Shown one piece after another: positions 1 through 64,000 of a DNA stretch of 64,000 bases; position 1 is the first letter of the stretch; each line of letters starts with the position of its first letter. A program made the translations under genes and the position numbers. The stretch comes from Ottowia sp. SB7-C50. GTDB taxonomy: Bacteria; Pseudomonadota; Gammaproteobacteria; Burkholderiales; Burkholderiaceae_C. Location: contig NZ_CP136995.1 in assembly GCF_033110285.1 (NCBI RefSeq), forward strand, positions 62,001 through 126,000, written 5' to 3'. The notes under the pieces are model-generated. The model was given only the letters and a program-made list of their open reading frames with translations. It did not search any database and was not told where the DNA came from.

Positions 1-1
1 C

Positions 2-616
2 AGCCCGCAGCCGCCGCAGCCGACCACCGCCTCCGCCAGCACGCCTGGCCAGGTGGTGTTTTCCAACATCCCCATAGGCGCCCAATGCACCGTCAAGGCC
101 GTCGGCTACCCCGACGCGCCCGCACCCTACGCCTGGGGCGCGGCGCCGGCCGATGCCGTGGTCACCCTCGGCGCCACGGCCGCCAGCAACACGGCCACGC
201 TGACGCGCGCGCTGTCCTTCGCCGCCGTCTATCCCCAGCCGGACAAGGGCATATTCCAACCCAACCAGGCCAGCACACCGGTGGTCAACGTGACCGCCAA
301 CGACTTCGTCAACGGCGCGCCAGCCGCGCTCGGCACTGGCGGCAACGCCACGGTGAGCCCGGTCGGCAGTTGGCCGGCTGGCTTCACGCTCGATCCGCAG
401 ACCGGCGCGGTCAACGTCGCCCCATCCGCGCCCGCCACGCCGCAGGTGCTGAGCTACGAACTGTGCGATCGCCTCGTGCCCGCCCATTGCACGCGCACGA
501 CCGTGACCCTCACGCCCGCCGTCACCGCCGTGCCGGCACTCGGCCCCTGGAGCTTGCTGGGGCTGTTGGGCCTGCTGGCCGCCACCGGCGCGCTGCGGCG
601 CCAGCGCCGCAGCTGA
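2..616 (+). CDS. IPTL-CTERM-like surface protein, C-terminal part (gene begins before window)
   Basis: The reading frame is open from the first bases, so the gene starts upstream. The visible part has beta-rich repeats ending in a bacterial Ig/cadherin-like segment (around TANDFVNG and DPQTGAVNV), typical of large secreted Burkholderiales proteins. The tail has the tripartite sorting layout: VPALGPWS, a hydrophobic stretch LLGLLGLLAATGA, then RRQRRS. This is a variant of the IPTL-CTERM signal (usual motif IPTLSEWG). The protein is inferred to be exported and processed at the membrane. Its role is unknown. A second protein of this class lies at 6325-7536. Confidence 0.75.
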   Translation, partial: SPQPPQPTTASASTPGQVVFSNIPIGAQCTVKAVGYPDAPAPYAWGAAPADAVVTLGATAASNTATLTRALSFAAVYPQPDKGIFQPNQASTPVVNVTANDFVNGAPAALGTGGNATVSPVGSWPAGFTLDPQTGAVNVAPSAPATPQVLSYELCDRLVPAHCTRTTVTLTPAVTAVPALGPWSLLGLLGLLAATGALRRQRRS

Positions 617-726
617 TTGCCGTCAACAAGCGCTTTTTTTGCCGTCCTCCAGCACGGGTGCGACCGCACCCGCCGAGGACGCCTGGCGCACAATGTGTGG
701 CATCTGCTTTAGCTTGTTTCTGCACC

Positions 727-1851
727 ATGTCCACTCTGTTTTCATCCACCCGCGTCGGCGCCATCGAAGTCGCCAACCGCGTCGTCATGGCCCCGCTCAC
801 GCGCAACCGCGCGCCCGAAGGCATTCCCACCGCGCTGATGGCCGAGTACTACGCCCAGCGCGCCGACCCGGTGACGGGCGCCGGCCTGATCGTGAGCGAA
901 GCCACCGCCATCAGCCCGCAGGCTCAGGGCTATGCGGACGTGCCGGGCCTGTACGGCACCGAGCAGCTCGACGGCTGGAAGAAAGTCACCCAGGCCGTGC
1001 ACGCGCAGGGCGGCAAGATCGTCTGCCAGCTGTGGCACGTGGGCCGCGTGTCGCACCACCTGCTGCAGCCGCACAACGCCGACCCGGTGGCGCCGTCGCC
1101 CATCCGCGCCGAAACCAAGACCTACCTCATCGACAAGGACGGCAGCGGCCACTTCGTGCCCACCAGCCTGCCGCGCGCGCTGCACCGGCATGAGATTCCG
1201 CCCATCGTGCACGACTACGCCGCCGCCGCGCGCAACGCCGTCAAGTCGGCCGGCTTTGACGGCGTCGAAATCCACGGCGCCAACGGCTACCTGCTGGACC
1301 AGTTTCTGAAAACCGGCGCCAACCAGCGCACCGACGACTACGGCGGCAGCATCAGGAACCGCGCCCGGCTGATGCTGGAAGTCACGCGCGCCGTGGTCGA
1401 CGCCGTGGGCCACGACCGCGTGGGCATCCGCCTGTCGCCCGTCACGCCCGCCAACGACATCGTCGACGCCGACCCGCAGCCGCTGTTCGACTACCTGCTG
1501 CGCCAGCTGGCGCCGCTGGGCCTGGCCTACGTGCACGTCATCGAAGGCGCCACCGGCGGCCCGCGCGAGGTCGAAGGCCGCCCGTTCGACTACGCCAAGG
1601 CCAAGCAGGCCTACCGCGACGCCGGCGGGCGCGGCGCGTGGATGGTGAACAACGGCTACGACCCGCGGCTGGCCGAAGACGCCATCGAAAGCGGCCGCGC
1701 CGACCTGGTCGCCTTCGGCAAGGCCTTCATCTGCATGCCCGACCTGACCGAACGCATCCGCCGCGGCGGCCCGTTCCAGGGGCTGGACAAGGCCACCATG
1801 TACGGCGGCGGCGCCAAGGGCTATACCGACTACCCGGCGCTGGCCGACTGA
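727..1851 (+). CDS. nemA: Old Yellow Enzyme family NADH:flavin oxidoreductase (NemA-like)
   Basis: This 374-residue FMN-dependent TIM-barrel ene-reductase would reduce activated C=C or nitro/maleimide groups with NAD(P)H. Visible family motifs are the N-terminal NRVVMAPLTRNRA, CQLWHVGRVS (binding-site His), FDGVEIHGANGYLLDQF with the H-x-x-N substrate/flavin pair, TDDYGGSIRNRARL, and the C-terminal phosphate-binding FGKAFICMPDL. Length fits NemA/OYE. The ATG at 727 is chosen because homology begins at once (LFSSTRVGAIEVANRV). The gene is followed by a hairpin terminator made from a Comamonadaceae repeat. The actual substrate is not deducible; the symbol marks the subfamily. Confidence 0.9.
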   Translation: MSTLFSSTRVGAIEVANRVVMAPLTRNRAPEGIPTALMAEYYAQRADPVTGAGLIVSEATAISPQAQGYADVPGLYGTEQLDGWKKVTQAVHAQGGKIVCQLWHVGRVSHHLLQPHNADPVAPSPIRAETKTYLIDKDGSGHFVPTSLPRALHRHEIPPIVHDYAAAARNAVKSAGFDGVEIHGANGYLLDQFLKTGANQRTDDYGGSIRNRARLMLEVTRAVVDAVGHDRVGIRLSPVTPANDIVDADPQPLFDYLLRQLAPLGLAYVHVIEGATGGPREVEGRPFDYAKAKQAYRDAGGRGAWMVNNGYDPRLAEDAIESGRADLVAFGKAFICMPDLTERIRRGGPFQGLDKATMYGGGAKGYTDYPALAD

Positions 1852-1867
1852 AGCTCCTGTTTTGATA

Positions 1868-1907
1868 GCTGCTTGCCCTTGTCCAGCAAGCGCTAGCAGC
1901 GTTTTTT
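1868..1907 (+). terminator. Repeat-derived hairpin terminator after the Old Yellow Enzyme gene
   Basis: GCTGCTTGCCCTTG and CAAGCGCTAGCAGC form a 14-bp stem with imperfect pairing around a five-base loop, followed by GTTTTTT. The same sequence is a copy of the ATAGCTGC/GCGCTTG repeat found throughout the window, so here the repeat seems to serve as a Rho-independent terminator. Confidence 0.65.
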
Positions 1908-1950
1908 GATAGACCCTGCATCACCTGTTTGCCAGGTACAGATTCAACAG

Positions 1951-2060
1951 CCGGACGCAGAGGACGCAAAAATTTCGCAGAGCACGCAGAAAAAACCAAA
2001 AAAATCTTTTGGCTGTTTCTTTTGCGTCCTCTGCGAATCCTTTGCGTCCTCTGCGTCCGG
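1951..2060. repeat. 110-bp inverted-repeat element, copy A
   Basis: Perfect 20-bp terminal inverted repeats lie at 1951-1970 and 2041-2060, each starting or ending with CCGGACGCAGAGGACG or its complement. They are built from a short tandem unit (GACGCAGAG). The interior is AT-rich with A and T runs. Related copies lie at 27583-27694, 29661-29763 and 38146-38318, all at intergenic 3' ends of genes. It has no coding capacity of its own, and open frames through it are artefacts of the tandem unit. Confidence 0.85.
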
Positions 2061-2162
2061 TATTGGGATTTCGGTTTCCGGCTGTCTCCGGGAATCTCCG
2101 ACTGTCCACACTCCGCGCGTTGCGGTTTCATCGTCGCTTGCTGATTCCACCCAGGCCCGCCC

Positions 2163-3035
2163 ATGACCCGCATCCTCCGCTTTGCCGCTTTCACCCTCGC
2201 GCCGCTGGCGCTGGCCGCCCTGGTGGCCGGCTGCGCCGCGCCGACGCCCGCACCGAAGGCCGCCGCCGCGCCGGTCGGTGAAATCAAGGGCACGGCCTGG
2301 GCGCACACGCCGCAGTCGCTGGCCGCCAGCGTGCAGAACGCCGCCGTGGTGCTGCCCGCGCAGGCCACGGGCGGCACCGTCTACTCCGGAAAGTGGAGCG
2401 CCATCCCCGCGTCCACCAAGGGGCCCGTGCCGGTGGTTCTATTCCTGCACGGCTCGTCGGGGCTGGGCTTGAAAGCGATTGGCGACTGGCAGCAGTGGCT
2501 GGCCGCGCAGGGCATCGCCAGCGTGGCGCCCGACTCGTTTGCGCTGCCCGACCACGTGACCTACAAGTCGCCCATCGACAAGGCCAGCTACGAGCGCATC
2601 CACGCCCTGCGTGCCAGCGAAATCGCGCCGGCGCTGGCGGCGATCCAGGCCGCGCCGTGGGCCGACCGCACGCGCCTGGTGCTGGCCGGCACCAGCGAAG
2701 GCGCGGTGCCTGTCGCCCGCTACACGGGCAAGGAATTCGCCGCGCGCCTGCTGTTTGCCTGGAGCTGCGAGCCGAACTACTTCGTCACCGAGCCGCGCAA
2801 CGCCTTTGAGCCCGACAAGCCGGTGCTCAACGTCATCAGCAGCGTCGACCCGTTCTTCTCGCCCAGCAACACCTGGCTGGGCAACGCGCAGGCCAAGGGC
2901 TCGTGCGCCGACGCGCTGAAGGACCACAAGAACGCCGTGATCGCCCTCATCCCCGGCGCGCCGCACACGCTGCTGACGCTGCCGCCGGTGCAGGCGGTGA
3001 CGGGCGGCTTTCTGCGCAGCGTGCTGGCGCGCTGA
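2163..3035 (+). CDS. Lipoprotein with alpha/beta-hydrolase (dienelactone hydrolase-like) domain
   Basis: The product has 290 residues. The N-terminus is a lipoprotein signal (LAALVAGC, lipidated Cys near residue 24) followed by a Pro/Ala-rich linker. The hydrolase core shows VVLFLHGSSGLG (oxyanion loop) and VLAGTSEGAV, a G-x-S-x-G nucleophile elbow with Ser. A C-terminal PGAPHTLL supplies the likely catalytic His, and an Asp in SSVDPFF is plausible as the acid. It is inferred to be an envelope-anchored serine hydrolase; the substrate is unknown. It converges with fghA (4-bp gap). The ATG at 2163 is the natural start because the signal peptide begins there. Confidence 0.75.
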   Translation: MTRILRFAAFTLAPLALAALVAGCAAPTPAPKAAAAPVGEIKGTAWAHTPQSLAASVQNAAVVLPAQATGGTVYSGKWSAIPASTKGPVPVVLFLHGSSGLGLKAIGDWQQWLAAQGIASVAPDSFALPDHVTYKSPIDKASYERIHALRASEIAPALAAIQAAPWADRTRLVLAGTSEGAVPVARYTGKEFAARLLFAWSCEPNYFVTEPRNAFEPDKPVLNVISSVDPFFSPSNTWLGNAQAKGSCADALKDHKNAVIALIPGAPHTLLTLPPVQAVTGGFLRSVLAR

Positions 3036-3039
3036 GGCG

Positions 3040-3870
3040 TCAGCGCAGCGCCTTCGCGTGGTGCGCGAAGTGGTCGCCGATGAAGCTGGCGATGAAGTAG
3101 TAGCTGTGATCGTAGCCCGGCTGCAGGCGCAGCGTGAGCGGGTGGCCGGCTTTTTCGCAGGCGGCCTTGAGCAGCTCGGGCTTGAGCTGGCCCGCCAGAA
3201 ACTCGTCGCCCTCGCCCTGATCGACCAGCAGCGGCAAGCGCTCCTTGGCCGATGCGATCAGCTCCACGGTGTCGTGCGGCTTCCACGCCGCCACGTCGTC
3301 GCCCAGGTAGGCCTTGAACGCCTTCTGGCCCCAGGGCACCTGGGTGGGCGCGACGATGGGGGAGAACGCGCTCACGCTTTGATAGCGGCCGGGGTGGCGC
3401 AGCGCTAGCGTCAGTGCGCCGTGGCCGCCCATGCTGTGGCCAAAGATGCCGCGCGCCCGCGTGGCGGGAAAGTGCTGCTCGATCAGCGCGGGCAGTTCTT
3501 GCACCACATAGTCTTCCATGCGGAAATGCGGCGCCCAGGGCTGCTGCGTGGCGTTCAGGTAAAAGCCCGCGCCCTGGCCCAGGTCGTAGGCGTCGTCGTT
3601 GGCCACGCCTTCGCCGCGCGGGCTGGTGTCGGGCGCGACGATGATGAGGTTGTGCTCGGCGCCGAAGGGTTGCGCGCCGGCCTTGGTGATGAAGTTCTGC
3701 TCGGTGCAGGTCAGGCCCGACAGCCAGTACACCACCGGGCACTTTTCGCCCGCCAGCGCTTTCGGCGGCAGGTAGACGCCGACTTTCATGTCGGTGCCGG
3801 TGCTGCGGCTGGCGTGCTGCCACACTTCCTGGCGGCCGCCGAAACTGGCGTGGTGTTCGATGCGCTGCAT
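3040..3870 (-). CDS. fghA: S-formylglutathione hydrolase
   Basis: This esterase hydrolyses S-formylglutathione to formate and glutathione, the last step of glutathione-dependent formaldehyde oxidation. The 276-residue protein has the family N-terminus (QRIEHHASFGG), CPVVYWLSGLTCTEQNF (oxyanion region), GHSMGGHGALTLAL as nucleophile elbow, DQGEGDEFL (acid) and PGYDHSYYFIASFI with the catalytic His. The ATG at 3870 follows AAAGGAG at good spacing; an upstream in-frame start would add a non-homologous extension read from a repeat. It is the promoter-distal gene of frmR-frmA-gfa-fghA, separated from gfa by a hairpin. Confidence 0.95.
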   Translation of the reverse strand: MQRIEHHASFGGRQEVWQHASRSTGTDMKVGVYLPPKALAGEKCPVVYWLSGLTCTEQNFITKAGAQPFGAEHNLIIVAPDTSPRGEGVANDDAYDLGQGAGFYLNATQQPWAPHFRMEDYVVQELPALIEQHFPATRARGIFGHSMGGHGALTLALRHPGRYQSVSAFSPIVAPTQVPWGQKAFKAYLGDDVAAWKPHDTVELIASAKERLPLLVDQGEGDEFLAGQLKPELLKAACEKAGHPLTLRLQPGYDHSYYFIASFIGDHFAHHAKALR

Positions 3871-3892
3871 GGATCGACTCCTTTCGATAGCT

Positions 3893-3937
3893 ATAAAAAA
3901 AGAAGCTGCCGGCGCTTGCACATCAAGCGCTGGCAGC
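3893..3937 (-). terminator. Repeat-derived hairpin with T tract between gfa and fghA
   Basis: GCTGCCGGCGCTTG (3905-3918) pairs with CAAGCGCTGGCAGC (3924-3937) with one mismatch. On the minus strand it is followed by TTCTTTTTTTATAG, so it resembles a Rho-independent terminator inside the formaldehyde operon. It may reduce fghA transcription relative to gfa. The sequence belongs to the same Comamonadaceae repeat family seen at many gene ends in this window. Confidence 0.55.
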
Positions 3938-3955
3938 CGGTTTTTACCTGAACAA

Positions 3956-4528
3956 TCAGGCGACGTAAGTGCCCTTGGCCTTGGCCGCGTGGGTGGCCAG
4001 GGCGTCCATCAGCGGCGGGTTCAGGCAGTCGTAGGTTTCCAGCCCCTTGGCCTTCAGGCCGGCGCGCACGTTGTCCATCTGGCTGGCGGGCGTGCCGCCT
4101 TCGATGCACGACGAGACGAACGCGGCAAAGCCGGCCGGCGCCCAGCCGTCATCGCTGGACAGTTCGGTGTGGATGAAGTCCAGCCCGTAGAACGGGTGGC
4201 CCGTATTTTCGATGCGGCCGAACATGTGCGTGCCGCAGGCGCTGCAGGCGTGGCGCTGGATGGCGGCGGACGCGTCGACCACCTTCAGCTTCTCGCCGTG
4301 CGCCGTCACCGTGACCTTGTCGCGCGGCACCACACCGACCACCGACAGGTGGGCGCCGGCGGGCTTCCAGCACTTGGTGCAGCCGCAGGCGTGGTTGTGC
4401 GCCACCTGGCTGTCCACGCGCACTTCGACCTGATCGCTGGCGCAGCGGCACTTGAGCGTGCCGCCGGCAAAGCCGTCCTTGGCGGGCTTGAGGCCGTTGT
4501 CGATGCTGGGATGAAGCGAAACGCCCAT
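3956..4528 (-). CDS. gfa: Glutathione-dependent formaldehyde-activating enzyme (S-(hydroxymethyl)glutathione synthase)
   Basis: Gfa is a Zn protein reported to promote condensation of formaldehyde with glutathione, giving the substrate of FrmA. The 190-residue length is normal. Zn-ligand cysteines are visible as LKCRCAS (C-x-C), [10 protein letters not shown] and [23 protein letters not shown] and a C-terminal [17 protein letters not shown] are also family features. The start at 4528 follows GAGGAGAC at proper spacing; the upstream in-frame extension is rejected. The position between frmA and fghA fits the three-step pathway. Confidence 0.95.
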
Positions 4529-4692
4529 TTTTTGTCTCCTCGTCGAACCGCGCGGATCGGCCGCGCACCGTAATTCCGTTCGTGTCTTCAAAAGGCCGCG
4601 GAGCAGGCCACGCGCGGCAGCCGCGGAAGGGCTTGGCCCGCCCGCTGGCTGCGTCCCCCTTCAGGGGGAAGGCGCGCCAGCGCCACAGGGGG

Positions 4693-5820
<1,128 letters not shown>

Positions 5821-6120
5821 TTATTTCAGGTAGGTCTTGACGATGGACACCGTCTCGTCGATGGCGGCGTGCACGCGCGCATGCTCGGAATCGGGCGCGT
5901 CCGAGCCATCGCAATCCGCGTGGCCGAAGCTTTCGTACAGATGCCCTTCCAGCACGTCGGCCATCAGCCCGTTGACCGCGCCACGCATGGCCGCCAGTTG
6001 CTGCAGCACCGGGCCGCAGTCGGCGCCTTCCGCAATGGTGCGCTCCAGCGCCTCGGCCTGGCCACGGATGCGGCGCAGACGGGTGATGGCGCGTTTCTTG
6101 TCTTCGGGGGAATGGGGCAT
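5821..6120 (-). CDS. frmR: Formaldehyde-responsive repressor FrmR (CsoR/RcnR family)
   Basis: This 99-residue all-helical DUF156 repressor shows the FrmR sensing residues: Pro2, Cys35 in GADCGPVLQQLAA, and His60 in LEGHLYESF. By family knowledge, formaldehyde bridges the N-terminal Pro and Cys of adjacent subunits and releases DNA. The basic N-terminal helix RAITRLRRIRGQAEALER is the family signature. It is the first gene of the formaldehyde operon, and an RcnR-type operator lies 16 bp upstream of its start, so autoregulation is very likely. Confidence 0.93.
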   Translation of the reverse strand: MPHSPEDKKRAITRLRRIRGQAEALERTIAEGADCGPVLQQLAAMRGAVNGLMADVLEGHLYESFGHADCDGSDAPDSEHARVHAAIDETVSIVKTYLK

Positions 6121-6136
6121 GGTGCTAGAGCCTTGA

Positions 6137-6152
6137 TACTAAGGGGGAGTTT
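6137..6152 (-). promoter_or_regulatory. FrmR/RcnR-type operator over the frm operon promoter
   Basis: TACTAAGGGGGAGTTT has the TACT-G-tract-AGT layout known for RcnR/FrmR operators. On the minus strand a TTGACC at 6172-6177 lies 18 bp from TAAACT (6148-6153), so the operator would overlap the -10 of the frmR promoter. This agrees with repression of frmR-frmA-gfa-fghA in the absence of formaldehyde. Confidence 0.65.
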
Positions 6153-6324
6153 AAATCGCCCGGCGTTTGCTGGTCAATCCGTGTAAATCAACTCGCCACC
6201 CACAACCTAAACGAGCCTGCCACCGCGCGCAAGGATCACAGCCAGCACGCGACGGGTTAACCCTTGGCAACACCCCTACCACTTTCGGCTACATTTTGGC
6301 CAACATACTTATAGGGGTTACAGC

Positions 6325-7536
6325 ATGACACGAGGCCGCGATATGAAGTGGGCGGGATGGGCTCTGGCGTTGGTGTGGGGCATGGGACACGGGTTTCACG
6401 CATCTGCAGCGACCGTGACGACGCCAGCGGGCACGATCACGGGCGCCAACGATGCTGCCGTGACGGATGCCTGGTATCGCACCAACGTTCGCAGCGGTGG
6501 CACCACCGGCATCACGGCTGACTACCCGCGCAGCGGAAACGGTTCGGCCTATCTGTACGGCATCGGCACGGGCAGTCCGAGCCCGGACAAGGCGGACTGG
6601 AAATACGTCAGCTCGGCCCCCACCGGCTTCGGCCCGCTCAGCCAGCTGACGGCCCTGAGCTACGACTGGTACCGCGACGGCAGCAGCACCGTACCGGACC
6701 ACTTCCATCCTTCCGTGCGCATCACCCTGCAGGACGCGACAGATCCCGCCATCCGTCGCCGGTTGATTTTCGAACTGGCCTACAACCCGGCCGTCGCGCC
6801 TGTCGCCACCAACGCCTGGGTGACCCAGCCCGTGACCGACGCGTCCGTGGTCTGGAACACGGGCAACTCGTACCCCACCTTGGGCGCGTGCAAGGCCGCC
6901 ACCGCGGCCACCGATTGCGATGGCGTGCTCGGCAGCGACCTGGTCATCGGACTGGAGTTCGGCATCGGATCAGGTTGGGCAAGAACGGCCACCGAGTTCT
7001 TCAAAGGCGCGGTCGACAACGTCGTGCTGACCATGAACGGCCAGGAAGTGCTCAACGCCAATTTCGAGCTGCCGCCGCAGGCCACGGTAGCCTGCGCGCC
7101 GCCCACGCTGTCCGACGCCACGGCCGAAGTGTCCACGTGCACGGTGACGTTGACGGCTGCGGCGTCCGCGGGCGGCCTGCCGGTCACCCTCACGCCTCCC
7201 ACCGCTGACGCACGCTTCACGACGACCTGTGCATCGCCGATCACCATCGCCGAAGGCCAGACCACCGCCACATGCACCATCACATCTGTCGCCAATACCG
7301 CCGTGGGCGACGGCGACGCCGTGGTGACCCTGGCCCTGGCGGAAGGGACTGGGTACGTGCTGGGCACACCCTCGTCGGCCACCGTGACAATCCAGGACAA
7401 GTCGGTGGCAACGCCGACGCCGACCGAACCTCGCACGCCGGTTTCAGTGCCGACGCTGTCTGAATTCGGTCTGGCTGCCCTCGCCGCAGCACTGGGCGCA
7501 AGTGCCATGGTGCGCCGTCGCCGCCGCAAGGCCTGA
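6325..7536 (+). CDS. IPTL-CTERM sorted exported protein, function unknown
   Basis: The product has 403 residues. The N-terminal signal peptide is MKWAGWALALVWGMG..HASA, preceded by six residues if the ATG at 6325 is used; AGGGG at 6313-6317 favours that start. The middle has no recognised enzyme motif. A cysteine-containing Ig-like segment (around CAPPTLSDATAEVSTCTVTL) precedes the tail. The tail is a clear IPTL-CTERM signal: VPTLSEFG, a hydrophobic helix LAALAAALGASAM, then VRRRRRKA. It is inferred to be membrane-processed or surface-displayed. A strong terminator follows. ACCCCTA (6272-6278) can pair with TAGGGGT (6312-6318) across the ribosome-binding site. Confidence 0.75.
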   Translation: MTRGRDMKWAGWALALVWGMGHGFHASAATVTTPAGTITGANDAAVTDAWYRTNVRSGGTTGITADYPRSGNGSAYLYGIGTGSPSPDKADWKYVSSAPTGFGPLSQLTALSYDWYRDGSSTVPDHFHPSVRITLQDATDPAIRRRLIFELAYNPAVAPVATNAWVTQPVTDASVVWNTGNSYPTLGACKAATAATDCDGVLGSDLVIGLEFGIGSGWARTATEFFKGAVDNVVLTMNGQEVLNANFELPPQATVACAPPTLSDATAEVSTCTVTLTAAASAGGLPVTLTPPTADARFTTTCASPITIAEGQTTATCTITSVANTAVGDGDAVVTLALAEGTGYVLGTPSSATVTIQDKSVATPTPTEPRTPVSVPTLSEFGLAALAAALGASAMVRRRRRKA

Positions 7537-7554
7537 CGCTGCGTTGCCTCCACG

Positions 7555-7590
7555 ACAGCCTGGCAGGCCGTCCTGCCAGGCTGTTTTGTT
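7555..7590 (+). terminator. Strong Rho-independent terminator
   Basis: ACAGCCTGGCAGG (7555-7567) and CCTGCCAGGCTGT (7572-7584) form a perfect 13-bp stem with a four-base loop, followed by a T-rich run. It ends the IPTL-CTERM gene transcript. Confidence 0.92.
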
Positions 7591-7775
7591 TGCACCGCTT
7601 GCAGGTGCAACGCACTGACCGCAGTCGCCCCGCGCGACCAAAGACCGCTCACAAGCCTGCGGCGGCAGATGACACGGCGATGTCATTCGCGTGGCGTATA
7701 AACGCCATCTGCTGAATCACCCCCCGGCAAGCTTGGCGCTTTTTTGTTGCCGGGCGCTGTTGTGCATCACCCGTC

Positions 7776-9135
7776 ATGCCGCCCCGTTTTTCCCTGCGTG
7801 CTCGCCGGATGACCGCTTTCTTCGCGGCCGCATGGCTCGTGGGCGGCTCGGCACTCGCCGCCGACGCCGGCACCGATGTTGCGCCCGACGAAGAATCGAA
7901 CCTGCACGGCCAGGCCACCTATATCCGCCAGTTCAAGCCGTCATTCCCATCGCCTTACGCGGGGCCGCACAGCCTGAAGGGCGAGCGCGAGGCCAGTTAT
8001 TCGGTCACCGCCAGCGTCTTCGCCGGCTGGCGGCCGTGGGCGGGCGGCGAGGTGTACTTCAACCCCGAGCTCGCCCGCGGACAGCCGCTGTCGGGGTTGA
8101 ACGGCCGTGGGGGGCTTTACCAACGGCGAGATGGCGCGCTCGTCGGGGCCGCACCTGCGGCTGTACCGGGCGCGGCTGTTCGTGCGCCAGACCTGGGGCA
8201 CGGGTGGCGGGCGCGAGGTGCGCGAATCCGGCCCCAACCAGTTGGGCGGCGCGGTGGACAAGGACCGTTGGGTGCTGACCGCCGGCAACCTGTCGGTGAC
8301 CGACATCTTCGACAACAACGCCTACAACCACGACCCACGCACGCAGTTCCTCAACTGGTCGCTGCTGACGCACGGCGCCTACGACTTCGCCGCCGACGCG
8401 CGCGGCTACAGCTGGGGCGTGGCGCTGGAGCGCTACTGGGGCGACTGGGCGCTGCGCGCGGGCCGCTTCATCCAGCCGGTGCAGCCCAACCAGCAATCGC
8501 TGGACCTGCGCGTGCTGCAGCACTATGGCGACCAGATCGAGCTGGAGCGCGGCCACACGCTGCTGGGCGACGAGCGCCCGGGCCGCGTGCGCCTGCTGGC
8601 GTTTCGCAACCGCGCGGTGATGACGCGCTACGACGACGCGCTGGCGCTGGCCGCGCGCACCGGCGGCGTGCCCAGCCTGGACGCGGCGCGCGGCGGGGCG
8701 CAGGTCAAGTACGGCTTCGGCCTCAACGTCGAGCAGGCGGTGAGCGCCCACGTGGGCCTGTTTGCGCGCGCCAGCTGGGCCGACGGCGGCACAGAGACCT
8801 ATGCCTTCACCGAAATCGACCGCTCCGTCTCGGCCGGCGCACTGGTGCAGGGCGGCGCGTGGCAGCGCCCCAGCGACACGCTGGGCATCGGCTGGGCGCG
8901 CAACAGCCTGTCGCGCGCGCACCGGCAGTACCTGGCCGCGGGCGGCATGGGCTTCTTCCTGGGCGACGGCAAACTCAACTACCGGCCCGAGCAGGTGCTG
9001 GAACTGTTCTACCACCTGCGCCTGCACAAGCACCTGGACATGGCGCTGAACTGGCAGCACATCCGCCACCCCGGCTACAACGCCGACCGCGGGCCGGTCA
9101 ATTTCTACGCGCTGCGGTTGCATGCGAGTTTTTGA
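7776..9135 (+). pseudogene. Carbohydrate-porin-like (OprB-type) outer-membrane protein, frameshifted
   Basis: Two frames together make one porin of about 450 residues. The first (7776 to about 8106) gives a signal peptide ending GGSALA and HGQATYIRQFKPSF..LARGQPLSG. The second (from about 8107) continues GGFTNGEMARSSGPHL and runs to a C-terminal LHASF, the terminal Phe of outer-membrane barrels. Motifs such as GNLSVTDIFDNNAY and QFLNWSLLTHGAYD are typical of the OprB/carbohydrate porin family. The break is one extra base at GGCCGTGGGGGG (8103-8112). Either the gene is dead or the base is a sequence error. The start may also be the ATG at 7809. Solutes are unknown. Confidence 0.75.
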
Positions 9136-9185
9136 AGATCTTTCTGGCCCACGCGCTTGATAGACGAGCGCAGGTCGCTATCAAT
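9136..9185. repeat. Comamonadaceae ATAGC/GCGCTTG repeat copy
   Basis: CACGCGCTTGATAGACGAGCGCAGGTCGCTATCAATTC (in parts) is a degenerate copy of the window-wide repeat, lying between the convergent porin gene and the outer-membrane protein gene. The imperfect dyad could serve as a bidirectional terminator. Confidence 0.6.
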
Positions 9186-9905
9186 TCAAAAGCGCACACC
9201 GACGCTCAATCGCCACTGGTCGTCGGCCGTGAAGTTGGTCTTCGGGTCGTAGGCCAGGCGCGCAAACCAGCGTGGCCAGTCGTGCGTGGCGGTGAAGCCG
9301 GCGCGCGTGATCATCTGGCCGTCCACCCGGCCGCGCTTGAGCAATGCATCGAGCGTCAGCCGGTGGCCTTCCGCCAGCGGCTGGCGCCAGGTCAGGTGAA
9401 GGTGGCGCTGGTCGGGGTTCTGCCGGTTGTCGCGGATGAAGCTGGCCGTCAGGCTGCGGCCGTCGTCGGCGCGCCAGGCGGCCATCAGCGTCCACGCGTC
9501 GTTGGGGTCGAAGTTGAGGTTGTAGTACGGCCGCAGGTTGGTGCGCCCCAGCCCCGCGCCCAGCACCCAGGTCTGGCCGGCCTCGACGTTGACGCTGCCG
9601 CCCACGAAGCCGCCGCTGGCGTACTGGATGGACGGCTGCACGCGCACCACGCTGCCAAAGCTGTGGTCCCAGCCCAGCCGCGTCTGCGCCACGTCCAGCC
9701 CCGCCGCGCGAAAGTGGCCGATCCACGCGTTGCCCCAATCACCGCTGGCGCGCAGGTTGGTGTCCACGCCCCAGCCGGCGGTGCTGAAGCGGTAGGCGCC
9801 CAGCGTCAGCTTGAAGGCCGGTTCGTCGGCCGCACGGGCCGGGGTGGCGATGCCTGCGGCGCTCCACGCGAGCAGCAGGCAGGCCCTCATTACTCCTGAT
9901 TTCAT
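9186..9905 (-). CDS. Putative outer-membrane beta-barrel protein of the czc efflux operon
   Basis: The product has 239 residues from the ATG at 9905; a GTG at 9917 is an alternative start. A signal peptide (VMRACLLLAWSAAGIATPARA) is followed by alternating amphipathic strands (FKLTLGAYRFSTAGWG, WVLGAGLGRTNLRPYYNLNF) and a C-terminal SVGVRF ending in Phe, the pattern of barrel proteins. It lies just after czcA on the same strand, so co-transcription and a role in metal efflux or envelope adaptation are inferred. I do not recognise a named family. Confidence 0.6.
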   Translation of the reverse strand: MKSGVMRACLLLAWSAAGIATPARAADEPAFKLTLGAYRFSTAGWGVDTNLRASGDWGNAWIGHFRAAGLDVAQTRLGWDHSFGSVVRVQPSIQYASGGFVGGSVNVEAGQTWVLGAGLGRTNLRPYYNLNFDPNDAWTLMAAWRADDGRSLTASFIRDNRQNPDQRHLHLTWRQPLAEGHRLTLDALLKRGRVDGQMITRAGFTATHDWPRWFARLAYDPKTNFTADDQWRLSVGVRF

Positions 9906-9920
9906 AGCTGCGTGCACTGA

Positions 9921-12900
9921 TCAGGCCAGCGCTGCCTGCTCTTTTGGCTTCTTTTCGCCAAACCACGCCACGTACAGCGCCGGCAACACCACCAGCGTCA
10001 GCAGGCAGGCCGTGACCAGCCCGCCGATGATGACGATGGCCAGCGGGCGCTGCGTCTCGGCGCCGATGTCGCGCGACAGCGCCATCGGCAGCATGCCCAG
10101 CGCGGCCAGCATCGCCGTCATCAGCACGGTGCGCAGGCGCTGCATGCTGCCCAGCCGCGCCGCGTCCTCGGCCGAGTTGCCGGCTTCGCGCAGCTGCTGG
10201 AACACCGACAGCATCACCACCCCGTTCAGCACCGCCTGCCCCGACAGCGCGATGAAGCCGATGGCCGCCGACACCGACAGCGGAATCGACAGCGCCCACA
10301 GCGCCACGAAGCCGCCGATCAGCGCCAGCGGCACGTTCAGCAGGATCAGCGCCGCCATCTTGAACGACTTGAAGGCGTCGAACAGCAGCACAAAGATCAG
10401 CAGCAGCGAGATCGGCACCACCACCGACAGCCGCTTCATGGCGCGTTCCTGGTTTTCGAACTCGCCCGACCACGTCACCGCATAGCCGCGCGGCAGCTTG
10501 ACGTTCTGCTCCACGCGCGCCTGCATGTCGTGCACCACCGACCCCATGTCGCGGTCCTTGATGAAGATGCCGATGGCCATGGTGCGGCGGCCGTTCTCGC
10601 GCGCGATGTTCATGGCGCCGCTGGTTTCCTTCAGCCGCGCCACGTTGCCCAGCGGCACCGATCCGCCGTCGGGCGTGGGCACCAGCGTCTGCGGCAGGCG
10701 CGCGATGCCGCGCCGGTCTTCCGGCAGCCGCACCGCCACGGCAAACTTGCGCTCGCCCTCCCAGATCTGCGTGGCGGCCTTGCCGGCCAGCGCGGTCTCG
10801 ATCACGTCCTGCACGTCCTGGATGTTCAGGCCCAGACGTCCCGCCGCCTCGCGGTCGATCTCGATCTGCAGTTGCGGCAGCTCGCCCAGGCGGTCAATTT
10901 CGGCGCGGTACACACCGGGCACGCGGCGAATCTGGGTCTCGATCTCTTCCGTGACGTGACGCAGCTCGGTCAGGTCGTCGCCCGACACCTTGATGACGAT
11001 CTGGCCGTCGATCTGCGAAATCGATTCGAGCACGTTGTCGCGGATCGGTTGCGAGAAGGTGGGCTCCATGCCCGGAATGGCCGACACCGCGCGGTCCATC
11101 TCCTCGATGAGCCGCTCCTTGGTCAGGCCCTTGCGCCATTCCTCGGCGGGTTTCACGTCGACAAACACCTCGGCCATGCTGATCGTCTTGGGGTCGGTGC
11201 CGTCTTCTGGCTGGCCCGCCTTGGACACCGCCGTGCGCACCTCGGGCACCGTGAGCAGGGCCTTGCGCACCGTGTGCAGCGTGTTGGCCGCCTCGGCGTT
11301 GGAGATGCTGGAGGGCAGGCGCACGTTGACCCAGATGGTGCCCTCGTTCAGCTCGGGCAAAAACTCCGACCCCAGCCGCGCCGCCACGCCCATCGACAGC
11401 GCAAACGCCACCACCGCGCCAATCATCACCTTGCGCCGGTTGTCCAGCGCCCACAGCAGCACCGGGCGATACACGCGCTTGCACCAGTCCACCAGGCGGT
11501 TGTCGTGGTGCGGCAGCTTGCGGCGCAGCATCCAGTACGCCAGCAGCGGCACCAGCGTCAGCGAAAAGATCAGCGAGCCGACCAGCGCCGTGGTGACCGA
11601 CAGCGCCATCGGCTGGAAGATGCGGCCTTCATGCCGCTGCAGCGCAAAGATGGGAATGTGCGCGGCGATGATGATGAGCATGGAAAAAAGCGTGGGACGG
11701 CCCACCTCGGTCGCGGCTTCCGTGATGACTTCGCGCCGCTCCTCGTCGCGCATGCCTTCGCCCTTTTCGGCCAGGCGGTGCATGATGTTCTCGATCACGA
11801 TCACCGCGCCGTCCACGATGATGCCGAAGTCCATCGCTCCCAGGCTCAGCAGGTTGGCCGGCACGCCCATGATCTTCAGGCCCAGAAACGTGGCCAGCAG
11901 CGACAGCGGAATGATCACCACCACCGCCAGGCTGGCGCGGAAGTTGGACAGGAACAGGTACAGCACCAGCGACACCAGCAGCGCGCCTTCCACCAGGTTG
12001 CGGAACACGGTGGACAGCGTCTTGCCCATCAGCCAGGTGCGGTCGTAGTAAGGCACGATCTGCACGCCGCGCGGCAGGCCGCGGTCGTTCAGGCGCTCGA
12101 TGGTGGCCTTCACGCCCTTGAGCACCACGCTCGGGTTCTCGCCCTTGCGCATGACCACGATGCCGGTCACCACGTCGTCGATGTCGTCCTGGCCCACCGT
12201 GCCCAGGCGCGGCACGGCGCCGACCCTGACGTCCGCCACATCGCGCACCAGCACCGCCGTGCCGTTCTGCGCCTTGATGGCGATGCGGCCAATGTCGTCG
12301 GGCGACTGCAAAAAGCCGATGCCGCGGATGGCGTACTGCTGCGCGCCCTGCGCCACGTAGCTGCCGCCCGCGTTGGCGTTGCCGCGCCCCAGCGCGTCCA
12401 GCAGGTTCTGCAGCGTCAGCTTGTGCGCGCGCAGCTTTTCCAGATCGGGCTGCACCTCGTACTGCTTGATGAAGCCGCCCATCGCCACCACGTCGGCCAC
12501 GCCCGGCACCTGGCGCAGGGCGCGCTCGACCACCCAGTCCTCGATGGTGCGCAGCTCGGTCGTGGTCTTGCCGTCGCCCACCAGGCGGTAACGCATGATC
12601 TCGCCCACCGGCGTGGCGTTGGGGGCGATGTTGGCCTCCACGCCCGGCGGCAGGTCGACGCCGCGCAGGCGCTCGTTCACCTGCGCGCGTACCTGCAGCA
12701 CGTCGGCCTTGTCGTCGTACGTGACCACGGTGAACGACAGGCCGAACTGCGTGTGCGAGAACACGCGGATGGAACTGGGCAGGCCCGACAGCGCCACCTC
12801 GATCGGCAGCGTGACCTGCTTTTCCACTTCTTCGGCCGCGTGGCCGGGGTAAAGCGCGATCACCGTCACCTGCGTGTCGGTGACGTCGGGAAACGCCTCC

Positions 12901-13004
12901 ACCGACAGGTTCTGGAACGCGATGATGCCCGCCATGGCGAACAGCAGCGTGCCCAGCACGATGAACAGCGGCTGGTGCAGCGCGTAGTGGATCAGCTTTC
13001 TCAT
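9921..13004 (-). CDS. czcA: CzcA/CusA-family heavy-metal efflux RND pump
   Basis: This inner-membrane proton/metal antiporter of 1027 residues expels metal ions through a CzcCBA tripartite complex. Family features are the N-terminal HQPLFIVLGTLLFAMAG helix, SVEAFPDVTDTQV, and the TM4 motif DFGIIVDGAVIVIEN. That motif has the D-F-G-x3-D-G-A-x3-E-N pattern of divalent-cation (Co/Zn/Cd, or Ni/Co) HME-RND pumps rather than the Cu/Ag group. The two-fold topology (TM1, large periplasmic loop, TM2-6, repeated) is visible. The start codon overlaps the czcB stop by 4 bp. Its last residues and stop are in a Comamonadaceae repeat. Confidence 0.92.
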   Translation of the reverse strand: MRKLIHYALHQPLFIVLGTLLFAMAGIIAFQNLSVEAFPDVTDTQVTVIALYPGHAAEEVEKQVTLPIEVALSGLPSSIRVFSHTQFGLSFTVVTYDDKADVLQVRAQVNERLRGVDLPPGVEANIAPNATPVGEIMRYRLVGDGKTTTELRTIEDWVVERALRQVPGVADVVAMGGFIKQYEVQPDLEKLRAHKLTLQNLLDALGRGNANAGGSYVAQGAQQYAIRGIGFLQSPDDIGRIAIKAQNGTAVLVRDVADVRVGAVPRLGTVGQDDIDDVVTGIVVMRKGENPSVVLKGVKATIERLNDRGLPRGVQIVPYYDRTWLMGKTLSTVFRNLVEGALLVSLVLYLFLSNFRASLAVVVIIPLSLLATFLGLKIMGVPANLLSLGAMDFGIIVDGAVIVIENIMHRLAEKGEGMRDEERREVITEAATEVGRPTLFSMLIIIAAHIPIFALQRHEGRIFQPMALSVTTALVGSLIFSLTLVPLLAYWMLRRKLPHHDNRLVDWCKRVYRPVLLWALDNRRKVMIGAVVAFALSMGVAARLGSEFLPELNEGTIWVNVRLPSSISNAEAANTLHTVRKALLTVPEVRTAVSKAGQPEDGTDPKTISMAEVFVDVKPAEEWRKGLTKERLIEEMDRAVSAIPGMEPTFSQPIRDNVLESISQIDGQIVIKVSGDDLTELRHVTEEIETQIRRVPGVYRAEIDRLGELPQLQIEIDREAAGRLGLNIQDVQDVIETALAGKAATQIWEGERKFAVAVRLPEDRRGIARLPQTLVPTPDGGSVPLGNVARLKETSGAMNIARENGRRTMAIGIFIKDRDMGSVVHDMQARVEQNVKLPRGYAVTWSGEFENQERAMKRLSVVVPISLLLIFVLLFDAFKSFKMAALILLNVPLALIGGFVALWALSIPLSVSAAIGFIALSGQAVLNGVVMLSVFQQLREAGNSAEDAARLGSMQRLRTVLMTAMLAALGMLPMALSRDIGAETQRPLAIVIIGGLVTACLLTLVVLPALYVAWFGEKKPKEQAALA

Positions 13005-14233
13005 GACGCGGACCGCTCGCTGGCAGCGCTGGCCGGGGGCTGGGCGGCGGGCGTGGCGCCCGACGCACCGGGTGCGGGCGCGCTGGCCTCCTGCTCGGCC
13101 AGGCGGAACTGGCGCAGCAGCAGCAGCGCGTTCTCGCTCACCACCTTTTCACCGGGGCGGATGCCGCTGGTCACGATGACGTCGCGCGCGCCTTCCTCGC
13201 TGGTGTCCACCAGCCGCCGCTCGAACACGCCGGGGCTGGTCTGCACCACCACCCAGTGCTCGGCGCCGCGCAGCGTCACCGCGCTGGCCGGCACCGACAC
13301 GCCGCGCTGGTGCGCGCGCTCGATCAGCGCCGTGCCCAGCATCTCGGCCTTCAGGCGCCGCTCGGGGTTGTCGACCACGCCGCGGATCTTGATGGTGCGC
13401 GTGCCGGGGTCGATCACGTCGGCCGCCGCCGTCACGCGCGCCTCGAACGGAATGTCGGGCAGCGCCGCCAGCCGCAGCACAAAGGTCTGGCCGGGGCGCA
13501 GCGCCTCCACGTCCATGTCGCGCGCGTCCACCTGCACCCACAGCGTGGTCGGGTCGGTCAGGGTGAACAGCGGCGGCGTGGCCGGGCCGTACTGGTCGGG
13601 GCGCAGTTCCTGGCCGGGGTTGATGTTGCGCTCGACCACCACGCCGCCGATGCCGGCGCGGATGGCCAGTTGCTGGTTCACCGCCGCGCCGCCGCCGTAC
13701 ATGCGGGTGCGCGCACTGGCGCGGGCCACCTCGGCGCGGGCGCGCGCGGCGTCGCCTTCGGCCTGTTCCACGTCCTTGCGCGCGGCAATGCCCAGTTGGT
13801 ACAGCTCGCGCTGGCGCGCCAGCGCCTTGGCGGCCACGCTGGCGTCGGCCTCGGCCTTGGCGGTGTCGGCCTGCGCCACGGCGAAATCGGGCGAGGCCAG
13901 GTCGGCCAGCACCGCACCCGCCGCCACGCGCTGGCCGACGTCGACGCGAATCGCGCCCACGCGGCCGGCAAACGGCGGGTAGATGCGCTGCGTGCGCGAC
14001 TCGTCCCACACCAGGCGCGCCGGCAGCTGCGCGGGCACGCTGGTCACCTGCTCGGCGGCGGCGGTCTCGATCAGCTTGAGCTGCGGGTGATCGGGCGGGT
14101 AGCGCAGTTGCTTGCCCTGCAGGATGGGGGCCGGCGGCTCAGGCGGCAGCGGCGGCGCTTCTCGGCCGCACCCGGCCAGCAGGCAGGCGGCGGCCAGCAC
14201 CGAAAGAAGGGGGGAGGGCAGAGGCAGGCGCAT
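13001..14233 (-). CDS. czcB: CzcB-type periplasmic adaptor (membrane fusion lipoprotein)
   Basis: The 410-residue adaptor connects the RND pump to the outer-membrane channel. A lipoprotein signal is seen (LAAACLLAGCGRE, lipidated Cys at about 22). A barrel-sandwich half PPFAGRVGAIRVDVGQRVAAG precedes a helical hairpin rich in Ala/Glu/Arg (residues about 120-190). After it come VERNINPGQELRPD, the beta-barrel and membrane-proximal segments (GVSVPASAVTLRGAEHWV, GIRPGEKVVSENALLL) and a low-complexity Pro/Ala/Ser tail. The ATG at 14233 begins the signal; the open frame extending upstream is antisense shadow. Order C-B-A is standard. Confidence 0.9.
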   Translation of the reverse strand: MRLPLPSPLLSVLAAACLLAGCGREAPPLPPEPPAPILQGKQLRYPPDHPQLKLIETAAAEQVTSVPAQLPARLVWDESRTQRIYPPFAGRVGAIRVDVGQRVAAGAVLADLASPDFAVAQADTAKAEADASVAAKALARQRELYQLGIAARKDVEQAEGDAARARAEVARASARTRMYGGGAAVNQQLAIRAGIGGVVVERNINPGQELRPDQYGPATPPLFTLTDPTTLWVQVDARDMDVEALRPGQTFVLRLAALPDIPFEARVTAAADVIDPGTRTIKIRGVVDNPERRLKAEMLGTALIERAHQRGVSVPASAVTLRGAEHWVVVQTSPGVFERRLVDTSEEGARDVIVTSGIRPGEKVVSENALLLLRQFRLAEQEASAPAPGASGATPAAQPPASAASERSAS

Positions 14234-14238
14234 GAACG

Positions 14239-15519
14239 TCAGGGCAGTCGTTGGGCGATGAATTCGGGTGGCAGCGGCTGGGCGCGCAGCTGCCAGGCGG
14301 CCGCCGCCTTGGCCGCGTCGACGCGCGTGCCCAGCGCGTCCAGCAGCGTCGCGCGCAGCGTGCGGCGCGCGTCCAGCAGGTCGGTCAGGGGCAGGGCGCC
14401 CTTCTGGTAGGCGATTTCGGCCGACTGGGCCACTTCGCGCGCACGCGGCAGCACGTCGGTTTCGTAGTGGCGCGCGCGGGCCAGCGCGGTGGCCGCTTCC
14501 AGCTGCAGGCGGCGCAGGTCGGCGGCGGCGCCGCGGCGGGTTTTTTCCAGCTGGTCCTCGGCCTGGCGCAGCTGGGCCAGCGCGCGGCCGATCTCGCCCT
14601 GGTAGTCGTAGCCCCAGGTCAGCGGCATCTGCGCGCGCAGCTCCACCAGCCGGTTGCTGGTGCCGGGGTAATGGTCGAACGAGGCGCCGACCGTGACGTC
14701 GGACCGGCGCAGCGCACGCGCGCTGTCGACCGCCGCCTGCGCCGCGCGCACGCGGGCCTGGGCGGCGCGCACGTCGGCGCGGCCTTCCAGCAGCAGCGCC
14801 AGGTCGGCGTCGCCCGGCGCGGGCGGCGTGGGCCAGCCGCCCTCCACGGCCAGGCGCTCGGCCTGCGGCATGCGGCCCACCAGCTGCGCCAGCACCAGGG
14901 CGGCGCGCTGTCGGTCCAGCTCGGCGGCCAGGGCGTCGGCGCGCACGCGCTCGGCCTCGATCTCGATGCGGTTGGCGTCCTGGCGCGCCAGGTCGCCGGC
15001 GCGCACGCGGCGCCCGGCGGTGTCGGCCAGCTGGCGCGCATCGCCCACCAGCGCCTGCATCAATTCCAGCTTCTGCTGCGCGGCCAGCAGGTCGTAGAAG
15101 CCACCCTGCGTGGCCAGCAGCTGCTGCACCACCACGTCCTGCAGGTCTTCCTGCGCGGCGCCCACCGCCTCGTGGGCGGCGCGGGTGCGCAGGGCGCGCT
15201 TGTCGCCGCGCTCCCAGGTCCAGTCCAGGCCGACGCCCTTGTCGAGCCGCTTGCGCGTCAGCAGCGGGCCGGCGCCAATGCCGTGCTGCAAATCGATCGA
15301 CGACACCTTGGCCGACAGCACCGGCAGCGGCGCGTGGTTGGCCGCCAAAATGTCGGCGCGCGCCGCCTCCAGCCCGCCGCGGGCGATGGCCACGTCGAGG
15401 TTGGCGCGCGCCTCCTGCAGCGCCTGCGGCAGCGTGAGCGACTGCGCAGCCGCCGGCAGGGCCACGGCCAGCCAGGCGCACGCGCACAATAGCGATCTGG
15501 TGAATCTGCTTTCCAACAT
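14239..15519 (-). CDS. czcC: CzcC-type outer-membrane efflux channel (TolC family)
   Basis: The 426-residue TolC-family protein has a signal peptide (SLLCACAWLAVALPAAAQS) and two long helical repeats starting SLTLPQALQEARANLDVAIARGGLEAA and ending with YQKGALPLTDLLDARRTL, the typical OEP motif. It forms the outer-membrane exit of the Czc complex. It is the promoter-proximal gene of the czcCBA operon, divergent from the response-regulator gene 67 bp away, so the shared intergenic region should hold the controlled promoter. Confidence 0.88.
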   Translation of the reverse strand: MLESRFTRSLLCACAWLAVALPAAAQSLTLPQALQEARANLDVAIARGGLEAARADILAANHAPLPVLSAKVSSIDLQHGIGAGPLLTRKRLDKGVGLDWTWERGDKRALRTRAAHEAVGAAQEDLQDVVVQQLLATQGGFYDLLAAQQKLELMQALVGDARQLADTAGRRVRAGDLARQDANRIEIEAERVRADALAAELDRQRAALVLAQLVGRMPQAERLAVEGGWPTPPAPGDADLALLLEGRADVRAAQARVRAAQAAVDSARALRRSDVTVGASFDHYPGTSNRLVELRAQMPLTWGYDYQGEIGRALAQLRQAEDQLEKTRRGAAADLRRLQLEAATALARARHYETDVLPRAREVAQSAEIAYQKGALPLTDLLDARRTLRATLLDALGTRVDAAKAAAAWQLRAQPLPPEFIAQRLP

Positions 15520-15586
15520 GCGGCTGTTTGTCGCACCGCACCACTGACCGCGACCTGACCAGCGCCCACCGCAAAATCACGTAGCC

Positions 15587-16306
15587 ATGCGCATCCTCCT
15601 CGTCGAAGACGACCCGGTGCTGGCCGACATCGTCCAGCGCAGCCTGCGCGCGCACGGCCACCGCGTGGACGCCGCCGCCGACATGGACACCGCGCGCCTG
15701 TGGTGGCGCACGCAGCCGTTCGACGCCGTGCTGCTGGACCTGAACCTGCCCGCCAGCGCGCACCCGCGCAGCGGCCTGGGCAATGGGCTCGACCTGCTGC
15801 GCGAGGCGCGCGCGCGCGGCGACCGCACCCCGGTCATCGTGCTGACGGCGCGCGACCGCACCGAACAGCGCATCGCCGGCCTGGACGCCGGCGCCGACGA
15901 CTATCTGGGCAAGCCTTTCGAGCTGGCCGAGGTCGAGGCCCGCCTGCGCGCGCTGCTGCGCCGCGCCCACGCCACCGACGACCGGGTGGTGCTGGGCCGC
16001 CTGGTGCTGGACCGCCGCGCGCGCCGCCTGGCGCTGCACGACGCGCCGTGGGAGTTGCCGGCGCGCGAGTTCGAGGTGCTGTGGGAGCTGCTGACCCCGC
16101 CCGGCCGCGTGGTCAGCAAGCGCATGCTGTCCGACAAGCTGTCCGACAACGACGACCCGCTGGGCGACAACGCGCTGGAAGCCTTCATCTCGCGCCTGCG
16201 CAAGAAGCTGGCCGGCAGCGGCGCGCAGATCCGCACCCTGCGCGGGCTGGGCTACCTGATCGAGGCCGACGACGACGACGCCCGCGCCCCGGCGCGGGAC
16301 GACTGA
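15587..16306 (+). CDS. czcR: OmpR/PhoB-family response regulator, divergent from czcCBA
   Basis: The product has 239 residues. The receiver shows acidic LVEDD, phospho-acceptor Asp in AVLLDLNLP, Thr in VIVLTARD and Lys in DDYLGKPFEL. A short insertion (ASAHPRSGLGNGLD) follows the phospho-Asp loop. The winged-helix DNA-binding domain ends LRKKL..IRTLRGLGYLIEA. An acidic tail (DDDDARAPARDD) follows. It is paired with a histidine kinase 5 bp downstream and faces czcC, so metal-responsive control of czcCBA is the likely role. The symbol is by context only. Confidence 0.85.
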   Translation: MRILLVEDDPVLADIVQRSLRAHGHRVDAAADMDTARLWWRTQPFDAVLLDLNLPASAHPRSGLGNGLDLLREARARGDRTPVIVLTARDRTEQRIAGLDAGADDYLGKPFELAEVEARLRALLRRAHATDDRVVLGRLVLDRRARRLALHDAPWELPAREFEVLWELLTPPGRVVSKRMLSDKLSDNDDPLGDNALEAFISRLRKKLAGSGAQIRTLRGLGYLIEADDDDARAPARDD

Positions 16307-16311
16307 GCGCC

Positions 16312-17718
16312 ATGGGCCGGCCGGCATCGCTGCGCACGCGCCTGGTGTGGGGCGTGGCGCTGCCGCTGGTGCTGACCTGGAGCGTCGGCACCGGCGTCGC
16401 GCTGTGGATCGCCAGCCGCTACGTGCACCAGGCCTACGACCGCGCGCTGCTGGACGACGCCTACGCCGTGGCCGCGCAGGTCGAATCCGGCCCCGAAGGC
16501 CCGCAGCTGGCGCTGAGCCAGGCCGAAATGGCGGCGCTGCTGTTTGACCAGACCGAGCAGGAATTCTTCGTCGTGCGCTCGCTCGGCGGCCGGTTCCTGG
16601 CGGGGCACGGCTCGGTGCCGCAGGCGCCGCTGCCGGCGCTGGGCCACGTCTTCCACGACGACAGCATCCACGGCCGCGCGGTGCGCATGGTCAGCCTGCG
16701 GCGCAAGGCCAGCGACACCTTCGTCGTCGTGATGGCGCAGACCATCGGCGGCCGGCGCGCGCTGCTGCGCGAGCTGGTGCTGTATTCGGCCGCCGCCCAG
16801 GCCGTGCTGCTGGCCCTGCTGGTGGTGTGGCTGCGCAGCGGCATCGGGCGCCAGTTGCGGCCGCTGGCCCGGCTGGAAGACGCGGTGGACCAGCGCGACG
16901 CCGACGACCTGTCGCCCCTGCCCGCGCCGCTGGCCGCCGCCGCGCCCACGCGCGACATCGCGCGATTGGGCCATTCGATCAATTCGCTGCTGGCGCGGCT
17001 GCGCGACAGCCTGGCGGCGCAGCGCGAATTCAGCGGCAACGTGGCGCACGAGCTGCGCACGCCGCTGGCCGGCATCCGCGCGCAGGCCGAATACGCGCTG
17101 TCGCAGGACGACCCGGCGCAGTGGCGCGCGCAGCTGCAGGGCATCCTGCGCAGCCAGGCGCGCGCCAGCCACTGCGTCGACCAGCTGCTGGCGCTGGCGC
17201 GCGCCGACGAGGCCCGCGCCGCCCTGCAGCTGAAGGCCGTGCCGCTGCATGATCTGGCGCGCGAGGTGCTGCTGCGCTGGCTGCCGCGCGCCGACGCCGC
17301 CGGCGCCGACCTGGGCGCCAGCGGGCTCGACACGCCGGTGTGGGTGCGCGCCGACGCCCTGCTGCTGGAGGGCGTGCTCGACAACCTGATCGACAACGCG
17401 CTGCGCTACGCCACCACCGGCGCCGCGCCGCGCATCACGCTGCTGCTGTCGGCGCAGGGCGACGCCGCCACGCTGGAAGTGCAGGACAACGGCCCCGGCA
17501 TGCCGCCCGACGAGCGTACGCTGGCGCTGGCGCGCGGCGTGCAGGGCGCCGACGGGTGCGCGCTGGGGCAGGGGGCGGGGCTGGGGCTGGCGATCGTGCA
17601 GCGCTACGCCCAGCTGCTGGACGCGCACTTCGAACTGGACGCCACGCCCGGCGGCGGGCTGGCGGCGCGCTTCACGCTGCCGCTGACGCAGCCCGCGGGC
17701 GCAGGCGCGATGAGCTGA
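16312..17718 (+). CDS. czcS: Sensor histidine kinase, partner of the czc-linked regulator
   Basis: The 468-residue membrane kinase has TM1 at about 14-36, a periplasmic domain of about 130 residues (FVVRSLGGRFLAGHG), TM2 (LVLYSAAAQAVLLALLVVWL) and a HAMP-like linker. The H box is GNVAHELRTPLAGI, the N box LDNLIDNALRYA, and the ATP lid DNGPGMPPDE with GQGAGLGLAIVQRY. This is the QseC/TctE-like layout. The signal is presumably the periplasmic metal ion exported by CzcCBA, but no ligand site is obvious. Its stop abuts the hemerythrin gene on the other strand. Confidence 0.87.
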   Translation: MGRPASLRTRLVWGVALPLVLTWSVGTGVALWIASRYVHQAYDRALLDDAYAVAAQVESGPEGPQLALSQAEMAALLFDQTEQEFFVVRSLGGRFLAGHGSVPQAPLPALGHVFHDDSIHGRAVRMVSLRRKASDTFVVVMAQTIGGRRALLRELVLYSAAAQAVLLALLVVWLRSGIGRQLRPLARLEDAVDQRDADDLSPLPAPLAAAAPTRDIARLGHSINSLLARLRDSLAAQREFSGNVAHELRTPLAGIRAQAEYALSQDDPAQWRAQLQGILRSQARASHCVDQLLALARADEARAALQLKAVPLHDLAREVLLRWLPRADAAGADLGASGLDTPVWVRADALLLEGVLDNLIDNALRYATTGAAPRITLLLSAQGDAATLEVQDNGPGMPPDERTLALARGVQGADGCALGQGAGLGLAIVQRYAQLLDAHFELDATPGGGLAARFTLPLTQPAGAGAMS

Positions 17719-18303
17719 TCAGCCGCCGCCCAGGCCGATGGGCGCCGGGGCGTTCATCACGATGCGGGTGAACAGCTGCTCGTACACCGGGTCGGGCTTG
17801 TACTTGCCGGTCAGCGGGTCGCAGTTCTTCTCGAACTCGGCGTCCAGCTCTTTCCAGTCGGCTTCGGTCAGCGTGCGCTCGGCCTCGGGCAGGATCACCG
17901 ATTCTTCGAGCCGCATGTGCTCCAGGTACTGGCTGACGTACTTGGTGAATTCGTGCAGGAAGACCTGCTTGCGCGACTCGCCCATCAGTTCCCAGCCCAG
18001 CAGCAGGTGCTGGATGTCGCGCACGGCGATTTCGGTGTACTGGTGGTCGCGGTCCAGCCGGGCAATGGCGTCGGCCGTGTGGGGCGACGCCTTCTTGACG
18101 CGGGGAAACAGCAGCTCGGTCTCTTTCGGGTGGTGCAACCGCTCGGGAAACTCGTCGATGTAGAACAGCATCGCCCGCAGCACGTCGAAGAAGTTCTTCG
18201 GGTTGTCCTGCGGCCCGCGGTCGACCATCATGCGCATCGATTGCAGCATGGCTGCCAGCGACGAATGCTCGTCGCGGATGATCTCCAGACTCCGGTGCCT
18301 CAT
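17719..18303 (-). CDS. Hemerythrin-domain protein
   Basis: This 194-residue four-helix protein with a non-heme diiron site is expected to bind oxygen or nitric oxide, or to sense iron. Ligand motifs are visible in order: IIRDEHSSLAAML, RLHHPKETELLFP (H-H-P-K-E), RDHQYTE, and QYLEHMRLEESVILP (H-x4-E). Such proteins are about 150-200 residues in Burkholderiales. It is transcribed toward the kinase gene with no gap. It lies beside metal genes, but a direct link to them is inference. Function remains general. Confidence 0.85.
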   Translation of the reverse strand: MRHRSLEIIRDEHSSLAAMLQSMRMMVDRGPQDNPKNFFDVLRAMLFYIDEFPERLHHPKETELLFPRVKKASPHTADAIARLDRDHQYTEIAVRDIQHLLLGWELMGESRKQVFLHEFTKYVSQYLEHMRLEESVILPEAERTLTEADWKELDAEFEKNCDPLTGKYKPDPVYEQLFTRIVMNAPAPIGLGGG

Positions 18304-18372
18304 GATGCGTCTCTCCAGTATTCGGTCAGCCCAAAGTGTAAGTGTCGCGTGCGGCGCCCGGCATGATGTGAG

Positions 18373-20718
18373 TCAAGGCTCCGGCGTGTCCGATCCGCGC
18401 TGTGGCGCGCGCTCGTCGGGCTTCCAGCGCTTGAGCAGCAGCGCGTTGGTCGTCACGCTGACCGACGACAGCGCCATCGCCGCGCCGGCCAGCACCGGGC
18501 TCAGGTAGCCCAGCGCCGCCAGCGGAATGCCGGCCGCGTTGTAGACGAAGGCCCAGAACAGGTTCTGCCGGATCTTGGCCACCGTGCGGCGCGAAATGTC
18601 CAGCGCCGCCGGCACCAGCGCCACGTCGCCGCGCATCAGCGTGATGCCCGCCGCGTGCATGGCCACGTCGGTGCCGCTGCCCATGGCCATGCCCACGTCG
18701 GCCGCCGCCAGCGCGGGCGCGTCGTTGACGCCATCGCCGACCATGGCGACCACATGGTGGCCGCCGTGCGGCTTCTTGCCCCTTCCCCCGCTGGGGGAAG
18801 GTGGGGATGGGGGCTGCGCCGCATCGGCCGGCGCGGCGCTGCCTTCGGCGGGGGCGGCCCCCGCCCAGCGGGGGAGGGCGTTGGATTGAAGCGCCTGCAC
18901 CGCCGCCGCCTTGTCCCCCGGCAGCACGTCGGCCAGCACCTCGCCGTCTTCCGGCTTCAGGCCCAGCCGCCGCGCCATGGCTTCGGCGGCGCCGCGGTTG
19001 TCGCCCGAAATCATCACGCAGCGGATGCCGCGCGCGTGCAGCGCGTCGATGGCGGCGCGCGCGCCGGGCTTGGGCTCGTCGCCAAACGCCAGCAGCGCTA
19101 CCGCCTGCGGGGTGCCGCCGTCGGCCGTGCGCACCGCTACTATGGAAACCGTAGCGCCCTGCGCTTGCTGGTCGTGCGCTGTCGCCTCAAAAGGCTGCAG
19201 ATTCACGCCCAGTTCGCCCATCCAGCGCTGGCTGCCGATCAGCACCTCGTGCCCCGCCACGCGCCCCTGCGTGCCGCGTCCGGGCACGGCCTGCACGTCC
19301 TGCGGCGCGTCGGCGGCCAGGCCGCTCTCGCGCGCGGCCGCCAGCACGGCGCGCGCCAGCGGGTGTTCGCTGCCCGACTGCAGGCTGGCCGCGGTCTTCA
19401 GCGCCGCCGCCTCGTCCACGCCCGGCGCCGCCACCAGCGCCAGCAGGCGCGGCTGGCCCACCGTCAGCGTGCCGGTCTTGTCAAACGCCACCGTATCGAC
19501 CTGGTGCGCCACTTCCAGCGCCTCGGCGTCCTTGATCAGGATGCCGAACTTCGCCGCCACCCCCGTGCCCGCCATGATGGCCGTCGGCGTGGCCAGCCCC
19601 AGCGCGCACGGGCAGGCGATGACCAGCACCGCCACCGCGCGGATCAGGGCCGTCTCCAGCCCCAGGCCGCCCAGCAGCCACCCGCCCAGAAAGGTGCCCA
19701 GCGCGATCAGCAGCACCACCGGCACAAAAACCGCCGCTACCTTGTCCACCAGCCGCTGCACCGGCGCCTTGACGGCCTGCGCGTCCTGCACCAGGCGGAT
19801 GATGTGCGCCAGCACGCTCTCGGCGCCGGCCGCCGTCACGGTCATCAGCACGCGGCCGTCGCCGTTGATGGCGCCGCCCGTGAGCTTGTCGCCCACCGCC
19901 TTGGCCACCGGCAGCGGCTCGCCCGTGAGCATGGATTCGTCCACCTGCGTGGCGCCTTCCGTCACCGTGCCGTCGGCGGGAATGCGCTCGCCGGGGCGCA
20001 CGGCGAGTTGGTCGCCCGCGCGCAGTTCATCGACCGGGATGTCTTTTTCGGCGCCGTCCCAGTCGATCAGGTGCGCCACCTCGGGCCGCAGCGCGTGCAG
20101 CGCGCGGATGGCGGACGTGGTCTGCCGCTTGGCGCGCTCTTCCAGCCACTTGCCCAGGCGCACCAGCGTCACCACCACGGCGGCGCTCTCGAAATACAGG
20201 TGCGGCACATGGCCATCGGCGTGCGGCTTGCCCAGCCACAGCCACATCGACAGCAGCCACGCCGCCGTGGTGCCGATCGACACCAGCAGCTCCATGTTGC
20301 CGCTGCCGCTTTTCAGCGCGCCCCACGCCGCCTTGTAAAAGCGCGCGCCCAGCCAGAACTGCACCGGTGTGGCCAGCACAAACTGCACCCACGGCGGCGG
20401 CATCCAGTGCCAGCCAAGGGGCATGCCCAGCATCGGCAGCACCAGCGGCGCGCACAGCAGCAGGCCCACGCCCACGGGCCAGAAGCCCGCCCACGGGCCC
20501 ACGTCGGCAGCGTCGATGGCGGCATCGGCCGCGCGCGGCTCGTAGCCGGCGTCGCGCACGGCGCGGCGCAGTACAGGCTCCATGGCAGCAGCGCCGCCCG
20601 CGTCCGACGCCAGGGTGACGCGCGCACTCTCGGTCGCCAGGTTCACCGCCGCGTCCTGCACGCCCGGCACCTTCTTCAAGGCCTTCTCGACCCGCGCCAC
20701 GCAACTGGCGCAGGTCAT
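18373..20718 (-). CDS. copA: Copper-translocating P1B-type ATPase; 5' end frameshifted, in-frame repeat insertion
   Basis: This inner-membrane Cu(I) exporter of 781 residues from the internal ATG has one HMA domain ([14 protein letters not shown]), the CPC motif in [13 protein letters not shown], phosphorylation site [13 protein letters not shown] in MLTGEPLPV and hinge [12 protein letters not shown]. The natural start is probably 20761 (MNETIT). A seven-G run at 20739-20745 puts that start out of frame; with six, the reading would be [20 protein letters not shown]. About 45 residues of repeat-derived sequence are inserted before the hinge (near residues 609-651). A CueR-type dyad lies upstream. 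Confidence 0.92.
18774..18890. repeat. GC-rich hairpin repeat inserted in frame in copA
   Basis: CTTCCCCCGCTGGGGGAAG (18783-18801) is a near-perfect palindrome, and GGGGGCGGCCCCCGCCCAGC-type sequence follows. Similar CCCTTCAGGGGGAAGG sequence occurs in a spacer at 4659-4690, so this looks like an intergenic repeat. In CopA it encodes a Pro/Ser/Gly-rich stretch ([18 protein letters not shown]) between the P-domain and the GDGVNDAP hinge, where family members normally have only a few residues. Confidence 0.65.
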
Positions 20719-20777
20719 GCCGCCGATGCCAAGGTCGAGGGGGGGTGATGGTTTCGTTCATGGGGGCGAGTGTGGGG

Positions 20778-20800
20778 CTTGACATGATGGGAGGGTCAAG
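20778..20800 (-). promoter_or_regulatory. CueR-type dyad in the copA promoter
   Basis: On the minus strand the site reads CTTGACCCTCCCATCATGTC then AAG, a 23-bp element with CTTGAC/GTCAAG arms. TTGACC serves as -35, and 19 bp later CACACT can serve as -10, the long spacer expected for MerR-family promoters. It matches the site before copZ at 21576-21598 nearly base for base. Confidence 0.75.
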
Positions 20801-20954
20801 ACCCCGATGGGGCGCGGAATGCTTTACGTCCCCGTCGCCTGATGTTTCTTCGCCCGGCAGCTTAGAAGGCCAAACACTGTAGCGATGTGAGTTGACGCAT
20901 AGTATGCGAAGTAACAATCGAATAAAATTCTGCCCAAAATTAATACTAACCATC

Positions 20955-21482
20955 ATGAATCAAAACAATCTAATCGATCAAACAGACTCGCTATTTCGAG
21001 CCATAGGTCAGACTGTAGTCAGATTCCAACAAGTTGAGCAATGGTTGGCTGAGGAATTGGCTTTGCTTCTCCGCATGCACGAAAAAGACGATCAGTATCT
21101 CGTCTCTGCAGCAATGAGCTTTAAACAGAAAGTCGATCTTCTCGTAGAAATCTTTCCTCGTCGATTAGAACGGCACCCAAAACTGTCAAAAATAGAAGCT
21201 GCTGACGTGCGAAAAGCGCTCTATGCAGCTGAGGACTATCGCAATCGGGTGGTTCATTCTTTTTATGCTGTGGAATCTAGCGATTCACATCGATGGATTA
21301 GGACAAAGGGCTCACTCCGAGGCAGGAAGGGTTTTTCGCTAAATTCAGTAGAAGCTAATATCCATATTTTTAGAGAGTGCAATGATGCCCTTCGCGTTAT
21401 ACGGGAATGGAGCTTGGAAGAACCAGAAGCCATACACGAAGCTACAGCCGTTCTTCTGAAATATATGAAGGGTGACGCATAA
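20955..21482 (+). CDS. AT-rich orphan gene, putative HEPN-like protein
   Basis: The 175-residue product has no family I can name with certainty. It is mostly helical and carries YRNRVVHSFY, an R-N-x3-H sequence matching the R-x4-6-H active-site motif of HEPN ribonucleases. An N-terminal helix FRAIGQTVVRFQQVEQWLAEEL resembles those of HEPN/AbiV-like proteins. Base composition and codon use are clearly more AT-rich than all neighbours, so recent transfer is likely. It lies between the two CueR-type dyads of copA and copZ. The ATG at 20955 is preferred; an upstream in-frame ATG at 20892 would add 21 unusual residues. Confidence 0.6.
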   Translation: MNQNNLIDQTDSLFRAIGQTVVRFQQVEQWLAEELALLLRMHEKDDQYLVSAAMSFKQKVDLLVEIFPRRLERHPKLSKIEAADVRKALYAAEDYRNRVVHSFYAVESSDSHRWIRTKGSLRGRKGFSLNSVEANIHIFRECNDALRVIREWSLEEPEAIHEATAVLLKYMKGDA

Positions 21483-21575
21483 AACTATATGTCTTATCCT
21501 CTAAGGTTCTTAGGCTCTTCCGATTTTCCCGTCAAAAACCAACGAACACTGCAGTGCGACGTCGATCATTGCCCA
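21483..21575. other. AT-rich downstream flank of the orphan gene
   Basis: The region continues the low-GC composition and includes GGCTCTTCCGATTTTCCCGTC (in part), which resembles an insertion-sequence end. No transposase or matching partner end is visible, so it may be a remnant of the event that brought in the orphan gene. Normal composition returns at about 21545. Confidence 0.35.
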
Positions 21576-21598
21576 CTTGACACTCCCCTCATGTCAAG
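21576..21598 (+). promoter_or_regulatory. CueR-type dyad in the copZ-cueR promoter
   Basis: CTTGACACTCCCCTCATGTC plus AAG has 6-bp inverted arms (CTTGAC/GTCAAG). TTGACA is the -35, and after a 19-bp spacer CATGAT is a plausible -10. It is nearly identical to the copA site in the opposite orientation, which argues that one CueR-type regulator controls both. Confidence 0.78.
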
Positions 21599-21638
21599 GT
21601 TCATGATCCCCTGATCGATCACGCTGAAAGGAGCACCC

Positions 21639-21843
21639 ATGACCACCCCCCCAGCAATTCACCGTCACCGGCATGACCTGCGGCCACTGCGAGATGGCCG
21701 TGAAGCGGGCGATCAAGACGCTCGATCCGCAGGCCGAGGTGAAGATTGACCGCGCCGAGAATCGGGTGGAAGTGCAGTCCACCCAGCCGTACGACGCGAT
21801 TGCCGCCGCCATCCGCGAGGAAGGCTACGCGGTGGCGGCGTGA
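21639..21843 (+). pseudogene. copZ: Copper chaperone CopZ, frameshifted by a C7 run at codons 3-6
   Basis: This is a small HMA-fold metallochaperone that hands Cu(I) to CopA. The body reads QQFTVTGMTCGHCEMAVKRA to the end REEGYAVAA, with the G-M-T-C-x2-C motif. The ATG at 21639 follows AAGGAG, but the seven-C run at 21646-21652 shifts the frame. With six Cs the protein would be 67 residues, normal for the family. The break mirrors that in copA. The stop overlaps the cueR GTG. It is intact in every respect except one homopolymer base. Confidence 0.85.
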
Positions 21844-22274
21844 GCGCGCCCATGCCCGCAGCGTCGGCACCGTCCACGCTGCCGGTGACCATCGGCGAGG
21901 CCGCGCGCGCCTCCGGCGTGTCGGCCAAGATGGTGCGGCATTACGAATCGCTCGGGCTGCTGGGCGACATCACGCGCACCGATGGCGGCTACCGGCTGTA
22001 CGCGCCGGCCGACGTGCACACGCTGCGCTTTATCAAGCGGGCGCGCGACCTGGGTTTTTCGATGGCCGAGATCGCCGAGCTGGTGAGCCTGTGGCACGAC
22101 CGCCAGCGCGCCAGCGCCGACGTCAAGCGCGTGGCGCAGGCGCACCTGGACGACCTCAAAAAACGCATCGCCGCCTTGCAGGACATGCGCAGCACGCTAC
22201 AAAATCTGTTGCAATGCTGCCATGGCGACGAGCGGCCCGAGTGCCCCATCCTCGACCAGCTGGCGGGCACGTGA
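21840..22274 (+). CDS. cueR: CueR-like copper-responsive MerR-family regulator
   Basis: The product has 144 residues from the GTG at 21840, or 140 from the ATG at 21852. The MerR winged helix is TIGEAARASGVSAKMVRHYE, followed by the long dimerisation helix. The metal loop is CHGDERPEC (C-x7-C), and Ser in RASADVKR corresponds to the Ser that marks Cu(I)/Ag(I)/Au(I) sensors instead of divalent sensors. It overlaps copZ by a GTGA junction, so the two are translationally coupled. It likely activates copA and copZ-cueR through the two dyads. Confidence 0.9.
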   Translation: MSAPMPAASAPSTLPVTIGEAARASGVSAKMVRHYESLGLLGDITRTDGGYRLYAPADVHTLRFIKRARDLGFSMAEIAELVSLWHDRQRASADVKRVAQAHLDDLKKRIAALQDMRSTLQNLLQCCHGDERPECPILDQLAGT

Positions 22275-22449
22275 CGGCGCACGCCGCGCACGCGGCCATG
22301 TCATCCAACTTTACAAACCGACATGCGCCACTGAAGTTCGCGATACACGCGCCGCGCACACTGCATGCCAAGCCGGTGCCGTGCCTTGCTTCCCGCAGGC
22401 CTGCCGGCCAGGCTCGTATCCCGAGCGCATGACTGAAAGGACATGGATC

Positions 22450-23004
22450 ATGACTCTGACCCCGAAACGCCTGTTGATCGCCGCTGTGCTGGCCGCCAGT
22501 GGCGCCCTTGCCATCGCCCAGGCGCCCGCGCCGGCCAACCAGCCCGCGGCGGGCGAAGCCTCGGCCGCACGCCCCGGCCCCGGCGGCAAACGCATGGACC
22601 CGGCGCAGATGCAGCAGCGCATGGCCGAACGCCGCGCCCAGCGGCTGGCCGCGCTCAAAAGCGACCTGAAGCTGACCCCGGCGCAGGAAGGCGCGTGGAA
22701 CCAGTTCGTCGCCGCCAGCCAGCCGCCCGCCATGGGCCAGCGCGGCCCGATGATGGACCGCGCGCAGATGGCGCAGCTGACCACGCCGCAGCGCCTGGAC
22801 CTGATGGACAAGCGCATGGCCGAGCGCCAGGCGCACATGAAGCAGCGCAGCGACGCGGTGAAGACCTTCTACGCCCAGCTGACGCCCGAGCAGCAGAAGA
22901 CCTTCGACAGCCGCCCGATGCGCGGCGGGCGCGGCGAAGGTCGCATGCACGGTGGCGGCATGCACGGCCACATGCATGGCGGCCCGGGCATGATGGGCCG
23001 CTGA
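22450..23004 (+). CDS. Spy/CpxP-like periplasmic LTXXQ protein with Met/His-rich tail
   Basis: The 184-residue exported protein has signal peptide LLIAAVLAASGALAIAQA. Two LTxxQ motifs are seen: LKLTPAQEGAWNQF and AQLTPEQQKTF, as in Spy/CpxP chaperones. The C-terminus is rich in Met, His and Gly (GGGMHGHMHGGPGMMGR), a likely Cu(I) or Ag(I) binding tail. The ATG at 22450 follows AAAGGA. It lies 175 bp after cueR and is followed by a terminator. A periplasmic role in copper or envelope stress is inferred from the tail and context. Confidence 0.8.
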   Translation: MTLTPKRLLIAAVLAASGALAIAQAPAPANQPAAGEASAARPGPGGKRMDPAQMQQRMAERRAQRLAALKSDLKLTPAQEGAWNQFVAASQPPAMGQRGPMMDRAQMAQLTTPQRLDLMDKRMAERQAHMKQRSDAVKTFYAQLTPEQQKTFDSRPMRGGRGEGRMHGGGMHGHMHGGPGMMGR

Positions 23005-23056
23005 CCGGCCATCATGGGCTGACCCCACCCTGGCGCGGCGCAGACTCCTAGGGCCC

Positions 23057-23090
23057 ACGGCGTCCTGCACCGTCAGGGCGCCGTTTTTTT
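23057..23090 (+). terminator. Rho-independent terminator after the Spy-like gene
   Basis: ACGGCGTCCTG (23057-23067) pairs with CAGGGCGCCGT (23074-23084) with one G-T pair, followed by seven Ts. Confidence 0.88.
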
Positions 23091-23211
23091 ATGCCGATTC
23101 GGGCACATTGCGCTGGCGGGTGTTACGCAAGCAGCTATACTTTTTGCAGTCCTGCGGCCCCGGCGCCACACCGCTCTGGGCGCGCGGGCCGATTGGACGT
23201 AAGCTGCGCAC

Positions 23212-24078
23212 GTGCCCTACACCGCCCCACCCCCCCCTCCTTTGCCGCCGCGCCCGCCGCGCGGCACCCTGAAGCTGCCCGACGTGCGCACCGTTGCGCT
23301 GACGGCGCCCCTGAACTGGCTGGCGCTGGGCTGGCGCGACCTGTGGCGCATCGGCATGCCCAGCCTGTTGCACGGCATGCTGCTGACCACCTTCGGCCTG
23401 CTGCTGCTGATGCTGGCGCGCGACCAGTTCTGGCTGCTGGCGGGCGCGTTCTCGGGCTTTCTGGTGGTGGCGCCGGTGCTGGCCACCAGCCTGTACGCGC
23501 TGTCGCGCGCGCTGGAGCGCGGCGAGCCGGCCAACCTGCGCACCATCGGCAAGACGTGGACGCGCTGGCAGTTTTCGCGCTATGCGGTGCACGGCGGCTA
23601 CTGGAGCCTGGTGCGCTTCGGCCTGCTGCTGTCGCTGGCCGGCACCGGCTGGGTGCTGACCTCGGCCGCGCTCATCACCGTGCTGGCGCCCGCGCCGGTC
23701 AACACGCCGACCGACTTTCTGCGCCATGTCGTGCTGACGCACCGGGGCTACCTGTTCGAGCTGTGGCTGACCATGGGCGCGCTGATGGCGGCGCCGCTGT
23801 TCGCGTCCAGCGTGGTCAGCATGCCGATGCTGCTGGACCGGCGGGTCGACGTGCTGCAGGCCGTGCTGACCAGCTGGCAGACGGTGATGACCAACCCCGG
23901 CGCCATGGCGCTGTGGGCCGCGCTCATCATGGGGCTGACGCTGCTGGGCATGGCCACCATGGTGCTGGGCCTGATCGTGATCCTGCCGTGGCTGGGCCAC
24001 GCCAGCTGGCACGCCTACCGCGCGCTGGTCGACACCAGCAACCTGCCGGAGCGCCTGCCGCCCGAAGGAAAAGCCTGA
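23212..24078 (+). CDS. DUF2189-like integral membrane protein
   Basis: The 288-residue protein starts with GTG at 23212 and a Pro-rich cytoplasmic N-terminus (PPPPPLPPRPPRG). About six transmembrane segments follow: LLHGMLLTTFGLLLLMLA, FWLLAGAFSGFLVVAPVLATSLYAL, a segment near LLLSLAGTGWVLTSAAL, GALMAAPLFASSVVSMPM, and ALIMGLTLLGMATMVLGLIVILPWLGHASWHAYRAL (in parts). The GWRDL and LPWLGHASWHAYR features are those of DUF2189 proteins. Function is unknown. It overlaps the next gene by TGATG, so the pair is translationally coupled. Confidence 0.75.
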   Translation: MPYTAPPPPPLPPRPPRGTLKLPDVRTVALTAPLNWLALGWRDLWRIGMPSLLHGMLLTTFGLLLLMLARDQFWLLAGAFSGFLVVAPVLATSLYALSRALERGEPANLRTIGKTWTRWQFSRYAVHGGYWSLVRFGLLLSLAGTGWVLTSAALITVLAPAPVNTPTDFLRHVVLTHRGYLFELWLTMGALMAAPLFASSVVSMPMLLDRRVDVLQAVLTSWQTVMTNPGAMALWAALIMGLTLLGMATMVLGLIVILPWLGHASWHAYRALVDTSNLPERLPPEGKA

Positions 24079-24287
24079 TGTTCGGTTTCAACGAAGAGCA
24101 GATCGCCTGGTTCGGCCTCACGATTGGCGTGGGCGCGTTCATGCTCTACATGGTCTTCATCATCGGGCACCTGGCCTGGGAAGCCAAGGCCGGCAAGTTC
24201 GGCACCTTCGTGCTGTTTCTGGCGCTGGGCTTCGGCATGGTGGGCTTCGTGGCCAAGATGCTGATCGAGTGGTTCATCGGCCAGTAG
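24078..24287 (+). CDS. DUF2788-like small membrane protein
   Basis: The 69-residue protein has two membrane helices (FGLTIGVGAFMLYMVFIIGHLAW and GTFVLFLALGFGMVGFVAKM, in parts) joined by a short charged loop EAKAGKFG. The sequence fits the DUF2788 family, found in beta- and gamma-proteobacteria without a known role. Its ATG overlaps the previous TGA. Confidence 0.8.
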   Translation: MFGFNEEQIAWFGLTIGVGAFMLYMVFIIGHLAWEAKAGKFGTFVLFLALGFGMVGFVAKMLIEWFIGQ

Positions 24288-24695
24288 GGCTGCCCCCGCC
24301 CGCCGCAAGACCCCCGGGACAAACCTGTGGATGACGCTGGCACAAGCCGCGGGTTGTCCACAGCGCGGCCGCCGGGCCGGCAGTTGTCCCCACTCGCGCG
24401 GCGCGGCGCCGGCGGCTTCTCCACATCCGGCGGCCTGCGCCAAGTGCGCGTCGCGCCTGGGCTTTTGCCTTCTGTCCACAAAACGGCAGGGCACCTACTA
24501 CGACTACTATCTATTCTTTAAAGAAAAAGAAACAAGTCAGCGCAGCGCCTCAAGGCAACGCCGGGCAGCCTGCCGCGCTGTTACAGCCGCGCACCGAAAG
24601 CCGTCTGGCCGCGCGCGGGCGACTGTTAAGATCGACCCGCTTTCTTCGCCCCCCGTTCCGCCCGTGCGGACTTCACCCGAGACGCCTTCGCGCCC
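24288..24695. other. Origin-like intergenic region: DnaA-box-like sites, DnaA-trio tract, AT-rich stretch
   Basis: This 408-bp gap holds five sites close to the DnaA box TTATCCACA: TGTGGATGA (24326-24334, reverse), TTGTCCACA (24354-24362), TTGTCCCCA (24384-24392), TTCTCCACA (24417-24425) and CTGTCCACA (24472-24480). The last is followed by a GC-rich spacer and then CTACTACGACTACTAT (24495-24510), which has the DnaA-trio periodicity (complement 3'-GAT GAT GCT GAT GAT). An AT-rich tract CTATTCTTTAAAGAAAAAGA follows. This order matches the basal unwinding element of bacterial origins. dnaA, rpmH and dnaN are not nearby. A sixth TTGTCCACA lies inside minC at 24870-24878. The minC promoter must also lie here. 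Confidence 0.55.
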
Positions 24696-25469
24696 ATGTC
24701 CGTCGCCCTCGCCGGTCGCAGCCCCCGCACTTTCGACATCAAGAGCGCCAGCCTGCCCTTGCTGGCGTTGCGCCTGAAGTCGCCCGACATCGACCTGCTG
24801 GCCGACGAGCTGCTGGCGCAATACGGCGAGATGCCCGACTTCTTCGAAGACGACGGCGTGGTGCTCGACTTGTCCACATTGGCCAACGACCAGGGCGACG
24901 CCGAGATCGACTTCCAGCGCGTGGGCGAACTGCTGCACGAGCGCCGCCTGCGCCTGCTGGCCGTGCGCGGCGGCAGCCCCGCCCAGCAGGACGCGGCGCG
25001 CGCCATCGGCCTGCTGCTGGCGCCCGACACGCGCGTGCAGACGGCGGCGCGTGTCGACGAACCGGCCGACCCGACGTCGGGCAAACCCGCGGCGCCGGTG
25101 GCGGCGCCCGACCTGCCTGCGCCCGGCGCGCTGGTCATCGACCGGCCGCTGCGCTCGGGCCAGCAGGTGTATGCGCGCGGGCGCGACCTGGTGGTGCTGG
25201 CCATGGTCAACCATGGTGCCGAGGTCGTCGCCGACGGCCACATCCACATCTACGCGCCGCTGCGCGGCCGTGCCCTGGCCGGCGCGCGCGGCTGGAGCGA
25301 GGCCTGCATCTTCGCGCGCGAAATGCGGCCCGACCTGGTGTCCATCGCCGGTGTCTATCGCACCAGCGAAGAGCCGCTGCCCGACACCGTGTGGGGCCAA
25401 GCCGCCATGGTGCGGCTGGCCAGCACCGACGCGGGCGACAAGCTCATCTTCGACCCCATCGCCGGCTGA
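24696..25469 (+). CDS. minC: Septum site-determining protein MinC
   Basis: MinC inhibits FtsZ polymerisation away from mid-cell. The 257 residues show the N-terminal FtsZ-inhibiting domain (FDIKSASLPLLALRL, DGVVLDLSTL), a Pro/Ala linker at about 115-145, and the C-terminal beta-helix GRDLVVLAMVNHGAEVVADG, HIYAPLRGRALAGARG, which binds MinD. First gene of minCDE, 62 bp before minD. The ATG at 24696 matches the start of homology. Confidence 0.95.
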   Translation: MSVALAGRSPRTFDIKSASLPLLALRLKSPDIDLLADELLAQYGEMPDFFEDDGVVLDLSTLANDQGDAEIDFQRVGELLHERRLRLLAVRGGSPAQQDAARAIGLLLAPDTRVQTAARVDEPADPTSGKPAAPVAAPDLPAPGALVIDRPLRSGQQVYARGRDLVVLAMVNHGAEVVADGHIHIYAPLRGRALAGARGWSEACIFAREMRPDLVSIAGVYRTSEEPLPDTVWGQAAMVRLASTDAGDKLIFDPIAG

Positions 25470-25531
25470 GATGCCGCGCGTGGGCCTGTTCCTGAACCCT
25501 CTTTCTTCGGCACGACCCAAGGTGCGCTGAC

Positions 25532-26344
25532 ATGGCAAAAATCATTGTGGTGACTTCCGGCAAGGGTGGCGTGGGCAAGACCACCACCAGTGCCGCCTTT
25601 GCTTCCGGGCTGGCGCTCAAGGGCCACAAGGTGGCGGTGATCGACTTCGACGTCGGCCTGCGCAACCTGGACCTCATCATGGGCTGCGAGCGCCGCGTGG
25701 TGTACGACTTCGTCAACGTGATCCACGGCGAGGCCAACCTGACGCAGGCCCTCATCAAGGACAAGCAGTGCGACAACCTGTTCGTGCTGGCCGCCAGCCA
25801 GACGCGCGACAAGGAAGCGCTGACGCGCGAAGGCGTCAAGAAGGTGCTGGACGACCTGGCCGCCATGGACTTCGACTACATCATCTGCGACTCGCCCGCC
25901 GGCATCGAAACCGGCGCGCTGATGGCCATGCACTACGCCGACGAGGCGCTGGTGGTGACCAACCCGGAAGTGAGCAGCGTGCGCGATTCCGACCGCATCC
26001 TGGGCATGCTGGGCAGCAAGACGCAGCGCGCCATCGACGGCGCCGAGCCGATCAAGGAGCACCTGCTCATCACCCGCTACAACCCCAACCGCGTGGCCGA
26101 CGGCCAGATGCTGAGCCTGGAAGACATCCAGGACATCCTGCGCATCAAGCTGATCGGCGTCATCCCCGAAAGCGAGGCCGTGCTGCAGGCGTCCAACCAG
26201 GGCCTGCCGGCGGTGCACTTGAAGGGCACCGACGTGGCGGGCGCGTATTCCGACGTGGTCGAGCGCTTTCTGGGCCAGGACGTGCCGCTGCGCTACATCG
26301 AGGCCGAGAAGCCCGGCTTCTTCAAGCGCCTGTTCGGGAGGTAA
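25532..26344 (+). CDS. minD: Septum site-determining ATPase MinD
   Basis: MinD is a membrane-associated ParA-type ATPase that recruits MinC and oscillates with MinE. The 270 residues include the deviant Walker A motif [37 protein letters not shown] (in parts), [14 protein letters not shown] (Walker B) and the C-terminal amphipathic membrane-targeting helix [12 protein letters not shown]. Length and motifs are standard. AAGGTGC precedes the ATG at normal spacing. Confidence 0.97.
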
Positions 26345-26349
26345 GCGGC

Positions 26350-26619
26350 ATGTCCTTCCTCTCATTTTTTCTCGGCGAGAAGAAGAAGACCGCCAACGTC
26401 GCCAAGGAGCGGCTGCAGATCATCCTGGCGCACGAACGCGCCGGCCGCCCCGCGTTTGCGCCCGATTACCTGCCGGACCTGCAGCGCGAGCTGATCGAGG
26501 TCATCAGCAAGTACGTCAAGATCGACCCGAAGGACATCAAGGTCAACCTGGAACGCCAGGACGACCTGGAAGTGCTGGAAGTGAAGATCGAGCTGCCCGA
26601 AAAAGCCAACGCGGGCTAG
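26350..26619 (+). CDS. minE: Cell division topological specificity factor MinE
   Basis: The 89-residue protein starts [20 protein letters not shown]. It has the N-terminal membrane-binding and MinD-activating helix ([16 protein letters not shown]) and the C-terminal topological specificity domain ([28 protein letters not shown]). It lies 5 bp after minD. Its stop codon is inside a short sequence, CTAGGAGTCTGCGCG, that recurs at two other gene ends in the window. Confidence 0.95.
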
Positions 26620-26722
26620 GAGTCTGCGCGCCGGGCGACGCCTCACGCGCGTCCGGTAGCGCTCCCGTATTATTCGGTCCTTTCCTCTTCACCCAGGCGC
26701 GCCCCGCCCGCGCCCCGCGGCC

Positions 26723-27478
26723 ATGCCCCAGGACATCCACCCCGCTGCCGAACCGACGTTGCGCCCGCCGGAGAATGACGCTGCGTCGGGCGTGTGGCGC
26801 TGGCTGCTGGCGGCCGTCGTGGTGGCGGTCATCCTGGTGGGCGCGTACCAGGCCTACCGCTGGCTGGTGAGCGACGTCGAGCGCCGCCGCGCCGTGGCCG
26901 TGGAGCCGGCGCCCGCGCCTGCCTCCACACCCGTGGCCATGGCGCCGCCGGCCGAACGCACGCCCCCGCCCGTGGCCCGCGCGCCTGCTCCTGCACCGCC
27001 GCCTGCCGCGGCGCCCAACGAAGGCCCGGCGCCCGCCGTCACCGGCCAGTCCATCCACAAGTGCGTGGTGGACGGCCAGGTGACCTACAGCAACCAACCC
27101 TGCCCCGATGGCGCCATCAGCACCACCCTGCAGGCCGACACGCCGGGCACCGACCCCAATGGCGTGGCCGGTTCGGCCGGTGACAGCGTGCCCGCCGTGC
27201 TGGTCGCGCGCCCCGCCAGCCTGAGCGTGGGCGACCCCGGCTCGCAAACCGCCGTCTGCGGCTACCTCAAGGCCGAGATCGAACGGCTCGACTTCGAGTT
27301 CAAGCAACCGCTGCCGCCCGCCGTGTTGGACCACATCTCGTCGCAACTGGCCAGCCTGCGCGCGCGCCACGGCGAAGCCAAGTGCGCCCCGCTGACCAAG
27401 CCCGTCGACAAAAAGCCCGCCGCTGCCGCCCCCAAGCGCCCGCCGCCCAAGGTCGTCGAGGAAAAGCGCGGCGACTGA
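26723..27478 (+). CDS. Single-pass membrane protein with DUF4124-like domain
   Basis: The 251-residue protein has a short cytoplasmic N-terminus, one transmembrane helix (WRWLLAAVVVAVILVGAY) and a long Pro/Ala-rich periplasmic linker. Then comes a DUF4124-type motif, IHKCVVDGQVTYSNQPCPDG, with two Cys, and a C-terminal helix (CGYLKAEIERLDFEF) with further Cys. The tail is Lys/Pro-rich. Function is unknown; DUF4124 proteins are common exported proteins of Burkholderiales. Confidence 0.75.
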   Translation: MPQDIHPAAEPTLRPPENDAASGVWRWLLAAVVVAVILVGAYQAYRWLVSDVERRRAVAVEPAPAPASTPVAMAPPAERTPPPVARAPAPAPPPAAAPNEGPAPAVTGQSIHKCVVDGQVTYSNQPCPDGAISTTLQADTPGTDPNGVAGSAGDSVPAVLVARPASLSVGDPGSQTAVCGYLKAEIERLDFEFKQPLPPAVLDHISSQLASLRARHGEAKCAPLTKPVDKKPAAAAPKRPPPKVVEEKRGD

Positions 27479-27582
27479 ATAGCTACGAAATAGATAGCTG
27501 AAACCGCGCATCCTGCTTGCGCAAGGCAGCGAAAAGACCGAGGCACTTCGCATCGGAGCCTTGTCTGGCGCAGACAAAACAG

Positions 27583-27694
27583 CCGGACGCAGAGGACGCA
27601 GAGATTTCGCAGAGGACGCAAAAAAAACCAACAAACATGCTTTTTGGCTGTTCTTTTGCGTCCTTCGCGGATCCTTTGCGTCCTTCGCGTACGG
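27583..27694. repeat. 112-bp inverted-repeat element, copy B
   Basis: The left arm CCGGACGCAGAGGACGCAGA (27583-27602) is followed by a second TTCGCAGAGGACGCAAA unit. The right arm is diverged (TTTGCGTCCTTCGCGTACGG, 27675-27694). Interior A/T runs are in the same orientation as copy A. A degenerate ATAGC/GCGCTTG repeat precedes it at about 27479-27535. Confidence 0.8.
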
Positions 27695-27734
27695 CTTTCG
27701 ATCTTGACGCCGCCGCACCCGGGCGCCCCCCCGT

Positions 27735-27766
27735 AAAAAACCCCAGCACGCAGGCCGGGGTTTTTT
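27735..27766. terminator. Bidirectional terminator
   Basis: AAAAAACCCC (27735-27744) and GGGGTTTTTT (27757-27766) pair perfectly across a 12-base loop. The flanking A and T runs allow use from either direction, between the DUF4124 gene and the convergent small exported-protein gene. Confidence 0.85.
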
Positions 27767-27802
27767 GTTCATGCCGCGGTCAAGCCGCGGCCCAGGATGT
27801 CA

Positions 27803-28118
27803 TCAAGGTTTCGTCGCCGGTGCCTTCGGCAGGCCACCGCGCGGGGCCGCGGCCGACGCGGCGCTGGCCGGCAGGGCGGGCCTCAGGTCGGACGGCAACG
27901 CCGGTGCGCCGCCAAACGAAGCGGGCGGTGGCGTGCTGCCCGCCCCGTCGGCTGGCGTGCGCGGGGGGGCCGGGTGGGGGCAGCCTCTGCGCACTGCCGG
28001 CCGGCGGGTGGGCGGACGAGCCGGTCGTGCCCTGGGCCCCAGCGGGCAGGTTCCAGGCCAGTGCCGTGGTCATCAGCAGCGCGGCGGGGACGGTGCGCAG
28101 GATGCGTCGTTGAGACAT
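27803..28118 (-). pseudogene. Small exported Pro/Ala-rich protein, probably frameshifted at a G7 run
   Basis: A signal peptide starts at 28118 (RILRTVPAALLMTTALAWNL, then PAGAQG). The frame then meets seven Gs at 27963-27969. Read straight through, it becomes an Arg- and Trp-rich shadow frame ending at 27780. With one base less it continues PADGAGSTPPPASFGGAPAL to ATKP and stops at 27803, which looks like normal low-complexity exported sequence of about 104 residues. No family is recognised. The choice of frame rests on composition, so confidence is moderate. Confidence 0.5.
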
Positions 28119-28645
28119 GTGCGAATACCTTTCGGTGGTTGAACACGACGCCAGTCTGCCTGCCCGCGGCGTTACATGGCGGGCACAAACGTTGGCGATG
28201 TAACGATGTGAATGCACACTGACATTACATTCGGGCGGCCGCATCGGCGGGAACTTTCCGTGCCTCGGCAGCGGTGTGCGCATCGTCCGAAAGCGCCCGC
28301 CGGCGCGCCGTTGCCGCACGCCGCGGCTGGAAAAAAACCCGGTGGCGCACTGGAAAATGCGCCTTTACCCTCACGACCATCGGGCGCGGGGGCGCCGCGA
28401 CTTCAGGCGCCGGGAGCGCCCTGGCCCCACCCCCACCTTTGGTCGCCCAGCGCCTCGCCAGCAGGGTGCGGCGCGTTCGCAGCGCGGCACGCTGACCGCC
28501 GGCAGGCGGGCAAGTCGGCCCGCGTCGAGCCGTGCCCGCCCATGGTCTGGGTCTGTTTTGTTTTTTGTTTTTGCGTCCACCCGCGTGCCGCAGGGGCCGT
28601 TGGGTGGGTGAACGCGATTCGCACATTCATGTTGCAGGAGAACGC
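28119..28645. other. Gene-free interval with inverted TTACAT sites
   Basis: I see no credible gene here. CGTTACAT (28170-28177) and ATGTAACG (28198-28205) form an 8-bp inverted repeat with a 20-base gap, and GACATTACATTC follows at 28220-28231. These may be operator half-sites for the minus-strand exported-protein gene. The part before infA contains a T-rich leader (GTTTTGTTTTTTGTTTTTGC at about 28555-28575), a possible 5' untranslated region. Confidence 0.35.
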
Positions 28646-28912
28646 ATGGCGAAGGAAGAGCTGATCGAGATGCAAGGCATCGTCAACGAAGTGCTGCCGG
28701 ACACGCGCTTTCGCGTGACGCTGGACAACGGCCACGAGCTGGTGGCCTATTCGGCTGGCAAGATGAAGAAGAACCACATCCGCATCCTGGCGGGTGACCG
28801 CGTGTCGCTGGAGCTGTCGCCCTACGACCTGACCAAGGGCCGCATCAACTTCCGCCACCTCGAGCGCCGCGGCCCGCCCCCGACCGGTGGCGGTGGCCAG
28901 CGTCGGCGCTGA
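28646..28912 (+). CDS. infA: Translation initiation factor IF-1
   Basis: This S1/OB-fold factor binds the ribosomal A site during initiation. The 88 residues start [19 protein letters not shown] and include [20 protein letters not shown] and [18 protein letters not shown]. The core is normal; a 16-residue C-terminal extension ([15 protein letters not shown]) makes it longer than the usual 72 residues. Beta-proteobacteria often carry such an extended IF-1 paralogue besides the ribosomal-operon copy, so this is probably the second copy. GCAGGAG precedes the ATG. Confidence 0.93.
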
Positions 28913-28929
28913 CCGCCCGGGTTCGCGCA

Positions 28930-29640
28930 GTGCCCCGGGCCGCAGGCCTTCGCCGCCTGTGTCTGCACTGCCTTGTCGTGGCCGGCGCCCTCGGCGCCAT
29001 GGGGTTGGCCACATCGGCGCCGCCCGCCGCGCCCGCCACGTCCCTGGCGTCATCCGGCGCCGCTGCCATGCCCACCGCTTCGACTGACGCCGTGGCGGCC
29101 GCCTTCGCCGCCCACCCGCGCACCGGCTTTCTACCGCCCGAGCTGCGCGCGCAGGCCGCCCACGATGGCCCCCTGCCCATCGGCCACGGACAAACCAATT
29201 CGCAACCGCGCACCGTGGCCAGCATGCTGCGCCTGCTGCAGGTCGAGCCCGGCATGCGCGTGCTCGATGTCGGCGCCGGCTCGGGCTGGAGCACCGCACT
29301 GCTGGCGCATCTGGTCGGCGCGCAGGGCGAGGTGCGCGGCGTCGAGCTGGTGCCCGAACTGGCGCGCTTCGGCGCCGCCAACCTGGCCGCCACAAGGCAG
29401 CCGTGGGCCAGCATCGCGGTCGCCACGCCCGGCGTGCTGGGCCTGCCCGATCAGGCGCCATTCGACCGCATCCTGGTGTCGGCCGAGCCGAAAACGCTGC
29501 CGCAGTCGCTGGTTGACCAGCTGCGCGACGGCGGCGTGATGGTGATTCCGGTGGCGGGCGAGATGCTGCGCGTGGTGCGGCGCGGCGCGCAGACCGAGGT
29601 CACGCGCCATGGCGGCTACCGTTTTGTGCCGCTCAAGTAG
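28930..29640 (+). CDS. Protein-L-isoaspartate O-methyltransferase-like protein
   Basis: The C-terminal 190 residues form a SAM-dependent PCMT fold: GHGQTNSQPRTVASMLRLL (substrate and active-site region), VLDVGAGSGWSTALLAHLV (SAM motif I), GVELVPELARFG and FDRILVSAEPKTLPQSLVDQ. Family enzymes repair isoaspartyl residues. The start is unclear. The GTG at 28930 gives an N-terminal hydrophobic stretch (LVVAGALGAMGLA) that could be an export signal. The ATG at 29068 gives a plain cytoplasmic enzyme of 190 residues. It follows infA by 17 bp. Confidence 0.8.
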   Translation: MPRAAGLRRLCLHCLVVAGALGAMGLATSAPPAAPATSLASSGAAAMPTASTDAVAAAFAAHPRTGFLPPELRAQAAHDGPLPIGHGQTNSQPRTVASMLRLLQVEPGMRVLDVGAGSGWSTALLAHLVGAQGEVRGVELVPELARFGAANLAATRQPWASIAVATPGVLGLPDQAPFDRILVSAEPKTLPQSLVDQLRDGGVMVIPVAGEMLRVVRRGAQTEVTRHGGYRFVPLK

Positions 29641-29660
29641 CTGAAAGCAAATACCGAATA

Positions 29661-29763
29661 CCGGACGCAGAGGACGCAAAGGATTCGCAGAGGACGCAAA
29701 AGAAACAGCCAAAAGAAATTTTTTGGTTTTTTTCTGCGTCCTCTGCGGAATCTCTGCGTCCGG
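29661..29763. repeat. 103-bp inverted-repeat element, copy C (inverted relative to copy A)
   Basis: The left arm CCGGACGCAGAGGACGCAAA (29661-29680) is identical to copy A, and the right arm ends CTCTGCGTCCGG. The interior AAAAGAAACAGCCAAAAGAA is the reverse complement of the copy A interior, so the element is in opposite orientation. ATACCGAATA precedes it, as at copy D. It is followed at about 29798-29857 by an ATAGC/GCGCTTG-type repeat before aroG. Confidence 0.85.
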
Positions 29764-29857
29764 CTGTTGGATGGGTGCTGTCAAAGACACACAGTCCAAG
29801 CCATTTGCAGGCCCAGCGCTTGCCCCTCCAGCGCAGGCAGCTACTGAACCTATAGCA

Positions 29858-30949
29858 TCAACCGCGCGTCGCCCGGCGCGCCCGCACCGCCTCCGCCAGG
29901 CCTTCAAGCACCGGCACGGTCTGCGCGAAGCTGATGCAGGCGTCCGTCACCGACACGCCGGGCTTGAGCGGCTGGCCGGGCACGATGTCCTGGCGGCCTT
30001 CTTCCAGGTGGCTTTCGATCATCACGCCCATGACGCGGCCATCGCCCGCGGCCACCTGGGCGGCCACGTCCTTCGCCACCTCGATCTGCCGGGCGTGCTG
30101 CTTGCTGGAATTGGCGTGCGACAGGTCGATCATGACCTGCTCGCGCAGCCCGTTTGACTTCAGCAGCGCGCAGGCCGCGTCGACGTCGGCCTTGGAATAA
30201 TTGGGCGCCTTCCCGCCGCGCAGGATCACGTGGCAGTCGTCGTTGCCGCGCGTTTCAAAGATGGCGCTCTGCCCCATCTTGGTCAGGCCCAGAAAGGCGT
30301 GCGGCGACTGCGCGGCGACGATGGCGTCGGCGGCCACCTTCACGCCGCCGTCGGTACCGTTCTTGAAGCCGACCGGGCAGCTCAGGCCGCTGGCCAGCTG
30401 GCGGTGGCTCTGGCTCTCGGTGGTGCGCGCGCCGATGGCGCCCCAGCTCACCAGGTCGCTGATGAACTGCGGGCTGAGCAGGTCGAGGAATTCGGTGCCC
30501 ACCGGCAGGCCCAGCGCCAGCACGTCCAGCAGCAGGCGGCGCGCCATCTGCAGGCCTTCGTTGATGGCGTAGCTGCCGTCCAGGTGCGGGTCGTTGATGT
30601 AGCCCTTCCAGCCCACGGTGGTGCGCGGCTTTTCGAAGTACACGCGCATCACCACCAGCAGCTCGGCCGCGTGGCGCTCGCTTTCAGCCTTCAGGCGGCG
30701 CGCGTAGTCCAGCGCCTGGGCGTGGTCGTGGATGGAACACGGGCCGACCACCACCACCAGCCGGTCGTCGTGCCCCTGCAGCACGCGCGAGATCGCGCTG
30801 CGGCTGTGTTCGACCAGCGCCTGCGCCGCGTCGGGCGCGGGCAGCCATTCCTGGATCAGCGCGGGTGTGAGCAGCGGGCGCACCGCGCGGATGCGCAAAT
30901 CGTCGATGCGGGTGGTGTCGTGGGTGGACGGGTTGTCGATGTCTTGCAT
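29858..30949 (-). CDS. aroG: 3-deoxy-7-phosphoheptulonate synthase, class I (AroG-like)
   Basis: This enzyme condenses phosphoenolpyruvate and erythrose-4-phosphate in the first step of the shikimate pathway. The 363 residues carry the class I motifs VVVVGPCSIHDHAQALDYA, MRVYFEKPRTTVGWKG, PVGTEFLDLLSPQ, GARTTESQSHRQLASGLS and the metal-site regions MIDLSHANSSKQH and GVMIESHLEEGRQ. The N-terminal extension is that of feedback-regulated AroG/F/H isozymes. Which amino acid inhibits it cannot be told from the sequence. Confidence 0.95.
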   Translation of the reverse strand: MQDIDNPSTHDTTRIDDLRIRAVRPLLTPALIQEWLPAPDAAQALVEHSRSAISRVLQGHDDRLVVVVGPCSIHDHAQALDYARRLKAESERHAAELLVVMRVYFEKPRTTVGWKGYINDPHLDGSYAINEGLQMARRLLLDVLALGLPVGTEFLDLLSPQFISDLVSWGAIGARTTESQSHRQLASGLSCPVGFKNGTDGGVKVAADAIVAAQSPHAFLGLTKMGQSAIFETRGNDDCHVILRGGKAPNYSKADVDAACALLKSNGLREQVMIDLSHANSSKQHARQIEVAKDVAAQVAAGDGRVMGVMIESHLEEGRQDIVPGQPLKPGVSVTDACISFAQTVPVLEGLAEAVRARRATRG

Positions 30950-31018
30950 GCCCCGATTATCGGTACTTTGTGCCGCCAGCGCTGGCGGGTACAGCGAAAG
31001 CAGCTATGAAAATGGGAG

Positions 31019-31252
31019 TCACACGGGCGCCGGCGCCGCGTCCGCGCGCTGCCGCAGCATGCCGATGGCCCCGAACGGGCAGCGCACCGCGCACAGCGCG
31101 CAGCCGGTGCAGCCGGCTGCGTCATCCAGCGTCGAGGTCTTGCGCCTGCCCGCCGCGTGCAGCGACAGCACATGCGGCGCGCACACCGCCACGCACCAGC
31201 CGCAACCCGTGCAGCGCGCGGGGTGGATGACCGGCAGGGCGCGGGCTTTCAT
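31019..31252 (-). CDS. Small 2[4Fe-4S] ferredoxin-type protein
   Basis: The 77-residue protein carries two cluster motifs: CTGCGWCVAVC and CTGCALCAVRC, the second followed by PFGAIGML. This is a dicluster ferredoxin electron carrier. It lies 27 bp after the NnrU-like gene on the same strand, so the two may be co-transcribed. The redox partner is unknown. A fragment of the ATAGC repeat separates it from aroG. Confidence 0.85.
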   Translation of the reverse strand: MKARALPVIHPARCTGCGWCVAVCAPHVLSLHAAGRRKTSTLDDAAGCTGCALCAVRCPFGAIGMLRQRADAAPAPV

Positions 31253-31279
31253 CGCTTGCGCCGCCGCGCCGTCCCCGTG

Positions 31280-31867
31280 TCAGGCGCCGCGGCCCAGCGG
31301 CGCCACGCCGATCCACGCCGCGTGCGCCCAGAACGCGAACGCCGCCCAGGCCACCACGCCCAGCACCACGGCGATCAACGTGCCGCCCAGCGTGCCCGGC
31401 GCGTACACCGTGCCCAGCGCCCGGTCGCGCTGGCGCGCGGCGCGAAAGTCGAGGACGGCCCACAGCAAAAAGGCGCCGAACAGCACCACATCGGCCAGCT
31501 TGGCCGTCGCCAGCAGGTGGCCAAAGGCCCACAGCTTGACGGCCAGCACCATCGGGTGGTGCAGCCGCGCCTTGATCTGGTTGCGCGGCACGTAGGCGGC
31601 GGCCAGAAAGATGAAGGCCAGCAGCGTGAACAGCGAGTTCAGGTGCTTCATCATCACCGGCGGCTGCCACAGCACCACCGGTTGCTGCCGCGCCAGGCTG
31701 TAGCCCCAGATGATCAGCGCAAAACCGAGCAGCGACACCAGCGTGTACAGCCCCTTCCACGGCTTTTCGCCCAGCCGCCCGATGGTCTGCGCGCGCCAGC
31801 CCTCGGCAAAAATGCGCATCGAATGCGCGCCCAGAAAGATCAGCAGACCAATGACGAGAACCAGCAT
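31280..31867 (-). CDS. NnrU-family integral membrane protein
   Basis: The 195-residue protein has about five to six hydrophobic helices, beginning MLVLVIGLLIFLGAHSMRIF, which is the NnrU signature (GxxxFLGxHSxRI), and HLNSLFTLLAFIFLAAAYVP plus IKARLHHPMVLAVKLWAFGHLL. NnrU was named for a role in nitric-oxide/nitrite reduction gene regions, and related domains occur in isoprenoid isomerases; the biochemical role here is unknown. Confidence 0.85.
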   Translation of the reverse strand: MLVLVIGLLIFLGAHSMRIFAEGWRAQTIGRLGEKPWKGLYTLVSLLGFALIIWGYSLARQQPVVLWQPPVMMKHLNSLFTLLAFIFLAAAYVPRNQIKARLHHPMVLAVKLWAFGHLLATAKLADVVLFGAFLLWAVLDFRAARQRDRALGTVYAPGTLGGTLIAVVLGVVAWAAFAFWAHAAWIGVAPLGRGA

Positions 31868-31941
31868 GGCGTGTGTACCGCAAGGGTGAAGATGCGAACC
31901 ATTATGGGACGCGGGGGTGACTGCCGTGCGAAGATCGCCCC

Positions 31942-32886
31942 ATGCCCCTGGATCGCCCCCGCATTGCCCTGATCGGCGCGCCCACCGACGTCGGCGCCGG
32001 TGAGCGCGGCGCCAGCATGGGGCCCGAGGCGTTGCGCGTGGCCGGGCTGGTCGAGGCGCTGCGTGGCCAGGGCGCCGAGGTGCTTGACACCGGCAACCTG
32101 GCCGGCCCGCCCAACCCCATGCAGCCGCCCGTCGGCGGCTTTCGCCACCTGCCCGAAGTCGCCGCCTGGAACCGCGCCGTGCACGACGCGGTGCATGGCG
32201 CGCTGCAAGCGGGCCAATTGCCGATTCTGCTGGGCGGCGACCACTGCCTGGCCATCGGCTCCATCAGCGCCGTGGCGCGCCACGTGCAGGCGCGCGGCCA
32301 AAAGCTGCGCGTGCTGTGGTTCGACGCGCATGCCGACTTCAACACCGCCGCGCTCACGCCCAGCGGCAACATCCACGGCATGCCCGTGGCCAGCCTGTTT
32401 GGCGACGGCCCGCCCGAGCTGGTGGGCATTGGCGGCTTTTCGTCCGAGCGGCCCGCGCTGCGCGCGCCCGAGCTGCGCCAGATCGGCATCCGCAGCGTCG
32501 ATGCGGGCGAAAAGCGCCTGGTGCACGAGGCCGGCATTGAGGTGTTCGACATGCGCTTCATCGACGAGCACGGCATGCGCGCCGCCATGGAGCGCGCGCT
32601 GGCGGGCGTCGATGCCGACACGCACCTGCACGTCAGCCTGGACGTGGACTTTCTCGACCCCTCGATCGCCCCCGGCGTGGCCACCACCGTGCCCGGCGGC
32701 CCGACGTACCGCGAGGCGCAGCTATGCATGGAGATGGTGGCCGACACCGGGCGGCTGGCGTCGCTCGACATCGTTGAGATCAACCCCGCCTACGACACCC
32801 ACAACAACACCGCCGAGCTGGCGGTGGACCTGGTCGAAAGCCTGTTCGGCAAGAGCACGCTGATGCGCCGGCGCGGCGCTGCCTGA
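31942..32886 (+). CDS. rocF: Arginase
   Basis: Arginase hydrolyses L-arginine to ornithine and urea. The 314 residues show the binuclear Mn signature: LLGGDHCLAIGS, LWFDAHADFNT, and HVSLDVDFLDPSIAPGVATTV (in parts), plus SGNIHGMPVASLFG and SLDIVEINPAYDTHNNTAEL (in parts). The family is closer to arginase than to agmatinase because of SxNxHGMP. It precedes a hypothetical gene by 21 bp and lies near putA and an Lrp regulator, consistent with an arginine-ornithine-proline catabolic neighbourhood. Confidence 0.93.
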   Translation: MPLDRPRIALIGAPTDVGAGERGASMGPEALRVAGLVEALRGQGAEVLDTGNLAGPPNPMQPPVGGFRHLPEVAAWNRAVHDAVHGALQAGQLPILLGGDHCLAIGSISAVARHVQARGQKLRVLWFDAHADFNTAALTPSGNIHGMPVASLFGDGPPELVGIGGFSSERPALRAPELRQIGIRSVDAGEKRLVHEAGIEVFDMRFIDEHGMRAAMERALAGVDADTHLHVSLDVDFLDPSIAPGVATTVPGGPTYREAQLCMEMVADTGRLASLDIVEINPAYDTHNNTAELAVDLVESLFGKSTLMRRRGAA

Positions 32887-32907
32887 CGATTTCGGAGGAG
32901 GAAGAAC

Positions 32908-33564
32908 GTGCACCTGTTTTACCCGCGCTTTCACGCGCAGAGCTTTTACCGCAACACCTTCCTGGTCGACCGGCCGCAGCAGATCGCCCGCGCCGAAAAG
33001 TCCGACCGCGAATGGAACAACCTGGCCGAATCGGGCTGCCACTTCACCTGCATGGCCATGATCGCCGGCGTCGACCCGGCCACGCTGGCCGACGCTGCCA
33101 TCAAGCAGGGGTATTACCGGCCCGACAAGGACTTGCCCGCCCGCGCGCTGAACGGCGACCGCGGCCCGCTGGTGTGGGACCAGAACGTGCCGGCCAAGAA
33201 GGGCCAATCCTTCACCTTCCCCAAGGTGTGGCACGCCGGCCAGGGCCGCCTGGTGGACCTCGAATTCACCTGCCGGCGCTGGGACGATTACGTGTCGCTG
33301 AAAGAGGCCACGCGGCTCATCCACGAGGCCGTCGTGCAGGGGCGCCACGTCGTCAGCGGCTCGTTCGAGCACAGCGTGCTGATCGCCGGCCTGTCCGCCG
33401 ACGGCCCGCTGGTGTGGGACCCGGATGTCGAACGCGACAGCGGCGCGGCGCGGCGCCGGCTGCAAGAAATGGTCGAAGGTGGCCTGTCGCTGCGCGCGTG
33501 GGGCCAGCAAGAGAAGGTGCGCAAGTTCAGCGTGGTGGAGTACGAATTGAACGTGAAGGGCTGA
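32908..33564 (+). CDS. Conserved hypothetical protein, possible C39-like (papain-fold) cysteine peptidase
   Basis: The 218-residue protein starts at a GTG with a strong GGAGGAGGAA at 32894-32903. I do not recognise a named family. ESGCHFTCMAMIAGVDP resembles the nucleophile region of C39-like peptidases (Cys then a helix), SGSFEHSVLIAGLS could give the His, and PLVWDPDVERDSG the Asp/Asn. This Cys-His-Asp order is that of the papain-like fold, but it is inference. It is probably co-transcribed with arginase. There is no signal peptide. Confidence 0.6.
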   Translation: MHLFYPRFHAQSFYRNTFLVDRPQQIARAEKSDREWNNLAESGCHFTCMAMIAGVDPATLADAAIKQGYYRPDKDLPARALNGDRGPLVWDQNVPAKKGQSFTFPKVWHAGQGRLVDLEFTCRRWDDYVSLKEATRLIHEAVVQGRHVVSGSFEHSVLIAGLSADGPLVWDPDVERDSGAARRRLQEMVEGGLSLRAWGQQEKVRKFSVVEYELNVKG

Positions 33565-33579
33565 TGTCGCCCCGTCTGT

Positions 33580-34056
33580 TCACGTCGCCGGCAGCGGCAG
33601 CGCCGTGCCGCTCTTGACCTCCTCCATCACCGCATAGGTGCGCGTCTCGCGCACGCCGGGCAACTGCCACAGCACGCGGCCGGCAAAGGCGCGGTAGGCG
33701 GCCATGTCGGCCATGCGGGTCTTCAGCAGGTAGTCGAAGCCGCCGGCCACCATGTGGCATTCCAGGATGTCGCCCTGCACCTGCACGGCGGCCTTGAAGG
33801 CGTCGAACACATTGGGCGTGGTGCGGTCCAGCAGCACTTCGACGAACACCACCAGGCCGCGGCCCAGCTTGTCGGGGTTCAGCTCGGCGTGGTAGCCGCG
33901 GATGAAGCCTTCACGCGTGAGGCGCTGCACGCGCGCCAGCACGGCGGTGGGCGACAGGGCCACGGCTTCGGCCAGCTTGAGGTTGCTGATGCGGCCATCG
34001 GCTTGCAGGGCGGCGAGGATGCGCAGATCGGTGCGATCGAGCGTGGTGGATTCCAT
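33580..34056 (-). CDS. Lrp/AsnC-family regulator, probable activator of putA
   Basis: The 158-residue regulator has an N-terminal winged HTH (LDRTDLRILAALQADGRISN, LKLAEAVALSPTAVLARVQR) and a C-terminal RAM ligand domain (VQVQGDILECHMVAGGFDYLLKTR, in parts). It is transcribed divergently from putA with 121 bp between starts. In other proteobacteria an Lrp-type PutR activates putA in response to proline. PutA here lacks its own DNA-binding domain, so this gene is the natural regulator. Confidence 0.9.
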   Translation of the reverse strand: MESTTLDRTDLRILAALQADGRISNLKLAEAVALSPTAVLARVQRLTREGFIRGYHAELNPDKLGRGLVVFVEVLLDRTTPNVFDAFKAAVQVQGDILECHMVAGGFDYLLKTRMADMAAYRAFAGRVLWQLPGVRETRTYAVMEEVKSGTALPLPAT

Positions 34057-34177
34057 GGCCGAACATTGTGCGGCAAAGCCATGGAATTTCAGTTAAACAT
34101 TCGATGACATCGCCTGAACAATGGCGGTTTGTTGTGAAGGCGGCCCAGGCCGCTCCGATCCACTTTGCGCTGCCGCC

Positions 34178-37100
34178 ATGACACTGCACCCTCCCTTCGA
34201 CGCCCTGCACGCCGAACTGGCGCCCCAAAGCCCCTTGCGCGACGCCATCACCGCCGCCACGCGCCGGCCGGAGGCCCAAGCGCTGGCGCCGCTGCTGGAT
34301 CAGGCGCGGCTGGCGCCCGATCAGGCCCGCGCCGCGCACGACCTGGCCCATCGCCTGGCCGACACGCTGCGCCAGCGCAAGCGCGCTGCCGGCCGCGCGG
34401 GCATCGTGCAGGGCTTGTTGCAGGAGTTCGCCCTGTCGTCGCAAGAGGGCGTGGCGCTGATGTGCCTGGCCGAGGCGCTGCTGCGCATCCCCGACGCGGC
34501 CACGCGCGATGCGCTGATCCGCGACAAGGTGGGGCGCGGCGACTGGCAGGCGCATCTGGGACAAAGCCCCTCGCTGTTCGTCAACGCCGCCGCCTGGGGC
34601 CTGCTGCTGACGGGCAAGCTGGTGGCCACGCACAGCGAGGCGGGCTTGGGGCAGTCGCTCAAGCGCCTGACGGCCAAGGGCGGCGAGCCGCTGATCCGCA
34701 AGGGCGTCGACATGGCGATGCGCATGATGGGCGAGCAGTTCGTGACAGGCGAGACCATTGAAGAAGCGCTGAAGCACGCGCGCGGGCCTGAATCGCAAGG
34801 CTTTCGCTATTCGTATGACATGCTGGGCGAGGCGGCGCTGACCGCCGATGACGCGGCGCGCTATCTGGCCAGCTACGAAGCCGCCATCCACGCCATCGGC
34901 CGCGCGGCCGAGGGGCGCGGCGTGATCGGCGGGCCGGGCATCTCGATCAAGCTGTCGGCCCTGCACCCGCGCTACAGCCGCGCGCAACGGGCGCGCGTGC
35001 TGGCCGAGCTGTACCCGCGCGTGCTGCAGCTGGCGCAGCTGGCGCGGCAGTACGACATCGGCCTGAACATCGACGCCGAAGAGGCGGATCGGCTGGAGCT
35101 GTCGCTCGATCTGCTCGAAAAGCTGTGCCACGAGCCGTCGCTGGCCGGCTGGGACGGCATCGGCTTCGTGATCCAGGCGTACCAGAAGCGCTGCCCGTTC
35201 GTGATCGACTGGCTGGTCGAGCTGGCGCGGCGCACGCAGCACCGCCTGATGGTGCGGCTGGTGAAAGGCGCGTACTGGGACAGCGAAATCAAGCGTGCGC
35301 AGGTCGATGGCCAAAGCGACTACCCCGTCTACACCCGCAAGCCGCACACCGACGTCAGCTACCTGGCCTGCGCGCGCAAGCTGCTGGCCGCGCCCGAGGC
35401 CATTTACCCGCAGTTCGCCACCCACAACGCGCACAGCGTGGCGGCCATCGTGCAGATGGCGGGGCCAGAAGGCTGGCAGCCGGGGCAGTACGAATTCCAG
35501 TGCCTGCACGGCATGGGCGAGCCGCTGTATGAGCAGATCGTGAGCGGGCAACTCGGCGTGCAGCGCCCGTGCCGCATCTATGCGCCGGTGGGCACGCACG
35601 AGACGCTGCTGGCCTACTTGGTGCGGCGCCTGCTGGAGAACGGCGCCAACACCTCCTTCGTCAACCGCATTGCCGATGCGGACGTGCGGATTGAAGAGTT
35701 GATCGAAGACCCGGTGGTGCTGGTTGAAGGCGAGCAGCCCGTGGGCGCCCCGCACCCGCGCATCCCGCTGCCGCAGGCGCTTTACGGCGCCGAGCGCGAC
35801 AACTCGCGCGGCATGGACCTGAGCGACGAGCACACCTTGCGATCGCTATCAAAATCATTGCAAACTGTTGTGGAAACACGTCGACAAACGGGCGATTTGA
35901 CTGAAAAAACCGCGCCGGACGCGTTTGCAGGTGCCATTGGGGGTGGCGAAGGCTCCTTTCAGCCCGTGCACAACCCCGCCGACCGGCGCGACATCGTGGG
36001 CCACGTGCGCAACGCCGGTGCCGCCGACGTGGAGCGCGCGCTGGCGCAAGCCACCGCCTTCGCCCCCAATTGGGCCGCCACGCCGCCGGCCGACCGCGCC
36101 GCCGCCCTGCAACGCGCCGCCGACGCGCTGCAAGCCGACATGCCGCGCCTGATGGGCCTGCTGGTGCGCGAAGCCGGCAAGACCTGGGCCAACGCCATCG
36201 CCGAAGTGCGCGAGGCGGTGGACTTTTTGCGCTTCTACGCCGCCCAAGTGGCCGCGCAATTCGACAACGCCACGCACGTGCCGCTGGGCCCCGTGGTCTG
36301 CATCAGCCCATGGAATTTTCCGCTCGCCATCTTCACCGGCCAGGTCGCCGCCGCGCTGGCCGCCGGCAACGTGGTGGTGGCCAAGCCGGCGGAGCAGACG
36401 CCGTTGATTGCCGCCGAGGCCGTGCGCCACCTGCACCAAGCCGGCGTGCCGCCCGCCGCGCTGCAACTGCTGCCGGGCGATGGCGCTGCCGTGGGCGCCG
36501 CGCTGGTTGCCGACCCGCGCACGCGCGGCGTGCTGTTCACCGGCTCGACCGAGGTCGCGCGCCTGATCCAGGCCACGCTGGCCGAGCGCCTCAACCCCGA
36601 TGGCCAACCCGTGCCACTGATCGCCGAAACCGGCGGCCAGAACGCGCTCATCGTCGATTCCTCCGCCCTGCCCGAGCAGGTGGTGCAGGACGTGATGCAG
36701 TCCGCCTTCGACTCCGCCGGCCAGCGCTGCTCGGCCCTGCGCGTGCTGTGCGTGCAGGACGACGTGGCCGCGCGCGTCGTCACCATGCTCAAGGGCGCGA
36801 TGGATGAGGCGCGCATCGGTAACCCCGCCGCGCTGTCGGTCGACGTCGGCCCAGTGATCGACGCCGAAGCACACGCCGGCATCCAGCGCCACCTCGACGC
36901 CATGCGCGCCCAGGGCCACGCCGTGCACCAGGCCACGCGCGGCCTGGCCGAGGCGGCGGCGCACGGCACGTTCATCCCGCCGACGCTGATCGAGATCGAC
37001 CGGCTGGATCAGCTGCAGCGCGAAGTCTTCGGCCCCGTGCTGCACGTGCTGCGCTGGCGCCGCGCCGATCTGGACGGCCTGATCGAGCAGATCAACGCCA

Positions 37101-38122
37101 CCGGCTACGGCCTCACGGGCGGCGTGCACACGCGCATCGACGAGACCATCGCCCGCGTGGCGGCGCGCCTCGCCGTGGGCAACCTGTACGTCAACCGCAA
37201 CCTGGTCGGCGCCGTGGTCGGCGTGCAGCCGTTTGGCGGCGAAGGGCTGTCGGGCACCGGCCCCAAGGCGGGCGGCCCGCTGTACCTGCTGCGCCTGCTG
37301 GCGCGCCAGCCTGCCGATGCGGCGCAGCGCGCGGTGCAGGCGCTGGGCGAAACCGAAGATGCGAGTCAAAACGGCCCGCAGCGCTTGCCAGAGGAGCGCG
37401 AGCAGCTACAAAAACTATTGCACACACAGATGCAATCACAAGGCCACCCGGCGTTGGCCGATGTCGTCGCCCCCTTGTTCGACAGCGCCCCATCGCCCGC
37501 GCCGCGCGGGCTGCCCGGCCCCACGGGCGAGCGCAACAGCTACCACCTGCACCCGCGCCGCCGCGTGCTGTGCCTGGTGTCGCGTCAAGCTCCAACTGTC
37601 GGCGTCCGCACCGCCCTCGACGCCCGTGGCGGCGTTGCTGATCTGGCCCATACGTCCAGTATGGGCGGCGATCAGCGCCTTGCCACAGGCGCCGATGACG
37701 GCACGGCCATCCCACACTTGAGACTTGACGCGACACTGGCCGGGCGCAGCGAAGACCGGCTGCTGCAACTGGCGGCGGTACTGGCCGTGGGCGCGCAAGC
37801 CGTGTGGCCGGCTGACGCCCAACACGACTGGGCGCGCCTGCCGGTGGAGTTGCTGGCGCACATCGCCATCACGCCCGACTGGCGCGCGCCGGGCGCTGAT
37901 TTCGACGCCGTGCTGCTGCATGGCGATGCCGTCGATGCGCTGGCCGTGCAGCGCGCGCTGGCCGCGCGCCCCGGCCCCATCGTCGGCCTGACGGTGCGCC
38001 CGCCCGGCGCCACCGACCTGCCGCTGGCACCGCTGCTCACCGAGCGCAGCACCAGCGTCAACACTGCGGCGGCGGGGGGCAATGCGAGCTTGATGACGCT
38101 GGACGATGACGGGCGCACTTGA
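34178..38122 (+). CDS. putA: Bifunctional proline dehydrogenase / L-glutamate-gamma-semialdehyde dehydrogenase
   Basis: PutA oxidises proline to glutamate in two coupled steps. The 1314 residues lack the N-terminal ribbon-helix-helix of E. coli PutA. The FAD-binding PRODH barrel spans about 180-500 (RLVKGAYWDSEIKRAQ, PVYTRKPHTDVSYLACARKL). The aldehyde dehydrogenase domain follows, with Glu near 817 (AETGGQN), Cys near 850 (SAGQRCSALR) and GEGLSGTGPKAGGP. A C-terminal flap domain ends NTAAAGGNASLM. Two sections are repeat-derived: about residues 1063-1083 (ATAGC repeat) and 1133-1186 (a 160-bp palindromic element). Both keep the frame. Start 34178 is chosen at the first homologous Met. Confidence 0.93.
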   Translation: MTLHPPFDALHAELAPQSPLRDAITAATRRPEAQALAPLLDQARLAPDQARAAHDLAHRLADTLRQRKRAAGRAGIVQGLLQEFALSSQEGVALMCLAEALLRIPDAATRDALIRDKVGRGDWQAHLGQSPSLFVNAAAWGLLLTGKLVATHSEAGLGQSLKRLTAKGGEPLIRKGVDMAMRMMGEQFVTGETIEEALKHARGPESQGFRYSYDMLGEAALTADDAARYLASYEAAIHAIGRAAEGRGVIGGPGISIKLSALHPRYSRAQRARVLAELYPRVLQLAQLARQYDIGLNIDAEEADRLELSLDLLEKLCHEPSLAGWDGIGFVIQAYQKRCPFVIDWLVELARRTQHRLMVRLVKGAYWDSEIKRAQVDGQSDYPVYTRKPHTDVSYLACARKLLAAPEAIYPQFATHNAHSVAAIVQMAGPEGWQPGQYEFQCLHGMGEPLYEQIVSGQLGVQRPCRIYAPVGTHETLLAYLVRRLLENGANTSFVNRIADADVRIEELIEDPVVLVEGEQPVGAPHPRIPLPQALYGAERDNSRGMDLSDEHTLRSLSKSLQTVVETRRQTGDLTEKTAPDAFAGAIGGGEGSFQPVHNPADRRDIVGHVRNAGAADVERALAQATAFAPNWAATPPADRAAALQRAADALQADMPRLMGLLVREAGKTWANAIAEVREAVDFLRFYAAQVAAQFDNATHVPLGPVVCISPWNFPLAIFTGQVAAALAAGNVVVAKPAEQTPLIAAEAVRHLHQAGVPPAALQLLPGDGAAVGAALVADPRTRGVLFTGSTEVARLIQATLAERLNPDGQPVPLIAETGGQNALIVDSSALPEQVVQDVMQSAFDSAGQRCSALRVLCVQDDVAARVVTMLKGAMDEARIGNPAALSVDVGPVIDAEAHAGIQRHLDAMRAQGHAVHQATRGLAEAAAHGTFIPPTLIEIDRLDQLQREVFGPVLHVLRWRRADLDGLIEQINATGYGLTGGVHTRIDETIARVAARLAVGNLYVNRNLVGAVVGVQPFGGEGLSGTGPKAGGPLYLLRLLARQPADAAQRAVQALGETEDASQNGPQRLPEEREQLQKLLHTQMQSQGHPALADVVAPLFDSAPSPAPRGLPGPTGERNSYHLHPRRRVLCLVSRQAPTVGVRTALDARGGVADLAHTSSMGGDQRLATGADDGTAIPHLRLDATLAGRSEDRLLQLAAVLAVGAQAVWPADAQHDWARLPVELLAHIAITPDWRAPGADFDAVLLHGDAVDALAVQRALAARPGPIVGLTVRPPGATDLPLAPLLTERSTSVNTAAAGGNASLMTLDDDGRT
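37367..37420. repeat. Comamonadaceae ATAGC/GCGCTTG repeat inside putA
   Basis: AAAACGGCCCGCAGCGCTTG then CCAGAGGAGCGCGAGCAGCT and ACAAAAA is a recognisable reverse copy of the repeat (GATAGCTGC..GCGCT..AAGCGCTG..GGCCG). It encodes the linker after the dehydrogenase domain, around NGPQRLPEEREQLQKL. Confidence 0.6.
37577..37736. mobile_element. 160-bp palindromic MITE-like element in frame in putA
   Basis: Perfect 13-bp terminal inverted repeats GTGTCGCGTCAAG (37577-37589) and CTTGACGCGACAC (37724-37736) bound the element. The two halves continue to match imperfectly, and the centre is a strong hairpin, GCTGATC-GCCCATAC-gtcca-GTATGGGC-GATCAGC. It has no transposase. In PutA it encodes about 53 residues (from RQAPTVG to RLDATLAG) lying between RVLCLVS and EDRLLQLAAVLAVG, which are nearly adjacent in other PutA proteins. 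Confidence 0.7.
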
Positions 38123-38145
38123 AGTCGGATACCGAATACCGAATA

Positions 38146-38318
38146 CCGGACGCAGAGGACGCAAAGGATTCGCAGAGGACGCAAAAAATACAAAAGTGAA
38201 TTCAGTATTGAGCACCCTGCCACTTGCCACGACTCGCGCATTTCCGCCTTTGGCCCCAGAAAAATTTTTGGTTTTCCTTTCGCGTCCTCTGCGAATCTTC
38301 TGCGTCCTCTGCGTCCGG
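38146..38318. repeat. 173-bp inverted-repeat element, copy D with longer interior
   Basis: Left arm CCGGACGCAGAGGACGCAAA (38146-38165) and right arm CTGCGTCCTCTGCGTCCGG (ending 38318) match the other copies. The interior is longer and contains TCAGTATTGAGCACCCTGCC. ACCGAATACCGAATACCGGA gives short direct repeats at the left edge. It occupies the gap between putA and marC. Confidence 0.8.
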
Positions 38319-38345
38319 CTGTTTGGATGTTTCGGTGGAATGCCC

Positions 38346-39032
38346 TCACAACCCCCGCAGCAGCTCGCTCGCCCCATCCCAGAAAATCTGCACGCCCACG
38401 CACAGCAGGATGAAGGCCGTCAGGCGCAGAAACACCACCAAGCCCACCTCGCCCAATGGCCGCAGAAGACGCCCGGCGTAGCGGTAAGTCAGCAGCACCA
38501 GCAGCCCGATGACGACCATCGCCGCCAGCCCGCCGGCAAAGTTGGCGGCGGTGACCGGCCACTGCCGGCTGTGCAGCGCCGCGCCCACCGTGATGGCCGC
38601 CGAGATCGAGCCCGGCCCGCAGGTCAGCGGAAAGGTCATCGGGTAGAAGGCCTGGATGCGCACGTGGTTGTCGTCCACCAGCTTGCGCGCCATCTCGGCG
38701 TTGTCGGCGCTGTCGGCGCTCACCGCGTGCGGCGCATACAGCATGTTCCACGCGGTGAAGGCGACGATCAGCCCGCCCGCCACGCGCACGATGGGGATCG
38801 AGACGCCAAAAAAATCCAGCACATAGGTGCCGATCACCATCGCGCTGGCCAGCATCAGCACCACGTTGCGGCCGATGCGCGTGGCCAGCGCGCGGCGCCG
38901 GGCGGGGTCGAGCTCGCGCGTCAGGTTGACGAACACCGGCGCCGACGCCGGCGGGTTGAGGATGGGCAGCACGCCCGCCAGCGCGAGCAAGAAGCTCTTG
39001 CCGAAGGCCAGGGCCAAAGCAGGGATTTCCAT
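38346..39032 (-). CDS. marC: MarC-family integral membrane protein
   Basis: The 228-residue protein has six hydrophobic segments. Family features include LLALAGVLPILNPPASAPVF, ARRIALA-like RRRALATRIGRNVVLML, and AFYPMTFPLTCGPGSISAAI (P-x-T-x-G-P-G). MarC proteins were once linked to multiple antibiotic resistance, but the function is not established. The ATG at 39032 begins MEIPALALAFGKSFLLALAG. Confidence 0.9.
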   Translation of the reverse strand: MEIPALALAFGKSFLLALAGVLPILNPPASAPVFVNLTRELDPARRRALATRIGRNVVLMLASAMVIGTYVLDFFGVSIPIVRVAGGLIVAFTAWNMLYAPHAVSADSADNAEMARKLVDDNHVRIQAFYPMTFPLTCGPGSISAAITVGAALHSRQWPVTAANFAGGLAAMVVIGLLVLLTYRYAGRLLRPLGEVGLVVFLRLTAFILLCVGVQIFWDGASELLRGL

Positions 39033-39119
39033 GATGGGGGCAGCGGTGCGTGGGTGGGTGTACAGTGAATTGTTTCAGGTCGGCGCTTGGCCGGCCGCGC
39101 CCATTTTCAGGAGAACCCC

Positions 39120-40287
39120 ATGCCCGGACTGCTGCCGAACATCGATCCCGATGGCTTGCTTGAATTCTCGGTGGTCTACACCGACCGCGCCTTGAACCAC
39201 ATGTCGAAGAAGTTCCAGGGCGTGATGAAAGACATCTCGGCGATGCTGAAAGAGGTGTACCACGCCGACGCGGCCGTGCTGGTGCCCGGCAGCGGCACCT
39301 TCGGCATGGAGGCGGTGGCGCGGCAATTTGCCAACGACCAGCGCGTGGTCATCATCCGCAACGGCTTCTTCAGCTTTCGCTGGAGCCAGATTCTGGAGAC
39401 GGGCAAGATCACCGCGCCCGAGAACATCACGGTGCTGAAAGCGCGCCGCACCGGCAGCGCCGCGCAATCGCCCTGGGCGCCCGCGCCGATTGACGAGGTG
39501 GTGTCCACCATCGCCAGCGTCAAGCCCGCCGTCGTTTTCGCCCCCCCACGTCGAAACCGCCAGCGGCATGATGCTGCCCGATGACTACATGAAGAAGATC
39601 GCCGACGCCGTGCACGCGGTGGGTGGCCTGTTCGTGCTGGACTGCATCGCGTCGGGCGCCATGTGGGTCGACATGCAGACCATCGGCGTCGATGTGCTCG
39701 TCAGCGCGCCGCAGAAGGGCTGGAGCTCATCGCCCGCCTGCGCCATGGTGTGCCTGTCGGCGCGTGCCCTGCAGACCATGGAAGGCACCACCAGCACCAG
39801 CTACGCCTGCGACCTGAAGAAGTGGCACCAGATCATGCAGGCGTATGAAACCGGCAGCCACGCCTACCACGCCACCATGCCGACCATGGCGCTGCTGAAA
39901 TTGCGCGACACCATGGCCGAGACGCGCGAACGCGGCTTTGCGAAGGTGCGCGAACAGCAGATCGAGCTGGGCCGCAAGGTGCGCGCGCTGTTTGAGTCGC
40001 GCGGCCTGCCCAGCGTGGCGGCTGAGGGCTTCAAGGCGCCGGGCGTGGTGGTCAGCTACACGACCGACCCGGAGATCCAGAGCGCCAAGAAATTCATTGC
40101 CGAAGGACTGCAAACCGCCAGCGGCGTGCCGCTGATGTGCGACGAGCCGGCCGATTTCCGCACCTTCCGCATCGGCCTGTTTGGCCTGGACAAGTGGGCC
40201 AACGTGGATCGCAGTGTGGGGCATTTGCGCGATGCGCTGGATCGGCTGGGCGTGATCGCTCCTGAAAAAGAAGCAACCAGCGCTTGA
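39120..40287 (+). pseudogene. Class V (alanine-glyoxylate/serine-pyruvate type) aminotransferase, frameshifted
   Basis: Two frames make one PLP enzyme of about 388 residues. The first runs PGLLPNIDPDGLLEFSVVYT to KPAVVFA. The second continues PHVETASGMMLPDDYMKK, with VLDCIASGAMWVDM (PLP Asp) and VSAPQKGWSSSPACAM (Schiff-base Lys), to KEATSA. The break is a seven-C run at 39541-39547; six Cs would read VVFAPHVETASG. AGGAGA precedes the ATG at 39120. The C-terminal residues EKEATSA and stop come from an ATAGC-type repeat. The amino donor is not deducible. Confidence 0.85.
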
Positions 40288-40309
40288 TGGGCGGGCGCCA
40301 GAGGCCGAT

Positions 40310-40633
40310 TTGACCCAAAACCTGCTGCTGGTGCTGACCACCGTCGCCACGCGCGCCGACGCCGACGCGCTGGCCCGCGCCATGGTTGAGCAGCGCCTGG
40401 CCGCGTGCGCACAGATCAGCGCCATCGACAGCGTGTACTGGTGGCAGGGCGCGGTGCAGGCCGAGGGCGAATTCCGTGTGCTGTTCAAGACCACGGCGGA
40501 GCGCTATCCGGCGCTCGAATCCGCGCTGCGCGCCAGCCACCCGTACGAACTGCCCGCCATCGTCGCCCTGCCGGTGGCGCAAGCGTTGCCTGAGTTTGCG
40601 AATTGGGTCGGCACCGAGACGCGCACTGCGTGA
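40310..40633 (+). CDS. cutA: Divalent-ion tolerance protein CutA
   Basis: CutA1 is a small trimeric protein linked to copper and other divalent-ion tolerance. The 107 residues include LLVLTTVATRADADALARAM, RLAACAQISAIDSVYWWQGA, EFRVLFKTTAERYPALESAL and HPYELPAIVALPV, all family motifs. The start is TTG at 40310, directly at the edge of an ATAGC-type repeat (GGCCGATTTGAC), with no in-frame ATG ahead of the homologous region. No clear Shine-Dalgarno is visible, so it may depend on read-through from the aminotransferase gene 22 bp upstream. Confidence 0.9.
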   Translation: MTQNLLLVLTTVATRADADALARAMVEQRLAACAQISAIDSVYWWQGAVQAEGEFRVLFKTTAERYPALESALRASHPYELPAIVALPVAQALPEFANWVGTETRTA

Positions 40634-40655
40634 ATCTGGCGTTGGGCAAAAGGCC

Positions 40656-41381
40656 TTAAAACCACCGCGCCACCAGCGGCATCAGCACCGACGCCAGCAG
40701 CACTTGCAGACCGAGCGCCAACCCGGCGTAGGCGCCGGCGTCCAGGTTGACCTGCAGCGAACGCGCCGCGCCAATGCCGTGCGCCGCCGTGCCCATGGCA
40801 AAGCCGCGCGCCATCCAGCCGACGCGGTCGGTGCCCACGCCGAGCAGCGCGAACAGGTACTTGCCCGACAGCGCGCCGATCAGCCCCGTGAGCACCGCGA
40901 ACACCGCCGCCAGCGCCGGCACGCCGCCGATCTTTTCGGCCACGCCCATGGCCACCGGCGCCGTGACCGACTTCGGGGCCAGCGAGCGCAGCACGTCTTC
41001 CGGCAGTCCCAAGGCCCAGCCGAGTGCTACAGCACTGATAGCTGCCGCCGCGCCACCCGCCAGCGCTGCGGCCACAAAACGCCCCCAATCGCGGCGCAGT
41101 TGCGCGCGCCGCTCCCACAGCGGAAAGCCCAGCGCCACCACCGCCGGGCCGAGCAGAAAATGGATGAACTGCGCGCCCGCGAAGTAGCTCGGGTAGGGCA
41201 CGCCAGTCGCCAGCAGCGCGGCGCCCAGCGTCAGCACCGACCACAGCACCGGGTTGGCCCAGGGCGCCTGGTCCATGGCGGCGTAAAAGCGCTGCGCCAG
41301 CAGGTAGACGACCAGCGTCGCCGTCAGCCCGAACAGCGGGGCCGACGACAGGTAGACCCACAGCTGCACGAAGTCAGGCAT
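40656..41381 (-). CDS. lrgB: LrgB/CidB-family membrane protein
   Basis: The 241-residue polytopic protein has the LrgB features FIHFLLGPAVVALGFPLWER, LAPKSVTAPVAMGVAEKIGG and GTAAHGIGAARSL. Its start overlaps the end of the lrgA-like gene by 8 bp. LrgAB/CidAB pairs act in holin-like control of murein hydrolases or in transport of small carboxylates such as pyruvate or glycolate. The glycolate-oxidase-like gene just upstream hints at the latter. Confidence 0.92.
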   Translation of the reverse strand: MPDFVQLWVYLSSAPLFGLTATLVVYLLAQRFYAAMDQAPWANPVLWSVLTLGAALLATGVPYPSYFAGAQFIHFLLGPAVVALGFPLWERRAQLRRDWGRFVAAALAGGAAAAISAVALGWALGLPEDVLRSLAPKSVTAPVAMGVAEKIGGVPALAAVFAVLTGLIGALSGKYLFALLGVGTDRVGWMARGFAMGTAAHGIGAARSLQVNLDAGAYAGLALGLQVLLASVLMPLVARWF

Positions 41382-41742
41382 CGGGCGCCTCCGCGGCGTG
41401 CGCGCGGCCGCGCATCAGCGCACGCAGGGTGAGCGCGCTCACGGCCAGGCCGATCCAGGTCGACAGCGCGATCACTGCCAGCAGCCGGAAGCCGTGTTGC
41501 TGCAGCACGCCCAGGTGCGTGATGACGCCCACGCCCACCGGCACGAACAGCAGCGACAGGTGCGCCAGCAGAAACCGCGCCACCTCCGTCACCGGCTCGC
41601 GCAGCGGGCGCCAGCCAAGCGCCGGCATCAGCAGCAGCATGCCGATCACCGGGCCGGGCAGCGGCAGGCTGAAGGCGCGGGACAGCACTTCGCCCACCAG
41701 TTGCAGCAACAACAGCCAGGCCAGCCCGCGCAGCGCTTGCAT
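41374..41742 (-). CDS. lrgA: LrgA/CidA-family small membrane protein
   Basis: The 122-residue protein has four hydrophobic segments and the CidA/LrgA signature GEVLSRAFSLPLPGPVIGMLLL, followed by LLAHLSLLFVPVGVGVITHL. It is the first gene of an overlapping lrgA-lrgB pair and begins 9 bp after the FAD-oxidase gene, so all three may form one transcript. Confidence 0.9.
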   Translation of the reverse strand: MQALRGLAWLLLLQLVGEVLSRAFSLPLPGPVIGMLLLMPALGWRPLREPVTEVARFLLAHLSLLFVPVGVGVITHLGVLQQHGFRLLAVIALSTWIGLAVSALTLRALMRGRAHAAEAPDA

Positions 41743-41751
41743 GGCGTGCGA

Positions 41752-43254
41752 TTAAAAACGTTCCAGTTCAGGGAAGGGCAGGCGTCCGCTGCGCACCAGC
41801 ATCTTGCCGTATTCGGCGCAGCGGTTGAGCGTGGGAATGACCTTGCCGGGGTTCAGCAGCCCCTGCGGATCGAAGGCGCGCTTGATGCCGAACATCTGCT
41901 CGTTCTCGTCGGCGCTGAACTGCACGCACATGCTGTTGAGCTTTTCGATGCCCACGCCGTGCTCGCCGGTGATGGTGCCGCCCATGGCGACACTGGTCTC
42001 CAGGATGTCGGCGCCGAACAGCTCGGCCCGGTGCAACTGGTCGGGGTCGTTGGCGTCAAACAGGATCAGCGGGTGCAGGTTGCCGTCGCCGGCGTGAAAC
42101 ACGTTGCAGCAGCGCAGGCCGTACTTCACCTCCATCTGCTGGATCGCCAGCAGGATGTCGGCCAGCCGCTTGCGCGGGATGGTCGAATCCATGCACATGT
42201 AGTCGGGGCTGATGCGGCCGCTGGCCGGGAAGGCGTTCTTGCGCCCGCTCCAGAAGCGCAGGCGCTCGGCCTCGGACTCGCTTACTGCAATTTTGGTAGC
42301 GCCCGCCGCCGTCAGCACCTGCGTCATGCGGCCAATTTCTTCCTCCACCTCTTCCGGCGTGCCGTCGGATTCGCACAGCAGGATGGCGGCGGCCTCCAGG
42401 TCGTAGCCGGCGTGCACGAAGTCCTCGACGGCGGCCGTCATGGGCTTGTCCATCATCTCCAGCCCGGCGGGGATGATGCCGGCCGCGATCACCGCCGCCA
42501 CCGCATCGCCCGCGTGGCGCACGTCGGCAAAGCTGGCCATGATGCAGCGCGCCAGGCGCGGCTTGGGCAAAAGCTTGACGGTGACCTCAGTCGTCACGGC
42601 CAGCATGCCTTCGCTGCCGGTGATCAGCGCCAGCAGGTCGTAGCCGGGCGCGTCCAGCGCCTCGCCGCCGAATTCGACCGGCTCGCCTTCGGCGGTGAAG
42701 CCTTTCACCTTGAGCACGTTGTGCAGCGTCAGCCCGTACTTCAGGCAGTGCACGCCGCCCGAGTTTTCGGCCACGTTGCCGCCGATGGTGCAGGCAATCT
42801 GGCTGCTCGGGTCGGGCGCGTAATACAGGTCGTGCGCGGCGGCGGCTTCGCTGATCGCCAGGTTGCGCACGCCGCACTGCACCTGCGCCGTGCGCGCCAG
42901 CGGGTCGATCTTGAGGATGCGGTTGAACTTGGCCAGCGACAGCGTCACGCCGCGCTCGTGCGGCATCGCCCCGCCCGACAGGCCCGTGCCCGCGCCGCGC
43001 GCCACCACCGGCACGCCCAGGCTGTGGCAGGTTTTCAACACCTGTTGAATCTGTTCGTAACTCTCGGGCAGTGCCACCGCCAGCGGCCGCTGGCGATATG
43101 CGGTCAGGCCGTCACATTCGTACGGGGTCGTCAGCTCGTCCGTCCACAACAGCGCCTGCGGCGGCAGTTGGCGGGACAGCGCAGCAACCACCTGCGCCTG
43201 CAGCTCTGATTTTTGTAGTGCGGGGGCTGGCTGACCAGCGATGGCGGCGTCCAT
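41752..43254 (-). CDS. glcD: FAD-linked oxidase, glycolate/D-lactate dehydrogenase type (GlcD-like)
   Basis: This 500-residue flavoprotein of the GlcD/D-lactate dehydrogenase group has PCMH-type FAD binding: PVVARGAGTGLSGGAMPHER, PDPSSQIACTIGGNVAENSG, LKYGLTLHNVLKVKGF and the C-terminal cap with VFHAGDGNLHPLILFD and GTITGEHGVGIEKL. The start at 43254 (MDAAIAG) is preferred to an upstream Met. The partner subunits GlcE and GlcF are not next to it. The substrate could be glycolate or D-lactate. Confidence 0.9.
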   Translation of the reverse strand: MDAAIAGQPAPALQKSELQAQVVAALSRQLPPQALLWTDELTTPYECDGLTAYRQRPLAVALPESYEQIQQVLKTCHSLGVPVVARGAGTGLSGGAMPHERGVTLSLAKFNRILKIDPLARTAQVQCGVRNLAISEAAAAHDLYYAPDPSSQIACTIGGNVAENSGGVHCLKYGLTLHNVLKVKGFTAEGEPVEFGGEALDAPGYDLLALITGSEGMLAVTTEVTVKLLPKPRLARCIMASFADVRHAGDAVAAVIAAGIIPAGLEMMDKPMTAAVEDFVHAGYDLEAAAILLCESDGTPEEVEEEIGRMTQVLTAAGATKIAVSESEAERLRFWSGRKNAFPASGRISPDYMCMDSTIPRKRLADILLAIQQMEVKYGLRCCNVFHAGDGNLHPLILFDANDPDQLHRAELFGADILETSVAMGGTITGEHGVGIEKLNSMCVQFSADENEQMFGIKRAFDPQGLLNPGKVIPTLNRCAEYGKMLVRSGRLPFPELERF

Positions 43255-43409
43255 GGCAAGGCAATAAGGGGCAATCGGGTCACTATAGAGCATCGCGCCG
43301 CGCCGTCAGCGCGCCGCCGGGCGTGGCAAGGCACAATCGGCGCATGGATATTGGGCGGATCGGCCCCGCGCTACGGCGCGGCGCCGTATGGACAAAGAAG
43401 AACCAGCAC

Positions 43410-43847
43410 ATGAAACGATGGACGGCCTGCAGCCTGATCTGGGCCTGCGGATGGACAGCGGCCTATGCCGCGCCCGCGCAGCAGTCACCGGCGCCCGCGC
43501 CCGTGCTGGTGCATGCGGACGAGGTGCTGCCCACGCGCATGGTGCTGTGCCAGCGCGAGGTCGGTGCGGCTGCGCGCGACCGCAAGGGCAAGATCCGCGC
43601 CTGCCTGGCGCGCCGCCTGGAGGGCGAGCGCATCGTCGAGCGCAACTGCAAGCGGCAGGCCAGCGCGGTCAGCGGCGCCGCCGCGCGCACCCTGGCCCAG
43701 CGCGACTGCGAACGCACGGCGCTGGCCGTGCCCGCCGGTGAATTGCCCAAGCGCGCGCCGCCCAAGCCCAAGGCGCCTGCCGACAGCGCGTCGCCCAACA
43801 AGGCCGCCGCGCCCACCCCGACCCAGCCGGCGGCCGGCGAAAACTGA
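43410..43847 (+). CDS. PsiF-like exported protein
   Basis: The 145-residue protein has signal peptide WTACSLIWACGWTAAYAAPA. The body has a pair of PsiF-like Cys repeats, LCQREVGAAARDRKGKIRAC and NCKRQASAVSGAAARTLAQR, each C-x15-20-C with basic helices. The tail is Lys/Pro/Ala-rich. PsiF-repeat proteins are small exported proteins, phosphate-starvation induced in E. coli, of unknown role. A terminator follows. Confidence 0.65.
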   Translation: MKRWTACSLIWACGWTAAYAAPAQQSPAPAPVLVHADEVLPTRMVLCQREVGAAARDRKGKIRACLARRLEGERIVERNCKRQASAVSGAAARTLAQRDCERTALAVPAGELPKRAPPKPKAPADSASPNKAAAPTPTQPAAGEN

Positions 43848-43870
43848 CGCGCCGACGCCCCATGCGCAAG

Positions 43871-43901
43871 AAAAAAGCCCGCTGCAACAGCGGGCTTTTT
43901 T
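43871..43901. terminator. Strong bidirectional terminator
   Basis: AAAAAAGCCCGCTG (43871-43884) pairs perfectly with CAGCGGGCTTTTTT (43888-43901) across a three-base loop. Confidence 0.95.
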
Positions 43902-43926
43902 GCATGGCGTGCGGCCGTCGGATCAA

Positions 43927-44075
43927 TCAGGCCGCGCTCAACCAGTAGCCCGCGTTGAACGGGCTGCTCATGCGCAGCGCCAGCGGGGAGATGTCGACCA
44001 GCTTGTCGGTCGGCATTTTTTCGCCGGCATCGACTTCGATGTCAGCGGGGGGCGGTTTCGCCCTGAGCCTCGTTC
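43927..44075 (-). pseudogene. Possible gene remnant downstream of barstar
   Basis: On the minus strand an open frame reads ADIEVDAGEKMPTDKLVDIS then PLALRMSSPFNAGYWLSAA before a stop at 43927. It has normal protein-like composition but no start or Shine-Dalgarno; the frame is closed upstream by a TAG. It may be the 3' end of a lost gene whose 5' part was replaced by the hairpin and the RNase module. I cannot name the family. Confidence 0.35.
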
Positions 44076-44110
44076 GCCCGTTCTGCTTGGCCAGCTTGTG
44101 CAGAACGGGC
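44076..44110 (-). terminator. Hairpin at the end of the barstar gene
   Basis: GCCCGTTCTGC (44076-44086) and GCAGAACGGGC (44100-44110) form a perfect 11-bp stem touching the barstar stop codon. There is no T tract after it on the minus strand, so it may stabilise the mRNA 3' end or be a recombination remnant. Confidence 0.5.
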
Positions 44111-44619
44111 TACAGAAAAGAATAGAAGCACCTGAACGGTATCTTCCGGTCGTTCCAGTAGTCGGCGGCATCGCGGAAGATGTCGAGCAGCTGCTCGCGC
44201 GCTTCCTTGTCGAACTTGGCGGTGGCCGGGATCGATTCCAGCACCACGATGAAGCCCGGCTGCGGGCCCGACTTGTGCAGCGGGTCCGTCATGCAGTCGT
44301 ACAGCGCGTCGAAATTCTTGCCGAAGTGCGCCGGAAAGGTGAATTGCTGGGCAATCATGTCCAGCACGTCCTGCTTGGTCTGGGCCTGGGCCAGGTTGGC
44401 GTACAGGAAGTGCTGGCCAAGCTGCGCCGCCGCTTCCTGCAGGTCGTGCACGCGGAAGGCGCGGATCGACTGCACGATGTTGGTGCGCACGCCCTTGAGC
44501 GGCGTTTCCTGGGGTTGACGAAGTGGCTGATCCATCTCCGCTGCTTTCTCTGGAGTCAAAAACCGGTGGGTGCCCGTGGCGACAGACGATACGGGCTGAA
44601 ACTGTTCAAACGCTTTCAT
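44110..44619 (-). CDS. Barstar-family ribonuclease inhibitor
   Basis: The 169-residue protein has a barstar fold in its C-terminal half: LDMIAQQFTFPAHFGKNFDALYDCMTD (in parts), the classic F-P-x-x-F-G-x-N-x-D-A-L motif, then FIVVLESIPATAKFDKEARE. It has an extra N-terminal region of about 70 residues. It overlaps the RNase gene by an ATGA junction. It would neutralise the RNase in the cytoplasm before export, by tight binding at the active site. Confidence 0.88.
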   Translation of the reverse strand: MKAFEQFQPVSSVATGTHRFLTPEKAAEMDQPLRQPQETPLKGVRTNIVQSIRAFRVHDLQEAAAQLGQHFLYANLAQAQTKQDVLDMIAQQFTFPAHFGKNFDALYDCMTDPLHKSGPQPGFIVVLESIPATAKFDKEAREQLLDIFRDAADYWNDRKIPFRCFYSFL

Positions 44620-45044
44620 GGCACGATCTTCCTGAAACTCGAATAGTGATCGTTGGTGTACCAGCACGCTTCGGGCGCGGTCAGCTGCCGGCCGCCGCAA
44701 ATGATGCGGCGCGCACCTCGGTCGCGACTGCGCGGAGTTTCCACGGTGTATTCGCGGTAGTGGCCGCGCCGCTCGCGCGGCAGCAGTCGCTCCCGGTTGC
44801 CGAACACCGAACCATCCTTTTCGTACGGAAACGGGCCGCCTTGCAGGATCAGCGCCATCGTGCGCTGGCCCTGGGCGGGCAGGTCCGCCACCGAGATGGT
44901 GGATTCGTCACTGCCCGAAGAGCCCCACGACAGCAGGCCACGCGCATCGGCGGTGCCCGCCAAGGGGAGCACCACCGCCAGCACCGAAGCTGCCACCGAC
45001 AAGCGGGAAAACCGGACAGCACGCGATGCCGCTGTTCGCAACAT
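44616..45044 (-). CDS. Secreted barnase-type guanyl-specific ribonuclease
   Basis: The 142-residue protein has a signal peptide (LSVAASVLAVVLPLAGTADA) and a RNase N1/T1 domain: FPYEKDGSVFGNRERLLP, HYREYTVETP (catalytic Glu), RGARRIICGG (Arg) and WYTNDHYSSFRKI (His). All catalytic residues of barnase/RNase Sa are present. The ATG at 45044 follows AAAGGTG. It is the first gene of an RNase-barstar pair; the exported enzyme could be used for nutrient scavenging or as an antibacterial toxin. Confidence 0.9.
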   Translation of the reverse strand: MLRTAASRAVRFSRLSVAASVLAVVLPLAGTADARGLLSWGSSGSDESTISVADLPAQGQRTMALILQGGPFPYEKDGSVFGNRERLLPRERRGHYREYTVETPRSRDRGARRIICGGRQLTAPEACWYTNDHYSSFRKIVP

Positions 45045-45201
45045 GAAAAACACCTTTCGGAAACCTCCGGGTTTACCCGAAAATTTCAAGGCGGTAGTGT
45101 GACTCAGACGCTCCAAAAAAGCAAGGGCGTGCCTAATTTGCAGGCACGTGCCCTGCCCGCGGCCAAATCGGAGTAGTCAGTGCTCGCTTACTGAGCAGCC
45201 T

Positions 45202-47508
45202 TCATTGCGGCACGTTGGCGTCGGCGACCGTCAGGGCGGTCATGTTGACGATGCGGCGCACCGTGGCGCTGGCGGTGAGGATGTGCACCGGCTTTGCCGC
45301 GCCCAGCAGCACCGGGCCGATGGCGATGTTGCCGCCGGCCGCGGTCTTGAGCAGGTTGTAGGCGATGTTGGCGGCGTCGATGCCGGGCAGCACCAGCAGG
45401 TTGGCGTCGCCGCGCAGGGGGCTGTCGGGCATGATGTCGGCGCGCTGGGCGGCGTCGAGCGCCACGTCGCCGTGCATCTCGCCGTCCACTTCCAGCCAGG
45501 GCGCCTGTTCCTGCACCAGCGCCAGCGCCTGCCGCATCTTGACCGCGCTGGGCTGGTTGGACGAGCCGAAGTTGGAGTGCGACAGCAGCGCCGCCTTGGG
45601 CTTGAAGCCGAAGCGCATCATCTCCTCGGCCGCCATGACGGTGATGTCGGCTAGCTGCTCGGCGGTGGGGTCGTAGTTGATGTGGGTGTCGACCAGGAAC
45701 ACCTGCCGGCCCGGCAGCAGCAGGCCGTTCATGGCGGCGTAGGTGCGCGCGCCCGGCTTCTTGCCGATGACCTGGTCGATGTAGGTCAGGTGCATCTGGT
45801 TGGTGCCCCAGGTGCCGCAGATCAGCCCGTCCACGTCGCCGCGGCGCAGCAGCATGGCGCCGATGAGCGACAGGCGCCGCCGCATCTCGATCTTGGCGAT
45901 CGGCACCGTGATGCCCTTGCGCTTGGTGAGCTGGTGGTAGCTCTGCCACAGCTCCTTGTAGCGGTCGTCGGCCTCGACGTTCACCACGTCGTAGTCGGCG
46001 CCCTCGACCAGCCGCAGGCCGAACTTCTGGATGCGCTGGGCAATGATGGCCGGGCGGCCGATCAGCGTCGGGCGGGCGATGTGGTCGTCCACCACGATCT
46101 GCGCGGCGCGCAGCACACGCTCTTCCTCGCCCTCGGCGTAGGCCACGCGCTTGCGGGCCGCGTTGCGCGCCACGTCGATGATCGGCTTCATCGTGGTGCC
46201 GGAGGCATAGACGAAGGTCTGCAGCTTGTCTCGGTAGGCCTCCAGGTCGGCGATGGGGCGGGTGGCCACGCCGCTCTGGGCCGCCGCTTCGGCCACGGCC
46301 GGGGCAACGATCATCATCAGCCGCGGGTCGAAGGGCTTGGGGATCAGGTATTCGGGGCCGAAGCTCAGCTGCTCGCCCACGTAGGCGCGGGCCACCACCT
46401 CGCTCTGCTCGGCCTGCGCCAGGTCGGCGATGGCGTGCACGGCGGCGATGCCCATGGCGTCGTTGATCGTCGTGGCGCCGCAATCCAGCGCGCCGCGGAA
46501 GATATACGGGAAGCACAGGACGTTGTTGACCTGGTTCGGGTAGTCGGTGCGGCCGGTGGCCATCACGGCGTCGTCGCGCACCGCCTTCACGTCCTCGGGC
46601 AGGATTTCGGGGTGCGGGTTGGCCAGCGCCAGGATCAGCGGGCGCGCCGCCATGCGCGCCACCATGTCGCCTTTGAGCACGCCGCCGGCCGACAGGCCCA
46701 GGAAGACGTCGGCGCCGTCGATCACTTCGCCCAGCGTGCGCTTGTCCGTCTTCTGCGCGTAGACGGCCTTGTCCGGGTCCATCAGCTCGGTGCGGCCCTC
46801 GTAGACCACGCCCTTGATGTCGGTCACCCACACGTTTTCGCGCCGCACGCCCAGCTTGACCAGCAGGCCCGTGCAGGCCAGCGCCGCGGCGCCGGCGCCG
46901 CTGACCACCAGCTTCACATCCTCGATCTTCTTGCCCACCACCTTCAGGCCGTTGACCACCGCCGCGCCTACCACGATGGCGGTGCCGTGCTGGTCGTCGT
47001 GGAAGACGGGGATCTTCATGCGCTCGCGCAGCTTGCGCTCGACGATGAAGCACTCGGGCGCCTTGATGTCTTCCAGGTTGATGCCGCCAAAGGTCGGCTC
47101 CAGCGCGGCGATGATCTCGACCAGCTTGTCCGGGTCCTTCTCGTTGATCTCGATGTCGAACACGTCGATGCCCGAGAACTTCTTGAACAGGACGCCCTTG
47201 CCTTCCATCACCGGCTTGCCCGCCAGCGCGCCGATGTCGCCCAGGCCCAGCACCGCGGTGCCGTTGGTGATGACGCCCACCAGGTTGCCGCGCGCGGTGT
47301 ACTTGAAGGCGGCGGCCGGGTCCTTGACGATTTCCTCGCACGGAAACGCCACGCCCGGCGAATAGGCCAGCGACAGGTCGTGCTGGTTGACCAGCTGCTT
47401 GGTCGCGGCAATGGCAATCTTGCCGGGCACCGGGTGCTCGTGGTAGTCGAGCGCGGCGCGGCGCAGGTCGGTGCGCTTTTCTTCGCTGGCGGGGGGCGGC
47501 GTGGGCAT
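45202..47508 (-). CDS. maeB: NADP-dependent malic enzyme (phosphotransacetylase-fused)
   Basis: MaeB oxidatively decarboxylates malate to pyruvate. The 768 residues comprise a malic domain ([72 protein letters not shown]) and a C-terminal phosphotransacetylase-like domain ([58 protein letters not shown]). The C-terminal domain is regulatory in this family. GAGGAGACACC precedes the ATG. Confidence 0.95.
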
Positions 47509-47684
47509 GGTGTCTCCTCAGTCTCGGTGCGCGGTCATTCTAGGGTCGGCGAACATGTCCCCGGCCTACGCACAAACCGCAGTGTCGGACAAGGCCGCGT
47601 CCTGCGCTCCGGCAGTGGGCGCGGCCGCCGGGGCGCGCTAGCATGGGGGGGCTGTCCTTCCCCACTTTCAGAAAGGAATATCCC

Positions 47685-48182
47685 ATGGCCCTCTTTGACG
47701 TTCTGCAACAGGTTCTGAACAACGCCCGCGCCCCCGAGCCGCACCAGATCGACCAGATCACGCGCGAAGCCTCGCGCGACGACCTCAAGGTCAGCGTCGG
47801 CGAGGCCCTGCGCTCCAAGGAAACGCCGCAGCTGTCCCAGATCGTGGCCGACATGTTCGACAAGGCTTCGCCCGAGCAGCGCGCCGCCATCCTGAACTCG
47901 CTGACCGAACACCTCGGCCCCGGCGCGCTGGCCGGTGTGGCCGGCGGCGCACTGGCCGGCCACGAAGGCCGCGACACGCCGCTGGTGCCGGTCGACAAGG
48001 CCACGAAGATCACGCCCGACCAGGTGCGCGACGTGGTCACCACCGCGCGCACGGCCGACGAGCCGGGCGTGTTTGACCGCATGAGCAGCTTCTACGCCGA
48101 GCACCCCGAGCTGGTGAAGACGCTGGGCGCCGGCGCGCTGATGATCGCCCTGGCGCGCATGAAGCAGAGCATCGTTCGCTGA
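47685..48182 (+). CDS. Conserved hypothetical protein, predicted helical
   Basis: The 165-residue protein starts MALFDVLQQVLNNARAP after GAAAGGAATATCCC. The N-terminal half is helical and charged; the middle has a Gly/Ala-rich segment (LGPGALAGVAGGALAGHEGR) and the end a hydrophobic helix (LVKTLGAGALMIALARM). It resembles proteins related to YidB/DUF937 in layout, but I cannot assign a family. There is no signal peptide. Context gives no role. Confidence 0.6.
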   Translation: MALFDVLQQVLNNARAPEPHQIDQITREASRDDLKVSVGEALRSKETPQLSQIVADMFDKASPEQRAAILNSLTEHLGPGALAGVAGGALAGHEGRDTPLVPVDKATKITPDQVRDVVTTARTADEPGVFDRMSSFYAEHPELVKTLGAGALMIALARMKQSIVR

Positions 48183-48448
48183 CCTGCACCCCCGCTGGCG
48201 GTTTGCATGTCAAACAGGCCGCCAGCGCAGGCTGAATCAGCGCAATCAGCTATCTAATTGGTAGCTGATTGCCTGGCTTGGTCAGGCCTGGATACGGTGT
48301 GCGCCGCCGCGTAGGCGCACGCTGACAGCGCAAATGCCTGATGGCTGCTAACGCCTCGGTGGCCTGGGACTTAAGGTTGGATGCTCGCTTCTTCGCCGTG
48401 CAGGAAGCGCCCATTCAACCCTTCCAAGACACCCAAAACGAGGACACC
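48183..48448. other. Spacer with dyads and an ATAGC repeat copy
   Basis: CGCTGGCGG and CCGCCAGCG (48193-48230) form a hairpin after the preceding gene. AATCAGCTA and TAGCTGATT (48244-48271) form a second 9-bp dyad that is part of an ATAGC-type repeat. No gene is visible. The ferritin promoter presumably lies between 48330 and 48440. Confidence 0.5.
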
Positions 48449-49000
48449 ATGGCTACCAAATCCGCCAAGTCATCCAGCGGCCACCTGGCGCTGAACGAAG
48501 AAGCACTGAAAAAGGCCAAGACCAGCCTGGACGACGGCGCCGTCACGCCGCACAACGACGGCCCCTGGGTGAAGGACATCATCAAGCTGCTGAACGATTC
48601 GCTGGCCACCGAGCTGGTGTGCGTGTTGCGCTACAAGCGCCACCACTACATGGCCGACGGTCTGGCATCGCCCGCCATCGCCGAGGAATTCCTGGTTCAC
48701 GCGCAGGAAGAGCAGGCCCACGCCGACCGCATCGCCACGCGCATCGTGCAACTGGGCGGCGAGCCCGACTTCAACCCCGCCACGCTGATCGAGCGCAGCC
48801 ACGCCGACTACAACGCGTCGAACGACCTGAAGGAAATGATCCGCGCCAACCTGATCGCCGAGCGCGTGGCCATCGAGGCCTACAGCCAGATGGTCGATCT
48901 GGTCGGCGACAAGGACCCGACCACGCGCCGCCTGCTCGAGGAAATCCTGAACGACGAGCAGGAACACGCCGAAGAGCTCAAGACCTGGCTGGCGCTGTAA
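48449..49000 (+). CDS. Ferritin-like / bacterioferritin-related diiron protein
   Basis: The 183-residue four-helix protein has diiron ligands Glu in NDSLATELVCVLRYKRHHY (in parts), H-x-x-E context in VHAQEEQAHADRIA, Glu in IAERVAIEAYSQM and E-x-x-H in NDEQEHAEEL. It matches bacterioferritin-like proteins that store iron or protect DNA from oxidative damage (DPS-like). The start at 48449 gives a Lys/Ser-rich N-terminus (ATKSAKSSSGH) like Dps tails; an upstream in-frame start has no homologous content. Confidence 0.85.
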   Translation: MATKSAKSSSGHLALNEEALKKAKTSLDDGAVTPHNDGPWVKDIIKLLNDSLATELVCVLRYKRHHYMADGLASPAIAEEFLVHAQEEQAHADRIATRIVQLGGEPDFNPATLIERSHADYNASNDLKEMIRANLIAERVAIEAYSQMVDLVGDKDPTTRRLLEEILNDEQEHAEELKTWLAL

Positions 49001-51437
<2,437 letters not shown>

Positions 51438-51581
51438 CCGCGGCGCGCCATCCCTGTGGCGCCCAGCCCACGCGGGTGCCAGTCTGGCATCAGCGCCAGG
51501 GTGGCGGCTACCGGCCTGCGCTATATTGCCCGTTCGAACCATATTCCTAGGCACGTGGCATTGGCTGGAGGGGGTGCTGCC

Positions 51582-52349
51582 ATGGCGATCGAGCTCTACA
51601 ACCAGGGTGGTCATGTCTGCCTGATGATCAGCCACCTCGGCGACGACGGCGGCGAGGCGGTGCAGGCCAACCAGTTCGTCATCGTGCACGACGACCACGG
51701 CGCGATCATCGATCCGGGCGGCAACGTGGCCTACAACGAGCTGATCCTGGCCATCAGCCGCTTTTTCCCGTCACACCGGCTGACGCAGATCCTCGCTTCG
51801 CACGCCGACCCGGACATCATTGCCTCGCTCGACCGCTGGATGACAGGTACCGAGGCCACGCTGTACATCTCGAAGCTGTGGGAGCGCTTTGCGCCGCACT
51901 TCTGCAAGCCGGGCAAGACGCACGGGCGCATCGTCGGCCTGCCCGACAGCGGCGCACGCATCCGCCTGGGCAACACCGAGATCGTGGCTTTGCCCGCGCA
52001 CTTCATGCATTCCGAGGGCAACTTCCAGTTCTGGGATCCGGTCAGCAGAATACTTTTTTCGGGCGATCTCGGCGTGTCGCTCGGCTCCGCCGCCGACGCC
52101 GCCCAGCCCATCACGTCGTTGCGGCCGCACCTGGGCCGCATGCAGCCGTTTCACCAGCGCTACATGGTGTCGTCAAAGATCCTGCGCATGTGGGCACGGA
52201 TGGTGCGTCCCTTGCCGATCCGCATGATCGTTCCGCAGCACGGCGCCCCGCTGGCGGGAGCGGCGGTACAGGAGTTCATCGACTGGATCGAGCAACTCGA
52301 ATGTGGCATTGACCTGATGACACAGGACAATTACCGGTTGCCGGCGTGA
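51582..52349 (+). CDS. MBL-fold diiron protein, ODP/flavodiiron-like
   Basis: The 255-residue metallo-beta-lactamase-fold protein resembles the oxygen-binding diiron proteins (ODP) and the core of flavodiiron proteins. Ligands are seen in ASHADPDIIASLD (H-x-D-x-D type), LPAHFMHSEGNFQFWD (His), LFSGDLGVSLG (Asp) and VPQHGAPL (His). There is no flavodoxin domain. It could sense or reduce O2 or NO; ODP homologues are linked to chemotaxis elsewhere, but no such genes are near. TATATT at about 51521 is a possible -10. Confidence 0.78.
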   Translation: MAIELYNQGGHVCLMISHLGDDGGEAVQANQFVIVHDDHGAIIDPGGNVAYNELILAISRFFPSHRLTQILASHADPDIIASLDRWMTGTEATLYISKLWERFAPHFCKPGKTHGRIVGLPDSGARIRLGNTEIVALPAHFMHSEGNFQFWDPVSRILFSGDLGVSLGSAADAAQPITSLRPHLGRMQPFHQRYMVSSKILRMWARMVRPLPIRMIVPQHGAPLAGAAVQEFIDWIEQLECGIDLMTQDNYRLPA

Positions 52350-52480
52350 GCGGCCTGCCGCCAGCCAGCAGCCCTGATAATGGCCCCGCACACGGTCGTG
52401 GTTGACCAGACCGGTCGTGACTGAGGTGCCATCGGCGCTGCGCAGCCCCGCGGTCATTCGATCTTGCAGAACCCCATCCC

Positions 52481-52993
52481 ATGAAATCTTTTGAACACCG
52501 TCTAGAACGATTCATGTTCGCCAGCCGCTGGCTGCTGGCGCCGTTTTATGTCGGCCTGGTGGGCGCCATTGCCATCCTGCTGTTCAAGTTCATCAAGGAA
52601 TTCGTCATGCTGCTGCCCCAGGTGGCAACGCTCGATGGCGGCCAGATCATGGTGAGCGTGTTGACGCTGGTCGATGTGGCGCTGGTGGCCAACCTGCTGC
52701 TGATCATCGTGTTCGCCGGCTACGAGAACTTCGTGTCAAAAATCAACACGGAAGACAGCGAAGACCGACCCGAATGGATGGGGCACGTCACCTTCTCCGA
52801 CCTGAAGATCAAGCTGATCGGCTCCATCGTCGCCATTTCCGGTATCGAGCTGCTCAAGGCGTTTGTCAACGTCGACAGCTACACCGACAAGCAGCTGGGC
52901 TGGAAAGTCGGATTGCACCTGACCTTCGTGCTGTCCGGCGTGCTGTTTGCCTTCATGGACCGGCTGACCGCTGGAAAGCCCAACGGGCATTGA
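52481..52993 (+). CDS. YqhA-like UPF0114 membrane protein
   Basis: The 170-residue protein has three to four transmembrane helices (LAPFYVGLVGAIAILLFKFI, VDVALVANLLLIIVFAGYENFVSKI in parts, LTFVLSGVLFAFMDRL). SRWLLAPFY and GYENFVSKI are UPF0114/TIGR00645 features. Function is unknown. Confidence 0.9.
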   Translation: MKSFEHRLERFMFASRWLLAPFYVGLVGAIAILLFKFIKEFVMLLPQVATLDGGQIMVSVLTLVDVALVANLLLIIVFAGYENFVSKINTEDSEDRPEWMGHVTFSDLKIKLIGSIVAISGIELLKAFVNVDSYTDKQLGWKVGLHLTFVLSGVLFAFMDRLTAGKPNGH

Positions 52994-53029
52994 GTCGCGC
53001 CCGGCATTCCCTACCCACAGTCGCCCCGC

Positions 53030-53593
53030 ATGGCCCTGAAATCCACCGTCTTCAAGGCCGACCTGGCGCTGGCCGACATCGACCACGGCTGCTACACCGA
53101 CCTGCAGCTGACGCTGGCGCGCCACCCCAGCGAGACCGACGAGCGCATGATGGTGCGGCTGGCCGCGCTGGCGCTCAACGCGCACCAGGTGCAGGACTTG
53201 TGCGGCGGCGACGCGCGCATCGGCTTTGGCGCCGGCCTGTCCAGCCCCGACGAGCCTGACGTGCAACTCGTTGACTTCACCGGCCGCACGCGGCTGTGGA
53301 TCGAAGTCGGCCAGCCGGACGACAAGGCCCTGGCCAAGGCGTGTTCGAAGGCGGACGCGGTGATCGTCTACGCCTATGGCCCGGCCGCCGACGTATGGTG
53401 GCGCGGTATCGAGGGCAAGCTGTCGCGCCTGGACAGGCTGGCCGTGTGGCGCCTGCCGGCCGCCGACGCGCAGGCGCTGGCCCAGCTGGCGGCGCGCGGC
53501 ATGCGCCTGTCGGCCACGCTGCAGGAAGGGCAACTCACCCTGGCGTCGGAGGACGGCAACAGCGTGACGACGGAGCCGGTGCGCTGGAAATAG
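53030..53593 (+). CDS. YaeQ family protein
   Basis: The 187-residue protein matches YaeQ: LKSTVFKADLALADIDHGCY, TLARHPSETDERMMVRLAAL, DEPDVQLVDFTGRTRLWIEV (in parts) and KAVIV-like ADAVIVYAYGPAADVWW. YaeQ has a PD-(D/E)xK nuclease-like fold; the D-x-E...W-I-E-V segment fits that site, although nuclease activity is not established. It follows the YqhA-like gene by 36 bp. Confidence 0.92.
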   Translation: MALKSTVFKADLALADIDHGCYTDLQLTLARHPSETDERMMVRLAALALNAHQVQDLCGGDARIGFGAGLSSPDEPDVQLVDFTGRTRLWIEVGQPDDKALAKACSKADAVIVYAYGPAADVWWRGIEGKLSRLDRLAVWRLPAADAQALAQLAARGMRLSATLQEGQLTLASEDGNSVTTEPVRWK

Positions 53594-53600
53594 GGCGCCG

Positions 53601-53722
53601 CTAGGAGTCTGCGCGGCAGAAGGCGTCGAAGCGAAACGTGCGAAAAACGAGGACAGCGTGGTGGTGCCGACCAGCCCATAGCCGAGCTATGGGCGCCGGA
53701 GGTAGCGCCGCGATGGACCGTT
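53601..53722. repeat. Spacer with recurring CTAGGAGTCTGCGCG motif
   Basis: CTAGGAGTCTGCGCG (53601-53615) also occurs at 26616-26630, and its reverse complement at about 23038-23051, each at or just after a stop codon. CCATAGC-CGA-GCTATGG (53679-53695) is a small hairpin. The rest holds no credible gene. Confidence 0.5.
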
Positions 53723-54400
53723 TTATCGCGCGTTGCAGCCGACGCATCTTCTGGCATGCGTCCGCAACGCCGCGCAGGCCGGTGGCCTGGGCCAGCCGCG
53801 CCCCAGCATGACCAGCCGGGTGTGGAGCGCGTCCTGCACCGCTTCGGGCACCGAGGTGCCCAGCCAGCGCAGCGATTTATCCGGCTCGATGGTGACGTAG
53901 CCCCACGCGTAGTGCTGGCCCAGCGAGCGCCACAGCGCGTGCGCGCCGGGCGACTGGCGCGCGCCGCTGATGAGGCACTGGCCGGCATCCAGCTGCCAGC
54001 GGTAGACCGCGCTGGCCAGGCCGCGCCGCTGGTACGTCGCCATAGCGCGAATGGGGCGAGCGCAGGTGGCGGTCGGCGCGCGGTTCAGCTCCACCAGGCG
54101 GTTGAACACGGTGGTGCCAGCCAGGCGCCGCGCGGCCACGTCCATCACGTAGACGAACAGCTCGCCATCGACTTCGCGCCAGCGCAGTTCGAAGCGCCCG
54201 TCGCCGAGCGGCGTGCGCGGCAGCCCGTGCAGCGCGTCGCCCGGCGTGCGCAGGCGCTCGTTCAGCCGCGCCAGCTCGTCGGCGACCGGGCGGCCGGGCA
54301 TCTGGAAGTCGACGTCGATGCGCAGCTCGGTCAGCAGCGACGCCAGGCGCCGCCGCCACGGGCGACCGCGCGCCGATGCGCTGCGGCGCACGCCCATCAT
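53723..54400 (-). CDS. GNAT-like N-acyltransferase family protein
   Basis: The 225-residue protein has YQRRGLASAVYRWQLDAGQC, which resembles the acetyl-CoA-binding loop of GNAT enzymes (Q-x-x-G/R-x-G/A), followed by ISGARQSPGAHALWRSL. The N-terminal part is basic. The substrate is unknown. The ATG at 54400 overlaps the stop of a nine-codon leader ORF that has a good Shine-Dalgarno sequence. Confidence 0.6.
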   Translation of the reverse strand: MMGVRRSASARGRPWRRRLASLLTELRIDVDFQMPGRPVADELARLNERLRTPGDALHGLPRTPLGDGRFELRWREVDGELFVYVMDVAARRLAGTTVFNRLVELNRAPTATCARPIRAMATYQRRGLASAVYRWQLDAGQCLISGARQSPGAHALWRSLGQHYAWGYVTIEPDKSLRWLGTSVPEAVQDALHTRLVMLGRGWPRPPACAALRTHARRCVGCNAR

Positions 54401-54426
54401 TGACTCTCGGGCAATGCCAGCTCCAT
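54397..54426 (-). CDS. Nine-residue leader ORF coupled to the acyltransferase gene
   Basis: AAAGGAGAGG precedes an ATG at 54426; the ORF reads MELALPESQ and stops at 54397-54399, where TGA overlaps the ATG of the next gene. The downstream gene has no good Shine-Dalgarno of its own, so this peptide may couple translation. Confidence 0.45.
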   Translation of the reverse strand: MELALPESQ

Positions 54427-54893
54427 GGCGGCCTCTCCTTTCACAACCCGCCGCGCGCCCATGCGGCGCGGCATCGAATACAGCAACAACACGACGTGCG
54501 GAAGCGGCGGGCCGAAGGGTTGCCTGGAAGGCGGGCTGCCACGAGGGGTGTGGCAGGTGTGCTGCCGCGCTCTGCCGCTCGGCGCTGGGGTGGTCAGCCG
54601 ACCGATGTGCTGCGCCCGCCGGTTCCGCGCCGGTAGGCGCCCCGCACCCGTGCGGCCTGACGCGGGGCGAGGTGGCGCGCCATGGCGGCGCGCCCGCAAG
54701 GCCAGGGACGGCCACGCCGCACCGCTGCGCGGTGGGCGCGCAGGGGGCGTAGGGCAATGGCGGAAATCGGGAGGGACATGAGGAAGTCTTGCGCCGGCCG
54801 CGCCGGAAGGGGCTGGGTCAGCGTGGTCTGAAGCCGCGCGATGCTAGGCAACAACGCCTACCGCACTGCGACGGTGCGATATCGCGCGGCGCG
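54427..54893. other. GC-rich interval without a credible gene
   Basis: Open frames exist on both strands, but none has a Shine-Dalgarno sequence, plausible composition or family motif. The region is GC-rich and contains short imperfect dyads (for example CGCCGGTTCCGCGCCGG at about 54617-54633). It probably includes the promoter for the leader ORF and acyltransferase. Confidence 0.4.
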
Positions 54894-55199
54894 TCAGCGC
54901 GGCATCCAGGCGCCGCAAGCCCAGCACTGCTCGAAGCCGCCTTCGATCTGTTCGCCGCAGGACGGGCATTGCCATTGGTGCTGCGGCAGACGGGCCAGTT
55001 CGTCCAGCAACTGGCGCGCCGCGGCGTCGTGCTCGTCATGGCGCAGCCACAGCTCGGGCAGGCACTGGTCGGGCGGCAACTCGCCCGCCACGCTGGACAG
55101 AAAGCGCCGCTCGACAGTCGTCGGGTAACCCGCCTGGCACAGCAGGTCGGCCCACAGCTGGGCGATGGCGGCGTTGGGGGCGCGGGTCAGGCGACGCAT
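54894..55199 (-). CDS. DUF2007-like protein with C-terminal zinc ribbon
   Basis: The 101-residue protein starts RRLTRAPNAAIAQLWADLLC, a DUF2007-type 'putative signal transducing protein' segment with ELWLRHDEHDAAARQLLDEL. The C-terminus is a zinc ribbon, CPSCGEQIEGGFEQCWACG (C-x2-C...C-x2-C). Function is unknown. Confidence 0.75.
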   Translation of the reverse strand: MRRLTRAPNAAIAQLWADLLCQAGYPTTVERRFLSSVAGELPPDQCLPELWLRHDEHDAAARQLLDELARLPQHQWQCPSCGEQIEGGFEQCWACGAWMPR

Positions 55200-55235
55200 G
55201 GCGGCATGATGCCATGCCGGGGTCGATGGTGAATC

Positions 55236-55290
55236 AGGGCGCCAGCGCTTGCCCCTTCAGCGCAAACAGCTATCAAATAAATAGCAAAAC
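55236..55290. repeat. Comamonadaceae ATAGC/GCGCTTG repeat copy
   Basis: GCGCCAGCGCTTGCCCCTTC then AGCGCAAACAGCTATCAAAT is a clear copy of the repeat, between the zinc-ribbon gene and the small lipoprotein gene. Confidence 0.65.
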
Positions 55291-55301
55291 GGCGTCGCGG
55301 C

Positions 55302-55463
55302 TCACTGGCGCACGCGCCCCACGCCCGCGTCGACGGTGCCGTAGACGGTGACGCCGGACGCACCCGCGGTGTCGGGGTTGCGCGGCGTGGCGCCGCAACC
55401 GGTGAGTGCCAACGCGGCAGCCCACAGGCCGGCGCAGGCGATGAGCGGGCGGACAAAGCGCAT
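55302..55463 (-). CDS. Small lipoprotein
   Basis: The 53-residue product has a lipoprotein signal (LWAAALALTGCGATP, lipidated Cys near residue 23) and a short mature part with GVTVYGTVDAGVGRV, which resembles the first strand of beta-proteobacterial porins. An AGGAGC sequence precedes the ATG at 55463. It may be a porin-associated or remnant peptide; the role is unknown. Confidence 0.6.
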   Translation of the reverse strand: MRFVRPLIACAGLWAAALALTGCGATPRNPDTAGASGVTVYGTVDAGVGRVRQ

Positions 55464-55556
55464 AGAAACCAAGCTCCTGGCAAAGTGATGCGGCCAGTAT
55501 GCCCCGCCCGGCCGCGCGGCGTGTAACCGGGGGTGTGGCGCAGGCACGGCCGCGCC

Positions 55557-56846
55557 TCAGCCGTGCGCCACCACGGCGCGCGGCAGCTTCCAGAAGGCCA
55601 GCGCGCCCGCCAGCAGCAGCGCGCTCATGGTCAGCAGCGCGGCGGTGAAGGGCTCCATGCCCCAACGCGGCGCCAGGCTGGCGGCCAGGCCGCTCACCCA
55701 TTGCATCAGCGAGATGCCCAGGAACATCGCCATGGTGAACAGCGACAGCGCGCGCCCGCGCACGGCTTCGGGGTAGGCCTCGCGCACGTAGCCGTACTGC
55801 AGCACGCCGTAGCCCGACAGCAGCCCGTAGCCGATGGCCAGCGCCACATCCACCCACGCCACCTGCACCAGGCCCATCACGCCCACCATGCCCGCCGCCA
55901 GCACGGCAAAGCCCAGCAGCCAGGCGATGCGCCGCGCGCCGCCCGGGTCCAGCCGGCCGAACAGCGCCGGGCTGGCCATGCTGGCCAGCGTCATGGCCAG
56001 CGCCACGTTGCCGCTTTGCACCAGCGTGAAGCCGTGGCGCTCGACCAGCAGCGGCCCCAGCCACAGCCCGCGCAGCGTAATGAAGCCGGCGTACGCCACC
56101 GCGGCGTAGGCCACCAGCCCCAGCGTGTGCGGCAGCTTGAACAGGGCCAGCAGTCCCTTCAGCGCCGTCCACGGCGTGGCACGCGCGCCGTCGCCCTGCG
56201 GGTGGTGCGGCGCGGGCGTGGCGGGTTCGTGCACCAGCCACCAGATGGCCAGCCACGCCAGCATCGAGCCGGCACCCAGCACACCGAAGCCCCAGCGCCA
56301 GGAGCTGGCCTCGATCAGCCAGGCCAGCGGCGTGGCCGTGGCCAGCACGCCGATGCTGCTGACGCTCATCACCAGGCCCGACAGCGCCGTGAAGCGCTGG
56401 GCGCTGAAATGCCGGCTGATGAACAGCGTGCACACCAGAAACGCCGGCGCGCAGCCGGTGCCGATCAGCATCTGCCCCACCATCAACGTGCCGTAGCTGC
56501 TGGCCTGCGACGACAGCAGCGCGCCCGCCACCGCGATGGGAAACGCCGTCAGGATGGTGCGGCGCACGCCAAACAGATCGAGCGACACGCCCATCACGAT
56601 CTGCATCAACCCGAAGGCGAAGTGAAATGCCGCCGCCCACAGCCCCAGTTGCTGCGGCGACAGGTGCAACTCGCCCGCCAGCGGCGGCCCCATGATGGCG
56701 GCCACGGTGCGAAACGACTGGCTGAGCGTGAAGCCGCTGGTCAGCGCCAGCAGCATGGCCCAGGCGGCGCGTTCGTTCAGCGGCGCGCGCGCCGGGGCGA
56801 TGTCGGGGGCAGCTTCAGTGGCAGTGGAGGGCGGCAAGGCGGGCAC
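55557..56846 (-). CDS. Major facilitator superfamily transporter
   Basis: The 429-residue carrier has about twelve transmembrane helices. MFS features are LSPQQLGLWAAAFHFAFGLM followed by DLFGVRRTIL (the loop 2-3 signature G-x-x-x-D-x-x-G-x-R) and the second-half LFGRLDPGGARRI. A Pro/His-rich loop (EPATPAPHHPQGDGAR) joins the halves. The substrate is unknown. It lies upstream of the small lipoprotein gene on the same strand. Confidence 0.85.
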   Translation of the reverse strand: MPALPPSTATEAAPDIAPARAPLNERAAWAMLLALTSGFTLSQSFRTVAAIMGPPLAGELHLSPQQLGLWAAAFHFAFGLMQIVMGVSLDLFGVRRTILTAFPIAVAGALLSSQASSYGTLMVGQMLIGTGCAPAFLVCTLFISRHFSAQRFTALSGLVMSVSSIGVLATATPLAWLIEASSWRWGFGVLGAGSMLAWLAIWWLVHEPATPAPHHPQGDGARATPWTALKGLLALFKLPHTLGLVAYAAVAYAGFITLRGLWLGPLLVERHGFTLVQSGNVALAMTLASMASPALFGRLDPGGARRIAWLLGFAVLAAGMVGVMGLVQVAWVDVALAIGYGLLSGYGVLQYGYVREAYPEAVRGRALSLFTMAMFLGISLMQWVSGLAASLAPRWGMEPFTAALLTMSALLLAGALAFWKLPRAVVAHG

Positions 56847-56907
56847 GCCGGCAGTTTACGCAGTCGCCTGCGCGCGCAGGGCTACCAAGGTGACTGGCGC
56901 CGCGGCC

Positions 56908-57909
56908 CTAGTCGGCGCTGGCGCCCGACTGGCGCACCGCCGCGCCCCACTTCGTGATCTCGCTGGCCACGAAGCGGTCGAAATCGGCCGCCGTGCTGGG
57001 CGCGGGCTCGGAGCCGCGGTCGCGGATGAAGCGCGCCAGCGCGTCGCCCTTGAGCAGGTCCGTCACCTCGGTGTTCAGGCGCTGCACCACCTCGGGCGGC
57101 GTGCCCTTGGGCGCCATCAGGCCCAGCCAGCCCACGGCCTCGAAGCCGCGCAGCTCTTTCGGGCCGCTCTCGGCCACCGTCGGCACCTGCGGCAACTGCG
57201 ACGAGCGCGTGGCCGAGGTGACGGCCAGCGGCATCGCCTTGGCGGCCTGGATGTGCGGCAGCGCGGCGGTGACCGAATCCACCATCAACGGCACCTGCCC
57301 GCCCAGGAAATCCGCCTGCGCCGGGCCGCTGCCGCGGTACGGGATGTGGGTGATGAAGACCTTGGCCTGCGATTTCAGCATCTCGGCCGACAGGTGCTGC
57401 GTGCCGCCGATGCCAGCGCTGGCGTAACTGAGCGCGCCCGGCCTGGCGCGCGCCGCGGCCAGCAAATCAGCAATCGTCTTGATGCCCGAACCCGGATGCG
57501 CCAGGAACACCAGCGGCACCTTGGCGATGCCGGTGATGCCCACCAGGTCCTTCGTGGGGTCGAAGCTGACCTTCTTGTACAGCGTCTGGTTCACCGCCAT
57601 CGCGCTGCCCGCCACCAGCAGCGTGTATCCATCAGGCGCCGCGCGCGCCACGAATTCGCTGCCGATGTTGCTGCCGGCGCCGGCCTTGTTTTCGACGATG
57701 ACGGTCTGGCCGAGGCGCTTGCCCAGCGGCTCGGCCAGCGCACGGGCAAAGATGTCCGTCGCCTGCCCGGGCGGAAACGGCACGATGAGGCGGATCGGCT
57801 TGTCCGCCGGCCACGCGGCGTGCGCCACCGTCGCCACGGCCATGCCGCTGGCCGCGGCCAGGCCGATCAGCACGCGTCGGCGGAGCAAGTTCAAAGGCAT
57901 CTTGGGCAT
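56908..57909 (-). CDS. Bug/TctC-family tripartite tricarboxylate receptor protein
   Basis: This periplasmic solute receptor of about 333 residues has a Tat-like or Sec signal ([20 protein letters not shown], then HAAWP). Bug-family features are [69 protein letters not shown] and [17 protein letters not shown]. The start may be 57909 or 57900. Cognate TctAB membrane genes are absent here, as is usual for these receptors. The ligand is unknown. Confidence 0.9.
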
Positions 57910-57956
57910 GCAGCGCTTTCTGGACAAAGGCGAACAGCTATCAAAAAAGAAGCAAA

Positions 57957-58433
57957 TCAGTGCTGGTGCCCATGCGCACCGTGCACGTGGCCGTGCGCAA
58001 TTTCTTCCGCCGTAGCGGGGCGAATCGCCTTCACCGTGGCGGCAAAGCGGATCGCCTGCCCTGCCAGCGCGTGGTTGCCGTCCAGATACACCTCGGGGCC
58101 CTTGATCTTGACCACGTTGTAGACCACCGCGCCACCGGTCGGCCCCGCGCCCTGCACCTGGCCGCCGACCTTGACGCCGGGTGGAAATTCGGCCTTCGGG
58201 ATGGTCCGCATCAGCGACTCGTCGCGCTCGCCAAACGCCTCGGTTGGCGTCAGATCGACCGTGATGCTGTGGCCAACCGCCTGCCCGTCCAGCGCCGCCT
58301 CAGCCTTGTCGAACAGGTTGCCGTAGCCGCCGTGCAGATAGGCCGTGGTGCCGCTGTCGAGCGGCTTGCCGGTCTTGGGGTCGGTCATCTTGTAGGCGAT
58401 GGTGACGGCGGCGTCTTTGGTGATGGTGGTCAT
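57957..58433 (-). CDS. slyD: FKBP-type peptidyl-prolyl isomerase SlyD
   Basis: The 158-residue protein has the SlyD domain order: [54 protein letters not shown], the insert-in-flap domain ([20 protein letters not shown]) and [20 protein letters not shown]. The tail [12 protein letters not shown] is His-rich and probably binds nickel. It acts as isomerase, chaperone and metallochaperone in the cytoplasm. The ATG at 58433 is the homologous start. Confidence 0.93.
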
Positions 58434-58440
58434 GGGGTTT

Positions 58441-58869
58441 TCAGACGGTTCGGGGATCGAAGTCCCAGGGGTTGACGAGGCGCACGCCGGTGCCGGCAAA
58501 GTCGCCCACGTTGCGGGTGACGATGGTGAAGCCGTGCTCGAGGGCGGTGGCGGCGATCATGGCGTCGCGGAACGACCGCGGATCGGGCACGTGCAGCGCC
58601 GCACAGAAGGGCGTGGTGAGTTCGGTGAAGGGCAGGATGCGGCCGGTGAATTGGGCCAGCACATTGCCGCGCCACCTGCGCAGCACCGTCGCTTGCGCGG
58701 GATCCCTGCGTGCGATGCGCAATTCGCCCATCTCCAGCTCGAACTTGGTCACCACGGACAGGAACAGGCTCTCGGGCGGAACGGTGCCTGCCCAGGCCAT
58801 CACGGCGGGGCTCGGCCTCGGTTTGCCATCGCGCAGTTCAGAAACGACGTTGGTGTCCAGCAGGTACAC
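58441..58869 (-). CDS. vapC: VapC-type PIN-domain toxin
   Basis: The 142-residue PIN ribonuclease shows the acidic residues MYLLDTNVVSEL (Asp), TKFELEMG (Glu), RDAMIAATALEHG (Asp) and VTRNVGDFAGTGV (Asp). It cleaves RNA and inhibits growth unless bound by the antitoxin. It lies 6 bp after the Phd-type antitoxin gene. The gap to slyD is 7 bp, so slyD might be co-transcribed. Confidence 0.92.
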   Translation of the reverse strand: MYLLDTNVVSELRDGKPRPSPAVMAWAGTVPPESLFLSVVTKFELEMGELRIARRDPAQATVLRRWRGNVLAQFTGRILPFTELTTPFCAALHVPDPRSFRDAMIAATALEHGFTIVTRNVGDFAGTGVRLVNPWDFDPRTV

Positions 58870-58875
58870 GCGTGC

Positions 58876-59172
58876 TCACTCGTCGAAGTCGAACGGCTTG
58901 ACGATGTCGTTCAGCTTCGGGGGCTCCCAGTCGAAATCGCCACCGGGAATCGACTGCATCACCTCCAGCAAGGTGCGCGGTTTGCTGCCCGCCTTGAGGC
59001 GGTGGTATTCCTCGATTGTCAGCAGGGCATAGGCCGGCGCGCCGCGGTCGGTGATGAACACCGGCCCGTTGGCCGCCGCGCGCTTGGCGGCCGCCACGTC
59101 GCGCGTGAATTCGCGGCTGGAGTAGGTGGTGATGGGGGCAGCCAGGCTGCCGGGGGAGATGGGGGCATTCAT
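58876..59172 (-). CDS. Phd/YefM-family antitoxin
   Basis: The 98-residue antitoxin has the Phd/YefM N-terminal DNA-binding fold: TTYSSREFTRDVAAAKRAAA, GPVFITDRGAPAYALLTIEEYHRL (in parts). The C-terminal acidic tail (WEPPKLNDIVKPFDFDE) would wrap the VapC active site. AGGAGGTGCGCC gives a very strong Shine-Dalgarno. It begins 36 bp after topB on the same strand. It presumably autoregulates the pair. Confidence 0.9.
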   Translation of the reverse strand: MNAPISPGSLAAPITTYSSREFTRDVAAAKRAAANGPVFITDRGAPAYALLTIEEYHRLKAGSKPRTLLEVMQSIPGGDFDWEPPKLNDIVKPFDFDE

Positions 59173-59208
59173 GGCGCACCTCCTGGGTCGGACACAGATG
59201 CTTGTATG

Positions 59209-62184
59209 TTAGAGCATTTGCGTCCAGCCTGCATCGCTCACCCCAAATGCCCCCCCCACAATCCCCGCCAGCTTGAACATGCCCACGCTGTCTTCGCCGC
59301 CGAACACGGGCTTGAGCTTGGCGTCGGCGAGGATGGTGCGCTTGTCTTTGGGGTCTTGCAGGTTGTGGGCCTTGATGTAGTCCCACAGCAGCTTCATCAC
59401 TTCGCCGCGGCCGAAGGGGCCGTCGCCGATGACGGCGGCCAGCGCAGGGCTGGGCTTCAGGTTGCCGGCGCGCGGGGTTTTCTCGGCCTTGGCGGTGGTC
59501 TTCTTGGCGGGCGCTTTCTTGGCGGCTTTTTTGGCCGTGGCGCTTGCCCCGCCTGTGCCAGTTGCTCCTGATTTTGAAGCGGCCTTGGCGGGCGCGGCAG
59601 CCGTCTTGCGCGGCGGGTATTTGCGCGCACCTTCGCGCGGCTCGAACTCGAAGATCACCTTGCCTTCGTCGGGGCTCCAGGCCAGCCGCGCCTTGAAGGG
59701 GCGGCGCGTGCGCATGCTGACGAACTTGTCGAGCACGTCGGTCTTGCCTTCGGCCAGCAGCCTGGCCATCTGCGCGGGCTCCACGGGCTGCTGCAGGATG
59801 ACCTGGCCGCTCTTGAAGTCGCAGTGGGGCACGGGGTGCGCGGCGGTGGGCACCGAGCGGGTGCAGACGTAGCTCTTGCCGAAGGCCTTCACCTCGGCGC
59901 CGCACTTGGGGCAGGGGCCGACGGCGGGCTCGTGCGACAGGTCGACGATCTCGCCGGTCTGTTCGGCCTTGGCGTCGTCACCAAAGTCGAATTCGAGCTT
60001 GTAGTTGCCGCTTTCCTCGTCGCGCACCAGCGCCAGCTCGGCCACAAAGGGCCAGCCGGCCTTGCTGCGAAAGCCTTCCAGCGGGCCGATCTTGTGGTCG
60101 CGCAAAAAGGTCTCCGCTTCCTCGACGCCAAAGGTGCGGCCGGCGGGCGTCTTGGTGAACGAGAAGCCGCAGCCTTCGCCCGCGCCTTCCGCACCGGTAC
60201 AGGCGAATCGGCGGTAGTTCTCTTTCACCACCCCGCCGCAGTTGGGGCAGGCCGTGGCCAGTGTGGCGTAGTCGCCGGGCACGGTGTCGCGGTCGTATTC
60301 CTTCGCCTTCTTGACGATGCGCTCCGTCATCTCGGCGATCTGCGCCATGAAGGTGTCGCGCGCCAGCTGGCCTTTTTCCATCTGCGCCAGCTTGTATTCC
60401 CAGTCGCCGGTCAGCTCGGGTTTGGACAGTTCCTTGATCTCCAGCCCGCGCAGCAGCGTCATCAGCTGGAAGGCCTTGGCGGTGGGGATCAGCTCGCGCC
60501 CTTCGCGCAGGATGTATTTTTCGGTCAGCAGCCCTTCGATGATGGCCGCGCGCGTGGCGGGCGTGCCCAGGCCTTTTTCCTGCATGGCCTCGCGCAGCTC
60601 GTCGTCCTCAATCCACTTGCCTGCCCCTTCCATGGCGCCCAGCAGCGTGGCTTCAGAGTAGCGCGCGGGCGGCTTGGTGCGCAGCGCCTTGGGCTCGACC
60701 GACTCGTTGCGCACCATCTCGCCGGGCTTGACGGGCACGAGCGACTTGCCGTCCTTGTCGTCACCTTGCTCGTCCGCCGCTTCCTTGCCATAGATGGCCA
60801 GCCAGCCCGGGCGCACCAGCACCTTGCCGTTGCTCTGGAAGTTGTAGCTCTTGCCTTCGTGGCTGGCCGTCGTCACGCGCGTGGTCACCATGAATTCGGC
60901 GCTGGGGTAGAACACCGCCATGAAGCGGCGCACCACCAGGTCGTACAGCTTTTGCTCTGCTTCGGATAGCGCTCCCGGCGCTTCCAGTGTGGGGATGATG
61001 GCAAAGTGGTCCGACACCTTGCTGTTGTCAAAGATGCGTTTGGTGGGCTTGATGTAGCCGTCGGCCAGCGCCTTGGCGGCGTGCGGCGCCAGATGGCGCT
61101 GGTTGCTGTGCGCCAGCATCTCGAAGGTCTTGCGCGCCACGGGCACGTAGTCTTCGGGCAGGTAGCGCGCGTCGGTTCGCGGGTAGGTCAGCGCCTTGTG
61201 GCGCTCGTACAGCGATTGCGCCAGCGCCAGCGTGGTCTTGGCGCTGAAGCCGAACTTGCCGTTGGCCTCACGCTGCAGACTCGTCAGATCAAACAGCAGG
61301 GGCGACGCCTGCGTCGTCGGTTTGCTTTCTTCCTTGACGCTGCACGCCTTGCCGCGCGCCGCGTCAGCAATGGCCAGCGCCTCGCGCTCGCTCCACACGC
61401 GGTCGGCGCGCTGGTCGGCGTCGTCGGGGTTTTTCTTCCACGCCGGGTCGAACCACTTGCCGGCGTATTCGCCCGCCTCGGCCAGAAAGGTGGCGTGCAC
61501 TTCCCAGTAGTCGCGCGCGATGTGCTTGCGGATCTGCTCCTCGCGCTCCACCACCACGGCCAGCGTGGGCGTCTGCACGCGGCCGACCGTGGTCAAGAAG
61601 AAGCCGCCGTCGCGCGAGTTGAAGGCCGTCATGGCGCGCGTGCCGTTGATGCCGACCAGCCAATCGGCCTCGCTGCGGCTGCGCGCGGCATCGGCCAGGC
61701 CCTGCATTTGTGCGTCGCTGCGCAGATTGTCGAAGCCGTCGCGAATCGCCTGCGGCGTCATGCTTTGCAGCCACAGGCGCTGCACGGGCTTTTTGGCGTG
61801 CTTGCCGTCCAGCGCGTACTGCTCGATCAGGCGAAAGATCAGCTCGCCCTCGCGCCCTGCGTCGCAGGCGTTGATGAGCGTGCCCACGTCCTTGCGCCGC
61901 GCCTGCTTGACCACGGCGTTCAGCCGCGTCTTGGTCTTGTCGACGGGCTTCAGGTCGAAGTGCGGCGGAATCACCGGCAGATGGGCGAAGCTCCACTTGC
62001 CGCGTTTCACGTCGTACTGCTCGGGCGCCTGGATCTCGACCAGGTGGCCGACGGCGCTGGTGACGACGTAGCGTTCGTTCTCGAAGTGCTCGTCGTGCTT
62101 GTCGAACTTGCCGACGACGGGCGTGAGGGCGCGCACGATGTCTTGCGCAACCGACGGTTTTTCAGCGATGACCAGGGTCTTCAT
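59209..62184 (-). CDS. topB: DNA topoisomerase III with H1-like linker and SWIB domain
   Basis: This type IA topoisomerase of 991 residues has the TOPRIM domain at the start (KTLVIAEKPSVAQDIVRALT, CDAGREGELIFRLIEQY), catalytic Tyr near residue 336 (LTYPRTDARYLPEDY), C-terminal zinc-finger-like motifs (CPNCGG near 645, CPKCGAEV near 755) and a Lys/Ala-rich tail (AKKAAKKAPAKKTTAKAEK). The last 80 residues are a SWIB/MDM2 domain: LWDYIKAHNLQDPKDKRTIL. The enzyme decatenates DNA and relaxes negative supercoils. A seven-C run near the 3' end (59247-59254) keeps the frame. Confidence 0.95.
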   Translation of the reverse strand: MKTLVIAEKPSVAQDIVRALTPVVGKFDKHDEHFENERYVVTSAVGHLVEIQAPEQYDVKRGKWSFAHLPVIPPHFDLKPVDKTKTRLNAVVKQARRKDVGTLINACDAGREGELIFRLIEQYALDGKHAKKPVQRLWLQSMTPQAIRDGFDNLRSDAQMQGLADAARSRSEADWLVGINGTRAMTAFNSRDGGFFLTTVGRVQTPTLAVVVEREEQIRKHIARDYWEVHATFLAEAGEYAGKWFDPAWKKNPDDADQRADRVWSEREALAIADAARGKACSVKEESKPTTQASPLLFDLTSLQREANGKFGFSAKTTLALAQSLYERHKALTYPRTDARYLPEDYVPVARKTFEMLAHSNQRHLAPHAAKALADGYIKPTKRIFDNSKVSDHFAIIPTLEAPGALSEAEQKLYDLVVRRFMAVFYPSAEFMVTTRVTTASHEGKSYNFQSNGKVLVRPGWLAIYGKEAADEQGDDKDGKSLVPVKPGEMVRNESVEPKALRTKPPARYSEATLLGAMEGAGKWIEDDELREAMQEKGLGTPATRAAIIEGLLTEKYILREGRELIPTAKAFQLMTLLRGLEIKELSKPELTGDWEYKLAQMEKGQLARDTFMAQIAEMTERIVKKAKEYDRDTVPGDYATLATACPNCGGVVKENYRRFACTGAEGAGEGCGFSFTKTPAGRTFGVEEAETFLRDHKIGPLEGFRSKAGWPFVAELALVRDEESGNYKLEFDFGDDAKAEQTGEIVDLSHEPAVGPCPKCGAEVKAFGKSYVCTRSVPTAAHPVPHCDFKSGQVILQQPVEPAQMARLLAEGKTDVLDKFVSMRTRRPFKARLAWSPDEGKVIFEFEPREGARKYPPRKTAAAPAKAASKSGATGTGGASATAKKAAKKAPAKKTTAKAEKTPRAGNLKPSPALAAVIGDGPFGRGEVMKLLWDYIKAHNLQDPKDKRTILADAKLKPVFGGEDSVGMFKLAGIVGGAFGVSDAGWTQML

Positions 62185-62264
62185 GGGCGGTCTTTAGAAT
62201 CTGCAGTCCTCGCGCGCGCACATGCGCACGCATACGTACGAATTCAACATAGCAAATTTTTTCC

Positions 62265-62801
62265 GTGGCCAGCAAAACCCCCGCCCAACCAACGGCCACC
62301 GGCCGCCGCATCCAGGTGCGCCGCAGCGGCGTGCACGGCAAGGGCGTGTTCGCCCTGGTCGACATCGCCAAGGGCGAACGCATCATCGAATACGTGGGCG
62401 AGGTCATCAGCTGGGACGAGGCACAGCGCCGCCACCCGCACGACCCGAACGATCCCAACCACACCTTCTACTTCCACGTCGACGAGGACCACGTGATTGA
62501 CGCGCTGTACGGCGGCAACGCCTCGCGCTGGATCAACCACAGCTGCAGCCCCAACTGCATCGCCGACGAGGACGGGGGCCGTATTTTCATCACCGCGCGG
62601 CGCGCCATCAAGGCCGGCGACGAGTTGAACTACGACTATGGCCTGGTGATCGACGAGCCGCTGACGCCCGAGCTGACGGCCGAATACCCGTGCTGGTGCG
62701 GCAGCCGCAACTGCCGCGGCACCCTGCTGTCGTCCGACCTGGATACGGCCGAAGGCCGCACGCCGCCAACGAAGAAAAAGCGCAAGAAGGCCTCGGCCTG
62801 A
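62265..62801 (+). CDS. SET-domain protein (lysine methyltransferase-like)
   Basis: The 178-residue protein has a compact SET domain: RRSGVHGKGVFALVDIAKGE, IIEYVGEVIS, ASRWINHSCSPNCIADEDGG (N-H-S-C), RRAIKAGDELNYDYGL (D-Y) and a post-SET CWCGSRNCRG that binds zinc. The family methylates lysine in proteins with SAM. The start is GTG at 62265 without a Shine-Dalgarno; it may be leaderless. It is divergent from topB (80 bp apart). The C-terminus is Lys-rich (KKKRKKASA). Confidence 0.88.
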   Translation: MASKTPAQPTATGRRIQVRRSGVHGKGVFALVDIAKGERIIEYVGEVISWDEAQRRHPHDPNDPNHTFYFHVDEDHVIDALYGGNASRWINHSCSPNCIADEDGGRIFITARRAIKAGDELNYDYGLVIDEPLTPELTAEYPCWCGSRNCRGTLLSSDLDTAEGRTPPTKKKRKKASA

Positions 62802-62811
62802 CACACCGAGC

Positions 62812-63625
62812 ATGTCTGCCCCGGTGCTGCCCTGGCCTGTCGAGGCGCTGCGCGCGCAGCTGGCGCCGCTGCTGCCGGGGGTGCGGGTCCAGGTGGCGGC
62901 CGAAATCGATTCGACCAACAGCGAGCTGATGCGCCGCGCGCGCGCGGGCGACGACGCGCCCACGCTGCTGGTGGCCGAAACCCAGACCGCCGGGCGCGGC
63001 CGCCTGGGGCGCGACTGGCACCGCAGCGGCGCGCAGCCGGGCGGCGCGCTGGCCTTCTCGCTCGGCCTGCCGCTGGCGCCGCGCGACTGGTCGGGCCTGT
63101 CGCTGGCGGTCGGGGTGGCGGTGGCCGAAAGCCTGCACGACGAGATCGGCCTGAAGTGGCCCAACGACCTGTGGTGGCGCGGCCGCAAGCTGGCCGGCAT
63201 CCTGGTGGAAACCGCGGGCGCCGGCGCGGCCGGTGCGCCGCGCTATGTCGTGATCGGCATTGGCATCAACATCGCACCGGTGGCGGGCGAAGGCTTTTCC
63301 ACCCCGCCCTGCTGGCTGGACGAACTGCTGCCGGGCATCGACGCGCCCGGCGCGCTGTCGCGCGTGGCCGCGCCGCTGGTGCGCACGGTGCGCGCCTTCG
63401 AGCAACAGGGCTTCGCGCCGCTGGCCGCGCGCTTTGCCGCGCGCGACGTGCTGGCGGGCCGGGTGGTGCGCTTGTCCGACGGGGACGAGGGCGTGGCGCG
63501 CGGCGTCGGCCCCGGGGGGGGAACTGCAGGTGCAGACCGACGGCGGCCTGCGCAGCGTGCACAGCGCCGAAGTCAGCGTGCGGCCCGTGCCCGCTGGCGG
63601 GGCGCCGCAGGGGGCGTCGTCGTGA
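62812..63625 (+). pseudogene. birA: Biotin-[acetyl-CoA-carboxylase] ligase, frameshifted at a G8 run
   Basis: BirA attaches biotin to carrier proteins. Reading from the ATG at 62812 gives the ligase core: AEIDSTNSELMRRA, AETQTAGRGRLGRDW, LKWPNDLWWRGRKLAGILVE (in parts) and IGIGINIAPV. The C-terminal domain starts GVGPGG, but the eight-G run at 63514-63521 shifts the frame. With seven Gs it continues ELQVQTDGGLRSVHSAEVSV to GAPQGASS, stop 63625, giving 270 residues. There is no N-terminal repressor HTH. Confidence 0.88.
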
Positions 63626-64000
63626 TCGGCCGGCTGGTCGTGCTGCTGCTGGCGGCCAACCTCGGCTGGCTGGCGTGGTCGCAGGGCTGGCTGCGCGTGC
63701 TGGGCCTGGCGCCGCAGGCGCAGACCGAGCCCGAGCGGCTGCAGCGCCAGTTGCGGCCCGATCTGGTGACGCTGGCCCCGGCACCGGCCACCGGCGCGCG
63801 CCGGCCCGCCGCCACCGAAGCGCCGACGGCGGCGCCCGATGCGGTGGCCGTGCGCGAGGCCCCGGCCGAGGCACCGTCCGCGCCCGCATCGGCCCCCGGC
63901 CGCTGCCTGCAGGCCGGCCCGTTCGACGAGCGGCAGATCGAGCCGGTGCGCCGCGCGGCCGCGGCGCTGCCGCCGGACAGCTGGCGCATCGACCCCGTGC
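63622..64000 (+). CDS. SPOR-like membrane protein, partial (runs off the window)
   Basis: It starts with GTG at 63622, overlapping the birA stop (GTGA). The N-terminus has one membrane helix (LVVLLLAANLGWLAWSQGWL), then a Pro/Ala-rich linker. CLQAGPFDERQIEPVRRAAAALPPDSWR resembles the start of a SPOR peptidoglycan-binding domain. The gene continues past 64000. A role in cell envelope or division is inferred. Confidence 0.65.
   Translation, partial: MIGRLVVLLLAANLGWLAWSQGWLRVLGLAPQAQTEPERLQRQLRPDLVTLAPAPATGARRPAATEAPTAAPDAVAVREAPAEAPSAPASAPGRCLQAGPFDERQIEPVRRAAAALPPDSWRIDPV

Follow-up and report, generated by a model that had tools for sequence, protein, structure and literature searches.

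The window analysed here, a stretch of 64,000 nucleotides, lies on the single 3,611,735-bp contig of an Ottowia genome (G000; Table 1) and includes the minC, minD and minE genes. Among the best 80 of 464 relatives of its MinC, the nearest ones with a name come from Ottowia species, and beside them are MAGs whose titles give only a higher rank. Upstream of minC the gene order is an LTXXQ-family protein, a DUF2189 membrane protein and a 68-residue ORF, and between the last of these and minC there is a gap of 408 bp with an overall AT content of 32%. Searches against Rfam gave no matches at gathering scores between 22 and 27 kb of the window. Downstream of minE, at about 27480-27750 and 29720-29900, two translated stretches that look alike by eye (RTQKK.., FASSA..LRPLRP) suggest a dispersed repeat.

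Table 1. Features of the region upstream of minC and of its setting (positions are those of the window unless a contig is named)
Feature	Position	Strand	Remarks
Window	G000:C1:62001-126000		on the single 3,611,735-bp contig
dnaA	about 1-1380 of the contig		85 kb from the minC-side cassette
68-residue ORF	24080-24287	+	upstream of the gap; without Pfam match at E <= 0.001
DnaA box 1	24326-24334	-	TCATCCACA on the minus strand, 1 mismatch
DnaA box 2	24354-24362	+	TTGTCCACA, 1 mismatch
DnaA box 3	24384-24392	+	TTGTCCCCA, 2 mismatches
Putative origin cassette, as match to model R1	24415-24530 (G000:C1:86415-86530)	+	E 4e-16
DnaA box 4	24417-24425	+	TTCTCCACA, 1 mismatch
CAAGTSCTTG remnant	24441-24450	+	here CAAGTGCGCG; family consensus at -31 to -22 from box 5; second half lost here
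DnaA box 5, adjoining the trios	24472-24480	+	CTGTCCACA, 2 mismatches
GC-rich spacer	24481-24494	+	14 bp, 64% GC
DnaA-trio tract	24495-24509	-	CTACTACGACTACTA; minus strand reads 3'-GAT GAT GCT GAT GAT-5', third trio deviant; comparison tract as regards the third trio, CTACTACTACTACTA
AT-rich tract, presumed DNA unwinding element	24510-24536		78% AT
TAAGAT, likely -10 of a minC promoter	24627-24632	+	invariant or near-invariant columns; separate from the cassette
minC	24696-25469	+	Pfam MinC_N and MinC_C
minD	25532-26344	+	Pfam ParA/MinD-type ATPase families; between minC and minE
minE	26362-26619	+	Pfam MinE

What distinguishes the gap is its DnaA boxes, for which all sites with at most two mismatches to the consensus TTATCCACA were taken. 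The five box-like sites with one or two mismatches noticed in the preliminary description are indeed present and span exactly 155 bp, and the elements that it described after them (a GC-rich spacer, then a trio tract, then an AT-rich stretch) are correct to the base. The 64-kb window as a whole has five sites with one mismatch and 47 with two, and a perfect box is absent from it. The highest box-cluster score, 11, is that of the gap, with a runner-up of 3, and neither this score nor five sites within 155 bp was reached in any of 300 second-order Markov simulations of 64 kb, i.e., the boxes cluster beyond chance, as they are expected to at an oriC. A further one-mismatch box (TTGTCCACA) is found at 24870-24878 of the window, within the minC coding sequence. 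The AT-rich tract has few equals of its length in AT content (28 of the window's 63,974 27-mers reach it) and, judged by its composition, would be the AT-rich element that an oriC carries beside its boxes. The pattern CACA-N5-20-CTACTACNACTA has a single occurrence genome-wide, in the minC gap, versus none in a reversed control. Taken together, the clustered boxes and the trio tract greatly exceed what chance would produce, and the genome contains no second such combination. The part of this array that runs from box 4 into the AT-rich tract is referred to below as the cassette.

An alignment of 16 sequences from the genus and its near relatives, all chosen for carrying the cassette (L047 being shorter at its 5' end), revealed invariant islands in otherwise diverged DNA. 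Every base but the third of box 2, the TTGT of box 3 and the CACA of box 4 are invariant in all 16, and the offset of box 4 is also kept in the family modules. The CTACTAC of the trio tract is equally invariant in these sequences, which had been selected for the cassette. Box 1 is the least conserved, CTGTGGAT occurring at the aligned place in 6 of the 16, with the others degenerate, shifted or not covered.

A sequence-only model of the cassette (R1, 119 positions) was built from 46 modules, among them the copy described here (L003), and the scores of this copy and its relatives are raised by their inclusion in the training set; at most 46 sequences contributed to the training, versus the 108 family genomes that the model matched. 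Against its own 3.61-Mb genome, R1 produced one match at E <= 10, the minC-side cassette. In the genus, a match was obtained in 26 of 29 genomes at E <= 0.1 (24 of them at E <= 1.4e-4), and in the family the cassette was found in 108 of 110 at E <= 0.01. R1 found no cassette in G126 and G138, two fragmented assemblies that are also the only ones of the 110 without a DnaA match. R1 replaced an initial pattern survey (at least 156 of 300 genomes) that coding-like sequences also matched. The locus is, as would be expected of an oriC, conserved across related genomes, and of the boxes and trios of the preliminary description, boxes 2 to 4 and the trio tract are kept in the 16-sequence alignment, and boxes 4 and 5 with the trios in the family modules.

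The layout of the cassette was surveyed in 74 entries from this and other genera, which represent 71 modules, as three are second registers. Because the modules were chosen by box and trio, the conservation of box 5 and the trios in these entries is partly due to selection, which played no part in how well box 4, the CAAG element and the A-run are conserved. In the 74 entries, box 4 is 55 nt from box 5, a run of A stands just before box 5, and the spacer that follows is 14 bp in 53 entries and 15-18 nt in 17 more, leading to trinucleotides and AT-rich DNA. This arrangement, in which 55 nt lead from box 4 to box 5 and another 14 to 18 nt to the trios and the AT-rich DNA beyond them, is common to all the locations of the cassette described below, including that beside dnaA.

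Such a layout is reminiscent of the basal unwinding system (BUS), which was established in Bacillus subtilis and has been predicted widely in bacterial oriCs; in the model given in the cited sections of PMC8287927, DnaA at the last box extends onto the trios of one strand and opens the duplex. With the BUS of those sections the cassette shares a DnaA box, a tract of 3'-GAT-5' trinucleotides and, between the two, a spacer that does not exceed 16 bp; AT-rich DNA comes next here. The box beside the trios (CTGTCCACA), at two mismatches and 14 bp, is within the two mismatches and 16 bp that define the system (PMC8287927). Unlike the BUS as set out there, the site has a two-mismatch box beside its trios and a third trio, 3'-GCT-5', that breaks the middle-adenine rule; set against the BUS, it is also 85 kb from dnaA. 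With two trios, the deviant one and then two more, the tract contains no match to the strict BUS pattern (.A.){3,}, i.e., at least three successive middle-adenine trios, and neither does the rest of the minC gap. Among 46 family modules, the rule is satisfied somewhere in 35 and failed by 11. That interruption is so common in a near-universal cassette suggests that the trio rule is looser than stated, and deviant trios were suspected by the authors of the rule themselves (PMC8287927, in the sections cited).

A CAAGW motif occurs upstream of the box in 43 of the 74 entries; a reversed control gave 3 of 74. CAAGTSCTTG with AT after it agrees with the IHF consensus when the latter is read backwards, and from this we infer that the CAAGTSCTTG element of relatives is an IHF-like site, a reading that stays tentative because only 10 of the 74 entries have a strict IHF consensus. 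The oriC of Escherichia coli has an unwinding element, the nearest box, an IHF site and the next box in that order, and the cassette has the same order of elements with different spacing. The E. coli oriC is itself said, in the cited part of PMC8287927, to have undergone major change. For the chromosome 1 oriC of Burkholderia cenocepacia, the account cited (PMC4948915) lists DnaA boxes together with an IHF site and an AT-rich block, and in this it is like the cassette; unlike the cassette, its elements are described as dispersed, and the authors of that account were uncertain of the exact origin.

The place of the cassette was tabulated for 107 genomes, using linear distances to the C-terminal domains of DnaA and MinC. 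For G109, G114 and G148 these distances are too large, as they were not taken round the circle, and the tabulation omits G078 (E 0.0028, 0.2 kb from dnaA), unlisted rows and the weakest extra rows of G119, G090 and G092. The oriC of a bacterium is usually sought at dnaA, the gene at which sequence records are often made to start (position 1). It had been stated at the outset that known beta-proteobacterial origins lie at dnaA, a generalisation that would hold for under half of the genomes mapped (45 of 107, or 46 with the double genome). The cassette is behind dnaA in 45 of the 107 genomes, no more than 5 kb from minC in 18, at both places in one and elsewhere in 43, the locations being nearly exclusive. 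Of the 43, 27 have the cassette on the same contig as dnaA at 6-459 kb, and 16 do not. In the 45 dnaA-side copies, 0.2-0.4 kb separates the cassette from the C-terminal domain of DnaA, which, by the tables, it follows on the 3' side and on the same strand without exception. In two loci (L153 and L154) the gap between dnaA and dnaN was seen directly to be their place. The dnaA-dnaN gap of the Ottowia genome itself has no cassette (R1 at E <= 10). As had been noted from the window, dnaA is absent from the minC site, its position being 85 kb away, and the usual, although not required, adjacency of oriC and dnaA does not apply here. In five members of the genus, cassette, minC and dnaA were all placed on one contig: in G000, G014, G003, G011 and G005, respectively, the cassette is 0.6, 0.6, 0.6, 0.7 and 7.1 kb from the MinC domain and 85, 138, 78, 300 and 505 kb from dnaA.

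The surroundings of minC were also scanned directly in the best 80 of 464 relatives (loci L044-L123). Of the 78 loci with at least 400 bp upstream of minC, 25 have a cassette less than 1 kb upstream by a strict scan, which misses deviant copies that are plain in the alignment, e.g., those of L047 and L069. Another 14 modules are situated farther from minC, in 12 of these best 80 loci; they had been considered a false-positive background, an interpretation that was dropped since they look complete. No cassette was found in the 19 Polaromonas-titled loci among the 80. Cassettes on both sides of minC were observed in L104, L084 and G087.

More than one cassette per genome is no rarity, as two or three were tabulated in 35 of the 107 genomes (e.g., G032, G060, G066, G108, G147 and G031) and one in the remaining 72. 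Among 35 neighbouring pairs on the same contig, 30 are 0.2-9.4 kb apart and 32 have the same orientation, and it is possible that these multi-cassette genomes have twin or composite origins. In G158, cassettes at C3:280155-280272 and 304597-304712 are 24 kb apart, one of them 2.6 kb from minC and the other behind dnaA, making this genome a candidate intermediate of origin relocation. In several genomes that have the cassette at dnaA, minC is just 5-13 kb off, and in G152, G148 and G151, which have it at minC, dnaA is 13-15 kb away (by linear distance, overstated for G148). The proximity of the two genes and the two copies in G158 suggest a short hop, presumably from dnaA to minC, by way of a stage with two copies such as that of G158.

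Based on its single copy in this genome, its near-universality in the family, a layout that is the same as that of the dnaA-side copy of other genera, and the empty dnaA-dnaN gap here, we consider that the minC-side cassette is very probably the chromosomal replication origin, oriC, of this Ottowia and that it has been relocated. From the sequences compared, we would put the probability of its being oriC at slightly under nine in ten. The preliminary description had offered several options (the true oriC, a relocated or second origin, or a DnaA-titrating site), and a true, relocated oriC is the best supported of them. There is a precedent for an origin remote from dnaA in chromosome 1 of Cupriavidus metallidurans CH34, where, in the part of PMC2864759 cited, the GC-skew transition is about 90 kb from dnaA and adjoins a 213-nt region with three perfect DnaA boxes; the minC-side cassette resembles it in its remoteness, and a dnaA-remote origin as such is therefore already known. 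In the topical literature, mainly open-access, no paper was found on a location at minC, a portable cassette or multiple cassettes, although DoriC may list the location.

Of the alternatives, the one that fares best, and which we nonetheless regard as unlikely, is that replication still begins at dnaA, in the rpmH-dnaA gap, with the boxes near minC acting as a DnaA-titration or timing site similar to datA. In the surrounding 800 kb, the minC gap is the top box cluster only narrowly, with a score of 11 versus 10 for the rpmH-dnaA gap, and the latter contains two perfect DnaA boxes, the sole perfect ones in the 800 kb read. Moreover, the rpmH-dnaA gap is the strongest cluster of G014, in which another place scores equal to the cassette and the third-position skew leans to the dnaA side (see below). 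However, the rpmH-dnaA gap is without a trio tract or cassette, and its perfect boxes are consistent with autoregulation of dnaA, which DnaA boxes before that gene fit. A titration site needs no unwinding element, and titration alone leaves the conserved trio tract, the AT-rich element and the fixed spacing unexplained. As to a datA-like site, which would bind DnaA strongly and have no unwinding function, the window is without a perfect box and has what appears to be a conserved tract of the unwinding type, and this may be read either way. In addition, the cassette is precisely what adjoins dnaA in the 45 genomes mentioned above, and it is missing from there in this one. A still less probable alternative is the use of two origins, with the dnaA region and the minC cassette both firing, an arrangement in favour of which are the 35 genomes with two or three cassettes, among them G158 with one at each of these places, but which is at odds with the single cassette of this genome at E <= 10. 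The least probable is that the boxes regulate the minCDE promoter, tying division to the level of DnaA, and that their resemblance to an origin is incidental: the trio tract is indeed 0.2 kb upstream of minC here and 0.16-0.31 kb upstream in the close relatives scanned, but the TAAGAT before minC is separate from the cassette and is kept in two cassette-free Polaromonas loci (L055 and L056), the cassette is reversed in eight of the nine Hydrogenophaga-titled loci that have it less than 1 kb from minC and is 4.2-4.4 kb past the start of minC in two of six Ramlibacter-titled loci (all of these among the best 80 of 464 relatives), and 88 of the 107 family genomes have it outside the 5 kb around minC.

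Strand composition was analysed in this genome and in relatives that were chosen before their skew was seen; the p values given are uncorrected, and the cassette position used for G031, G240, G208 and G267 is the midpoint of two cassettes. There was no significant step in GC skew in this genome (p = 0.38; 800 kb surveyed) or in G014 (p = 0.25; 400 kb surveyed). Five relatives were taken in which 51-84 kb separate the cassette from dnaA; four of them, G340, G031, G240 and G267, gave a significant step (p from 0.0005 to 0.024), and G208 did not (p = 0.15). In all five, the cassette falls inside the 90% interval estimated for the step, and this interval excludes dnaA in G340 (by 3 kb only), G240 and G267 and contains it in G031 and G208. 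The point estimates are less than 10 kb from the cassette in G240, G208 and G267, and 35 and 22 kb from it, toward dnaA, in G031 and G340, respectively. Third-position skew favours the cassette over dnaA by 2.5 log units in G240 and by 3.4 in G208 and is neutral in G267; in G031 and G340, cassette and dnaA are both well below the best point, with dnaA slightly favoured. In G014, it favours the dnaA side, the cassette being 6.9 log units down and dnaA 2.5, and this counts against a relocated oriC. Further measures were uninformative in this genome, i.e., third-codon-position skew with a transcription term, gene-by-gene strand classifiers (cross-validated AUC 0.48-0.56) and KOPS, whose cumulative minimum at 98.7 kb comes from only 37 versus 53 sites. 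Exact matches to the parS-type pattern GTTNCACGTGNAAC number three in the genome, all at G000:C1:51048-52154; dnaA is 51 kb from them and the cassette 35 kb, and by eye they are inside gidA/gidB-like genes. Strand composition, then, supports the cassette in some relatives, is silent or contradictory in the genus, and does not amount to proof.

If the minC-side cassette is oriC, its anatomy suggests how it would function. The five boxes would be bound by DnaA, and from box 5 an oligomer of DnaA-ATP would grow across the 14-bp spacer onto the trios of the minus strand and melt the AT-rich tract at 24510-24536, after which the helicase would load. In relatives, boxes 4 and 5 have the IHF-like site between them, and a bend at this site may bring the two boxes together; in this genome half of the site is eroded. 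As for its history, the ancestral cassette was probably behind dnaA, from where it would have been copied or moved to minC when that gene was about 5-15 kb away, with later rearrangements taking minC and the origin away from dnaA. A broader proposal, to which we would give even odds, is that the oriC of the family travels as a portable cassette, some 120 bp long, through duplication and subsequent loss, from dnaA to minC and to other loci, that multiple cassettes may all fire or may cooperate as a composite origin, and that the interrupted trio tract is an accepted variant.

For the genus, GC skew is too weak to reveal the place of the origin, and for the family, by the present survey, placing the origin based on dnaA would be wrong in 61 of the 107 mapped genomes. 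With its interrupted trio tract, the cassette offers a natural test of the strictness of the DnaA-trio rule. With a conserved cassette beside varied neighbours, and with genomes that have two copies of it, the relocation of an origin and the firing of twin origins become testable, and it is the multiple cassettes, in 35 of the 107 genomes, that represent the newest lead.
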